From NCBI GenBank assembly GCA_009786125.1, contig WQTU01000132.1:1-45430 (forward strand): DNA of 45,430 nt. Reading direction: 5' to 3'. Below the pieces are notes generated by a model. The model worked only from the letters and a program-made list of their open reading frames with translations, made no database searches and had not been told where the DNA came from. Positions 1 through 45,430 of the stretch are shown here, one piece after another. This stretch comes from Spirochaetota bacterium. GTDB taxonomy: Bacteria; Spirochaetota; Spirochaetia; CADAEX01. The position numbers were made by a program, and so were the translations under genes. Within the stretch, counting starts at the first letter, position 1; each line of letters opens with the position of its first letter.

Positions 1-50
<50 letters not shown>

Positions 51-111
51 AATTCGCCAACATTTTTGGAGAACAATATATGACTCAAAACCATTTTTTA
101 AGGAAAAAAAT

Positions 112-1086
112 ATGAAAAAACATTTGATTTCTTGCAGTCTAATTTTAACGCTAATATTAAGCGTATTTATTATTTCGTGCGATAACTCCCCAGGCGGGAA
201 TCCGCCGCCGTCGGGTGACCCGCCTGGTGGCCCATTGCCGATTGTAATGGTGCAAATACCCCCAAGCGGAACCGCGCCTTTCTTTTTTCGAATGGGACAG
301 GCAGACATTACGACCCATGAGTTTGATGTAACACTTACGCAAGGTTTTAGAATGAGCAGACACCAGATAACACAGGCGCAGTGGGAGGCAGTAATGACAG
401 GCAATACCAATGGGATAAGCCCAACGCCTAGCCATTTTCGCCCGGGCGGAGCCGGTTCAGTACAAGTATACAGAATGGATACATCTAATTTTCCTGTGGA
501 GAGAGTAAACTGGTTTGATGCGCTTGTATTCTGTAACAGGTTAAGTATTATGGAAGGTCTAGACCCTGTTTATAGCATAAACGGGAGTACGAATCCGGAT
601 GATTGGGGAACTGTGCCTACAGGCAGTGGTCATGCAAATTTTGCAAACTGGAATGCTGTAATTATGGTTGCCGGAGCTAATGGTTATCGATTACCTACAG
701 AGGCACAGTGGGAGTTTGCCTGCAGGGCAGGGACAACAACGCCCTGGAATACCGGGAATAATATAACTCAATCTCAGGCAAATTTTCGTACAACTATGGG
801 TCTTGGTCTAAACCGAACAAGCGCTGCTGTAGGCAGTTATGCTCCTAATGCGTGGGGGTTTGCATGATATGCATGGTAATGTGTGGGAGTGGGTATGGGA
901 CAGGTTTTGGCTTTATGATGATGCTCCTAAGACGGATCCCGAAGGTCCTGTCTTTGGGATATCGAATTTCCGCGTGATGCGCGGCGCCAGTTGGCAATAC
1001 ACTGCTTCGAGTACGCGTTCCGTGGCAGAGACGAACTGTGGCTCAGGAACAACGACGTCGGCTTCCGCGTCGTTCGCAGTCAGTAA
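112..1086 (+). pseudogene. FGE-sulfatase/C-type-lectin-fold lipoprotein, twice frameshifted
   Basis: An N-terminal signal with a lipobox (VFIISC, Cys near residue 23) and a Pro/Gly-rich linker lead into a formylglycine-generating-enzyme-like (SUMF1/FGE) domain. Visible motifs are QAQWEAVMTGN, PVERVNWFDAL, YRLPTEAQWEFACRAG and, after a shift, DMHGNVWEW. The first frame stops at 867 next to a GGGGGTTT run; removing one base restores AWG-LHDMHGNVWEW in frame 2. Near 1016-1022 the reading returns to frame 1 and ends RNNDVGFRVVRS, with a stop at 1084-1086. The two shifts compensate, which suggests a decaying gene, phase variation in the G5T3 run, or sequencing error. Start ATG 112 has AAGGA upstream. 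The domain resembles the Treponema TvpA type of lipoprotein, known as a target of diversity-generating retroelements; its last part is markedly GC-rich. It is unlikely to be a real sulfatase activator. Confidence 0.75.
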
Positions 1087-1334
1087 GCGCCGAAGCGCCG
1101 CGCGGGCGAAGTGCAGAGGCTGCTACGGCAAGCACGAGCAAAAGCCATCCGGCGAATTTTAAGTGGAGAAAATAGTTTATAATTCGATGGTTCGGATGTA
1201 GTTAATATTATTTTACTCAAGGCGACGAAAAGTGTAAAAAATTACATTTTTAGGCTCCCAAAAGTGTAAATTATCACACTTTTAGCTTGCTAAATCCAAA
1301 ATTTCATGCTATATTACTTTTAATCAGGCTAATA
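1087..1334. other. Gene-free stretch: GC-rich tail, then AT-rich leader
   Basis: From 1087 to about 1160 the DNA remains GC-rich and holds a short hairpin (GCGC-CGAA-GCGC just after the stop codon) and a segment (AAGCACGAGCAAAAGC) like the family C repeat inside the asparaginase gene. From 1160 it returns abruptly to AT-rich sequence and carries the paired palindromes listed separately. I see no gene. Confidence 0.6.
1228..1283. promoter_or_regulatory. Two tandem 24-bp operator-like palindromes
   Basis: AAAAGTGT-N8-ACACTTTT at 1260-1283 is a perfect 8-bp inverted repeat. A second, imperfect copy, AAAAGTGT-N8-ACATTTTT, lies at 1228-1251. Their starts are 32 bp apart, close to three helical turns, and they sit 50-100 bp before the ATPase start. 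This is the form expected of a dimeric repressor site. No regulator is identifiable in the window. Confidence 0.5.
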
Positions 1335-2633
1335 ATGAAACGATTTGCCTACTCAAACCTGTTAAAGTGGAAAAACTCTCCAAAACGCAAGCCTCTTATC
1401 CTTTACGGAGCCAGGCAGGTGGGCAAGACTTGGTTGTTAAAAGAATTCGGCAAAAACGAATACAAGTCCATGATGTATCTTAATTTTGATACAAACCGGA
1501 AACTGCACAATTACTTTGGGGATGATATTTCTCCCAAAACCATTATCACGAGTCTGGAGAATCATTTCCAAGAAAAAATATCGCTCGCAGATACGTTGCT
1601 GATTTTTGATGAAATTCAGGAGTGCCAGAGGGCAAAAGACAGCCTTAAGTATTTTTGCGAGGATGCTCCGGCGTATAACATAGCTGCTGCCGGAAGTTTT
1701 CTTGGTATTGCCGGGGGCAAGTTTCCGGTCGGGCAAGTGAATGAAATTGTTCTTTATCCTTTATCATTCTATGAATTTTTAAACGCTATAGGACAAGAAC
1801 AGCTTGTTAATATCATCCATGACCAGGATACGAAGCTTATCAAAAATATGCATGGGCTTCTGATTGATAAGTTAAAAGAATATTTCTATGTTGGCGGTAT
1901 GCCCGAAGTTGTGAAGAGTTATGCAGATGCGAATGATTTGCAGGCTGTGCGCGAGGTGCAGAAAACCATACTCAATAACTACACAGCAGATTTTTCCAAG
2001 CACATAAAAGGTGTAGATATACCTAAGGTTCGTATGCTGTGGGACTCAATGCCGGCCCATCTTTCTAAAGAAAAAAAGAAATTCATCTATAAAGAAGTCA
2101 AAATCGGAGGTCGGGCAAAAGAGTTTGAAAATGCAATGGACTGGTTGGTGAATACAGGTCTGGTCTATAAAATTGCCAAAACTACAGAGTCCAAGCTTCC
2201 TTTGGTGAGTTATGCGGAGCGCGAGTCGTTCAAGTTGTATATGCTTGATGTAGGACTGCTGGCAGCAAAGTCAGGACTTGATATAAAGACATTCTATCAA
2301 CCTAATCACGAAGTTTTTAAGGAATTTAAAGGCGCTATTGCAGAGCAATATGTGGTGCAGGAATTGAATACTTTTGGTGGGCTGCCTATATTTTATTGGG
2401 GGAGTGCAACAGGCAAGGCAGAAGTGGATTTCGTCTTACAATACAATAACGAAATTGTGCCTGTTGAGGTTAAGTCTGATTTGAATAAAAAGTCCTATAG
2501 TCTGAATGTTTATATGGAAGCATATAAGCCTAAACAGGCAATTCGTACATCGCTTAACCACTTTGGAGCAGATGCTGGGCTATATTCCATACCCCTTTAT
2601 ATGATTGCAAGTTTGAGGGATGTGCTTTTGTAG
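1335..2633 (+). CDS. AAA-type ATPase with DUF4143 (COG1373-like)
   Basis: The protein of about 432 residues starts MKRFAYSNLLKWK and has a Walker A motif GARQVGKT shortly after the N-terminus. A Walker B-like LLIFDEIQEC follows, and then a C-terminal part with VDFVLQYNNEIVPVEVKS that resembles the nuclease-like (PD-D/ExK-like) half of DUF4143 ATPases. This family is widespread and multi-copy in anaerobes; its function is poorly known and it is often treated as a mobile or defence-linked ATPase. I chose ATG 1335 over an upstream TTG because the family begins near this point and AGG precedes it by six bases. Two tandem palindromes lie upstream, and a family E hairpin begins two bases after the stop. 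Confidence 0.85.
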   Translation: MKRFAYSNLLKWKNSPKRKPLILYGARQVGKTWLLKEFGKNEYKSMMYLNFDTNRKLHNYFGDDISPKTIITSLENHFQEKISLADTLLIFDEIQECQRAKDSLKYFCEDAPAYNIAAAGSFLGIAGGKFPVGQVNEIVLYPLSFYEFLNAIGQEQLVNIIHDQDTKLIKNMHGLLIDKLKEYFYVGGMPEVVKSYADANDLQAVREVQKTILNNYTADFSKHIKGVDIPKVRMLWDSMPAHLSKEKKKFIYKEVKIGGRAKEFENAMDWLVNTGLVYKIAKTTESKLPLVSYAERESFKLYMLDVGLLAAKSGLDIKTFYQPNHEVFKEFKGAIAEQYVVQELNTFGGLPIFYWGSATGKAEVDFVLQYNNEIVPVEVKSDLNKKSYSLNVYMEAYKPKQAIRTSLNHFGADAGLYSIPLYMIASLRDVLL

Positions 2634-2635
2634 GG

Positions 2636-2670
2636 AAGCACTGATTAAATTTGACTCTAATCAGTGGTTT
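2636..2670. repeat. Family E hairpin, copy 1
   Basis: Left arm AAGCACTGATTA, loop AATTTGACTC, right arm TAATCAGTGGTTT with one mismatch. It lies between the convergent ATPase and deoC genes, so it may act as a shared terminator. The same element recurs at 3383, 26499 and 34662. Confidence 0.85.
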
Positions 2671-2694
2671 ACTAGCACCGCAGGCAGCATAACT

Positions 2695-3351
2695 TTAAGA
2701 CTCCTGCATTATGGCTACTCCAGAGCTTGTGCCAAGCCGGGCTGCTCCGGCGGTAATCATTTTGAGCGCATCATCAAGGGTTTTAATTCCGCCGGATGCT
2801 TTTACTTTTGCGTTATTGCCAACAGTTTTTTTAAGCAATTCAACATCAGCGATGGTAGCGCCGCTTAGGGAAAAGCCTGTGGAGGTTTTGACAAAATCTG
2901 CTCCTGCATTAACAGCGATATTGCACGCGATTATTTTTTCTTCTTCTGTAAGCAGGCAGGTTTCAATTATTACTTTTAAAACAACGGAATCGCTGCAGCT
3001 TTTTCTTACAATCAGGATGTCATTTTCAAGCTGCTTCAAATTGCGGTCTTTGAGAAATCCTATATTTATAACCATATCGATTTCTGTTGCTCCGTCTTCT
3101 ATGGCATTTTCTGTTTCAATGGCTTTAATGCTGCTTTTTACTGCACCAAGCGGAAAGCCCGCAACGCTGCATACTTCGACTCTGCTGCCTTTAAGAAGCT
3201 TCCCGGCAAGCGCGACCCACGAGGGGTTTACACAAACTGAATAAAAATTATAAAGAAGAGCTTCTTGGCAAAGCTGTTCAATCTGTTTTTCGGAAGCATC
3301 AGGCTTTAGGAGAGTGTGGTCAATGTAAGAGGAAATATCAGTATTTTCCAT
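2695..3351 (-). CDS. deoC: Deoxyribose-phosphate aldolase
   Basis: DeoC splits 2-deoxyribose-5-phosphate into glyceraldehyde-3-phosphate and acetaldehyde in deoxynucleoside catabolism. The 218-residue protein shows the family marks YIDHTLLKP near the N-terminus, VNPSWVALA, a central DMVINIG and the Schiff-base lysine motif FVKTSTGF, followed by KASGGIKT. The start at 3351 (MENTD) has GGAG seven bases upstream; an in-frame ATG 33 bases earlier lacks this. The gene stands alone, and family E hairpins flank it on both sides. It ends GVAIMQES, close to the usual length of class I bacterial DeoC. Confidence 0.95.
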   Translation of the reverse strand: MENTDISSYIDHTLLKPDASEKQIEQLCQEALLYNFYSVCVNPSWVALAGKLLKGSRVEVCSVAGFPLGAVKSSIKAIETENAIEDGATEIDMVINIGFLKDRNLKQLENDILIVRKSCSDSVVLKVIIETCLLTEEEKIIACNIAVNAGADFVKTSTGFSLSGATIADVELLKKTVGNNAKVKASGGIKTLDDALKMITAGAARLGTSSGVAIMQES

Positions 3352-3382
3352 AAAAAAACTCCAAAAAATGGGTTTTCGAGGC

Positions 3383-3416
3383 AAGCACTGATTAAATTTG
3401 ACTCTAATCAGTGCTT
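3383..3416. repeat. Family E hairpin, copy 2
   Basis: AAGCACTGATTA and TAATCAGTGCTT form a perfect 12-bp stem around the conserved loop AATTTGACTC. It lies upstream of deoC, so deoC is bracketed by two copies in the same orientation. Confidence 0.88.
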
Positions 3417-3579
3417 TAGCAAAAGTCAGTTTTAGTATAAATCAAAATCAGCAAAAAATGAACAAAATAACTGATTTTCCATCAAAATAATGTATAAGAC
3501 AGGATTTAATTAAAATGATATGATATTTATAAGAGATTGATTCATCTGAGAATGGGAAAAAAACTGTTGAGGATAGAAA

Positions 3580-4839
3580 ATGGCAGAGAATAAAGAGAGT
3601 TCTGAGAAGATTTATTCGTCAAAGAGCGAGAGGCTTAATAGTTATGTTTTTGATTTGCCTGTTCAGGAACTTAGAAGAGGCTATAGAAGCGATATTTATT
3701 TCTGGCGGCAAAAAATAGCTCTTGAGGAGCACGGCATTGACCCGCGAGTGGTGATGCAGGTGTTTCAAAAAAATAATGCAGTAATTTGCGGGATTGACGA
3801 ATGTCTTGCTGTGTTTAAAGTTGCTGCAGGAAGGTATTCGGATTACCCAAAAGCATACAAGCTTTTTGACAAATATGTGGAGTTCAAAAAGAAGGGCAGA
3901 AAATATTATCTTGAAGACAGGGATGGTTATCTTAATATTGTTTCGGAAAGAATGAAAATTGGTAAAGAGCTTGACTCTTTATGGGTAAATGAATTTGATG
4001 ATATTGAAATATCTGCACTTAGGGATGGCGACGAAGTAGCTCCATGGGAAAGTGTAATGCATATAAATGGCAAAATTACATCGTTTGCGCATCTGGAAAC
4101 TATTTACCTTGGGATTCTTGCGCGGAGAACAAGGATTGCTACAAACGTTAGGCGAGTTGTAAATGCTGCGCAGGGCGTACCGATTCTTTTTTTTCCTGCG
4201 CGGTTTGACCACTGGGGGGTTCAAACCGGCGACGGGTACGCTGCATGGGTTGGCGGCGCTTCTTCGGTGTCGACGCTTGCTCAGGGTGAGTGGTGGGGCG
4301 CAAAGGCTTCGGGTACTGTTCCCCATGCAATGATTGCGTGTCTTGAGGGAGATGATGTTGCTGCTGCAAGAATTTATCATGAATCATATCCGGATACAAA
4401 TCTTGTTGCTCTTGTTGATTTCCATAACGATTGTGTGGGCACTGCTTTAAAGTGCGCGCGCGAACTTGGCGACAAGCTTTGGGGGGTAAGGCTTGATACT
4501 TCCGAGAAGCTGGTAGATAAATCTGTTTTTGAAATGATGGGAACTTTTAAGCCAACCGGAGTTATTCCGGAGCTTGTTATGAAAACCAGAGAAAGGCTTG
4601 ATGCAGAGGGTTTTAAAGGTGTAAAGATAATTGTTTCCGGCGGGTTTGATGCTGAAAAAATTAACGAATTTGTTTCCAGAAAGGTTCCTGTTGATGCTTA
4701 TGGTGTGGGCAGTTGCCTTATTAAAGGGGGCATCGATTTTACTGCCGATGTGGTAAAAGTTAATGGAAGGGATTTAGCAAAAAAAGGAAGGGCTTATAAT
4801 CCTAATTCAAGATTAAAGAGGGTTACTTGTTATGAATAA
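3580..4839 (+). CDS. pncB: Nicotinate phosphoribosyltransferase
   Basis: The enzyme converts nicotinate and PRPP into nicotinate mononucleotide, the entry step of the Preiss-Handler NAD salvage route. The 419-residue protein has the NAPRTase fold features: an N-terminal segment with DLPVQELRRGYRSDIYFW, a central EIVY-like LETIYLGILARRTRIATNV, then VALVDFHND, WGVRLDTSEKL and the phosphate-binding end IIVSGGFDAEKINEF followed by DAYGVGSCL. GAGG lies upstream of ATG 3580. The 3' end overlaps pncA by eight bases, so the two are translated together. This supports nicotinamide salvage as a unit. Confidence 0.9.
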   Translation: MAENKESSEKIYSSKSERLNSYVFDLPVQELRRGYRSDIYFWRQKIALEEHGIDPRVVMQVFQKNNAVICGIDECLAVFKVAAGRYSDYPKAYKLFDKYVEFKKKGRKYYLEDRDGYLNIVSERMKIGKELDSLWVNEFDDIEISALRDGDEVAPWESVMHINGKITSFAHLETIYLGILARRTRIATNVRRVVNAAQGVPILFFPARFDHWGVQTGDGYAAWVGGASSVSTLAQGEWWGAKASGTVPHAMIACLEGDDVAAARIYHESYPDTNLVALVDFHNDCVGTALKCARELGDKLWGVRLDTSEKLVDKSVFEMMGTFKPTGVIPELVMKTRERLDAEGFKGVKIIVSGGFDAEKINEFVSRKVPVDAYGVGSCLIKGGIDFTADVVKVNGRDLAKKGRAYNPNSRLKRVTCYE

Positions 4840-5422
4840 TTGCTGTAGCTGCGGGGGTGCAAAAAAAGCGCTTATTATTGTGGATATGCAAAATGACTTT
4901 TGTCCCGGAGGTTCTCTTGGGGTAAGGGGCGGGGATAAAATAGTTTCTGCGATAAACCAATACATTAAATGTTTTGCAGAAAAAGATGAGTTTATTGTTT
5001 TTACCAGAGACTGGCACCCTGCAAATCATTGTTCTTTTAAAGAAAACGGGGGCATGTGGCCGCCGCACTGCGTTGCTGAAACTAAAGGCGCGGAATTTCA
5101 TGCTGATTTGCATGTGCCGTCAAATCCTTTTATAATATCCAAGGCAGATACTGCTTCCAAAGATGCATATTCGGGGTTTGACAGCACTTTGCTTGATTCT
5201 CATCTTAAAACGCTGGGCATAGAAGAAGTGTGGGTATGCGGGCTTGCAACAGACTATTGTGTATTAAGCACTGTTACGGATGCATTAGAGCTTGGGTATA
5301 AAGTAAAACTTCTTTCCGATGCTATAGCTGCAGTGGATGTGAATGCAGGTGATGGGGAAAAAGCAATAGAAAAAATGGTATCAGCCGGGGCAGAAAATAT
5401 CCGGATGACTTCGCAGACGTAG
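4832..5422 (+). CDS. pncA: Nicotinamidase (isochorismatase family)
   Basis: PncA deaminates nicotinamide to nicotinate, the substrate of the upstream pncB product. Motifs seen are the catalytic Asp in ALIIVDMQNDFCPGGSL, metal ligands in RDWHPANH, GMWPPHC and the nucleophilic Cys in GLATDYCVLSTVTDAL. A short Cys-containing leader (NNCCSCGG) precedes the domain. The last codons, including the TAG stop, lie at the start of a family A repeat (GACGTAGCGAGAGCC), so the tail SQT is probably repeat-derived. The start overlaps the pncB stop. The 196-residue length is normal for the family. Confidence 0.93.
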   Translation: MNNCCSCGGAKKALIIVDMQNDFCPGGSLGVRGGDKIVSAINQYIKCFAEKDEFIVFTRDWHPANHCSFKENGGMWPPHCVAETKGAEFHADLHVPSNPFIISKADTASKDAYSGFDSTLLDSHLKTLGIEEVWVCGLATDYCVLSTVTDALELGYKVKLLSDAIAAVDVNAGDGEKAIEKMVSAGAENIRMTSQT

Positions 5423-5512
5423 CGAGAGCCGCAGGTGTGCGTGCTTGCACGCACATGACCGAACGCTGAGGCGGACAAAGGGTATCTGCCCCTTGTGAAC
5501 TGAACAAGGAGA
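5416..5512 (+). repeat. Family A GC-rich repeat, copy 1
   Basis: Contains GCGAGAGCCGC, GTGCTTGCACGCACATGACC and GAGGCGGACAAAGGG, all recurring near 10141, 29470 and 30361. Internal palindromes include GTGCGTGCTTGCACGCAC and GGGTATCTGCCCC. It begins inside the pncA stop region. Confidence 0.85.
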
Positions 5513-5517
5513 TGAAT

Positions 5518-5553
5518 AAAATCTATTATTCTACAGGTAGCATAATAGATTTT
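5518..5553 (+). terminator. Perfect hairpin between pncA and asparaginase
   Basis: AAAATCTATTAT (5518-5529) pairs perfectly with ATAATAGATTTT (5542-5553), with a smaller CTAC/GTAG hairpin in the loop. It ends nine bases before the asparaginase TTG start, so it could terminate pncBA transcripts or hide the ribosome site of the next gene. Confidence 0.6.
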
Positions 5554-5561
5554 GAGAAAGT

Positions 5562-6911
5562 TTGAAAATTCTTTTGATAACAACAGGCGGAACTATTGTC
5601 TCGGAAAAAGGCTTGGATGGGGAAGGGCTTGCTCCTTCGAAAAATGGCGCCGCGCTGTTTGAAAAACTTTTTGAGGCTTCCGGAATTAATGGGCAGCAAA
5701 GTATTCCCGGAAGCGAAGCCCGACGCAAGTTGGGAAACCTTCGCTCGCCAAGCTCGGTTTGCCGGGAAATGGCGGAAATCGAGATTTGCTCTCTTTTTCT
5801 AAAAGACAGTTCCAATATAAATCCCGATGACTGGATTTTAATAATAAAAAAAATATTCGAAAATAAAGATCTGTTTGACGGGTTTATAATTACTCACGGC
5901 ACAGATACTATGGCTTATACTTCATCTATTCTTTCGTATGTTTTGGGCGCTCTTGAAAAGCCTGTAATATTAACAGGCTCTATGATTCCTGCAACATGGA
6001 CGTTGCGCTCAGCGCCGCGGCACGGATGTTATTATCCCGGACTTGTTACGGGGCGCAAAACGTGCAAAGCACGCGCAAAGCGAGCGCCGGCTGCTTCGCA
6101 TCCGGAAAGCGATGCAAAGTATAATCTTGTAAACTCATTTAAATTTATGCGTGTTTTAATCGAGAAAGGGCAGGGCGGTGTTTCAATATGCTTTAATGGG
6201 AAATTAATGCACGGCACAAGGGTAAAAAAAATTGACTCTGCAACATGGATGCTGCGTCCCTGCGCAGCGGCACGCGAATGTGCGCAGCAAAACGTGCAAA
6301 GCACGAGCAAAGCGAGTGCCGGGGCTGCGGCTGGAGATGCATTTGTGTCTGTTTCATACGATGATATTGGAGTTGTAACTAGCGGAAATGCAGAAATTAC
6401 GGCAGCGCCTTTTATAGACAAAGTTGGATTGGCTCGTTTTGGAGAAAGTTTTTCGTTCAATACAATAGATAGCATCAGGTTTGAAAGAAACATTATTTCG
6501 CTAAAACTTTTTCCCGGATTTTCTGCAGATTATTTTGGCAAAATACTTGACATTAAACCATTGGCAATTATTATAGAATCCTTTGGTGCAGGCGGGCTTC
6601 CGTTTATGGGGGAGAATCTGCTGCCAATGGTTGAGCAGGCACAATTGCTGGATATTATTGTTGTGGTTTCGGCACAGTGCCTCAAGGGCGGGGTTGACCT
6701 CTCGCTTTATGAGGTTGGGCAAAGGGCTGCGGAAGCCGGAGCTGTAAGTGCACATGACATGACGTATGAGGCGGCGGTTACTAAATTAATGTGGCTGCTT
6801 GCGCAGGTGCCGGCAAAAAAAGCAAAAGAATTGTTTGTGCATAACTTTTGCGATGAGCTTAGCTTGCCAAAATTCAGTGATTGCCGAGAAGGGCATACGG
6901 GGTGTGTGTGA
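5562..6911 (+). CDS. ansA: L-asparaginase with three in-frame repeat insertions
   Basis: The enzyme hydrolyses asparagine to aspartate and ammonia. Catalytic motifs are present: TTGGTI (residues 7-12), ITHGTDTM (Thr111, Asp115) and GTRVKKIDS with the expected catalytic Lys. The protein has 449 residues, about 100 more than usual type I enzymes. The excess sits in three blocks: roughly residues 48-70 (DNA 5703-5770, bounded by ATTCCCGG and CCGGGAAAT), 144-182 (5991-6107) and 227-258 (6240-6335). The second and third blocks begin with nearly the same DNA, GCAACATGGAYGYTGCG, share a later AACGTGCAAAGCACG core, and are 117 and 96 bp long, so the frame is kept. Conserved family sequence resumes exactly after each (SDAKYNLVN, DAFVSVSY). 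I chose TTG 5562 because it gives the canonical MKILLITTGGT start; a Shine-Dalgarno is weak. Confidence 0.9.
   Translation: MKILLITTGGTIVSEKGLDGEGLAPSKNGAALFEKLFEASGINGQQSIPGSEARRKLGNLRSPSSVCREMAEIEICSLFLKDSSNINPDDWILIIKKIFENKDLFDGFIITHGTDTMAYTSSILSYVLGALEKPVILTGSMIPATWTLRSAPRHGCYYPGLVTGRKTCKARAKRAPAASHPESDAKYNLVNSFKFMRVLIEKGQGGVSICFNGKLMHGTRVKKIDSATWMLRPCAAARECAQQNVQSTSKASAGAAAGDAFVSVSYDDIGVVTSGNAEITAAPFIDKVGLARFGESFSFNTIDSIRFERNIISLKLFPGFSADYFGKILDIKPLAIIIESFGAGGLPFMGENLLPMVEQAQLLDIIVVVSAQCLKGGVDLSLYEVGQRAAEAGAVSAHDMTYEAAVTKLMWLLAQVPAKKAKELFVHNFCDELSLPKFSDCREGHTGCV
5703..5770 (+). repeat. In-frame palindromic insertion in the asparaginase gene (block 1)
   Basis: The segment starts ATTCCCGG and ends CCGGGAAAT, an inverted pair, and codes for an Arg/Ser/Pro-rich stretch not expected in asparaginases. 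Its right half (GGAAACCTTCGC...TTTGCCGGGAAAT) resembles the DNA coding for the tail of the BrnA antitoxin at 9929-9962. Confidence 0.6.
5991..6107 (+). repeat. Family B/C element inside the asparaginase gene, copy 1
   Basis: A GC-rich 117-bp block begins GCAACATGGACGTTGCG, continues with GCGGCACGGATGTT (an imperfect inverted partner of the start) and later AAAACGTGCAAAGCACG. It encodes residues 144-182, between TGSMIP and SDAKYNL, which normally lie a few residues apart. Confidence 0.8.
6240..6335 (+). repeat. Family B/C element inside the asparaginase gene, copy 2
   Basis: A 96-bp block begins GCAACATGGATGCTGCG and carries GCAGCGGCACG and AAAACGTGCAAAGCACGAGC. It encodes residues 227-258 just after the catalytic GTRVKKIDS segment. 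It shares its start and core with the block at 5991. Confidence 0.8.
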
Positions 6912-7840
6912 TAAAGAAAGGAAAAATTATTTTATGTGCAGTAATACTTTTCTCGGTTTTTTTTGTTTTTTGCATTGTTGAAGGTCCTGAGCTGTACTAT
7001 GAAGCAACAGCGGATTTTCCTGTAAAAAACATGCCTGTAAAAAACATGCCTGCGGAAATAAAAGCACTTTACAAAGCATATTCTTCTTTTATTGATGAAA
7101 TAAAATATGTAAATGACGATTGGTTAATAACAGTACGCGGGGTGGAGCTTTTTTGGGCAGGCGGAAGGCTGCTTCCTCCGGAAAAAAAACCATACAAATA
7201 CAGGTATAGGTCTTATGGATTTTACAAATATCCTTACGAGTTGCCGGAAATTGTAAGAGAGCCGGACGCGCAAATGCTTGAAAGACTTAGCCGGTTTTTG
7301 GACGGCAGGCGAACTCTTGAAAGAGATAACACTTTTCTTGAGATATTGTATAACGGACGAAGCCTTGAGGAAATTCAGCGGCATATTACGAGAATAACTT
7401 TTTTGGGATTCCGTGTAAAAGTTCATGAACGCATTGCTGACAGGTTTCTTGCAATTGACAGAGAGATAAGGGAGTTAGCATTGGAAAACCCTGAAGTCGA
7501 ACAATTTATTTCGTCTCTGGGCTCAGCTTCGGCTTTTATGTGGCGAAATATCAGAGGAAGCAGAACCAGAAGTTTGCATAGCTTTGGGATAGCCATAGAT
7601 ATTATCCCAAGGAATATTGGAAACAAGCAGATATACTGGCGGTGGACATCAGTTTATAATGAAAGATGGTGGTCTGTTCCATATTCACGGCGCTGGATGC
7701 CGCCTATCGAGGTTATAAGAATATTCGAAAAGTATGGCTTTGTATGGGGCGGAAAATGGCTGGCGTTCGACAACATGCATTTTGAATACAGACCTGAAAT
7801 TCTTATTCTGGCAGGAAGGGAAGTTGCGGTTCCGCCATAG
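6908..7840 (+). CDS. M15-family peptidase (D-Ala-D-Ala carboxypeptidase-like)
   Basis: The protein of about 310 residues has an N-terminal signal or anchor (KGKIILCAVILFSVFFVFCIV), so it acts in the periplasm or at the envelope. Zinc-site motifs of M15 peptidases are visible near the end: SLHSFGIAIDI (His and Asp) and WGGKWLAFDNMHFEY (the second His and Glu region). Family members trim peptidoglycan stem peptides. I chose GTG 6908, which overlaps the asparaginase TGA as GTGA; the longer ORF would start inside that gene. A five-residue direct repeat, KNMPV, occurs twice after the signal (DNA 7020-7051). The start and exact substrate are uncertain. Confidence 0.82.
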   Translation: MIKKGKIILCAVILFSVFFVFCIVEGPELYYEATADFPVKNMPVKNMPAEIKALYKAYSSFIDEIKYVNDDWLITVRGVELFWAGGRLLPPEKKPYKYRYRSYGFYKYPYELPEIVREPDAQMLERLSRFLDGRRTLERDNTFLEILYNGRSLEEIQRHITRITFLGFRVKVHERIADRFLAIDREIRELALENPEVEQFISSLGSASAFMWRNIRGSRTRSLHSFGIAIDIIPRNIGNKQIYWRWTSVYNERWWSVPYSRRWMPPIEVIRIFEKYGFVWGGKWLAFDNMHFEYRPEILILAGREVAVPP

Positions 7841-7911
7841 GCGGGCGCTGTAAGAAAGAGTGATATCACGCCGTTGCGTAATAATAAATTTAGAGACATC
7901 ATGGGGATTTT

Positions 7912-9279
7912 ATGACTGATTTGTTTGTAATTGTTTCTTCTTTGCTTTTTGGCATTCTTGCAGGAACTGTTGTTGCATATTTAATTTTTAAGAACAATAG
8001 CAAGCTTTCTTATGAAAAGGGAAAATCTGATGCAGGAATTGAAAAAGCAGCGTTGCAGGAAAGAATAAACGGACATGAAATTCGCCTGAGTGAGCAAAAG
8101 CAGGAAAGCAGCCGGAAAGACGAAAGGATAGAAAGCCTGACATCGCAGCTTGCATCCATGCAGGGAAAAAATTCTGCCTTGCAAACTGCTCTTGAAAAAG
8201 AAAGAAGCCAGTTTAACGAAAAAATATCTCTATTAAATAATGCAAAAGAAGAGCTTTCCGCCCATTTTTCAAAACTTTCAATCGATATTTTTGAAAGCAG
8301 AAATAAGGTATTTTCCCAGCAGACAAACACAACTCTTGAACATCTTTTGCGCCCATTCAGGGAGCAGATAGATGGGTTTAAAAAGCAACTGGAATCTGCG
8401 AGAGAGCAGGATTTGCAGGAAAGAACTACACTAAAGACAGAAATACAGCAGCTTGCAAAACTTAATCAGCAGATAACCGAAGAGGCAGGGAACTTAACCA
8501 AAGCTCTTAAAGGCGAGATAAAAACTCAGGGCACATGGGGAGAAATGATTCTTGAAAAAGTGCTTGAGAAATCTGGTCTTGTAAGAGGCAGGGAGTTTGA
8601 AATACAGGAAAGCCTAAAAACGGCAGACGGGAAAAGAAGCCAGCCGGACGTTATTGTTCATCTTCCGGAAGAAAGAGATATTGTTATTGACTCCAAAGTA
8701 TCTCTTGTTGCGTATGACAGGCTTGTTTCTTCCGAAGCAGAAACAGAGAAAACACAAAGCGAAAAAGAGCTTGTAATCTCGATTCGCAATCATATAAGGG
8801 CGCTTTCGGAAAAAGACTATCATAAACTGCTGGGAATAAATTCTCTTGATTTTGTTTTTATGTTTATTCCAATCGAGGGAGCCTTTTCCGCTGCTATTCA
8901 GGCAGATAACGCAATATTTACAGATGCTTTTGAAAAAAACATAATAATGACAAGCCCTTCGACTTTATTTGCTTTGCTTAGAACAATCAATAATATATGG
9001 AAGTATGAAAACCAAACCAGAAATGCCAGAGAAATTGCAAAAAGAGCAGGGGCGCTTTATGATAAATTTATTGGCTTTGCTGCTGATCTTGAAAATGTAG
9101 GCAAGGGGATTGATAATGCAAGAAAAAGTTATGACTCTGCTTTTAACAAGTTGTCGACCGGCAAGGGAAATCTTGTGAGGCTTTCTGAAAATTTAAAACA
9201 ACTTGGCGCAGATACCACAAAGAAGCTTCCGGATTCCTTTTCGCTTGACGATGGGGAAGAAGATTCTAAAGGTTCATGA
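7912..9279 (+). CDS. rmuC: RmuC-family DNA recombination protein
   Basis: The protein has 455 residues: one N-terminal membrane helix (about residues 5-25), a long coiled coil rich in Glu, Lys and Gln to about residue 190, then the RmuC nuclease-like domain. Visible motifs are GTWGEMILEKVLEKSGL, QPDVIVHLPEERDIVIDSKVSL and FVFMFIPIEGAFSAA. RmuC limits inverted-repeat-associated rearrangement in E. coli, which is notable in a genome this rich in palindromes, though that link is inference. GGGGA lies upstream of ATG 7912. The gene follows the peptidase by 71 bp and may be transcribed alone. Confidence 0.92.
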   Translation: MTDLFVIVSSLLFGILAGTVVAYLIFKNNSKLSYEKGKSDAGIEKAALQERINGHEIRLSEQKQESSRKDERIESLTSQLASMQGKNSALQTALEKERSQFNEKISLLNNAKEELSAHFSKLSIDIFESRNKVFSQQTNTTLEHLLRPFREQIDGFKKQLESAREQDLQERTTLKTEIQQLAKLNQQITEEAGNLTKALKGEIKTQGTWGEMILEKVLEKSGLVRGREFEIQESLKTADGKRSQPDVIVHLPEERDIVIDSKVSLVAYDRLVSSEAETEKTQSEKELVISIRNHIRALSEKDYHKLLGINSLDFVFMFIPIEGAFSAAIQADNAIFTDAFEKNIIMTSPSTLFALLRTINNIWKYENQTRNAREIAKRAGALYDKFIGFAADLENVGKGIDNARKSYDSAFNKLSTGKGNLVRLSENLKQLGADTTKKLPDSFSLDDGEEDSKGS

Positions 9280-9361
9280 TGAAAGATATTGATTTGGAAA
9301 TTCCTAAAACTTGGTATTGTCAAAGATGAATAATTAGAGTATATTTTAATAGGTATAAATT

Positions 9362-9649
9362 ATGGCTCGTTTTATATGGGATGAAAAAAAGAACCTCAAG
9401 AACCTTAAAAAACATGGGGTTGATTTTAACGATGCAGTCCGAGCCTGGTATGATCCGGACAGACTAGATTTTTTTGATGAAGAACATAGCTCTGAAGGAG
9501 AAATGCGCTGGATTTTCCTTGGCGCCGTCGCAGGAGTCGTATTGTTTGTCGTAGAAACAGAGCCCGATGATGAAACTGTCAGAATAATATCTGCCCGGCG
9601 AGCATTAAAACATGAGGAGGAAACTTATTATGCTAACAAGAACCATTGA
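9362..9649 (+). CDS. brnT: BrnT-family toxin (RNase)
   Basis: The 95-residue protein shows BrnT features: FIWDEKKNLKNLKKHGVDF at the N-terminus, a strand region MRWIFLGAVAGVVLFVV, and RIISARRALKHEEETYY at the C-terminus. BrnT toxins are small RelE-fold ribonucleases held inactive by BrnA. Here the toxin precedes and overlaps its antitoxin, the usual BrnTA order. The upstream gap of 82 bp from rmuC probably contains its promoter. Confidence 0.88.
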   Translation: MARFIWDEKKNLKNLKKHGVDFNDAVRAWYDPDRLDFFDEEHSSEGEMRWIFLGAVAGVVLFVVETEPDDETVRIISARRALKHEEETYYANKNH

Positions 9650-9998
9650 AGATTTGCCCCCTCTTGATGAGGAGCGAATAAAAAAACTTAAAAAAATGCA
9701 GGACAAAGATATTGATACTTCCGATATGCCTGCTCTAACTCAAGAACAATTAGCCCGGTTTGTGCCTGCAAAATTGCTTAATCGGTCTCTGTATCGGCCT
9801 GTTAAAATACCGGTAAAGATAAACTACGATGCAGATGTTCTTGAGTGGTTTCGTTCTTTTGGAAAGGGTTATCAAACAAAAATTAACGCGGCGCTGCGGG
9901 AATATATGCTTGCTCATCTTTCCGGGGGGGAACCTTCGCCACTTCGTGGCTTGGCGGGAAATACTGGAAAAACTATCTCTACACCAAAAAAACGCTAG
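9630..9998 (+). CDS. brnA: BrnA-family antitoxin with repeat-derived tail
   Basis: The protein of about 122 residues has the BrnA pattern: an N-terminal toxin-binding part (TIEDLPPLDEERIKKLKK, then DTSDMPALTQEQ) and a ribbon-helix-helix DNA-binding end (VKIPVKINYDADVLEWFRSFGKGYQTKINAALREYM). ATG 9630 has GAGGAGG upstream and overlaps brnT by 20 bases. After REYMLAHL the protein runs on for about 24 residues (GGEPSPLRGLAG...TPKKR), encoded by GC-rich palindromic DNA with CTTCGCCACTTCGTGGC and GGCGGGAAAT. That tail is probably acquired from a repeat. The pair most likely autoregulates through BrnA. Confidence 0.88.
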   Translation: MLTRTIEDLPPLDEERIKKLKKMQDKDIDTSDMPALTQEQLARFVPAKLLNRSLYRPVKIPVKINYDADVLEWFRSFGKGYQTKINAALREYMLAHLSGGEPSPLRGLAGNTGKTISTPKKR

Positions 9999-10021
9999 CC
10001 CAACTCTTTGCTCTTCAATAT

Positions 10022-10246
10022 TTTTATTTGCCGACGAAGCGAGAACCGCGGGCAAGCTGCCTGGCACTTTTTCGCGACATCCGTGTCGCTGCGCCAGACA
10101 CAGCGTCCATGTTGTAGAGCTTGCACATCCACCGAATAAGTGAGAGTCGCGAGCAAGCATTGTTTGCGCATGACCGAACGATGAGGTGGACAAAGGGGCT
10201 ATGCCCCTTATGAAGCGAGCGAGGAGGCAAACAAAAGGTATTAAAC
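10022..10246 (+). repeat. Family A repeat, copy 2, interrupted by a family B element
   Basis: Contains CCGACGAAGCGAGAACCGCG, CCGAATAAGTGAGAGTCGCG, GCGCATGACCGAACGATGAG and GAGCGAGGAGGCAAACAAAAG, all with close matches at 29470-29542 and 30361-30498. The block 10058-10117 is a foreign insertion in the repeat. Confidence 0.85.
10058..10117 (-). repeat. Family B element nested in a family A repeat
   Basis: Read on the minus strand it begins CTACAACATGGACGCTGTG and continues GGCGCAGCGACACGGATGT, matching the starts of the asparaginase insertions. It lies in the loop between GCAAGC and AGCTTGC of the family A repeat, where the copy at 29511 has only a few bases. Confidence 0.7.
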
Positions 10247-10278
10247 TGCAGGGCTTGCCCTACGGTTTAATACCTTTT
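10233..10278 (-). terminator. Hairpin terminator at the MATE gene end
   Basis: AAAAGGTATTAAAC (10233-10246) pairs perfectly with GTTTAATACCTTTT (10265-10278); the loop holds CAGGGCTTGCCCT. One arm contains the last codons of the MATE gene. The loop sequence also appears near 29599 and, varied, at 26784. Confidence 0.7.
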
Positions 10279-11597
10279 ATTTCTCTGAAAAGAAAAAGAG
10301 ATGTTATTATTGCTGCAAGAAAATCAGATGCTGCTACTGCAAGCCAGATGCCGTTAAGCCCAAAAAAGAGAGGAAGAATATATGCCAGAGGAACAAGAAT
10401 CAGAAGCTGCCTCGAAAAACTCATAACTAATGCGAGAAGTGGTTTGCCTATTGCCTGGAACATTCCGGCAACAACGACCTGAAAACCTATCAGCATACTC
10501 ATCGAAAAGTAAATTCTTATGGCAACCAATCCTATGTCGATTGTTTCGTTATCATGTATGCCAAATGCGAGAAGTATCTGAGTTGGAAATAAGCGGGTTA
10601 CTATAAAGCCTGTTGTCATAATAATTGTGGCAACAGCCATTGCGAGATACGTTGTGTGCATAACTCTTTTAAACTTTTTTGCACCATAGTTATACCCTAT
10701 TATAGGCACACTTCCCTGATTTATCCCAAATACAGGCAAAAAGAGAATTTGAAAAAAAGCAAAAACTATCCCCGTTATAGAAAGAGCAATATCTCCCCCA
10801 TATTTTTGCAGCTGATTATTTAATAAAGCGCTTGCAAGGCTGCCCATAAATTGGATTGCGAATTGCGCAAAACCCATAGATACAATTATTTTTGTGATTT
10901 CAAATTGCGGAATAAAGTTTTTTATTTTAATTTTTATATAACTGCGTTTTCCAAAAAGATACGAAAAAACAATTATAACGCTTACTGTCTGGCTTAAAAC
11001 AGTTGCAAAAGCAGCGCCCTGCATCCCCCACTTAAAAACAAGAATAAAGAAGTAGTCCAGTATTATATTTAGAACACCGCCTATAATCAAAGAAAACATT
11101 GCGGTCTTTGGGCGTCCTTGCGCTCTTACAAAATTATTCATTGCATACGCGCATGAATTAATTACTGCGCCTGCAAGTATTATTCTGCCATAAGCAAGAG
11201 AAAGCCCGATTATGTTTTCACTTGCGCCAAATAAAGATAATATCTTTGGAGCGAAGATTTGCGCGATAATAGAAAGCGAAGAAATTGTTACTATAAGAAG
11301 AAAAAGAGTGCCGGCAATTATTTTCTCTGCTTTTATTTTGTCTTTTGCCCCAAGTGCAATTGAAAAAGCTGCTGAGCCGCCAATTCCGAAAAGCATTCCA
11401 AAAGCCATGAATATTAACATAAGCGGCAAATATGCTGTAAGCGCTGATATTCCATCTGCGCCAACGCCGTGCCCTACGAAGATTCTGTCTGTAATATAAT
11501 AAGCTGCCTGCACGACCATGCCTGTAATTGCAGGTATTGAATAACGTGCAAGAAGTTTGGGTATTTTTTCGTGTTCTAGGTCTAATGTTTTGTCCAC
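10260..11597 (-). CDS. MATE-family multidrug/sodium exporter
   Basis: The 445-residue membrane protein has the twelve-helix pattern of MATE transporters, with an early segment IPKLLARYSIPAITGMVVQ, an ITDRIFVGHGVG loop, and a symmetry-related second half including PVFGINQGSVPIIGYNYGAKK. Such proteins export drugs or metabolites in exchange for Na+ or H+. It is monocistronic and divergent from the chemotaxis receptor downstream on the plus strand. Its C-terminus (FREIKGIKP) and stop fall within a repeat-associated hairpin that is likely its terminator. Confidence 0.93.
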   Translation of the reverse strand: MDKTLDLEHEKIPKLLARYSIPAITGMVVQAAYYITDRIFVGHGVGADGISALTAYLPLMLIFMAFGMLFGIGGSAAFSIALGAKDKIKAEKIIAGTLFLLIVTISSLSIIAQIFAPKILSLFGASENIIGLSLAYGRIILAGAVINSCAYAMNNFVRAQGRPKTAMFSLIIGGVLNIILDYFFILVFKWGMQGAAFATVLSQTVSVIIVFSYLFGKRSYIKIKIKNFIPQFEITKIIVSMGFAQFAIQFMGSLASALLNNQLQKYGGDIALSITGIVFAFFQILFLPVFGINQGSVPIIGYNYGAKKFKRVMHTTYLAMAVATIIMTTGFIVTRLFPTQILLAFGIHDNETIDIGLVAIRIYFSMSMLIGFQVVVAGMFQAIGKPLLALVMSFSRQLLILVPLAYILPLFFGLNGIWLAVAASDFLAAIITSLFLFREIKGIKP

Positions 11598-12023
11598 ATT
11601 TCTCCGTTTTGTTAATATTTTACAATTATAATGATAGGTAAAATCCTGAATTCAATATATCAAAATTTTTTAAAAAAAGCTTGTTTAATTTCAATAAAGC
11701 TGATAATATGGCATATCATGAATTTTGACCAACAAGCTGCGGCACGAGCGCACAGCGACAAGACAAGACAAGACAAGACAAGACAAGACAAGACAAGACA
11801 AGACAAGACAAGTATGTAGCCGAACATCATCGTGTCAAGTAGTTAATAGTATAAATTTATTTTTCTCAAATTTGTACAAAAAAATAGATTTCTTATTTTA
11901 AGAGGAAAGACCCGTGTGAAAATGATTGTGTATATAGACATACAGATCATGCAGGGTGTGTAGCCGTACAGTGTGTTCGATTTAAATTTACTGTAAGAGG
12001 CAAAAACTAAAGAGAAGGTGCTT
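11598..12023. other. Gene-free stretch with a pentanucleotide tract
   Basis: This region separates the divergent MATE and chemotaxis genes. It holds a GC-rich fragment (GCTGCGGCACGAGCG, 11738-11752) like family B, a pentanucleotide array, then AT-rich DNA that probably contains the promoters. A 62-codon ORF across the array is low-complexity and I do not call it. Confidence 0.6.
11761..11810. repeat. (AGACA)10 tandem pentanucleotide
   Basis: Ten perfect AGACA units in a row, directly after a family B-like GC-rich fragment. The unit is not a multiple of three. It lies about 200 bp before the chemotaxis receptor and 160 bp before the MATE start. Confidence 0.95.
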
Positions 12024-13259
12024 ATGCTGAAATCATCAAACAAACCGCAGACAGACAATTTTGATTCTTCTGAACTGGATAGTTTAAAACTTGAACTCAA
12101 GGCTTATAAACTCAAAACAGCACAGCTTGAAGGAATACAGTCGGCAATGCCTGACCCATATTATGTTCTTGACATGGATAACAATATTGTTATTTGGCCG
12201 CCTGCAATTGCCAAACTTACAGGGTTTTCAGAGCAAGAAGCCAAACAAATGAAATGTTATGAAATGTATAGGTCAGCCGTCTGCCCGCCTAAATCCGAAT
12301 GCCCGACTATACGATGTGTTCATAACAGACAGTTTTTAAGGGATGTAGCAGTCGATGTCTATCATAAAGATGGCAGTACTATTCATTGCTTGGTATCAAA
12401 TGCCGGAATATATGATGAAAATGGAAACCCTATAGGGGCTGTGGAAATTGTAAAAGATAACACTGTAATACAAAATACCATGAACTCAATAGGGGATATA
12501 ATAAAAAAAATAGACACCGAAGCGGATAATCTCAGCGCCGCAATGGAGCAAGTAAATAACGCTTCCCAAAAATTAAGCGAAAAATCCGCAGAAACACTTG
12601 CTGACATTAAAACAGGAGTGCAGACCGGCACCGCTGTGGGCAAAAAAGCCGGCGAGAGCAGCAAATATATTGGCAATGTACAACACAATATGAATGACAT
12701 CAATGATTCAATGAAGTTTTCGGTGGATAAGATTTCTTCTTTGAAAAAGAGCGCGGAAGTAATCATAGAATTCATCAAAATTATCCAGGAGATATCATCA
12801 AAAACCAACTTATTATCGCTTAACGCTTCAATTGAAGCTGCTCATGCCGGAGAAGCAGGAAAAGGATTTAAGGTTGTTGCTGCCGGTATTAGGGAATTGT
12901 CTAAAAACTCCAATGAATCAGCGGGTTCAATAAATAATACCGTGAAGGAAATAAACGAGTTGATTAAAGAGGTAACTACTTCATTTAATGTAACTGAAAA
13001 AAATATTGAATCTGGAACAAATACCATTTCTGAACTTCTTGTTTTTGTAAATGACATATCGGCTTCAGTGAAAGACTTGATGACAATGATTTCAGGCATT
13101 GAAAGAGCAATAAACAGCACTTCCGAGCATATAAGTGAACAGAATACATTATTCACTGAAGTCAGGAGGATAGGCAAGGAACTTTCCAGTATCGCAAAAA
13201 TGCTTACGCAGGAATTTGATGTAGTGTTTAAAGCAATTCAGCGCACAGATATGGGGTAA
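12024..13259 (+). CDS. Cytoplasmic PAS-domain methyl-accepting chemotaxis protein
   Basis: The protein of about 411 residues has no membrane helix, so it is a soluble receptor. A short coiled coil leads into a PAS domain ([27 protein letters not shown]) with a Cys cluster, [12 protein letters not shown], that could bind metal, haem or a redox signal. The signalling hairpin follows with the MCP core [29 protein letters not shown], and long flanking helices. It should couple to CheA/CheW. ATG 12024 is preferred over an upstream GTG because GAGAAGG is well spaced before it. The sensed ligand cannot be told from the sequence. Confidence 0.9.
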
Positions 13260-13499
13260 AATTATTATGCAAAAAGCTGGGCACTGCATATAACAAACGC
13301 GCTTGCTGCACAACTGGCAAAAATTGAATTGCTTTTCTTTGCAGTAGTAACTAAAATATAACTATGCAAGGCAAAAAAGTTTTAAAAACTCAAAGGGGTA
13401 ATATAGTTGTCGAACAAGTCTAATGTTTTATGGGAAAAGACAAGGTGAAAAACAATGAGGAGTGATTGATTCTATGGCAGCAGAGAGATAAAGTAATAT
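13260..13499. other. Short intergenic stretch
   Basis: AT-rich, with no coding signal and no clear hairpin. It probably contains the promoter of the NIF3-like gene. Confidence 0.4.
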
Positions 13500-13820
13500 A
13501 TGCTTGTTCTTGTGTTTTATGTTCCGGAAACTCATCTGGAAAAAGTAAAAGAGGCTCTTTTTAATGCAGGCGCAGGAAGAATCGGGAAATACAGCAAGTG
13601 CTGCTGGCAGGTTAAGGGCGAAGGGCAATTTATGCCGCTGGAAGGGAGTAATCCGCACTTAGGCGTAAAAGGTGATGTTACAAAAGTAAGCGAATACAGG
13701 GTCGAGCTTGTTTGCAGAGAAGAAGATGCAGAGAAAGTAAAAAGAGCCCTATTAGCCAGCCACCCGTATGAGACGCCAGCGTATCATTTTCTTGAAGCGT
13801 TTAAAGCAAAAGATATTTAA
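13500..13820 (+). CDS. NIF3/YqfO-like small protein
   Basis: The 106-residue protein matches the CutA-like inserted domain of NIF3/YqfO proteins: FYVPETHLEKVKEALFNAGAG, a central GSNPHLGVKGDVTKVSEYRVE and a closing HPYETPAYHFLE. Bacterial homologues exist as a free domain like this one; its role is unclear. The gene is followed by a strong hairpin terminator and appears monocistronic. Confidence 0.82.
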   Translation: MLVLVFYVPETHLEKVKEALFNAGAGRIGKYSKCCWQVKGEGQFMPLEGSNPHLGVKGDVTKVSEYRVELVCREEDAEKVKRALLASHPYETPAYHFLEAFKAKDI

Positions 13821-13837
13821 CCTCAGGCAATGTGACA

Positions 13838-13868
13838 CTCTATATGATGATATCATATAGAGCCTTTT
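13838..13868 (+). terminator. Rho-independent terminator after the NIF3-like gene
   Basis: CTCTATATGAT and ATCATATAGAG form a perfect 11-bp stem with a 3-base loop, followed by CCTTTTCT. It lies 17 bp after the stop codon. Confidence 0.75.
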
Positions 13869-13953
13869 CTAAAACGAAAGTTGGGAAAGGATAAGTGTAA
13901 CTTTGCAAAAAATTGTTGGTTTAATGATAAATCAGGGTTAATATGAGAGGTAT

Positions 13954-14349
13954 GTGCTGATTACCAACAAAAAAATTATTCTTTACATTGTTCTTTTGCT
14001 TGCCATCTTAATGACTGCCTGTGATTTGGACGGCATATATAGTTTTGAATGGAGGCTGCATGGAACCTGGGATGCAATTTCTCCTTCATGGCCTTTCGGA
14101 ACACTTTTAATAACATTTGACTCGATTAACATTTCGGGCTGCATAGCATTCTGGGCTTTTAATAATATTAGAAGAGACTCTAATCTTAGGGGATATTCGA
14201 AAGATGGGAGAATCTTTATTCAAACATTTGGAGAGTGGCAAAGTTTTCCATATAGGTATGAAAGAACCTTGTCGGGCGCTGAATATATGAGAATCTATTT
14301 TATCTGCACCATGATGATGGGCAATTCTATAGAATTTAGAAAACGATAA
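13954..14349 (+). CDS. Small lipoprotein of unknown function
   Basis: The 131-residue protein starts with a signal peptide and lipobox (LLLAILMTAC, Cys near residue 23), so it is exported and lipid-anchored. The rest is a short beta-rich domain with GTWDAI and a C-terminal IYFICTMMMGNSIEFRK, recalling small lipocalin-like lipoproteins; I do not recognise a family. GTG 13954 has GAGAGG close upstream (three bases), which is tight but is the only good start ahead of the signal. Confidence 0.65.
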   Translation: MLITNKKIILYIVLLLAILMTACDLDGIYSFEWRLHGTWDAISPSWPFGTLLITFDSINISGCIAFWAFNNIRRDSNLRGYSKDGRIFIQTFGEWQSFPYRYERTLSGAEYMRIYFICTMMMGNSIEFRKR

Positions 14350-14383
14350 CAACTAAGTGAAGCTGCCTAACAAGTTATTTGCG

Positions 14384-14411
14384 CATAAAAAACAAAACAG
14401 CCCTTCGGGCT
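14384..14411 (-). terminator. Rho-independent terminator of the VanW operon
   Basis: On the minus strand AGCCC-GAA-GGGCT is followed by GTTTTGTTTTTT. It lies about 80 bp beyond the VanW stop and marks the end of the five-gene operon. The plus strand does not have a T tract here. Confidence 0.8.
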
Positions 14412-14490
14412 AGGCTTAATTCTTGTTGGACAGTTCTTCTGTTATGCGAATGTATTTGAGCAGGTTCTTTTTCTTGCGCGGTAATACATA

Positions 14491-15321
14491 TTATTCTCTT
14501 ATTTGATCTTTGGGAATCAGAGTATAGTCATACAAGACCTCTGAATGATTATCTAAAACAAGTTTTCTGTCTAAGATATTTCCTGTTAATTTATCAGAAA
14601 TCTCTTTATAAATTTCGGAAATCCTATAATACTTATCTCCTTTCTTTTTAAAATGATGATTTTCTTCGGCCAATTTATAGTAATATGGAAATTCTCTTTC
14701 ACTTCTTAATTCCGCATGTAAGATTTCGCCTTCGCACCACAAAAGCAGTTGAAAATCCTGGTCAGTATTATTTTTAAACCTATAATCGATATGATTATAT
14801 CTGACAGATGTTCCTGTGTTAAAAGGAATTCTTTTACCTTCATCCGGAGCTAACGCATCTGAATGATTGTGAAATTCAATTACTTGTAACGGACTATGTA
14901 AAACCAGCAAATGTGTGGTATTAGCTAAATTGCAAAGACCTCCGCCGGTTCCGAGTATTATTCTATTTTTTTGTATTATGCGCCCATTTTTATAGCCGTT
15001 TTTTGCTGATGTTTTTCCTACTGTCTTCCAGAAAGAAAAAACCTCGCCCGGTCGAATTATAATTCCGTTAATTTTGTTACAGGCCAATTTTATATTAACC
15101 ATTTTGTTTTCCTGAGTTGTCAAGTCAACACTTTTCGCTCTTTTAATCATATTTAAACTCTGACTAAAAACTATGTTTGGCAACTCTTCCTTTTTTATGG
15201 TCTTTGCAAACTTTTCTTTGCTTAATAAATTTTTTAAATACCGTTTAGCAATTTCTTTTTGCAAAGAAATAAAATAACAAGTTGGATTAATTTCGCAAAA
15301 AAGCCTTCTGTTTCGCGGCAT
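14491..15321 (-). CDS. VanW-family protein
   Basis: The 276-residue protein has the VanW domain: INGIIIRPGEVFSFWKTVGKTSAKNGYKNG, then GGGLCNLANTTHLLVLHSPL and FNTGTSVRYNHIDYRFKNNT. VanW proteins accompany some vancomycin-resistance clusters and many envelope loci; the biochemical role is unknown. No signal peptide is evident, which is unusual if it acts outside the cytoplasm. It starts three bases after the YqeG-like stop, with AAGGAG inside the end of that gene, so it is the last gene of a translationally linked operon. The terminator follows at 14411-14384. Confidence 0.88.
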   Translation of the reverse strand: MPRNRRLFCEINPTCYFISLQKEIAKRYLKNLLSKEKFAKTIKKEELPNIVFSQSLNMIKRAKSVDLTTQENKMVNIKLACNKINGIIIRPGEVFSFWKTVGKTSAKNGYKNGRIIQKNRIILGTGGGLCNLANTTHLLVLHSPLQVIEFHNHSDALAPDEGKRIPFNTGTSVRYNHIDYRFKNNTDQDFQLLLWCEGEILHAELRSEREFPYYYKLAEENHHFKKKGDKYYRISEIYKEISDKLTGNILDRKLVLDNHSEVLYDYTLIPKDQIRE

Positions 15322-15324
15322 TCT

Positions 15325-15864
15325 TTAGATAGTCTCCTTTTTATGAATGTCACCTATTCTGTTTTGATAAGATTTATTAAGTTCATATAATTTAAGAACT
15401 ATTTTTTCTGCATTTCTGCGTATTCCAATTTTGGTTTCATTCTGATAACGCATATATTTAACCAGAATACTATCTATCCCGCTTTTATTTGCACCATAAA
15501 TATCTCTGAATATCTGATCGCCTATAACTACTGCTTCTTCTTTTTTTATATTCATCATTTCTACAGCTTTCAAACAATTAGTTACACTTGGCTTTTTAGC
15601 ATCATGTATATATAAAGAATCAATATTTTTGAGAAACTTTTTAACTCTTTCTTCGGTATTATCGGATAATAAGAGTGTTTTTAACCCTATGTTGTGGATG
15701 GTTTGAAACAGCTCATCTATTTCTTTTGTTGAATCTTCGCCGTGATGCACCAGAGTATTGTCAATATCAAATATAATTCCTCTATATCCCTTTCTATATA
15801 GACTGTTATAATCAATGGAAAAAACACTTTCTACATATTCATGAGGATAAAAGACCTTAAGCAT
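15325..15864 (-). CDS. YqeG-type HAD phosphatase
   Basis: The protein of about 179 residues has HAD motif I (GIIFDIDNTLVHH), motif II (LLLSDNTEERV), a Lys in DAKKPS and motif IV-like VVIGDQIFRDIYGANKSGI. It belongs to the HAD-IIIA/YqeG group of small phosphatases, substrate unknown. I chose ATG 15864 (MLKVFYPHEYVESV) because GGAG lies six bases upstream and this matches the YqeG start; it overlaps the preceding gene by eight bases. Its place between a sugar-phosphate-type TIM barrel and VanW suggests it dephosphorylates a cell-envelope intermediate, which is inference. Confidence 0.87.
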   Translation of the reverse strand: MLKVFYPHEYVESVFSIDYNSLYRKGYRGIIFDIDNTLVHHGEDSTKEIDELFQTIHNIGLKTLLLSDNTEERVKKFLKNIDSLYIHDAKKPSVTNCLKAVEMMNIKKEEAVVIGDQIFRDIYGANKSGIDSILVKYMRYQNETKIGIRRNAEKIVLKLYELNKSYQNRIGDIHKKETI

Positions 15865-16534
15865 TTCTTTCTCCGATGTATTCGCACACTTTGTCAATTT
15901 GATAGGGATGTGTCTTGCCGAATATATTTTCAAAAAAAGCTCCGCCAATGGTAAACGCCCATGCTCCGGAATTTTTTATCTCGCTCACTCTTTTATAACT
16001 ATTAACACTGCCGGCAATACAAATCGGAGCATTCACTTGCGATACAAACTTTTTTATAAGCAGTGCGGCATTTCCTGTGTATCTATATCCTAATAAATCG
16101 ATTCCATAAACACCTTTTTCAAGGTACATATTAGCTTCATCTATCATTTTATCAATATTACCTTTTAAAATAGATGGGCGGCCTGTAATCTCTCCAACAA
16201 ATGGCATGTATTTAAGGTTATTTGCTCTGCAGAATTCGTTAATAGAATCAAAAAATATCGTGCCCATAAGAATATCGCATCCGCATTCTGCGGCTATTTT
16301 AGCTCCTTCAATACACTCTTCTTCTGTGTATGCTGCTACTTCCAGAACGGTTAGCTTGCCGCATTCTTTCATGTAAGCATATAAATATTTCATTTGCTCA
16401 AAGGGAAGCCCTTTTTCCTTTAAGCCCCAGAGTTTGGCTTTAGACATTTTGCATTGCTCAAATATTTCGCAAGCATTTTTTACAGTATAATCATTGTGCG
16501 CTAACATTACAATTAGTTCTGTATTTTTCACCAT
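15857..16534 (-). CDS. TIM-barrel protein, phosphate-binding-barrel type
   Basis: The 225-residue protein looks like a ribulose-phosphate-binding-type TIM barrel: short strands end in ECGCDILMGT, GVYGIDLLGYRY, and two putative phosphate grips near the end, PICIAGSVNS and AFTIGGAFF. It resembles ManNAc-6-phosphate epimerases and related aldolases in style, but I do not recognise the exact family. AGGA lies upstream of ATG 16534. It follows the phosphodiester glycosidase by 21 bases and overlaps the HAD phosphatase. Together this suggests an enzyme acting on a phosphorylated sugar. Confidence 0.7.
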   Translation of the reverse strand: MVKNTELIVMLAHNDYTVKNACEIFEQCKMSKAKLWGLKEKGLPFEQMKYLYAYMKECGKLTVLEVAAYTEEECIEGAKIAAECGCDILMGTIFFDSINEFCRANNLKYMPFVGEITGRPSILKGNIDKMIDEANMYLEKGVYGIDLLGYRYTGNAALLIKKFVSQVNAPICIAGSVNSYKRVSEIKNSGAWAFTIGGAFFENIFGKTHPYQIDKVCEYIGERNA

Positions 16535-16555
16535 ATGCTTTATCCTGGCAGTATC

Positions 16556-17473
16556 TTAGCGGAAAAGAATAGCGTTAGGTATCAAACGTCCTTCATCACC
16601 ATCAGAAGGGCTGTTTACTACCCTGCCCTGAAAGACCATAGTTGAAGAGGAGCCTCCGTCAAGATTGATGGCGTTTATAGCTCCATTGGCATATAAAATA
16701 GTTTGCAGATCCTCAAATGTTGCGCCTATGCTTGCTCTTTGTCTGCCGTCCACAACAACAAGCAATACATGTCCCTGTGCGGTCTGACCTATGGCTGTCC
16801 GCGGAGCAAACCCTCCGGAAAAGGGAGGAAAATTTACTTTCTGGCCGTTGGCTATTAATATAGGGAAAAATTCAAATGCCCACAAATATTGTTTGGCTAT
16901 TATTTCCTTTTCCTCATCGTTAAAGCTGCCAACTACTAATTTATGATCCTTGCTAAAACCTCCTATTACATGATATTCACACTCTGAACACCGGGCAACA
17001 AACTGCCCGCCGACAATTGCCGTCCCCCACACAAAACCCCGTTGCCTGACATCCGCATAACCTGAAGCGTTTATTCCGCCAATCGCATCATGTTTTTCCA
17101 CCAGTTGTTCCAAAAGATTTCCTTTGTTCTCTGTTGCCTGAACAAACATAAGCCGCCTTGGATCGTTAATCCTTATAATAAAACCATTAAAATGATTTCC
17201 TCTTATTTCGGCAAAAGTTATCCCTTCATCCCACGCGTTTATTAAAACAGAATCATCTGTTCTGGGTTCTTGTCCCGGAACAACTCTTCCTATAACCCTA
17301 TTTATGTATTCTTCTGTATAAAATAAAGTAGCCAGTATTTGGAAGCGGCTGGTGTGCATGGCGGTGTTGATCCATATAAGGCGGAAGTTCTCGAACGGGC
17401 CGTAAAAGAAAAAGAGAAACAAAAACAAAAAAACAGCCGGTATCAAGAGCCAGCGCTTTTTTCGGGTTTTCAT
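16556..17473 (-). CDS. Phosphodiester glycosidase (NAGPA) domain protein
   Basis: The 305-residue protein has an N-terminal membrane anchor (WLLIPAVFLFLFLFFFYG) and an exported domain of the NAGPA family, which removes sugars held by phosphodiester bonds such as GlcNAc-1-phosphate. Seen motifs are GGINASGYADV, RTAIGQTAQGHVLLVVVDGR and INAINLDGGSSSTMVFQGRVVN. The ATG overlaps the LRR gene stop as ATGA, so the two are translated together. In bacteria related enzymes trim wall or capsule glycopolymers. This fits an extracytoplasmic glycan role for the operon. Confidence 0.88.
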   Translation of the reverse strand: MKTRKKRWLLIPAVFLFLFLFFFYGPFENFRLIWINTAMHTSRFQILATLFYTEEYINRVIGRVVPGQEPRTDDSVLINAWDEGITFAEIRGNHFNGFIIRINDPRRLMFVQATENKGNLLEQLVEKHDAIGGINASGYADVRQRGFVWGTAIVGGQFVARCSECEYHVIGGFSKDHKLVVGSFNDEEKEIIAKQYLWAFEFFPILIANGQKVNFPPFSGGFAPRTAIGQTAQGHVLLVVVDGRQRASIGATFEDLQTILYANGAINAINLDGGSSSTMVFQGRVVNSPSDGDEGRLIPNAILFR

Positions 17474-19797
17474 CTAGTGTTCGCAGCCGCCAAAACACCC
17501 TTTCCATGCCTGGTGTTAAGATTAGAAACGAACGCTCCTTCGGTGGTAAAAAGCGCCCCATTTGCCAGAATAAAATTTCTGTTACTTTGATCCACGGTAA
17601 AATGCCGCAGATTGGTGCAGCGATTAAACGCAAAGGCTCCTATATAGCTTACGCTTCCGGGTATCCGAATCGAGATCAGGTTCTCACTACCGGCAAAGGC
17701 ATGACGACCTATACTGGTTACACCTTCCGGTATAGCAACTGAGATAAGACCAGATTCGGCAAAGGCAAAATCTCCTATACTGGTTACACTGGCAGGAATG
17801 GTAACCGAAGTTAAGCCAATGCTGCCATAGAAAGCTTTATATGCAATACTTGTAACCGTACCAGGGATTGAAAAATGCCCTGATCTTCCCTGAGGAAAAG
17901 ATATAAGTGTTGTTTTGTCCTTATTAAAAAGCACCCCGTCAACTGTAGTAAAATATGGATTATTAGCGCTCACAATATATTCCTGAAATCCTGTGCTGCC
18001 CAAAAAAGGAAGACCGCCATCCTTGCCTCCCCAGTACCTGAATGCATGATCAGGCAAACTGCCTCTGGCAAGTTTGGGATTATCCCAAAAAGCGCTATTT
18101 CCTATTTCGGTTACACTGTTTGGGATGTCAATTGAAGTAAGACCGGTACGGGAAAAAGCATGATCCTCTATTCTGGTAACACTGTTTGGTATGGTAACAG
18201 CAGTAAGACCGGCGCTTCCGGAGAAAGCATTGTCTATTATAGTGATAACACCATAAGGTATTGTAAAGGAGCCTGTTCTTCCGCGGGGAAAATGAATAAG
18301 CTCTGTCATGTCTTTGTTAAAAAGCACTCCATTGTAAGAAACAAAGTTATTATTGACCTCGCCTACAGTAATCGAGGTAAGGCTTGTTGAACCGGAAAAA
18401 GCTCCCCACCCAATCTCGGTAACACTGTCTGGGATGAAAATCGAAGTAAGGCTTGTGCATCTGGAAAAAGCGCCCATTCCTATTGAAGTAATACTGTTTG
18501 GAATGGTAACGGAAGTAAGACCGGCGCTTCCAGAAAAGGCATTAGCCGCTATACTGGTAACGCCGTCCGGAATGGTAAAAGAACCTGCTCTTCCGCGGGG
18601 AAAATGAATAAGCTCTGTCATTGCTCTGTTAAAAAGCACTCCATTAAAAGAAGCAAAGTTTCTGTTATTCGGGTGGACTGTAATAGAAGCAAGTCTTGTG
18701 CATCCTAAAAATACGTCGCGTCCTATACTTGTAACGCTTTCAGGGATGGTTATTGAAGTTAGGTTTCTGTTGCCTGCAAAAGCGCGCTCTCCTATACTTG
18801 TAACGCTGTTAGGGATGGTCATTGTTGTAATTCCAGTTCGGGCAAAAGCATGATTTCCTATTCTGGTAACACTATTAGGTATGGAAACTGACGTGAGACC
18901 CACACTGCCGGAAAAAAGATTATCTCCTATGTTTATAACACCGGATGGGATAGTAAAGGAGCCGGTTATTCCCCTGGGGAAAAAAATTATCTCGGTTTTG
19001 TCTTTGTTAAAAAGCACTCCATTAAGTGAAGTAAAATGTTCGTTACCATTCTCTACTGTAATCGAAGTAAGTCTGGGAAGCCTCACAGCAATTTCGCTGC
19101 TCATATAGCCATAACCTCTTCCTCGAGCGCCCCAGTCGGGACCGTACCAGCCAGAGTAGGTTTCTCTGTGTATTATGCCTGTTATGCTGCGGACGCTTGC
19201 AGGTATTGCAATTGAAGTAAGGCCGCTGCTGTTAGAAAAAAGCTCCCAGTCAATCCTCTCAACGCCGTTTGGGATGGCATAATTGCCTGTTTTTGCCATG
19301 GGAAAATGAAGTATTTCTGTCATGGCCTTGTTAAAAAGCACTCCGTCAACCGAAGCAAAATGTTCATTATTCGGATCTACGGTAATTGATTGTAAGCTGT
19401 ATAAGGCAGGAAAACCTTCAATGAATTCTACCCCTTCGGGAATGAATAGCGAAACAATGCTATGAACACAGGCAAAGGCATGGCGGCTTATTCTCCTTAT
19501 TCCCAAATCGTCCGGTATTTTCACGTGCCTTGAATCCCATCCTGTATAGACTTCTAATGTATCACCCCTCATAACGAAATCATCTATACTGGACAGCTGC
19601 GGCGAATTACTTAGTGTAAAATCAGTTATTAATGTTGGTTCAGGCTGCCTATCTTGAATTGACTGTTCTGTAACCGGCTGAGGCTGTTCTGCAACTGGTT
19701 GTATCGTAATCGGCTGCTCTGTGTCTATTCGCGGGGAACAGCTAATGCCCAAAGCGAAAACACAAAACACAGTTAATATAATCTTAAAAAAGGTCAT
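17470..19797 (-). CDS. BspA-type leucine-rich-repeat lipoprotein
   Basis: The 775-residue lipoprotein has a lipobox (FALGISC, Cys near residue 20), a Pro/Gln/Glu-rich linker to about residue 55, and then many 23-residue LRR_5 units of the form LTSVTIPNSVTSIGxxAF. Five larger interludes (NGVLFNKxxTELIHFPRG, then FTIPxGV) and a degenerate sixth break the repeats at fairly even spacing, so the protein is built from larger duplicated blocks. BspA-like proteins bind host or partner surfaces. GGAG precedes ATG 19797. It is the first gene of the five-gene operon ending at VanW. DNA repeats in this gene make recombination and length variation likely. Confidence 0.92.
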   Translation of the reverse strand: MTFFKIILTVFCVFALGISCSPRIDTEQPITIQPVAEQPQPVTEQSIQDRQPEPTLITDFTLSNSPQLSSIDDFVMRGDTLEVYTGWDSRHVKIPDDLGIRRISRHAFACVHSIVSLFIPEGVEFIEGFPALYSLQSITVDPNNEHFASVDGVLFNKAMTEILHFPMAKTGNYAIPNGVERIDWELFSNSSGLTSIAIPASVRSITGIIHRETYSGWYGPDWGARGRGYGYMSSEIAVRLPRLTSITVENGNEHFTSLNGVLFNKDKTEIIFFPRGITGSFTIPSGVINIGDNLFSGSVGLTSVSIPNSVTRIGNHAFARTGITTMTIPNSVTSIGERAFAGNRNLTSITIPESVTSIGRDVFLGCTRLASITVHPNNRNFASFNGVLFNRAMTELIHFPRGRAGSFTIPDGVTSIAANAFSGSAGLTSVTIPNSITSIGMGAFSRCTSLTSIFIPDSVTEIGWGAFSGSTSLTSITVGEVNNNFVSYNGVLFNKDMTELIHFPRGRTGSFTIPYGVITIIDNAFSGSAGLTAVTIPNSVTRIEDHAFSRTGLTSIDIPNSVTEIGNSAFWDNPKLARGSLPDHAFRYWGGKDGGLPFLGSTGFQEYIVSANNPYFTTVDGVLFNKDKTTLISFPQGRSGHFSIPGTVTSIAYKAFYGSIGLTSVTIPASVTSIGDFAFAESGLISVAIPEGVTSIGRHAFAGSENLISIRIPGSVSYIGAFAFNRCTNLRHFTVDQSNRNFILANGALFTTEGAFVSNLNTRHGKGVLAAANTR

Positions 19798-19889
19798 TTT
19801 ATTTCTCCGTTGGCTTACCCGAATTCAAAACTTGCAGTAAAATTCTATCTAAAAGAGCAAAACCACAAAAGCATTAGGGGTAAAGTTTT

Positions 19890-21359
19890 TTAAATTTCAA
19901 TAGATTTCATTGCTGTCATATATTCTCTTAAAACTTTTCCAATTTTTTCAACACCTGTAGACTCTATCTCTTTGTTAACTTCTATAAGTTTGATGTTGTC
20001 AACACCGTTATCCGTAAGCTGCAAGCCTTTGCCGATTACGTCAGTATCAATTTTCTTCATAAAGTTTTCCAGAAGCGGAATACATTTTTTTGAAAAAAGA
20101 TAATTCCCGTATTCTGCGGTATCTGAAATTACAACATTCATTTCATAAAGTTTTTTTCTGGCAATTGTGTTTGCAATAAGCGGAACCTCATGCAGAGATT
20201 CATAATACGCAGACTCTGCTTTTATCCCCGCAGATACCATTACATCAAACGCAAGCTCCACCCCTGCTTTTACAAAAGCCACCATAAGAATGCCTTTGTC
20301 GAAATATTCCTGCTCGCTTATTTTGTCCGAAGTCGCTTTTGTATTTTCAAACTGAGTTTTGTTTGTTTCCTCTCGCCAAGTATGAAGATCTTTGTCGTTA
20401 TTCGCCCAGTCTTTCATCATTGTTGAAGAAAAGTCACCGCTTAAAATATCATCCATGTGTTTTATAAAAAGAGACTCCATAATCGTCTTAAGTTCTTTTG
20501 AAAGGTTATGCGCAATTATTTTGGCAGGGTTGGAAAGCCTGTTCATCATATTTGTAATTCCGCCGTGCTTAAGCGCTTCGGTAATCGTCTCCCAGCCGTA
20601 TTGTACGAGCTTCGCAGCATAGGAAGCATCAACCCCCTTCGCTACCATTTTGTCGAAACAGAGCAGGGAGCCGGTCTGCAGAATCCCGCAAAGAATCGTC
20701 TGCTCACCCATAAGATCGGACTTTAGCTCAGCCACAAAAGAAGATTGCAATACACCGGCCTTGTCCGCGCCGGTACCCGCAGCATAAGCCTTGGCAATCT
20801 CAAGCCCATCGCCATTCGGATCATTGTCTGTGTGAACCGCAATAAGAGTAGGCACGCCAAACCCGCGTTTATATTCCTCGCGCACCTCTGTTCCCGGAGA
20901 TTTTGGCGCAACCATAATTACAGTAATATCTTTGCGTATTTTCATGCCTTCTTCCACGATATTAAATCCGTGGGAGTAAGAAAGCGTTGAGTTTTGCTTC
21001 ATGAGCGGCATAATTTCTTTGATAACAGATGTGTGCTGTTTGTCCGGGGTAAGATTGCAGACAAGATCTGCGCCAGGAATCATCTCTTCGTATGTTCCAA
21101 CCTTAAATCCATTCTCTGTCGCATTTTTCCAGGACTGCCTTTTTGTTTCAATCGAGTTTTTCCTTAAAGTATATGAGACATCGAGCCCGCTGTCGCGAAG
21201 ATTAAGCCCTTGATGAAGCCCCTGCGCGCCGCACCCGACAATTACAATTTTCTTGCCTTTTAGCTTGTCGACCCCGCTAAATTCAGATTTCGCCATAAAC
21301 CGGCACTGACCAAGCTCTTCAATTTTTTGCCTGAATGGCAATGAGTTAAAATAATTCAT
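19890..21359 (-). CDS. ilvC: Ketol-acid reductoisomerase, class II
   Basis: IlvC rearranges and reduces acetolactate or acetohydroxybutyrate in valine/isoleucine synthesis, using NADPH and Mg2+. At 489 residues it is the long (class II, E. coli-like) form with a duplicated knotted C-terminal domain. Visible are the nucleotide-binding [30 protein letters not shown] with a basic NADPH-specificity loop, and [12 protein letters not shown] with metal ligands. AGGAGGT lies upstream of ATG 21359. It is monocistronic; no other ilv gene is in the window. Confidence 0.96.
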
Positions 21360-21480
21360 TCTGATTAACCTCCTGGATTACTTAAACACAATAACCTTAA
21401 AAATATAGTGCGTCAATTCATTAAAAATTGGTTTCTGTGGATTATTTTTGTTTGCTTTTTGCAATTTCATGGTATACTAC

Positions 21481-21548
21481 AACAGGACGCGGCACGGACG
21501 CCGCAATCGCGATAGCGCGCAAAGCGTGCGCAGGAACACAAAGATTTT
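21481..21548 (+). repeat. Family B-like GC-rich element upstream of the SGNH hydrolase
   Basis: ACAACAGGACGCGGCACGGACG and GCGCGCAAAGCGTGCGC match the start and core of the asparaginase insertions with a gap. It lies in the 247-bp gap between ilvC and the SGNH gene. The rest of the gap is AT-rich; no other feature is seen. Confidence 0.6.
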
Positions 21549-21606
21549 CTATAGGTGAAGCTGCCCCGGCAATACGGTCGGGATAAATAAAACAGGAGAG
21601 TGTTTA

Positions 21607-22236
21607 TTGCTTAATAAAAATAGTAATAAAACAGTTATTCTCTGTCTCGGCTCATCTACCACATGGGGTTACGACCCTGCTACCGGCGGCGGGCGCTTCC
21701 CTGATAATATAAGATGGCCTTCTGTTATGGCGTATGAACTTGGGGAGACCTTCCATGTAATAGAAGAAGGTCTTAACGGCAGAACAGTTCTGGATCACAT
21801 ACCAGGTAAACACCCTGCAAACGGATATCAATATCTTAACGAACTTCTCGACCGTGTAGAGTTTGACTTTATTATAATTTGCCTTGGAACTAATGATCTT
21901 TTTGCGAACCGGGAAATTTCTGTAAAGCATATTGCTGATGGAATCGAAAAAATGATAAACCGGGTTAAGTTTGTAAAACCTAAAGCCAAAATTATAATTA
22001 TTTCGCCGCCGCCAATAAACGAAGATTATGAAGCAGCATATCTGTATCAGAGTGAAATAGAAAAATCCAAAAATTTTTACAAGGAATACAAACATATTGC
22101 CGCCATAAACAGCTCTTACTTTTTCGATACCGGAAAAATTGTTTCAACCAGCAGAATTGACGGCATTCATCTTGAAAAAGAAGATTGCATAAAACTTGGC
22201 AAGTATATGGCAGATTTCGTAAGAATGAGCTTGTAA
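21607..22236 (+). CDS. SGNH/GDSL-type esterase
   Basis: The 209-residue protein shows the SGNH blocks: ILCLGSSTTWGYDP with the nucleophilic Ser, a Gly in EEGLNGRTV, IICLGTNDLF with the catalytic Asn, and SRIDGIHLEKEDC with the Asp-His pair. Such enzymes are esterases or lipases, many acting on acetylated carbohydrates. No signal peptide, so it is probably cytoplasmic. The start is TTG at 21607 with AGGAG well spaced upstream. The substrate is unknown. Confidence 0.9.
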   Translation: MLNKNSNKTVILCLGSSTTWGYDPATGGGRFPDNIRWPSVMAYELGETFHVIEEGLNGRTVLDHIPGKHPANGYQYLNELLDRVEFDFIIICLGTNDLFANREISVKHIADGIEKMINRVKFVKPKAKIIIISPPPINEDYEAAYLYQSEIEKSKNFYKEYKHIAAINSSYFFDTGKIVSTSRIDGIHLEKEDCIKLGKYMADFVRMSL

Positions 22237-22327
22237 GCGGCCGGAATTTTAACAACTCCTTTTCCCCATCTCAAATAAATTTATTGTTCACTTTCTTTTT
22301 TTTACTTAATGTTATATACTGAAAAAA

Positions 22328-22450
22328 ATGGATACTATCATAGAGTTTAATCCCTCTGCATTTAAACACGGGGTAAGCGAAGCCGATATTCGCTGGGCTT
22401 TTGATACTGCTAAATATGATGAAATGCAGAAGTATATATTACCATTTAAT
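22328..22450 (+). pseudogene. Remnant of a toxin gene ahead of an orphan antitoxin
   Basis: The first about 31 codons (IIEFNPSAFKHGVSEADIRWAF) look like the N-terminus of small BrnT/DUF4258-like toxins that normally reach about 90 residues. The frame then runs directly into the antitoxin's ribosome site without the central and C-terminal toxin parts. This suggests an internal deletion that left the antitoxin intact. The identification rests on my recognition of the family start. Confidence 0.5.
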
Positions 22451-22468
22451 AAAGAAGGAGGAATAGTT

Positions 22469-22705
22469 ATGGCAAGAATGACCGATGAAGAAGCTGATTA
22501 CTGGGATGAACATTATACAAAAAATCCCCCTATCCCCGGTCCAAACGGAACAGGCTTTTTTTCACAACGGCGCAAAACAGCACGTTCTGTAACAATTGAT
22601 AATCTATCAGCAGATTGGCTGCTAACAAAAGCTATTGCTTCCAATAAAACTCCTGCTGAAATTATTAGAGATTTGGTTCAAAAAGAAATTGTCACTACAT
22701 TATAA
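22469..22705 (+). CDS. Antitoxin-like protein (CopG/BrnA-like), probably orphan
   Basis: A 78-residue protein starts MARMTDEEADYWDEHYTKNPP and continues with a helix-rich DNA-binding end, SVTIDNLSADWLLTKAIASNKTPAEIIRDLV, as in ribbon-helix-helix antitoxins. AAGGAGG is well spaced before ATG 22469, whereas the longer frame would fuse it to the toxin remnant. No full toxin is adjacent. It may still repress its own promoter. Confidence 0.7.
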   Translation: MARMTDEEADYWDEHYTKNPPIPGPNGTGFFSQRRKTARSVTIDNLSADWLLTKAIASNKTPAEIIRDLVQKEIVTTL

Positions 22706-22768
22706 TGGTCCCAAACCCAAGACAAAATTCGCATAGAAAGCGATTAAGTGTTATGGAAGAGGTTGAAA

Positions 22769-22990
22769 ATGATTAATCAAGCATTAGCAAAAGATATGAA
22801 TTCCATCAGGAAATTAGGAATTGATGCTCTAACGGAAAAGCTAGGTCCTATTGGGATGATAGAATTTGTGCGCCAATTTGATTCCGGATATGGTGATTAC
22901 ACAAAAGAACGCCATAATTGGTTAGACAACTTAACTATTGAAGACATAAACGACGAGATTAAAAAACTAAAACATTCAAACGGTATATAA
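22769..22990 (+). CDS. Small conserved-looking protein, possibly TA-associated
   Basis: The 73-residue protein (MINQALAKDMNSIRKL...) has a compact core, GPIGMIEFVRQFDSGYGDYTKERHNW, and a charged end LTIEDINDEIKKLK. It resembles small proteins found beside toxin-antitoxin genes, but I cannot name a family. GAGG precedes ATG 22769, which is preferred over an upstream ATG seven codons earlier. It lies between the orphan antitoxin and a convergent XRE regulator. Confidence 0.6.
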   Translation: MINQALAKDMNSIRKLGIDALTEKLGPIGMIEFVRQFDSGYGDYTKERHNWLDNLTIEDINDEIKKLKHSNGI

Positions 22991-23006
22991 TAGGTTTTTA
23001 GGTAAA

Positions 23007-23357
23007 TTAAAGGTTTTTTCGTATTTTTTGCATGGAATCTTCAAGCGCTTTGTCAAAAGAAACCTTTAAGGAAGTTGAAAAATCATCAAGACATTTGTTT
23101 ACTGTATTTACTACATCTGCGGGCGCTTTTTCTTCGGGCATGAAAAGCTCAAAAACTTCAACTTCAAGAGCGCTTGCCAATTTTGCCAGCGAAAAAGGCG
23201 AAACCCAACCCCTTTTTGTCTCAATATCCGACAAATAATTGGTTGAAATTTCCATTTTTTCTGCTAATTTCTCCTGTGTCCAGCCTTTCCTTTGACGAAA
23301 TCGCTTAATATTTTGGCTAAAAAGATGGCGTAAACTTGCCTCATCCATAATACTCAT
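23007..23357 (-). CDS. XRE-family transcriptional regulator
   Basis: The 116-residue protein has an N-terminal Cro/CI helix-turn-helix (FSQNIKRFRQRKGWTQEKLAEKMEISTNYLSDIETKRG) and a C-terminal helical tail, DVVNTVNKCLDDFSTSLKVSFDKALED, likely for dimerisation. AAGG lies before ATG 23357. A 10-bp inverted repeat lies about 50-90 bp upstream and is the obvious candidate operator for self-control and possibly for the divergent lipoprotein. Confidence 0.88.
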   Translation of the reverse strand: MSIMDEASLRHLFSQNIKRFRQRKGWTQEKLAEKMEISTNYLSDIETKRGWVSPFSLAKLASALEVEVFELFMPEEKAPADVVNTVNKCLDDFSTSLKVSFDKALEDSMQKIRKNL

Positions 23358-23407
23358 TCCCTTACCTTGAATACAATATTATGCTATTAGCTTGACAAAG
23401 GTTGAAA

Positions 23408-23445
23408 CAGGTAATACTATGAATATCGATTCACGGTATTACCTG
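23408..23445. promoter_or_regulatory. Operator-like inverted repeat between XRE and lipoprotein genes
   Basis: CAGGTAATAC (23408-23417) and GTATTACCTG (23436-23445) are perfect inverted arms with an 18-bp AT-rich spacer. A third partial site, GTATTACTT, lies near 23475. The position between divergent genes suits an XRE-regulated control region. Confidence 0.55.
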
Positions 23446-23571
23446 TATTGCGGTGTTGTGGCTGTTAAAACCTTGTATTACTTATGAAATTTACAAGCAT
23501 TTTAGCGCCAGCGGTAATGCAAGGCAACCTTATGGATTATTACAAACAAAAAAACACAAAAGGAAGATTTT

Positions 23572-24042
23572 ATGAGACAAAAAACAATGCTAAAAAAGAA
23601 ATTATGTATGGGAATGTTGATAATGGTATTGGCATTCGGAATGATGGCTATCGGATGCGATAATAGCGGCAACAATGGCTATACGAACATCTTAGATTTA
23701 TTTAATTTTAATACTGGAAATCTTAATGCTCAAGCATTAGAGCTGTTTGGGCGTTCTCAAGCAGATTTTGATGCTATGGTAGCTGCTGCCGGCGGCGGCT
23801 GGCAAGGGTGGGTTATAAGAGCGGATGAATTAATGCTTGCTTGGACAGATAGAAGTTTGTCAAACTTTAATGCTGTTGCAACCCAATTAGATACTTGGTT
23901 TACTGAATTAGGCAGCAGCATTGAAGATGGGCGTCATTCTAGTGGGGGTATGAATTATGATTTGGTTTTTTATTCTGTGAATTCTTCGGAAGATGGTTTT
24001 TTTATTCCTGCAGGGCTTATGAGAGCTGTTTTCTTTGATTAA
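23572..24042 (+). CDS. Lipoprotein of unknown function
   Basis: The 156-residue protein has a Lys-rich N-terminus, a hydrophobic stretch and a lipobox (FGMMAIGC, Cys near residue 29), followed by DNSGNNGY. The mature part has no family I recognise; it contains GGGWQGWVIRADELMLAW and a mixed alpha/beta pattern. AAGGA precedes ATG 23572. It is divergent from the XRE regulator and may be under its control. Confidence 0.7.
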   Translation: MRQKTMLKKKLCMGMLIMVLAFGMMAIGCDNSGNNGYTNILDLFNFNTGNLNAQALELFGRSQADFDAMVAAAGGGWQGWVIRADELMLAWTDRSLSNFNAVATQLDTWFTELGSSIEDGRHSSGGMNYDLVFYSVNSSEDGFFIPAGLMRAVFFD

Positions 24043-24262
24043 AACTTTCCTGGGGCTTGGCAAGAACTATTTTGTCCAGCTCCTTATTAGCCGCCGAAGC
24101 GAGAGTTGCGGAATTTAGCCATAAGACCAGGAAGAGAGGGCAGCATAGAAGCAGTTACTGTATCTTACGCATTGCGCTTTTAAATTTGTTCGCAATCCTG
24201 CGACTTTCGCATATTGATTGCTGCTCGGCTATTTTGGCATTTAATGTCAAAATAGTCGGCTA
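24043..24262. other. Intergenic stretch with a family A fragment
   Basis: Holds AGCCGCCGAAGCGAGAGTTGC (24090-24110), a fragment of family A, and a short hairpin (TATTTTGACATTAAATG / CATTTAATGTCAAAATA, 24231-24254 region) before the HAD gene stop. No gene is seen. Confidence 0.5.
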
Positions 24263-25057
24263 TTACATAGATTCTTTTTTGAGGATGTCTTCTGCCAGCG
24301 ACGAATATAATACGCGAAGTCCGAGCTTTTCTTCTTCTATTTCTTCGATATTTTCCGGGAAAATGTACCCCCATGATGCCAGGTAAAGACGCATATCTTT
24401 TAGGGCTTTAGTTACTGCAAAGGAGCGGAGTGTATTGCTGTAATCATCTACATAAACTGCATTTTTGGAAGATACTTTTGCCTCTTTCAAAATATTTTCG
24501 ATTACTTCTATTTTATTTTCCCCGTATTCGAGTCCGTAAATATTGTTTGGATTAAAGCCGATTCCGTAAAAATGCAGAAGCCTGCTTATGAATTTTTTCT
24601 GTTTGGTAGATACTATATATACTTCTTTATAATGATTTCTGCCGACTCCTATAATATCAAGAGTGCATGGATAAAGTTTTTGCCACTCAAACCAGGTTCT
24701 GGGATTGGCTTTTATCCAGTCGCTTCTTACTCTGTCGAATAAATTTATGAGCATTGTTCTGTTCAGCGAAGCAGAGGTAAAAACCTGTTCCTGCATAAAA
24801 TGAAACTCTTTTTTTATAAAAGTTTCGGTATAATTTTCGGAAATCAATTTCATTAACGCTATTGACTGATACCCTGTTTTTATTAAAGGTCTGAGTGTTC
24901 TGAATTTCTCAAGATAAGCTTTTGGGATATCTTCCCCGCGCCACGCTTCCCATACTACGCTGCCTGCAAGCCATGCGCATCTGGCTGTTTCGTTTACGCT
25001 GTCGCAAAGGACTCCGTCAAAATCAAGAAAAAGAATCTTTTTTCTCTGGTTTTTCAT
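24263..25057 (-). CDS. HAD-superfamily hydrolase
   Basis: The 264-residue protein starts with HAD motif I, KILFLDFDGVLCDSVNETA, has motif II VYIVSTKQKKFISRLL, a Lys region EYGENKIEVI and motif IV VYVDDYSNTLRSF. The helical cap between motifs I and II has no clear family; substrate unknown. The ATG lies only a few bases after a TATAAT box, with no Shine-Dalgarno, so the message may be leaderless. Confidence 0.85.
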   Translation of the reverse strand: MKNQRKKILFLDFDGVLCDSVNETARCAWLAGSVVWEAWRGEDIPKAYLEKFRTLRPLIKTGYQSIALMKLISENYTETFIKKEFHFMQEQVFTSASLNRTMLINLFDRVRSDWIKANPRTWFEWQKLYPCTLDIIGVGRNHYKEVYIVSTKQKKFISRLLHFYGIGFNPNNIYGLEYGENKIEVIENILKEAKVSSKNAVYVDDYSNTLRSFAVTKALKDMRLYLASWGYIFPENIEEIEEEKLGLRVLYSSLAEDILKKESM

Positions 25058-25063
25058 GGGAAA

Positions 25064-25100
25064 ATTATAGCAGGAATTTATTTATTTGAATACAGCTTTG
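25064..25100 (-). promoter_or_regulatory. Candidate sigma-70 promoter giving a leaderless HAD mRNA
   Basis: On the minus strand TATAAT lies about six bases before the HAD ATG, with TTCAAA about 15 bases further upstream. Transcription would begin at or next to the ATG. Confidence 0.4.
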
Positions 25101-25179
25101 TATCAGTATCATAATATCATGTGTAATATATGCATATTTCGTCATTTTTTGGTTTTTTTGAAAAATACCCGAGGGCTTC

Positions 25180-25208
25180 TTGACAACAAAAATTAAATAA
25201 ACTATATA
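25180..25208 (+). promoter_or_regulatory. Sigma-70 promoter of the FadL-like gene
   Basis: TTGACA (25180-25185) and TATATA (25203-25208) are separated by 17 bp. The start of transcription would be near 25215, leaving a leader of about 40 bases. Confidence 0.75.
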
Positions 25209-25218
25209 AGAACATTTT

Positions 25219-25239
25219 TATACATACTCGAAATGTATA
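25219..25239 (+). promoter_or_regulatory. Leader hairpin just before the FadL-like ribosome site
   Basis: TATACAT and ATGTATA pair perfectly with a 7-base loop, ending three bases before AAGGAGG. It may affect translation or mRNA stability. Confidence 0.5.
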
Positions 25240-25256
25240 AAAGGAGGATTTTTAGT

Positions 25257-26498
25257 ATGAAAAAACTAATATCACTTACAATAGTGATTTTTATGACAGC
25301 GGCAATTCTATTCGCGGGCGGAATAGAAAACAATGTCAACTTTAACGCATGGTATCTTATGAATCCAAGCAGAAATACAGAAGCGAATAGAGCAGATGCT
25401 GTTTTCTACAATCCGGCAGGAACTGCTTTTATGCAAGATGGGCTTTATCTTGGCATTGGTAACCAATTTATATTAAAGAATTATAAACATACAATAACGG
25501 ACGCAGGGATATTAGCGCCGCTTGCCGGCAGAAGTTTTAATTCGGATAACCCGGTTTTGCTCTACCCAAATGCGCATCTTGTTTTTAAGAGAGATAATTA
25601 TGCGCTTTTTGCTGCTTTTGGTGTTTTTGGCGGCGGCGGCAGTCTTGAATTTAATGATGGAACATATCTTTCAAATGCAATGTTAGCTATGGGAGGAGGA
25701 CTTCATGACCACTCTTTTGATCTCTTTTCTGTTACACTTGGGCAAATATTTGGAGCATCTGTCAAAATTAACGATATGATATCTGTTGCTGCAGCAGTAA
25801 GGTTTATACAGAGCAGACAAACCCTTGAAGCAACCAGCACTGGCGCTTCTTCGGGCAATTTATTAAGAGCAGAAGCTTCGGGGAATGGCGTTAGCGGTAT
25901 TTTGGGTGTGCATTTTAGACCAATAGACAGGCTTGATCTCTCTGCAACTTACCAGACAATAACAAGAATACAGCTTGAATACACCAGGGTTGATGGCTCG
26001 CTTGCGTTTATGGCTGATGGTTTTGGTATAAAAAAAGGTAATAAAACCAGTGCTAATCTTCCGGCTGTTCTTGGGCTTGGAGTTGGATACAGAATACTTG
26101 AGAATCTTTATGCAAGTTTGAGCTTTAATTATTACTATAATAAACAAGCAGACCTTATTAGTATGTTAGGTACTCCATACAAAGATTCATGGGAAATTGC
26201 AGCAGGTGTAGATTATGATTTTTCTGATATATTCTCTTTTAGCCTTGGCACTCTTTTTACAAGACATGGAATAAGCAAAACAGCCAATATGCCGGAAGCT
26301 CCGAATCTTAATAGCTTTTCAATAGCTGCAGGAACTTCTATTAGACCAATTCAAGACCTTACTATAGATATTGCAGCATTTAAACCTTTTTTTTCTAGAG
26401 ATAAATTTGAAACATCTGTTGGACCTGCTAACTTGGGAATGGACCTTGAGAGAACTATGATTGTTTTTGGCATCGGAGTTACTTACAAAATATTCTAA
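25257..26498 (+). CDS. FadL/OmpP1/TodX-type outer-membrane transport protein
   Basis: The protein of about 413 residues has a signal peptide ending near ILFAGG and the family hallmark FYNPAGTAFM, followed by a repeated amphipathic beta-strand pattern to a final aromatic strand (GVTYKIF). FadL channels take up long-chain fatty acids or hydrophobic compounds across the outer membrane. ATG 25257 has a strong AAGGAGG; an ATG eight codons earlier lies within the leader hairpin. A good promoter is present. A MITE-like repeat begins right after the stop codon. Confidence 0.88.
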   Translation: MKKLISLTIVIFMTAAILFAGGIENNVNFNAWYLMNPSRNTEANRADAVFYNPAGTAFMQDGLYLGIGNQFILKNYKHTITDAGILAPLAGRSFNSDNPVLLYPNAHLVFKRDNYALFAAFGVFGGGGSLEFNDGTYLSNAMLAMGGGLHDHSFDLFSVTLGQIFGASVKINDMISVAAAVRFIQSRQTLEATSTGASSGNLLRAEASGNGVSGILGVHFRPIDRLDLSATYQTITRIQLEYTRVDGSLAFMADGFGIKKGNKTSANLPAVLGLGVGYRILENLYASLSFNYYYNKQADLISMLGTPYKDSWEIAAGVDYDFSDIFSFSLGTLFTRHGISKTANMPEAPNLNSFSIAAGTSIRPIQDLTIDIAAFKPFFSRDKFETSVGPANLGMDLERTMIVFGIGVTYKIF

Positions 26499-26632
26499 GG
26501 AATCGCTGATTAAATTTGACTCTAATCAGCGATTCCATGATTTTTCCTCGTTTCCCTTTGGAAAACTGCGAAAAAATGATAATAATGTATTGCTGATTTA
26601 TTCTCGATTGAATAAATCAGCGGTTTCCTAAA
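26499..26632. mobile_element. MITE-like element, E and F ends, copy 1
   Basis: The left end is the family E hairpin (GGAATCGCTGATTA with TAATCAGCGATTCC, a perfect 14-bp stem, loop AATTTGACTC). The right end is the family F hairpin GCTGATTTATTC / GAATAAATCAGC followed by GGTTTCC. The outer ends are inverted to each other (GGAA..CGCTGATT), and TAA occurs on both sides, as in a target duplication. No coding capacity. A related longer copy lies at 34662-34913. Confidence 0.65.
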
Positions 26633-26671
26633 CAGAATTTCCACTACTCCGTCATCGCTTTGCGATGCCAT

Positions 26672-26697
26672 CCCTTCGCCAGCGAAGGGGATTTTTT
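26672..26697 (+). terminator. Hairpin terminator CCCTTCGC-GCGAAGGG
   Basis: An 8-bp stem with a 2-base loop is followed by GATTTTTTATC. It lies 174 bp after the FadL-like stop, beyond the MITE-like element. Confidence 0.65.
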
Positions 26698-26711
26698 ATC
26701 CTGATATGCAG

Positions 26712-26772
26712 CGGAAGGCTGGAGGCTGGTACGCGAGCCGTCTATTAGGCGAAGCGTAACAGCCGCAAGCCA
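26712..26772 (+). repeat. Family D 61-bp repeat, copy 1
   Basis: Begins CGGAAGGCTGGAGGCTGG and ends CCGCAAGCCA. It is identical at 59 of 61 positions to 42759-42819. It precedes the first DUF362 gene by about 50 bp. Confidence 0.93.
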
Positions 26773-26780
26773 AACTACTG

Positions 26781-26807
26781 TTGGCAGGGCTTGTTCTGTG
26801 GTATAAT
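26781..26807 (+). promoter_or_regulatory. Candidate promoter before the first DUF362 gene
   Basis: TTGGCA and TATAAT (26802-26807) are 15 bp apart, a little short. The -35-like part lies in repeat-related sequence (GGCAGGGCTTG). Confidence 0.35.
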
Positions 26808-26824
26808 ACCTTCTGGAGGTATTT

Positions 26825-27958
26825 ATGAGTAAAAAAGTATCAGATGTTTATTTTATAGATATGAGAGCAAAATCTGGTAATAATATATTCGATAAAATAA
26901 AAAATCTTATTTTATCTGCCGGGTTTAATAATCTTGACCTTGATAAAAAATTTACTGCTTTGAAAATCCACTTTGGAGAGCCTGGAAATTATTCTTATGT
27001 AAGACCTGTTTTTGTTTCTATTATATCGAAACTTGTTAAGACGCAGGGCGGAATTCCGTTTCTTACAGATACAAACACCATGTACACAGGACAGCGGGCG
27101 AATGCTGCAGATCATCTTGAAACTGCAGAAAAGCATGGTTTTTTAAGTGTGGTTACGGGCTGTCCTGTAATAATTGCAGATGGCTTGCGGGGAACAGAGT
27201 ACAAGAATGTGGAAATAAATCTTAAATATTGTAAGTCTGCAAAAATTGGGGCTGTTATCGCTGACTCGGATGTAATCATCAGTATAAATCATTTTAAGGG
27301 TCATGATATGACGGGGTTTGGCGGTGCGCTGAAAAATATTGGAATGGGATGCGGTTCAAGAGCAGGGAAGCGCGAAATGCACTCGGATGCTTTGCCGGCG
27401 ATTGATAAGGCAAAGTGTAATTCCTGCGGAAGGTGCGTGGAGGCTTGCGCAGCAAAGGCGATGGAGCTCGTCGCGACTAATACTCAATCGGATCCCAAAG
27501 CACATATAATTGGAGAAATATGCACGGGCTGCGGTCAGTGTATTGCTGTTTGCAATAATAAGGCTGTGCGGATTGGCAGAAACAAGGATGTAAATATTGT
27601 GATAAATAAAATTGCAGAATACAGCTATGCGGTTTTAAAGGACAAGAAGCATTTCCACATAACTTTTATAATGGATGTGTCGCCAAACTGCGACTGCTGG
27701 TCGCATAATGATGCTCCTATTGTGCCGAATATTGGGGTTCTTGCCTCTTTTGATCCTGTTGCGATTGATTTGGCTGCTGTTGATCTTGTTAATGCTGCGC
27801 CTGGAATAAGCGGGAGTCTGCTTGATAAGGCGGGGTGCAAGCCTGGCGAGGATAAATTTTTGGCGCTCTACCCTAAAAGCGACTGGAGGGCAGGAATCGA
27901 ATATGCTGCTTCGCTTGGGCTTGGAAACTGTAAATATAAGCTTATAAAAGTTGACTAG
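26825..27958 (+). CDS. DUF362 protein with two 4Fe-4S clusters
   Basis: The 377-residue protein has an N-terminal DUF362 domain (ALKIHFGEPGNYSYVRPVF, then DVIISINHFKGHDMTGFGGALKNIGMGC) and a ferredoxin insert with two CxxCxxCxxxC-type motifs (CNSCGRCVEAC and CTGCGQCIAVC). DUF362 proteins are iron-sulfur proteins of unknown function in anaerobes. GGAGG precedes ATG 26825. It is only distantly similar to the second DUF362 protein at 39263 in the arrangement of domains; here the clusters are central. Confidence 0.9.
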   Translation: MSKKVSDVYFIDMRAKSGNNIFDKIKNLILSAGFNNLDLDKKFTALKIHFGEPGNYSYVRPVFVSIISKLVKTQGGIPFLTDTNTMYTGQRANAADHLETAEKHGFLSVVTGCPVIIADGLRGTEYKNVEINLKYCKSAKIGAVIADSDVIISINHFKGHDMTGFGGALKNIGMGCGSRAGKREMHSDALPAIDKAKCNSCGRCVEACAAKAMELVATNTQSDPKAHIIGEICTGCGQCIAVCNNKAVRIGRNKDVNIVINKIAEYSYAVLKDKKHFHITFIMDVSPNCDCWSHNDAPIVPNIGVLASFDPVAIDLAAVDLVNAAPGISGSLLDKAGCKPGEDKFLALYPKSDWRAGIEYAASLGLGNCKYKLIKVD

Positions 27959-28096
27959 GGGGTATTATCGGTATAAATGAAGGAAAAAAATCGTATGTTA
28001 AGAACAGAATTGTTGCAAAAATTTAAATTATAGTATAATATTATGCCAAACAAAAAGAATTATAGCTCTTTTTGCAAATATTACGGAGGTTAAAGG

Positions 28097-28705
28097 TTGA
28101 AAAAAATATTACTTATTTTGCCTTTTGTTATTATTCTTCTATTTTCGTGTAGGTCTAGACCTGCGATTGTTGAAGAAGAGGTGCCGGAAAAGGAGCCAAA
28201 AGTAGAGGAAATAGCAGAAATAGAGCTAGCTGTAGGCGGAGTTGCGAAAAGCAGGGCTGTTGAGGCTATGGAAAGAGCGCGATCTATTAGGGCAGACGTA
28301 GCGGTGCGGGAAGATTTTAACGCAGCTCTTGCTGTATTTAAGGAAGCGGAAAAAGAGATTGATAATGCAAATAAAGAATTGGTTGTAAGAAACTTTCTTG
28401 AAGCGGAAAGAATCGTTCTTAATGCAGAGACATTGTTTTTAGAAGCAGAAGAATTATTTCTCAGGGCATATGAAACCACAAGAATTAAGAGAGAAGAAGC
28501 TCGAATTGAGCTAAACAGAGCCAGATCGGAAATCAGGCGTGTTGAAAGCGAAGCAACGGGGGTTGCAGAAGAGCTTGGCGAAGAAACGGTTCAGGCTTCG
28601 GCTGTAGAAGATGACAAGCCGGCTGAATGCGCTATTGAAGCACGGCAAGGCTATTGTTACGAGTGCGAGCTTGAAATGTATGAAGAAGGAGTGCCCGGTA
28701 TATGA
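28097..28705 (+). CDS. DUF4398-like lipoprotein
   Basis: The 202-residue protein has a lipobox (IILLFSC, Cys near residue 18), a Glu/Lys/Pro-rich linker and a long helical region of repeated Ala/Glu/Arg heptads (MERARSIRADVAVREDFNAA and on), as in DUF4398 proteins. The end has CAIEARQGYCYECELEM. TTG 28097 has GGAGG seven bases upstream. It overlaps the LysM gene start as ATGA, so the two form an envelope operon. Confidence 0.78.
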   Translation: MKKILLILPFVIILLFSCRSRPAIVEEEVPEKEPKVEEIAEIELAVGGVAKSRAVEAMERARSIRADVAVREDFNAALAVFKEAEKEIDNANKELVVRNFLEAERIVLNAETLFLEAEELFLRAYETTRIKREEARIELNRARSEIRRVESEATGVAEELGEETVQASAVEDDKPAECAIEARQGYCYECELEMYEEGVPGI

Positions 28706-29412
28706 AAAAGTTAACTATATTTTCAATTTTTATGCTTTTTACTGTGTCTGGTGTTTTTGCTCAGGCATTCTTGCATAATAATCACTATTTTCAGGAATCT
28801 GTCAGGTATGAAAGGCTTTCTCAGCAGGCTTTTAGTGAAGCCAGATATGATGATTCTACTGAATATGCGATAAGGTCTCAGGAATATTCTGCGCTTTCCA
28901 GGCAATTTATAGCGGAACAGGTTGCGGCATTCAGAGCAAGAACAGCGCTTACTGCTGCCAGAGATAGAATGGTTGTTGCTGACAGGTTGAATATCCAGCA
29001 AAGGTATGCTGAATTATATGCTGAAGCATCGCAATATTTTCAGGATGCAAATTATAAATTTAATTCAAGGGATTTTGAAGAGAGTATAGCTGCTTCTGAA
29101 AGAGTTTTGGCGCTTCTTGAAGGCATAGCTCCTGCTCAAAGGGAGGAACCTGCTGTTGCAGAAAAACCGCCTGCTCCTGCAGGGGTAACTCTTGTTGCTT
29201 ACTATGAAGTAAGACTTAATAAGCAAAGAAGAGAATCTCTCTGGAGAATTGCTGAATTTGACTTTATTTATGGGGATCCGTTTAAATGGCCGATTCTTTT
29301 TGAAGCAAACAGAGATATTATGCCGGAACGAGACAATCCGAGTCTTATTCATCCCGGAATGATTCTTAGAATTCCTTCTATTGCAGGAGAGGAAAGAAGC
29401 GGGAAAAAATAA
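28702..29412 (+). CDS. Secreted helical protein with a C-terminal LysM domain
   Basis: The 236-residue protein has a signal peptide cut near VFAQA, a helical DUF4398-like half (YERLSQQAFSEARYDDSTEY), a Pro/Ala linker near residue 150, and a LysM-like peptidoglycan-binding end (SLWRIAEFDFIYGDPFKWPILFEANRD, then HPGMILRIPS). It probably sits in the periplasm and binds the cell wall, next to its lipoprotein partner. A family A repeat begins soon after the stop. Confidence 0.83.
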   Translation: MKKLTIFSIFMLFTVSGVFAQAFLHNNHYFQESVRYERLSQQAFSEARYDDSTEYAIRSQEYSALSRQFIAEQVAAFRARTALTAARDRMVVADRLNIQQRYAELYAEASQYFQDANYKFNSRDFEESIAASERVLALLEGIAPAQREEPAVAEKPPAPAGVTLVAYYEVRLNKQRRESLWRIAEFDFIYGDPFKWPILFEANRDIMPERDNPSLIHPGMILRIPSIAGEERSGKK

Positions 29413-29421
29413 TCTGCTGTT

Positions 29422-29640
29422 TTCCGAATGTAGCGAGCGAATGAAGTCGTAACCTTTGTTTGCGTTGGATTTTATTTACCGACGAAGCGAGAACCGCGGG
29501 CAAGCAAAGCTTGCGCATGGTCGAGCGAGGAGGTAAACAAAAGGGTCGCGTAGGCGTACCCCGCTGCTTGCAGCGGAACACGCGCCAACGGCGCGGGATG
29601 CAGGGCTTGCCCTGTGGTCGCTTTGCACGTAATACTTTTT
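29422..29640 (+). repeat. Family A repeat, copy 3
   Basis: Contains CCGACGAAGCGAGAACCGCG, GAGCGAGGAGGTAAACAAAAG and CAGGGCTTGCCCTGTGG, matching 10031-10260. Several nested palindromes are visible (CCGCTGCTTGCAGCGG, GCGCCAACGGCGC). No gene lies here. Confidence 0.85.
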
Positions 29641-29642
29641 AT

Positions 29643-29675
29643 AAAAAAAGGGCTGCTATGGCAGCCCTTTTTTTT
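29643..29675. terminator. Bidirectional terminator
   Basis: GGGCTGC-TATG-GCAGCCC is flanked by A7 on the left and T8 on the right. It can serve both the LysM operon and the convergent secreted protein. Confidence 0.88.
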
Positions 29676-29711
29676 GGAACTATGGCTATGGCGCAGACAA
29701 GTGTTTAAAGC

Positions 29712-30227
29712 TTATCTTGTTCTTTTGGATCTTTTAGGTTCTACGGTGTCTCTGTGTCCCCTTGTGACTCTGTTTGCCCTTTCTATACTTGCTCTTTTGT
29801 TTAAAACCAGAAATTTCCTCCCATCGTGTTGTACTTCAAAAACTCTGATCGTTCTTTCGGCGGCTGGAGTTCGTCTTGTTGGCATTACAATGCCTTTTAC
29901 GCTAATTACAGAGCCATTTTCCAGACCTAAGGTTTGAATTGCATCGGAAGAAAGTATTATTCTTGTTTCTTTATCTCCGGATTTTATAATATGGCGATTG
30001 TTGTCTCTTATTATAATTTCTCCTGTGATCTCTCTGACTTCTATGACATGAACTCCGGGGGGGTGCATTGTGTGGTGCTGATTTGTTTGTCTGTGCGCTT
30101 GTCTGGCGCCATGCGGGTTTCTTGATTCTCTGCTGTCTCTGCAGCATCTACTTTCTCTGCCGTGTGCAAAAACAGAAGTTGTTCCTATCAGTGTAATTAA
30201 AACCATCAATCCAATAATTTTTTTCAT
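29712..30227 (-). CDS. Secreted basic protein of unknown function
   Basis: The 171-residue protein has a signal peptide cut near SVFAHG, a His/Arg-rich stretch (AHRQTNQHHTMHPPG) that could bind metal, and a beta-rich domain (GEIIIRDNNRHIIKSGD, SVISVKGIVMPTRRT) with an OB-like look. The C-terminus is very basic (RGHRDTVEPKRSKRTR). I recognise no family. AGGAGAG precedes ATG 30227. It appears monocistronic. Confidence 0.7.
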   Translation of the reverse strand: MKKIIGLMVLITLIGTTSVFAHGRESRCCRDSRESRNPHGARQAHRQTNQHHTMHPPGVHVIEVREITGEIIIRDNNRHIIKSGDKETRIILSSDAIQTLGLENGSVISVKGIVMPTRRTPAAERTIRVFEVQHDGRKFLVLNKRASIERANRVTRGHRDTVEPKRSKRTR

Positions 30228-30349
30228 TTTAACTCTCCTATACCTTTGTTGTGTTTACCTATCTTAACAACTGAAGTGTGAAGATAATGTGAAGATGATA
30301 TATGATTTCAAAGGTGTTTTAGAAAAATTTAATGAATTAAAACATTTAT

Positions 30350-30500
30350 TTCCGAATGAAGCGAGGGTCGCGACGTGCTTGCACGCACATCCGCCGAATA
30401 AGTGAGAGTCGCGGGCGTGCTTGCACGCACATGACCGAACGATGAGGTGGACAAAGGAGCTATGCTCCTTATGTACCGAGCGAATGAGGAAACAAAGGGT
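30350..30500 (+). repeat. Family A repeat, copy 4
   Basis: Begins ATTTCCGAATGAAGCGAG and includes GTGCTTGCACGCACATCC, GTGCTTGCACGCACATGACC and GGAGCTATGCTCC. It contains two half-copies in tandem. The region between the secreted protein and the YdbC-like gene (30228-30583) holds nothing else I can name. Confidence 0.88.
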
Positions 30501-30583
30501 ATAATACTCTTTATTTTTATTTATATTTGGGATATAGTTGAGTATAAACGTTTTGACTTGGAGTTTTAAGGAGCTTTTTGACA

Positions 30584-30808
30584 ATGAGTGATTTTAGTTA
30601 TGAAATAAAAGAGAGAATAGCAATATTATCTGAAAGCAAAGCCGGATGGACAAAAGAACTTAATCTTATTAGCTGGGGCGGGAGAGCGCCTAAGTATGAT
30701 ATAAGGGATTGGGCTCCGGGAGGTGAAAAAATGGGCAAAGGGGTAACTTTGCAAAAAGAGGAGCTGATAAAACTAAAAGAGATATTAAAAAATCTTGAGT
30801 TGTCGTAA
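30584..30808 (+). CDS. YdbC/PC4-like nucleic-acid-binding protein
   Basis: The 74-residue protein matches the YdbC/PC4 fold family: IKERIAILSESKAGWTKELN, SWGGRAPKYDIRDWAPGGEKMGKGVTL and a closing helix EELIKLKEILKNL. Such proteins bind single-stranded DNA or act with transcription. ATG 30584 is preferred over a TTG six bases earlier, since AAGGAG fits the ATG better. Confidence 0.85.
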   Translation: MSDFSYEIKERIAILSESKAGWTKELNLISWGGRAPKYDIRDWAPGGEKMGKGVTLQKEELIKLKEILKNLELS

Positions 30809-30930
30809 AATAAAGGAAAAAGAATATATGAGTTCTGATAAATAGTAATCAGCCTAATATAAATCCTTAGAGGCTTCATGAAAACATGAATGATATTTTA
30901 AAAAAGCTTTATCTTTAATAAGGATAGGGG

Positions 30931-32010
30931 ATGAAAAAAAAGATATTTATATTATACCTATTGATAATTGGTTCTTCTGCCGCGGTTTTTGCTCAGGAAG
31001 TAAGTGCAAGAATTGTTAGTCTTGGCGGCTCTGCAGAAATTCATAGTGGCAGAAGTATAACTAATGAATCTGCTATAGATGTTGGATTTATAGTTAGAGA
31101 AGCAGATCTTGTTAGTACGGGTTCTGATGGATATGTTGAGCTTGAAATAACTTCTCCTTCTAATATTGTTTTTGTAAAAATAAACAGAAACAGCGCTTTT
31201 TATTTTATGAGGAAGCAGGCAGACGCAATTTTTTTGAGAATACTTTCCGGAGATGCTGAAATAAGGATAACAGAAGCTTTTCTTGATGATAAGGTTAATG
31301 TCTCATTGGGAAAAATGTTGCTTTACGGGGGGCGGGAATTCGGAGTTACTTTAGCGCCTGAAGGTTCGGTGCTTTTGACTTGCACAGAAGGTTCTGTGTT
31401 ATGCAGAACTGTTTTAGGCAGGCAATATTACATAGAGGCAGGGATGACGCTGGAGTTTTTGCCCAACAGGTCTCCGAGGAGTAATGAAATTGGAAGCGAG
31501 AATTTTCCAAGATTTAGAAATGACTGGTTTGCAGAGCGAGTAAGGCTTTTTAGGCTTGGGGCTTTTTCTATTACAAGGCAGCGCATAGATCGATATGAGG
31601 AGAGCGCAAAGCAATTCACTCTTTTTTATAATGAACTTGTTAAATTCGAATCAATATTTGAAAAATATAAAAATGGAACAGAAGGGATTGCCAGGAGTAC
31701 AATTCTTGGAGATAAGGCTAAAATAGAATCAGCGATTTCTGATATGAAAAGTATTTTTTTCCGGCATGAAGAACTTTTTTATTCTGTTGTTGAAAGCAAG
31801 AATTTGCATAACCAATTTCCAATAAGAGGAGCATTAAGAAGAAGATATACTATTGCTGATTTTATGGGTGATTTTGAGAGAAATTATGAGCAAATGGTAA
31901 AAAAAGCATCTCATACGCGGCAAATGCTTAAAATATATTCGAAAATGAGTGATAATAATTTTTCAACAGCTTTAATTGAAGAAATTTTTAATGTGAATCC
32001 CGTTTTTTAA
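30931..32010 (+). CDS. FecR-domain secreted protein
   Basis: The 359-residue protein has a signal peptide (IIGSSAAVFAQE) and an N-terminal FecR-like beta domain (VSLGGSAEIHSGR, READLVSTGSDGYVELEI), where FecR domains usually act as periplasmic sensors or structural modules. The C-terminal half is helical (YEESAKQFTLFYNELVKFES) and unknown to me. AAGG lies upstream of ATG 30931. No sigma factor neighbours it, so it is probably not a Fec-type sensor. Confidence 0.75.
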   Translation: MKKKIFILYLLIIGSSAAVFAQEVSARIVSLGGSAEIHSGRSITNESAIDVGFIVREADLVSTGSDGYVELEITSPSNIVFVKINRNSAFYFMRKQADAIFLRILSGDAEIRITEAFLDDKVNVSLGKMLLYGGREFGVTLAPEGSVLLTCTEGSVLCRTVLGRQYYIEAGMTLEFLPNRSPRSNEIGSENFPRFRNDWFAERVRLFRLGAFSITRQRIDRYEESAKQFTLFYNELVKFESIFEKYKNGTEGIARSTILGDKAKIESAISDMKSIFFRHEELFYSVVESKNLHNQFPIRGALRRRYTIADFMGDFERNYEQMVKKASHTRQMLKIYSKMSDNNFSTALIEEIFNVNPVF

Positions 32011-32165
32011 TACTGTAATGTAGCCCCGCAAGTTCGGGATACTGCGCAATTTATTCTCGATTGAATAAATCAGCGGGTTCTTAATATTGTGCTGATGCAG
32101 CGAAAATTGTGCCAAAACGAACCCTAAAGGAACGCAAAAGATTTAATAACCTTTTTATTTCATTA
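32011..32165. other. Gene-free stretch with a family F end
   Basis: 32022-32084 matches the right end of the MITE-like element at 34852-34913 (TGTAGCCCCG, TTCGGGATRCTGCGCAATTT, then GAATAAATCAGCG). No partner left end is found here, so it looks like a solo end. The remainder is AT-rich. Confidence 0.7.
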
Positions 32166-32194
32166 TTGACTTACAATTATCAATAGATTATAAT
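32166..32194 (+). promoter_or_regulatory. Sigma-70 promoter of the RRM gene, long leader
   Basis: TTGACT (32166-32171) and TATAAT (32189-32194) are 17 bp apart. Transcription from here gives a leader of about 170 bases before the RRM start, as in cold-regulated messages. Confidence 0.6.
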
Positions 32195-32372
32195 GATTAT
32201 AATCTGTGGCTTGCACAGTGGTTAGATGAATATTTTTTTGTTTTGGTTATAATTTTTGGATAATATGCTTTTTTATCTTCCTTCAATTTTTAATTCTTAA
32301 CAAAATAATAGACTCAATATAACTGTACCACGATTATATTATTTACATGTAAGGGAAAAAAGGAAAAAATTT

Positions 32373-32648
32373 ATGTCAAAAAAACTCTATGTTGGAAATC
32401 TCAACTATGCAACAACAGAAGATCAGCTTGCAGATCTTTTTGCAGGATACGGCAATGTTCTTGATGTATCTATCATAATTGACAGATATACGAACAGGTC
32501 AAAGGGATTTGGTTTTGTTGAGATGGAAGATGGTAATGCTGCTTCTGAGGCTATTGCGGCATTAAACGGAAAACAGTTTAACAACAGAGAGCTTCTTGTT
32601 AATGAAGCGAGGGAAAGAGCTCCAAGAGAAAGAGCTCCAAGAGCCTAG
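32373..32648 (+). CDS. RRM-type RNA-binding protein
   Basis: The 91-residue protein is one RNA-recognition motif: RNP2 is KLYVGNLN near residue 4, and RNP1 is KGFGFVEM near residue 45. The end is short and charged (ARERAPRERAPRA). Bacterial RRM proteins of this size (Rbp type) bind RNA and in some lineages are cold-induced. AAGG lies ahead of ATG 32373. A strong terminator follows at once, so the gene is monocistronic. Confidence 0.93.
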   Translation: MSKKLYVGNLNYATTEDQLADLFAGYGNVLDVSIIIDRYTNRSKGFGFVEMEDGNAASEAIAALNGKQFNNRELLVNEARERAPRERAPRA

Positions 32649-32667
32649 TTTATAAAATGTGAGACAG

Positions 32668-32702
32668 AAGCCGGTTAGATTTTACCTGACCGGCTTTTTT
32701 TG
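32668..32702 (+). terminator. Rho-independent terminator of the RRM gene
   Basis: AAGCCGGTTAG pairs with CTGACCGGCTT (one G-U wobble), followed by TTTTTTT. Confidence 0.88.
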
Positions 32703-32818
32703 TTTTCGCGCTGTTTGGATGCCGGGCTGGTATTTTTTTATACTGCTCTGGTTCAAGATATTGAAAAATCGAGTAAAGATTGTATAATATATTTTGATAC
32801 TATAAAAGCAGGTGTAGT

Positions 32819-34054
32819 TTGGCAGAACAGAAGATAGGACCCCCAACCAGGGTTATTCTGGAAACAACATATAAAGATCACGAGGAAAACTATTATCTTA
32901 TCGTAAGAGATTTGGCAAGGAAAGTAGAGCTTGAGCTTAGCTCACGGCAGATTCGTGCATCAATCAGATTCAGAGTAAAAACGTTTGAAAATTACTTTAG
33001 AAAATTTGTCCGAAGACTTAGGGAAGTTGATTATACTCATGAGGTTGTAATAACAGATCTTCTTGGGATAAGAATTATATGTCCTTTTCTTGAAACATTA
33101 AAAGAGGTTGAAAAAGTTGTCAGGGAGCTTTTTTCAATTGTTGAAGTTGAAAATAAGGGCGATGGTTATTCTTTTAAGGAATTTGGCTATGAGTCGACTC
33201 ATGTTTTGGTAAAACTTCCTTTGCCGGAAATCGATCCAATGGGTGAGCCTCTGATTTGTGCAGAAATACAGATAAGAACGATTCTGCAAGACGCATGGGC
33301 AGAGGTTGAGCATGAATTAATCTATAAAGCAGGGTTTAATCCGTTTGATAAGCCATTAAAACGCAAACTTGCAGCTGTTAATGCTAATCTTACATTGGCA
33401 GATATAATATTTCAGGAAATAAGGGACTATCAGAGAAAACTTAGAAGGGAGCTGCAGCAAAGACAGCAGAATTTTTCAGAGACAATTGCAGAAAAGATTT
33501 TTTCTCTTGAAGAAAACAACGATTTTGTAAAATTTATTAATAAAAAAGAAGATGATGCCAAGTATTATGTAGACAATGAAGATTTATCTTCGCTTAGTCT
33601 CGACGATCTTTTGTTAAATGGACTTCTTGCGCATAACAGCAAGAAGTATAAGGCAGCTATAAAAGTATATACAATTCTTTTGGAGCAGGAGAATTCGGAA
33701 GTAAGGGCTCTTGTCTATGTCCACAGGGGACTGGCTTATTTTAATGAAGCCTGTTATCCGGAAGCGCTTGATGATTTTACCAAAGCTTTGGAGATAAATA
33801 AAAATGCCAAAACTTTCTATTTGCGTGGAATAACACACAGAATGCTTAAAAACTCTGCTGCTGCGCTTGATGATTTGCAAAAAGCTATAGCTCTTGACCC
33901 GTATCAGCCTGATTTCTGGTTTGCAAAAGCGCAGCTCTATTTTCATTCCGGCGATTATCTTGCAGCGCGGCAGGATATGGAGGCGGCTTTAAAACTGGAT
34001 CCGAGCTCTAAAGATTATAATCAATTTATGCAGTTTCTTTTGGAAAAGACGTAG
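32819..34054 (+). CDS. RelA/SpoT-type (p)ppGpp synthetase domain fused to TPR repeats
   Basis: The 411-residue protein begins with a synthetase domain: RFRVKTFENYFRKF, VVITDLLGIRIIC with the Mg-binding Asp, GYESTHVLVKLPL, and CAEIQIRTILQDAWAEVEHELIYK. These match small alarmone synthetases that make ppGpp from ATP and GTP. No HD hydrolase domain is present. About residue 265 onward are four TPR units (ALVYVHRGLAYFNEACYPEALDDF and on). The PKPNG part of the usual GTP loop is replaced by SFKEFG. The start is TTG 32819 with AGGTG upstream. TPRs could recruit a regulator; this is inference. Confidence 0.87.
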   Translation: MAEQKIGPPTRVILETTYKDHEENYYLIVRDLARKVELELSSRQIRASIRFRVKTFENYFRKFVRRLREVDYTHEVVITDLLGIRIICPFLETLKEVEKVVRELFSIVEVENKGDGYSFKEFGYESTHVLVKLPLPEIDPMGEPLICAEIQIRTILQDAWAEVEHELIYKAGFNPFDKPLKRKLAAVNANLTLADIIFQEIRDYQRKLRRELQQRQQNFSETIAEKIFSLEENNDFVKFINKKEDDAKYYVDNEDLSSLSLDDLLLNGLLAHNSKKYKAAIKVYTILLEQENSEVRALVYVHRGLAYFNEACYPEALDDFTKALEINKNAKTFYLRGITHRMLKNSAAALDDLQKAIALDPYQPDFWFAKAQLYFHSGDYLAARQDMEAALKLDPSSKDYNQFMQFLLEKT

Positions 34055-34078
34055 GAATAATGCTGATTCTTTGGCTAC

Positions 34079-34113
34079 AAAAAAACCGGAACAAATATTT
34101 CCAGATGTTCCGG
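34079..34113 (-). terminator. Terminator of the Lys/Ala/Pro-rich gene
   Basis: On the minus strand CCGGAACA and TGTTCCGG form an 8-bp stem, followed by TTTTTTTG. It lies about 70 bp beyond the stop at 34185. Confidence 0.75.
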
Positions 34114-34184
34114 CTTTGTTAACAAAAAAATAGTTTAAAATACCTTTGAAAAACCAATTATTTGATTTTTTTAAAACACAGCAA

Positions 34185-34634
34185 CTATGCCTTTGGCGCA
34201 GCTGGTTTCTTGGCAGCAGGCTTTTTAGCAGCAGTTGGCTTCTTGGCAGCCGGAGCTTTAGCAGCAGCTGACTTCTTGGTAGCCGGAGCTTTAGCAGCAG
34301 TTGGTTTCTTGGCAGCCGGAGCTTTAGCAACAGTTGGCTTCTTGGCAGCCGGAGCTTTAGCAACAGTTGGCTTCTTGGCAGCCGGAGCTTTAGCAACAGC
34401 TGGTTTCTTGGCAGCCGGAGCTTTAGCAACAGTTGGCTTCTTGGCAGCCGGAGCTTTAGCAACAGTTGGTTTCTTGGTAGCCGGAACTTTAGCAGCAGTT
34501 GGTTTTTCTGTAGTTTCTTTGTCGTTTGTCACCGGGGTCTCCTCCTTTATGTTTTCTGGCAACATAGTTTTGTTTTTGTTTATAATTTTCTTGAAATACT
34601 TTCTCAAGACAATAAACAGATTCATTATAAACAA
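34185..34634 (-). CDS. Lys/Ala/Pro-rich repeat protein, histone H1-like tail
   Basis: The 149-residue protein has a short hydrophobic/basic N-terminus (MNLFIVLRKYFKKII), an acidic linker (NIKEETPVTNDKETTEKP) and then about ten copies of an 11-residue unit, KAPAAKKPTVA, encoded by a 33-bp tandem repeat. Such tails resemble bacterial H1-like DNA-binding proteins. The start is TTG 34634 with AAGGAG seven bases upstream, and a start at ATG 34625 is also possible. The repeat can expand or contract without breaking frame. Homologous antisense ORFs are not real. Confidence 0.75.
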   Translation of the reverse strand: MFIMNLFIVLRKYFKKIINKNKTMLPENIKEETPVTNDKETTEKPTAAKVPATKKPTVAKAPAAKKPTVAKAPAAKKPAVAKAPAAKKPTVAKAPAAKKPTVAKAPAAKKPTAAKAPATKKSAAAKAPAAKKPTAAKKPAAKKPAAPKA

Positions 34635-34661
34635 ATTTTACTCCTTCTTTAATATATTAAG

Positions 34662-34913
34662 GGAAGCACTGATTAAATTTGACTCTAATTAGTGCTTCCA
34701 CATTTTTTCGCAGTTTTCTTGCAGAAAACTACGAAAAAAGGATATCGCAGCAAAGCTGCGTTTCCTTATTCGCTCGGTAATGTGCGTGCAAGCACGCCCG
34801 GGCCGTAAGTCTACCGCCCGACACTCGCTTCATTCGGAAACAAGGTATTGTAGCCCCGAATAAGTTCGGGATGCTGCGCAATTTATTCTTGATTGAATAA
34901 ATCAGCGATTCCT
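34662..34913. mobile_element. MITE-like element, copy 2, carrying a family A repeat
   Basis: Left end: GGAAGCACTGATTA with TAATTAGTGCTTCC around AATTTGACTC. Right end: ATTTATTC / GAATAAAT followed by CAGCGATTCC. The ends are inverted to each other, with TAAG on both sides. The middle holds a palindrome (CGCAGTTTTC / GAAAACTACG) and an antisense family A repeat at 34746-34843. No coding capacity; the remainder to 34994 is AT-rich. Confidence 0.65.
34746..34843 (-). repeat. Family A repeat, copy 5, inside the MITE-like element
   Basis: Read on the minus strand it begins TTTCCGAATGAAGCGAG, passes GGGCGTGCTTGCACGCACAT and ends ACCGAGCGAATAAGGAAACG, like 30351-30495 with the middle shortened. Confidence 0.83.
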
Positions 34914-34994
34914 AAGATTTAATACCTTCTCACTATATATCTTATCGTCATTTTTTTAATTTTTCAAACTATTCTAAATTTAATAAGATACCAT

Positions 34995-35252
34995 TTATTC
35001 TTCTTCCGGCGGTTTTATTTTTAATTCAGAATATGCATATTCTGCAGATAGCTTTGTGCAATTTTCAAATACTTCGATTGGAGAGGTGTATTGTCTGGGA
35101 GCAGAAATATTTCCATCGCAGAATATTTTATAGACATCTATTTCGGCGTTATTATTTTCAAGAATGATGTTTTTAACATTGTAATATTTCCACTCTTCTT
35201 TTCCATTCTTGAGGTTAAAAGTCTGCTCTCTATACCAATCGCCAATTTTCAT
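34995..35252 (-). CDS. Small protein of unknown function
   Basis: The 85-residue protein starts MKIGDWYREQTFNLKNG and ends ELKIKPPEEE; it is polar with no signal or known motif. Its ATG overlaps the stop of the phosphohexomutase gene as ATGA, which argues for real translation. It may be an accessory of that enzyme or just a neighbour. Confidence 0.6.
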   Translation of the reverse strand: MKIGDWYREQTFNLKNGKEEWKYYNVKNIILENNNAEIDVYKIFCDGNISAPRQYTSPIEVFENCTKLSAEYAYSELKIKPPEEE

Positions 35253-37012
35253 AGGTGTTGGCTGTCCAAAACAAATTTTATATCTTGTGTAATTAGATCA
35301 ACTTTTTTATCAACAATACTTTTTGTTTCCTGCAGTTTTTTTCCTGCCGCATCTCTGCAAGATATATAGAATTTTATTTTTGGTTCGGTTCCGGAAGGTC
35401 TTACTGTTACCATGCTGCCATCTTCGAGAATAAATTGAAGAACATCAGACTGAGGGAGGGTGATACCATTTAAAGAAATATTTTTTTCATAATCGCGCAC
35501 TGCGCTTATTTTTAATTCGCCGAGTTTTTCAAAAGGTTTTACACGAAGGTTTGACATAAGGGTTTTCATTGTCTCAACGCCTTTTTGACCTTTGAAAACT
35601 CCGGATATTTGAGTATCTTTAAAATAACCGTATTTTTCGTATATGGAATTAAGATAATCCAAAAGAGACATTCCTTTTGCTCTGCAATAAAGAGCCATTT
35701 CTGCAGTAACAATTGCAGCAGATACAGCATCTTTGTCTCTTACTTCCTGGTTTACAAGAAAGCCGTAACTTTCTTCTGTGCCAAAAATATAGTTCTCGCC
35801 TGTTTTTTCGAAATTCGCAATGAGGCTTGCAATCCACTTAAATCCTGTAAGGACATCATAAACTTTTACGCCAAAACTTTCGCCAATAAGTCTTTGAAGT
35901 TCTGTTGTTACGATGGTTTTTATTGTAGCCCCATTCTGCGGTAATTTTTTATGCTCATTCAATGTCGTTAGCATATAATAGACAAGCATTGAGCCAAGCT
36001 GATTCCCGCTAATAAGCACATATTCTTTTCCGTCTGCATCAGGAACAGCAATTCCAATTCTATCGGAATCAGGGTCTGTACCCATTACAATATCTGCTTT
36101 ATTCTTTTTTGCAAGATTAATAGCGAGCTCCATTGCAGAAGCTTCTTCGGGATTTGGAAATTTAAGAGTAGGAAAGTTGCCGTCAGGTTCTGCTTGCTCC
36201 GGAACAGTGATTACTTCAATGCCGGCTTCTTTAAGCGCTTTTTCAATAAAGATTTTTCCTGCGCCATTGAGAGGTGTATAAACAACTTTAAGAGTATTCC
36301 CTTTTTCTTTTACAAGAGTAGGGCGCAGAAAACAATTTTTTACCATTTCGAGATAAGGCTTATCAACCTGCTCATCAATATAGATTAAAAGTTTTTTCTC
36401 GATGGCTGTTTTTTCGTCCATGCTTTTTATATCACCAGGCTGGCTTTTTCTTACTTCTTCGATTATAAGTTCATCGTGCGGCGGAACAACCTGACCGCCG
36501 TCCGACCACGCGAGTTTGTAGCCATTATATTCTGCCGGGTTATGGCTTGCAGTTATTACGACGCCTGCTGTGCAGCCTAAATGCCTTACTGCGAAGGAGA
36601 GCGTTGGGGTTGGCCGTAATGATGTAAAAAGATAAGTTTTTATGTTATTTGCGCATAAGACCAGCGCTGTTTCCAAAGCGAAAACAGAAGAATAATTTCT
36701 TGAGTCATAAGCAATTACGACAGAGCTGTTGCTCGTGTTGTTGCTGGCACCAGCCGCGGCATCCCTGTCGCGTATATAATTTGCAAGTCCCTGGGTTGTT
36801 TTGCGTATAATAAAAGTATTAAGCCTGTTATAGCCGCCGCCAAGTATGCCTCTAATGCCGCCTGTTCCAAAATCGAGTTCTTTATAAAATCTTTCATTAA
36901 GTTCATCATATTTTTGCTCAGCAAGAAGTTTTTCAACTTCTTCTCTAAAAGCAGGGTCTTTTTCAAATTTTACATATTGATTTGCAAGTGTAATAATTCT
37001 TTCTTTATCCAC
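35249..37012 (-). CDS. Phosphoglucomutase/phosphomannomutase
   Basis: The 587-residue alpha-D-phosphohexomutase interconverts sugar 1- and 6-phosphates. Motifs are FGTGGIRGILGGG near the start, the phospho-Ser site GVVITASHNPAEYNGYKL, the metal loop GTDPDSDRIGI, the sugar-binding GTEESYGFL and the phosphate-binding RPSGTEPKIKFY. Length and pattern match the long bacterial PgcA/ManB type. The start is GTG 37012 with AAGGAG upstream. A Ala/Asn/Ser-rich loop (AAAGASNNTSNSS) near residue 90 looks like an extra insertion. It is divergent from the methyltransferase gene. Confidence 0.93.
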   Translation of the reverse strand: MDKERIITLANQYVKFEKDPAFREEVEKLLAEQKYDELNERFYKELDFGTGGIRGILGGGYNRLNTFIIRKTTQGLANYIRDRDAAAGASNNTSNSSVVIAYDSRNYSSVFALETALVLCANNIKTYLFTSLRPTPTLSFAVRHLGCTAGVVITASHNPAEYNGYKLAWSDGGQVVPPHDELIIEEVRKSQPGDIKSMDEKTAIEKKLLIYIDEQVDKPYLEMVKNCFLRPTLVKEKGNTLKVVYTPLNGAGKIFIEKALKEAGIEVITVPEQAEPDGNFPTLKFPNPEEASAMELAINLAKKNKADIVMGTDPDSDRIGIAVPDADGKEYVLISGNQLGSMLVYYMLTTLNEHKKLPQNGATIKTIVTTELQRLIGESFGVKVYDVLTGFKWIASLIANFEKTGENYIFGTEESYGFLVNQEVRDKDAVSAAIVTAEMALYCRAKGMSLLDYLNSIYEKYGYFKDTQISGVFKGQKGVETMKTLMSNLRVKPFEKLGELKISAVRDYEKNISLNGITLPQSDVLQFILEDGSMVTVRPSGTEPKIKFYISCRDAAGKKLQETKSIVDKKVDLITQDIKFVLDSQHL

Positions 37013-37070
37013 TTTAACCGCTCCTTTTATTATATTATAACAGAAAAAATATTATTGTCCAAATAATAAA

Positions 37071-37946
37071 GTGAGAAAAGTGTTGAAAAAAAATAAACAG
37101 AATGGCGCAGAAAGATTTAATAATTATTATGAATCAATTTATGGCGCAAGGTGGGAAGAATTAAAAAAATCATTTGTGCAAAAGCCTGATTATTTTGAAA
37201 TAAAGGGTAAGCAGAGCTGCACGCCGCGACTCTCGCTTCATTCGGAAATAAATAACGGATTGCTTGCACCGTACTATATTGATAGAGCCTCTCTTTTTCC
37301 TGTTAAAGCGCTGGACATTATTCCGGGGCACAATGTTCTTGATATGTGCGCTGCGCCTGGCGGAAAAACTTTGCTTATAACGCTTGCTGCCGGAGAATCG
37401 GGCGCTGTTACGGCAAATGACAGGTCTGCTGCCAGGCGGGCGCGCCTTGTGTCTGTGCTTGATGTTTCGCTTCCTGCGGAATTGCGCAAAGTTGTGAAAC
37501 TAACAGGGCACGATGCTTCTCTTTGGGGTGTATATGAAAAGAATGTGTACGACAGAATATTGCTGGATGCTCCATGTTCTTCGGAGAGGCATGTATATAT
37601 GTCTGAGTTTCATCTAAAGCAGTGGACTCCTTCGCGGATAAAGCAGCTTGCATCAAGGCAATTTGCAATGCTCGCAGCAGCGCTCGATGCTGTGAAACCT
37701 TTGGGAAAAATCGTTTACTCTACTTGTTCTATTTCCCGCGAAGAAAATGACGGAATTATCGAAAAGCTTTTTAAAAAGCGAAAAGGGCTTTTTGAAGTTG
37801 AGTCCATTGAAAGCAGGGATGAAATATTTGGTTCTGAAATCGAAGCAGAAAAAACTGAATTTGGGTACTATATTATGCCTGATAGAAACAATGGCGCAGG
37901 TCCAATATTCTTTGCTGTTATTGTCAAATTATCTGCAGGCGGCTGA
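37071..37946 (+). CDS. RsmB/NSUN-type RNA m5C methyltransferase
   Basis: The 291-residue protein has the SAM site NVLDMCAAPGGKTLLI, the motif LLDAPCSSERHVY and the catalytic Cys region KIVYSTCSISREENDGII, as in RNA 5-methylcytosine methyltransferases. It is short, without the NusB-like domain of RsmB. Bases 37219-37249 inside the gene match a family A repeat (29 of 31 bases, antisense), encoding CTPRLSLHSEI near residues 50-60, so this stretch is probably repeat-derived. The start is GTG 37071 with a weak ribosome site; a TTG about 9-12 bases later is possible. Confidence 0.88.
   Translation: MRKVLKKNKQNGAERFNNYYESIYGARWEELKKSFVQKPDYFEIKGKQSCTPRLSLHSEINNGLLAPYYIDRASLFPVKALDIIPGHNVLDMCAAPGGKTLLITLAAGESGAVTANDRSAARRARLVSVLDVSLPAELRKVVKLTGHDASLWGVYEKNVYDRILLDAPCSSERHVYMSEFHLKQWTPSRIKQLASRQFAMLAAALDAVKPLGKIVYSTCSISREENDGIIEKLFKKRKGLFEVESIESRDEIFGSEIEAEKTEFGYYIMPDRNNGAGPIFFAVIVKLSAGG
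37219..37249 (-). repeat. Family A fragment inside the methyltransferase gene
   Basis: GCACGCCGCGAC and CTCGCTTCATTCGGAAAT match the antisense of 30350-30380 at 29 of 31 bases. It stays in frame. Confidence 0.75.
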
Positions 37947-37975
37947 TGCGAGGTATCTTTAAAGCGCTTGATATT

Positions 37976-38115
37976 AAAAAAATATTGAAATAACCGCAAA
38001 TTTATTAAAAAATTTATAAAAAATATTGAAATAATCGCAAATTTATTAAAAAATTTATAAAAAATATTGAAATAATCGCAAATTTATTAAAAAATTTATA
38101 AAAAATATTGAACAT
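37976..38115. repeat. 41-bp tandem repeat, three copies and a partial fourth
   Basis: The unit (TATTGAAATAATCGCAAATT, then TATTAAAAAATTTATAAAAA) begins at 37983, 38024, 38065 and, partly, 38106; the first copy differs by one base. Each unit contains TTGAAA, a -35-like sequence, and the last partial one leads into a likely promoter of the LysM lipoprotein. Confidence 0.93.
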
Positions 38116-38139
38116 TTTTTTAAATAATTGTGATATAGT
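38108..38139 (+). promoter_or_regulatory. Candidate promoter of the LysM lipoprotein
   Basis: TTGAAC (38108-38113) and GATATA/TATAGT (38132-38139) are about 18-20 bp apart, with TGTG just before the -10. The -35 lies in the last tandem-repeat unit. Confidence 0.45.
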
Positions 38140-38188
38140 ATTTTTAGGGCTATTTTAGCCTTAAAAAAGGATTTACAGGAGACTAAAA

Positions 38189-38641
38189 ATGAGGAAACTT
38201 CTTTTTGTTTTGGCATTGATGGTGAGTATAATTATTATTTTGGGCTGTGCAGCCGCACCGCCGCCACAAACTCAAGTCCAGCAAGAAATTGATGCTGAAT
38301 ACCAAGAAATTTATGTCAGATACTATGGAGATCTAATTCTCGAAGGTGCAAGGACTCATGTTGTTGCCAGGGGTGAAACCCTATCAGTTATTGCTAGAAA
38401 TTATTACAACAATAAGTATCACTTTCCGCTAATTATGCTGGCTTCAAGACAAGTTGTAAGTGATCCGGAGCGAATTTCGCCTGGTATGAGGCTTACTATT
38501 CCTGATCTTGCAAGAAACTGGGGGAACGCAGGTACCAGAAATAGACTTAAGGCATACTACAATGAAATTGCGGATCTCTATGAGCGAAAAGGGCAGGTTG
38601 AAGCTGCTCAAAATATCCGAAATCTTGCAGCCTCAATGTAA
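38189..38641 (+). CDS. LysM-domain lipoprotein
   Basis: The 150-residue lipoprotein has a lipobox (IIIILGC, Cys near residue 20) and a short linker (AAAPPPQTQVQQ), then a LysM domain (HVVARGETLSVIARNYYNNKYHFPLIMLASRQV, RISPGMRLTIPD) and a helical end with NEIADLYERKGQVEAAQNI. It should tether the outer membrane or inner membrane surface to peptidoglycan. AGGAG precedes ATG 38189. Confidence 0.9.
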   Translation: MRKLLFVLALMVSIIIILGCAAAPPPQTQVQQEIDAEYQEIYVRYYGDLILEGARTHVVARGETLSVIARNYYNNKYHFPLIMLASRQVVSDPERISPGMRLTIPDLARNWGNAGTRNRLKAYYNEIADLYERKGQVEAAQNIRNLAASM

Positions 38642-38659
38642 TTGATTTTGGATAAGTTT

Positions 38660-38686
38660 TTACTCCGCGTCACTGGCGCGGAGTAA
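38660..38686 (+). terminator. 10-bp hairpin after the LysM lipoprotein
   Basis: TTACTCCGCG and CGCGGAGTAA form a perfect stem with a 7-base loop. It lacks a T tract, so the termination role is uncertain. The rest of 38690-38899 holds no gene that I see. Confidence 0.5.
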
Positions 38687-38899
38687 GCCTGTAACAAAAA
38701 CATATCGATGGTCGGTTTTTTGCTAAAAAATACCGCATTTTCCTGACCTGTCCGAACTCATAAACAAGTAGGACACCCGACAACCTGCACATTACTCAAT
38801 GATTCTCTTCAACATCCTGGATTTATGATGCTATAGAAAAGAGCTATAGTAGTCGATAATATAATAATCAGAAATAGTTTTTTCAAGAGGATAATAAAT

Positions 38900-39157
38900 A
38901 TGGCAACAAAATGTGTTTTTTGCGGTTCTTCTGCTTATGGTCCAGGCTGTCCTAAGAGTAATAATGGACTTCATCAGCATAATCATGACGAAAGGCGCTG
39001 TATATACTGCGGCTCAAGGTCTTATGGTAATGGCTGCCTCCAAACGCCAACAAGGAAGCATATTCACGGCAGCGGCAGTAATAAATGTAAATATTGCGGT
39101 TCAACAGATACAGGCATGAGGTGTCCGCACAGTCCTAATGGTTCGCACGAGCGCTGA
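38900..39157 (+). CDS. Triple zinc-ribbon small protein
   Basis: The 85-residue protein consists of three repeats of about 28 residues: CVFCGSSAYGPGCPKS, CIYCGSRSYGNGCLQT and CKYCGSTDTGMRCPHS, each with CxxCGS, a further Cys, and an H-x-H or H ending (HQHNH, HIHGSG, SHER). The spacing suggests one zinc per repeat. AGAGGA precedes ATG 38900. I do not recognise a characterised family; DNA, RNA or protein binding are all possible. Confidence 0.75.
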   Translation: MATKCVFCGSSAYGPGCPKSNNGLHQHNHDERRCIYCGSRSYGNGCLQTPTRKHIHGSGSNKCKYCGSTDTGMRCPHSPNGSHER

Positions 39158-39262
39158 TATACGCCAAAAGTATGGATTGTTTCTCTGTCGCTTTTAGCCG
39201 CTGATTTTTCTGATTTTGGTAAAGCTGTGGACTCATTGTGAATAATTTGCATAATATCATGT

Positions 39263-40378
39263 ATGAAAGATAAAGTTGCAATTGTAAAATGCGGTTCTTA
39301 TGCTCCAACAGAACTTTATGATTCTATTAAAAAAGCGATATCCCTTTCGCAGGCTATAGATGTTAGGGGCAAAACAGTTCTATTAAAGCCCAATATTCTC
39401 TCGGGCGCAGCGCCTGAGAAAGCTGTAACAACTCACCCGGAATTTGTAAAGCAATGCATCCTGTGCATCAAAGAACTTGGGGCAGAAAAAATTATTGTAG
39501 GCGATTCGCCGGGATACCAGAGCAGCAGTTTTGCAGGCAAAAAATCCGGGATAATGCAGGCTGTACTGGAAGCAGGCGGGGAGTGGGAAGATTTCTCCGA
39601 CTCTGTGGAAATAAAGAACCCCAGGGGAGCGCTTGTAAAAAGCTTTAACCTGGCGCCTGTTGTACAGAAAGCAGATATTATTGTATCGCTTCCGAAGATG
39701 AAGACGCATCAGCTTCTTTACTACACAGGCGCGATGAAGAATCTTTTTGGGCTGGTTCCAGGCTTGCAAAAGGCTGCTTTTCATTTGCGCTTTCAGAAGC
39801 GGGCGCTTTTTTCAAAAATGGTTGCAGACCTTAATCTTTGCGTAAAGCCGGCTTTTGCAATTATGGATGCAGTAACGGCAATGGAGGGTCCTGGGCCGGG
39901 CAGCGGAGACCCCAGGCATGTGGGTTTGGTTATTGCATCTAATAATATACTTGCGCTCGATATAACTGCTGCATCTATTATGGGCTATAAACCAGAAAAA
40001 ATTCCTGTCATAGCCGAAGCTCTGAATACAAAAGAGTGGCTTGAAAATATTACCGGCTTTGAGACATTAGGTGAAAAAATTGAAGATGTAAAAATTCCTG
40101 ATTTTAAAAAAATCAAAATTCTAAATGATATAACAATGTTTCGCAGCAGATTGCCTTCCTTTTTGTATAAGATTTTAAGAAAAACAGTTGTAAAAAAGCC
40201 TGTTATAAATCACAAAAAATGTATAAAGTGCAATAACTGTATTGAAATATGTCCAATCGCAGCAATGGAATATTTTCCGAAAGAATCAAGGGAAAAAATA
40301 GTAATTGATTATAAAAAATGTATAAACTGTTACTGCTGCCATGAAGTATGTCCGGACAAAGCAATAGTTATTAAATAA
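39263..40378 (+). CDS. DUF362 protein with C-terminal ferredoxin domain
   Basis: The 371-residue protein has the DUF362 core (VLLKPNILSGAAPEKAVTTHPEF, VSLPKMKTHQLLYYTGAMKNLFGLVPG) and two 4Fe-4S motifs at its very end (CIKCNNCIEICP and CINCYCCHEVCP). It is likely a redox protein of anaerobic metabolism. No good Shine-Dalgarno is seen before ATG 39263, with TAATAT close upstream. The next gene (UvrD-like) starts 11 bp after the stop, so they may be co-transcribed. Confidence 0.9.
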   Translation: MKDKVAIVKCGSYAPTELYDSIKKAISLSQAIDVRGKTVLLKPNILSGAAPEKAVTTHPEFVKQCILCIKELGAEKIIVGDSPGYQSSSFAGKKSGIMQAVLEAGGEWEDFSDSVEIKNPRGALVKSFNLAPVVQKADIIVSLPKMKTHQLLYYTGAMKNLFGLVPGLQKAAFHLRFQKRALFSKMVADLNLCVKPAFAIMDAVTAMEGPGPGSGDPRHVGLVIASNNILALDITAASIMGYKPEKIPVIAEALNTKEWLENITGFETLGEKIEDVKIPDFKKIKILNDITMFRSRLPSFLYKILRKTVVKKPVINHKKCIKCNNCIEICPIAAMEYFPKESREKIVIDYKKCINCYCCHEVCPDKAIVIK

Positions 40379-40389
40379 AGGTTTAGAAC

Positions 40390-42414
40390 TTGACAGCAAC
40401 CACAACCGCATTCACAGAAAAATTAAAAAAAGAACTTAATCCGAAGCAATACAAGACCGTTACTACAATATCAGGTCCCCTGCTTATAATTGCCGGCGCG
40501 GGATCCGGGAAAACCAGAACAATTACCCACAGAATGGCTTATATGCTTAATAAAGGCATTTCCCAGTCTTCGATTCTTGCTTTAACTTTTACAAACAAAG
40601 CAGCAAGAGAGATGTCCGAGCGGGTAAAAAAAATTACAGGCAAAAAATTAACAAGCCTTACTGTTTCCACATTTCATGCATTTGGAGCCAGGATACTTCG
40701 CGAAGATATTGAGGCCCTTGGGTACAGAACAAATTTTAGCATTTATGATCAGTCTGATAAAATAGCTCTTATAAAAAATACTGCAAGGGAGCTAAAAGTT
40801 GACCCCAACAGCCTCGACCTTTACTCTCTCTCTTCTCTTTTTTCCTTAATAAAAACAGGGCTTGCAAAGTGGAACAGTACAACAGCGCCTTTTAAAAATA
40901 TTTATGAAGAATATATAGAGCATTTAAAGGTTTATAACGCAGTTGATTTTGACGATCTTATTACGCTCCCTCTTAAAATATTTTTAGAGCACCCAACTGT
41001 TCTCGAAAAATACAGAGCGCAATTCAAATATATAATGGTAGATGAGTTTCAGGATACATCAAGGATTCAATATGATCTTGTAAAACTTCTTGCAGAAAAA
41101 ACGCGCAATATTTGTGTTGTGGGCGACGATGATCAGTCTATCTATTCGTGGCGAGGCGCGGATTATTCAAATATATTGCAGTTTGAGCAGGATTTTCCCG
41201 AAGTTACTGAAATTAAGCTGGAGCAGAATTACAGGTCTACAGGAAATATTCTGGAAGCTGCCAATACGCTAATCTCCAACAATAAAAACAGAAAAGCCAA
41301 AGAACTCTGGACAGGGATAGAGAGCGGAAATTTGATTGAAATTTCATATCCTGAGAATGAAGCAAAAGAGAGTGAGTTTATTGCAGATATGATAAACTTT
41401 CTAAAAAAGAAAGATGGCGTCCCGTACCATAATTTTGGTATACTCATGCGAACAAACAGCCTTGGTGCATCTATAGAAGACTCTCTGCTTGAGGCAGGAA
41501 TACCTTACAAGGTATCGGGCGGCACAAGTTTTTTTCAGCGTTCGGAAGTAAAAGATATTATAGCTTACCTAAGGGTTATGACAAACCCGGAAGACGACGT
41601 AAATCTTCTTAGAATTATTAATACTCCGCGCCGCGGTATAGGAAAAAAATCTATTGAATATATTAATTCGATTGCAGAGGCTAAAAAATGTTCGCTTTTC
41701 TCTGCCATAAGCGCAATTTTTTCTGCATCTGATGCGGCGTTGGGCGACAAGGCAAAAACAACGCTGCAGGAGTTTTTAACCTTAATAAACTTTTTTAAGT
41801 CGAGATTTTTGTCCGGGAAAACAATGGCGAAAACGCTTGAGGAGTTTGTTTCCAGTATTGATTACTGGGGGTATCTTGTAAATGAGTATCAGAAAAACGA
41901 AAAGCTTGCAAAGTGGAAATATAAAAATGTGCAAATCTTTACAGAGCTTTTGGAACGCTGGGAAACAGACCCGGACAATATCAAGCCGGACATATATCAA
42001 TATTTAAACAGGATAACGCTTGTAACGCGCGATGATATCGAAGATAACGAAGAGGGCAAGGTAAATCTTATGACTATTCATGCTGCAAAAGGTCTTGAGT
42101 TTGATGTTGTTTTTCTTGCCGGCATAGAAGATGCAATTATACCGCACGCGCGCGCGATTGAGGAAAACGAAACTAACATAGAAGAAGAAAGAAGGCTTTT
42201 TTATGTTGCAATAACAAGGGCGCGAAACAAACTCTATATTACGTCGTGCAGGCAGAGAAGGCATATGCGGGATATAATACAAGCAACGCCCTCGCGCTTT
42301 CTTCTTGAACTTCCTGCGAATTTGCTGAAAGATTCCATGCAAAATGCTGTGACTGATGATAAAGAAAAAAGACTGAAAATGTTTGAAGGAATCAATGCTA
42401 TTTTCAAGAAGTGA
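40390..42414 (+). CDS. UvrD/Rep-family superfamily 1 DNA helicase
   Basis: The 674-residue 3'-5' helicase has Q motif LNPKQ (16-20), Walker A GAGSGKT (36-42), motif II IMVDEFQDTS, motif III VVGDDDQSIYSWRGAD, motif IV QNYRSTGNIL, and motifs V-VI with NLMTIHAAKGLEFDVVFLAG and RLFYVAITRARNKLY. This matches Rep/PcrA/UvrD in length and order, acting in replication restart or repair. The start is TTG 40390 with AAAGG upstream. The downstream YkgJ-type gene overlaps its 3' end. Confidence 0.95.
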   Translation: MTATTTAFTEKLKKELNPKQYKTVTTISGPLLIIAGAGSGKTRTITHRMAYMLNKGISQSSILALTFTNKAAREMSERVKKITGKKLTSLTVSTFHAFGARILREDIEALGYRTNFSIYDQSDKIALIKNTARELKVDPNSLDLYSLSSLFSLIKTGLAKWNSTTAPFKNIYEEYIEHLKVYNAVDFDDLITLPLKIFLEHPTVLEKYRAQFKYIMVDEFQDTSRIQYDLVKLLAEKTRNICVVGDDDQSIYSWRGADYSNILQFEQDFPEVTEIKLEQNYRSTGNILEAANTLISNNKNRKAKELWTGIESGNLIEISYPENEAKESEFIADMINFLKKKDGVPYHNFGILMRTNSLGASIEDSLLEAGIPYKVSGGTSFFQRSEVKDIIAYLRVMTNPEDDVNLLRIINTPRRGIGKKSIEYINSIAEAKKCSLFSAISAIFSASDAALGDKAKTTLQEFLTLINFFKSRFLSGKTMAKTLEEFVSSIDYWGYLVNEYQKNEKLAKWKYKNVQIFTELLERWETDPDNIKPDIYQYLNRITLVTRDDIEDNEEGKVNLMTIHAAKGLEFDVVFLAGIEDAIIPHARAIEENETNIEEERRLFYVAITRARNKLYITSCRQRRHMRDIIQATPSRFLLELPANLLKDSMQNAVTDDKEKRLKMFEGINAIFKK

Positions 42415-42688
42415 GAGCCCGGAAACCAATAAATTCAAATGCAGACCAGGCTGCGGAGCATGTTGCATAGCAATTTCAATATCCTCGCCGATTCCTGGAA
42501 TGAAAGAGGGCAAGCCTGCGGGAATAAGATGTGTAAATCTGGATATAAACAATATGTGCTTGCTCTTTGGGAAAAAAGAGCGTCCGAAGGTTTGCGTATC
42601 GCTGCGGCCTACAAAAGAGATGTGCGGAGATAGCTTCCCCGAAGCTGTAAAATATCTTGAAAAAATCGAAAAAGAGACAACGCCTTAG
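42395..42688 (+). CDS. YkgJ-type Cys-cluster protein
   Basis: The protein of about 97 residues has the family motif FKCRPGCGACCIAISI, then GKPAGIRCVNLD, MCLLFGKKERPKVC and TKEMCGD, a set of Cys residues that probably bind zinc or Fe-S. Function is unknown. ATG 42395 has GAAGGA just upstream and overlaps the end of the helicase gene by 20 bases; a TTG 12 bases earlier is possible. The overlap implies co-translation. Confidence 0.82.
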   Translation: MLFSRSESPETNKFKCRPGCGACCIAISISSPIPGMKEGKPAGIRCVNLDINNMCLLFGKKERPKVCVSLRPTKEMCGDSFPEAVKYLEKIEKETTP

Positions 42689-42937
42689 CTCAGTCCGCTA
42701 ACCATGTTATCATGAGCGGCTTTATGGCTATTTGCTTAAACTGGTGATAGCCACTATTCGGAAGGCTGGAGGCTGGTACGCGAGCCGTCTTTTAGGCGAA
42801 GCGTAACAGTCGCAAGCCATAAGGTCATTTGGCCAGCTAGCCAAATGCGAAAAAAATATATTTGCAATATAAGGTTGACAAGCGCTGTTATATAAATAAA
42901 TTTATAATTTTGATTATGTATTTGTATAAGGATTATT
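42689..42937. other. Gene-free stretch with the second family D repeat
   Basis: Holds the 61-bp family D repeat, a perfect CATTTGGC / GCCAAATG hairpin (42826-42847), and a candidate -35 TTGACA near 42874 before the RimK-like gene. No gene seen. Confidence 0.6.
42759..42819 (+). repeat. Family D 61-bp repeat, copy 2
   Basis: Matches 26712-26772 at 59 of 61 positions. Both copies lie upstream of plus-strand genes, 50 and 118 bp before the start. Confidence 0.93.
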
Positions 42938-44425
42938 ATGAATACTATAGTGGTTCTTGAAAAACCATCAAATTGGAAATTAAATATTCCTGGCGTGAAG
43001 ATTGTTAAAGCCAACGACTATGTAACTGATGCAGCGTTCAGTGATATTAAAAAAATTAAAGTGCTTAATTTATGCAGATCTTATAAGTATCAGACAATAG
43101 GATATTATGTATCTCTTATTGCTGCTGCAAGGGGACATTATCCGATTCCTTCTGTAAAAGCAACCCAAGATCTAAAACAGAGCCTCATAATTAAACGGGC
43201 ATCGCACGATCTTGATATTCAGATACAAAAGAGCCTTGCTCAGGTGCAGGGTGAAAACTATGAGCTAAATATCTATTTTGGAAGAAATGCCAGCAACAGC
43301 CACAACAGGCTCTCCAATATGATTTACAATGTTTTTCCGCTGCCTTTTTTTAAAGCAAGCTTTCATAAAGTTAAAAACAGATGGCAGCTTGATTCCATCA
43401 GCCTTATTACAATAAAAGATATTCCGGAAAACCATATTAACTTTGCTGTTCAGAGAATAATTGATTATGTGGGAAGGAAGTCTGCAAAAAATCATAAAGA
43501 TTCCGCTACTTATAAATACGACTTGGCAATTTTAAGAACAGAGGGCGAAGAAAACTCTCCTTCAAATAAAGAAGCAATTGACAAGTTTATGAAGTCTGCT
43601 GATAAAAACGGAGTAAGGGTTGAGATTATAACAAGCAATGATATTGCCCAGCTTAACAGGTTTGATGCTCTTTTTATAAGAGACACTACGGCTGTGAATC
43701 ACTATACATACAGGTTTGCGCGCAGGGCAGAGTCTTCGGGGCTTGTGGTTATTGATGATCCCATATCGATTTTGCGGTGTACAAATAAGATATATCTTAC
43801 AGAGGTTCTTCAAAAAAATAAAATTCCGACTCCGCCGACTGTAATAATAAGTCAAAACAATATCGAGCGGGTGGAAAAAGAGATTGGATTCCCCTGTGTT
43901 CTAAAAACTCCGGACAGCTCTTTTTCTCTTGGTGTTTTTAAGTATGATACAAAGCAGGAGTTTGAAAGCGCGCTGCCCAAACTTTTTAAAAAGTCGGCGC
44001 TCCTTTTGGTTCAGGCATTTATTCCAACAGATTTTGACTGGCGTGTTTGTGTGCTTAATGATCAGCCTCTTTTTGTTTGCAGATACCATATGGCAAAGGC
44101 GCACTGGCAAATATATAATCATGCGAGCAAGGGAACAGATGATGAATCAGGTCTTGCTGATACTCTTGCAGTTTCTGATTCGCCTAAAAAAGTTATTGAT
44201 GTTGCGCGCAAAGCTACGGGATTAATAGGGCATGGATTATATGGGGTTGATATTAAAGTGATTGATGGAAAGCCGCAGGTTATAGAAATAAATGATAATC
44301 CAAGCATAGATGCAGGGATCGAAGACATGGTTCTCGGCGATAAACTTTATGATGCTGTAATCAAGGAGTTTATTCGCTGGCTTGATACCCTGCATGGAAA
44401 GAATGGGAAAAACGAGAAAAAATGA
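42938..44425 (+). CDS. RimK-like ATP-grasp ligase with RLAN N-terminal domain
   Basis: The 495-residue protein has an N-terminal RimK-like ATP-grasp domain-associated region (RLAN; NLCRSYKYQTIGYYVSLIAAARGH) and a C-terminal ATP-grasp ligase with FPCVLKTPDSSFSLGVFK, LLVQAFIPTDFDWRVCVLN and the metal-binding end VDIKVIDGKPQVIEINDNPSID. The family joins amino acids to a carboxylate, as RimK adds glutamates; the substrate here is unknown. It is alone on its strand. Confidence 0.9.
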   Translation: MNTIVVLEKPSNWKLNIPGVKIVKANDYVTDAAFSDIKKIKVLNLCRSYKYQTIGYYVSLIAAARGHYPIPSVKATQDLKQSLIIKRASHDLDIQIQKSLAQVQGENYELNIYFGRNASNSHNRLSNMIYNVFPLPFFKASFHKVKNRWQLDSISLITIKDIPENHINFAVQRIIDYVGRKSAKNHKDSATYKYDLAILRTEGEENSPSNKEAIDKFMKSADKNGVRVEIITSNDIAQLNRFDALFIRDTTAVNHYTYRFARRAESSGLVVIDDPISILRCTNKIYLTEVLQKNKIPTPPTVIISQNNIERVEKEIGFPCVLKTPDSSFSLGVFKYDTKQEFESALPKLFKKSALLLVQAFIPTDFDWRVCVLNDQPLFVCRYHMAKAHWQIYNHASKGTDDESGLADTLAVSDSPKKVIDVARKATGLIGHGLYGVDIKVIDGKPQVIEINDNPSIDAGIEDMVLGDKLYDAVIKEFIRWLDTLHGKNGKNEKK

Positions 44426-44436
44426 TTATTCTCTGG

Positions 44437-45195
44437 TTAACTTGTTTTTCTTGCAATAGCCCAGTAAGCCAAGGCAAGTAATACTCCGCCGACAATATTG
44501 CCTACAGTAGTAGCTGCCAAGTTTATTAGCATTGGCGGAATGGCTATTAGCCCGCTGCCTGCCATTGCTCCCAGGCTAAACAAGCTCATATTGGCTATAG
44601 AGTGTTCAAACCCGCTGACAACGAATAAATAAATACACCAAAAAATGATTATGAGTTTTCCGCTTTCGCTGTGCATTCTGTACACAATCCATACTGCTGC
44701 ACAAACCAGCAAATTACATAGTATACCGCGAAAAAAAAGCGCAATAAAAGCAGGATCTGTTTTGGCGTATATTGCAATGGCTGCTTCGTATACAACCTTG
44801 CCTTGTAAATAACCTGTCCCTAAAAAAAGCGCTGCGATAAATATAGAACCTGCCAGATTGCCCAGATAACAGTAGGCACAAAGCCCTATGGCATCTTTTG
44901 GTTTAACTGTTTTTAAGCAGAGCCCTGCTGTCATAACAAAGACATTGCCTGTAAAAAGCTCTGCTCCTGCAAAAACCACGAGGCTTAAAGCTGCTGCGAA
45001 GCTGGCACCCTGTAGAATCTTTAAACCCGCAAAATCGCCGAACAATCCGGCCATAGCGAGAATAAGAATCATACAAACTCCTACATATACTCCTGCAAGT
45101 ACAGAGGAAATAAAATAAGCAGTTTTAGCATTATTGTAGAAATGAACTTTTTTCTTTGCCGCTTCACCTAAAATATTGTATCCAATATCAATCAT
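44437..45195 (-). CDS. Formate/nitrite transporter (FNT family)
   Basis: The 252-residue membrane protein has the six-helix FNT pattern and the family motif VVSGFEHSIANM, plus AELFTGNVFVMTAGL in the first half. Such channels move formate, nitrite or hydrosulfide; formate fits a fermentative anaerobe, but the substrate cannot be fixed from sequence. AGGGAG precedes ATG 45195. It converges with the RimK-like gene 11 bp away. Confidence 0.92.
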   Translation of the reverse strand: MIDIGYNILGEAAKKKVHFYNNAKTAYFISSVLAGVYVGVCMILILAMAGLFGDFAGLKILQGASFAAALSLVVFAGAELFTGNVFVMTAGLCLKTVKPKDAIGLCAYCYLGNLAGSIFIAALFLGTGYLQGKVVYEAAIAIYAKTDPAFIALFFRGILCNLLVCAAVWIVYRMHSESGKLIIIFWCIYLFVVSGFEHSIANMSLFSLGAMAGSGLIAIPPMLINLAATTVGNIVGGVLLALAYWAIARKTS

Positions 45196-45430
45196 ATATT
45201 TCTCCCTAGTTTAATGTTTATCCAAAAACACAGAAGAACAATCAAATAATTTTGAGTACAATCAATTTACATAGAAACTTAATGCTATATCAAAAGTTCT
45301 AAAGAATCAACACAAGGCAATGCGATCTCCACGGCAAACGCATGAAAAAAGTTATCTCATTACAACATAAGGAATTACAAAATGCTTAGATTTCACATAC
45401 TATCTGCTAACTCTTTATCCTATAATGAGT
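45196..45430. other. Upstream region of the FNT gene
   Basis: AT-rich with no coding sequence visible. It probably holds the promoter of the FNT gene on the minus strand (TTGATA near 45290-45295, no sure -10). Confidence 0.4.

Follow-up and report, generated by a model that had tools for sequence, protein, structure and literature searches.

The methyltransferase gene and its insert

The stretch of DNA analysed here (the window; 45,430 nucleotides of a Spirochaetota bacterium) carries at 37071..37946 (+) a gene for an RNA cytosine methyltransferase of the RsmB/F kind (NOL1/NOP2/Sun, NSUN4-like), the product of which matches Pfam family PF01189 with an E of 1.8e-32 and contains an insert. The reading frame of 291 codons is open throughout, and the protein keeps the residues that are invariant across a 12-sequence alignment, C169 and C219 among them. 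Its best solved structural relative is NSUN4 (E 1.7e-34), in an alignment that begins at residue 63, directly past the insert; a single-sequence structure model of the protein was unusable (pLDDT 32.6). Immediately 3' of the gene there is a three-fold, AT-rich tandem repeat of 41 bp (37977-38112).

The insert is a complete short copy of a repeat element, 48 bp long, at 37200..37247 (-), which adds 16 residues to the protein and which we delimited by orthologues without it, by the congener sequence that its removal leaves and by the two ends of the family. Both the family start, TTCCGAATGAAGCGAG, and the family end, ACCCTTTAT, are present on it, and in the element's orientation it reads TTCCGAATGAAGCGAG...CTTACCCTTTAT. 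On the element strand it adjoins a TTAT target (37248..37251, -), identified from the sequence and the empty sites of congeners, and is closed by a second TTAT (37200-37203). Repeat search of the window gave a stretch of 35 nt (37219..37253, -) in common with an intergenic copy at 30344-30378, at 94%. The original prediction for this locus had described a 31-bp antisense match to an intergenic repeat at 30350-30380 and had taken it for a fragment of that repeat. The match is real (29/31 bases agree) and the protein reads as had been described, with the residues named and the frame kept, but the true partner lies two bases away at 30348-30378 (ungapped, only 8/31 bases agree with 30350-30380), and what had been called a fragment is actually the complete 48-bp short form with both family ends.

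The proposal of an insertion within the gene that keeps its frame is supported by the orthologues. Of 60 genomes searched with the methyltransferase, 42 had a match, a figure that counts the genome of the window itself, and we aligned 29 other loci, leaving out 12 further matching genomes; the 16-residue stretch, KGKQSCTPRLSLHSEI by one placing, is missing from 29/29 of the aligned orthologues. At the same site the DNA of one congener (G003) reads TTTTGAAATAAATAAAGG, and this genome minus 37200-37247 reads TTTTGAAATAAATAACGG. Deletion of these bases restores the congener sequence and, therefore, 48 bp went in. The best explanation is that the RsmB/F copy arrived after the lineage had split from its congeners.

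The repeat family and its copies in other genes

Copies of the family core lie in the window at 30350 (+), 34839 (-) and 37247 (-), and scanning with the 23-base core gave these three sites at <=3 mismatches versus 0 in 100 shuffles. The first belongs to a long intergenic copy of 165 bp with TTAT at its left (30350..30514, +; delimited by comparison of ends), whereas the second, found by the core scan (34817..34839, -; core with two mismatches), did not show the usual 3' end. A query of 91 bases, comprising the in-gene copy and its surroundings, matched 42 places in the 2.42-Mb genome; on this count and on that of the core scan we reject a chance match as the origin of the in-gene repeat. With a 95-base element there were 49 matches in this genome and 0 in three congeners, one of which is 58% complete. 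The count for the family is probably a lower bound, because several copies lie at contig ends (e.g., L071, L073, L074). When the GTDB collection (which may omit the window's own genome) was scanned with an exact 21-base pattern, the single match was in a Luteibacter; it lacks the family ends and appears chance-like. The exact family pattern had 0 matches in the viral_contigs set, and phage carriage was rejected; at gathering score, no Rfam family matched the window.

Complete copies, defined as having both ends within 200 bp, number 30 and are 48 to 190 bp long. By sequence, the element is GC-rich and its interior is modular. Inverted repeats between the element ends were not seen by eye, and in DNA folding the 54-nt in-gene form was no better than shuffles (z -0.46), while longer forms reached modest values only (z -1.60 and -1.97).

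Our survey of family copies overlapping genes, a check suggested with the original prediction, revealed antisense in-frame copies in seven further genes: copies or parts of copies in MutS2-, FolC-, RecF-, HflX-, phosphopantetheinyl-transferase- (PPTase) and DinB/Pol IV-like genes, and a further copy in a gene with a weak B12-methionine-synthase match. Using for each gene part of the loci matched, among which there were also other members of the protein family, we found the element missing from the aligned orthologues of MutS2 (5/5), FolC (5/5), DinB (5/5), HflX (3/3, the N-terminus of this protein being variable) and PPTase (5/5, all distant), and from the 4/4 RecF orthologues that cover the site, a fifth being partial. 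For the B12-like gene, 5/6 orthologues have no insert at the site and the sixth (G003) has a different tandem repeat. Because the congeners keep empty sites, there are before-and-after pairs for several of these proteins. The G003 repeat (L196), at the same place as the element of this genome, is a tandem array of DDVVGNQ units, and its reverse strand contains CGTCATCC, which is reminiscent of CGTC-tagged repeats.

TTAT precedes 37/47 copies versus 1.0% of window positions, and it flanks both sides in 22/30 complete copies. Counted by eye, congener orthologues have TTAT at the junction in 13/15 cases (RsmB/F 2/2, MutS2 2/3, RecF 1/2, HflX 3/3, DinB 3/3, B12-like 2/2), a count that omits the G003 B12-like gene because another repeat is there and FolC because the end of its copy, the usual 3' end, is truncated away. 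TTAT is the only sequence common to both flanks in the B12-like gene. The paired TTAT could represent either a 4-bp duplication or, if the element has a TTAT end of its own, insertion beside a fixed target.

The methyltransferase gene still reads through because the copy is antisense, 48 bp long and stop-free in the frame used, and the copies in the other genes, likewise antisense, open and frame-keeping, would have survived on the same grounds. The element frame containing HSE is read in 7/8 genes (RsmB/F counted), with PPTase reading another. Among complete copies, the GAA-anchored antisense frame is stop-free in 6/6 of those in genes versus 12/24 of the others; five of the six are read in that frame, while the remaining one uses a different frame that is also open. 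Length is divisible by three in 5/6 in-gene complete copies versus 8/24 others, and for RecF a one-base shift at the border restores the frame. A Fisher test of frame-keeping in the in-gene versus other copies gave 0.005 with RecF taken as in frame and 0.04 without it, although these frame tests are partly circular because an open frame through the copies was how in-gene copies were recognised.

Insertions in the sense direction can terminate a gene at once, since TTCCGAATGA gives a stop in one frame. The PanB gene and two other ORFs (L085, L040, L061) end in SE-stop from the start of a sense-oriented copy. Broken genes, sought by joining the flanks of complete copies, yielded no convincing case; the joined flanks at L040, L042 and L057 have a possible frame of 102-121 codons, none of which resembles a known gene by eye.

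Known repeat systems and competing readings

Excerpts of the published accounts of Rickettsia palindromic elements (RPEs) describe small repeats in frame in many unrelated conserved genes and also between genes (PMC2229807, PMC10969869, PMC3767692), report that the Rickettsia gmk product with an RPE is translated and active (PMC2229807, PMC10969869), and place RPE insertions at loci common to several Rickettsia orthologues (PMC3767692). As far as those excerpts go, the present family is like the RPEs in having in-frame insertions in conserved protein genes. It differs in that RPEs are 105-146 bp long versus 48 bp for the in-gene copy here (other complete copies vary widely), and in that the present element is TTAT-flanked, has ends that are not CGTC, and belongs to another genome with another sequence. 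Moreover, several Rickettsia orthologues, in the same excerpts, share insertions (PMC3767692), whereas the present element is missing from all congeners. The size of ~100-150 bp combined with a long stem-loop and terminal inverted repeat that defines RPEs is not seen in the present element, and the exact-pattern scan of the GTDB collection returned no Rickettsia records.

Intragenic GTAG- or CGTC-tagged REPs, according to the excerpted source, are palindromic and lie in coding regions, many of them in replication and repair genes, and CGTC repeats are reported there from Spirochaetes among other phyla (PMC3733652). The ends of the present element, TTCCGAATG and ACCCTTTAT, carry neither GTAG nor CGTC and, relative to the REPs of those excerpts, the elements are longer, modular and without a Y1 transposase gene in the genome. 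Y1_Tnp (PF01797), the sole transposase family searched, had 0 matches in this genome (G000), with 5/14 control genomes positive, so that the Y1 tyrosine transposase of RAYT and IS200-IS605-type systems was not found as a resident mover. Elements of the IS200-IS605 type insert on the 3' side of a short, fixed target and make no classical duplication. By comparison, TTAT precedes 37/47 of our copies, and the second TTAT, at the other end, could come from a 4-bp duplication or be the element's own end.

Bacterial MITEs (ERIC/RU-1 and the 107-bp Correia form), in the excerpt consulted, are small non-autonomous repeats with open frames that fuse in frame to host genes (PMC2229807). To that extent the present repeats, small, probably non-autonomous and with open frames joined to host genes, are similar, but inspection by eye showed no terminal inverted repeats on them, and a search of one transposase family, Y1, gave no parent insertion sequence. 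Titles and abstract openings, a partial coverage of the literature, contained no comparable in-frame coding repeat family for Treponema or other spirochaetes. The kind of repeat is, then, known from RPEs and intragenic REPs and the in-frame coding outcome is as in known systems, yet, going by the letters, the element's sequence, ends and target differ here.

How did such copies come to lie within genes that still read through? The explanation we favour, with a probability of roughly 0.86, is that a non-autonomous, modular, TTAT-adjoining element spread recently, that its insertion into the RsmB/F gene followed the split from congeners, and that copies which code in frame survive. The modular GC-rich element would have inserted beside TTAT, moved, we infer, by a transposase in trans; insertions breaking needed genes would be lost and open in-frame ones persist, and in the methyltransferase 16 residues would have been gained upstream of the catalytic domain. 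The insert peptide is presumably made and the methyltransferase presumably still works.

An alternative is that the enzyme lost its activity through the insertion, so that we are looking at a young pseudogene with a frame open by luck. The insertion is perhaps too recent for much decay to have followed, but the 291-codon open frame and the invariant residues kept argue otherwise, and the open-frame insertions in seven other genes are too frequent for luck alone, making this unlikely. Another reading is that the copy was retained for its usefulness, be it in regulation or in giving the protein a new surface, and the similar copies in several repair genes (MutS2, RecF, DinB) could be cited in its favor. 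We consider this quite improbable, as the host proteins are unrelated and the lengths variable, which is against one common role, and 24/30 of the complete copies examined are outside genes.

Could the segment be present in the DNA and later removed? Translational bypassing occurs in some yeast mitochondria, and a compact GC-rich segment with defined ends within several genes is what such bypassing, RNA splicing or protein splicing might act upon. However, the frame-keeping lengths and stop-free used frame would be unneeded if the segment were removed, and the one-base shift at the RecF border restores the frame, so that we regard removal as very improbable. Finally, the reading in which the 16 residues have long belonged to the protein and resemble the repeat by chance or convergence is rejected as having next to no probability, given that 0/29 aligned orthologues have the residues, that there are 42 genome matches and that the congener site is cleanly empty.

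Beyond recent spread with survival of in-frame copies, a broader proposal is possible but doubtful: that a recently active, one-species, TTAT-targeted element, open in antisense, streams in-frame peptides into MutS2, RecF, DinB and RsmB/F and is remodelling many core proteins at once. If true, the repair and RNA-modification proteins of one lineage would have been remodelled together by one element. The genome is well suited to tests of whether repeats inserted in frame do harm, bring a benefit or are neutral, which the excerpts on Rickettsia leave largely open.

Other repeats in the window and genome

An asparaginase gene in the window (5562-6911) has three extra in-frame stretches that are missing from 3/3 aligned orthologues. 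The first (5679..5768, +; about 28-30 aa), recognised as extra by its absence from the 3/3 orthologues, is a candidate repeat, while the others were delimited by repeat as well as orthologue comparison: the second (5991..6092, +; 34 aa) is a repeat module that is also inside long family copies and the third (6240..6326, +; about 29 aa) is a related module. The original prediction had counted the methyltransferase as a second gene hit by a different repeat family. That the gene is hit stands; the difference does not, if the asparaginase gene was the other gene meant, which is our guess: longer copies of the family found in the methyltransferase (family A) contain a block of this sequence, so that the asparaginase repeats share modules with that family.

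A separate palindromic repeat of the AAGCACTGATTAAATTTGACTCTAATCAGTGCTT type has four copies in the window (2626-2671, 3373-3418, 26491-26536 and 34654-34699). There are also 33-bp tandem repeats in eight registers at 34166-34538, inside an ORF (34162-34692) without a Pfam match. Elsewhere in the genome, a TilS-like gene (L225, 538-2271, -; PF01171 and PF11734) contains an in-frame repeat module at about residues 355-385.
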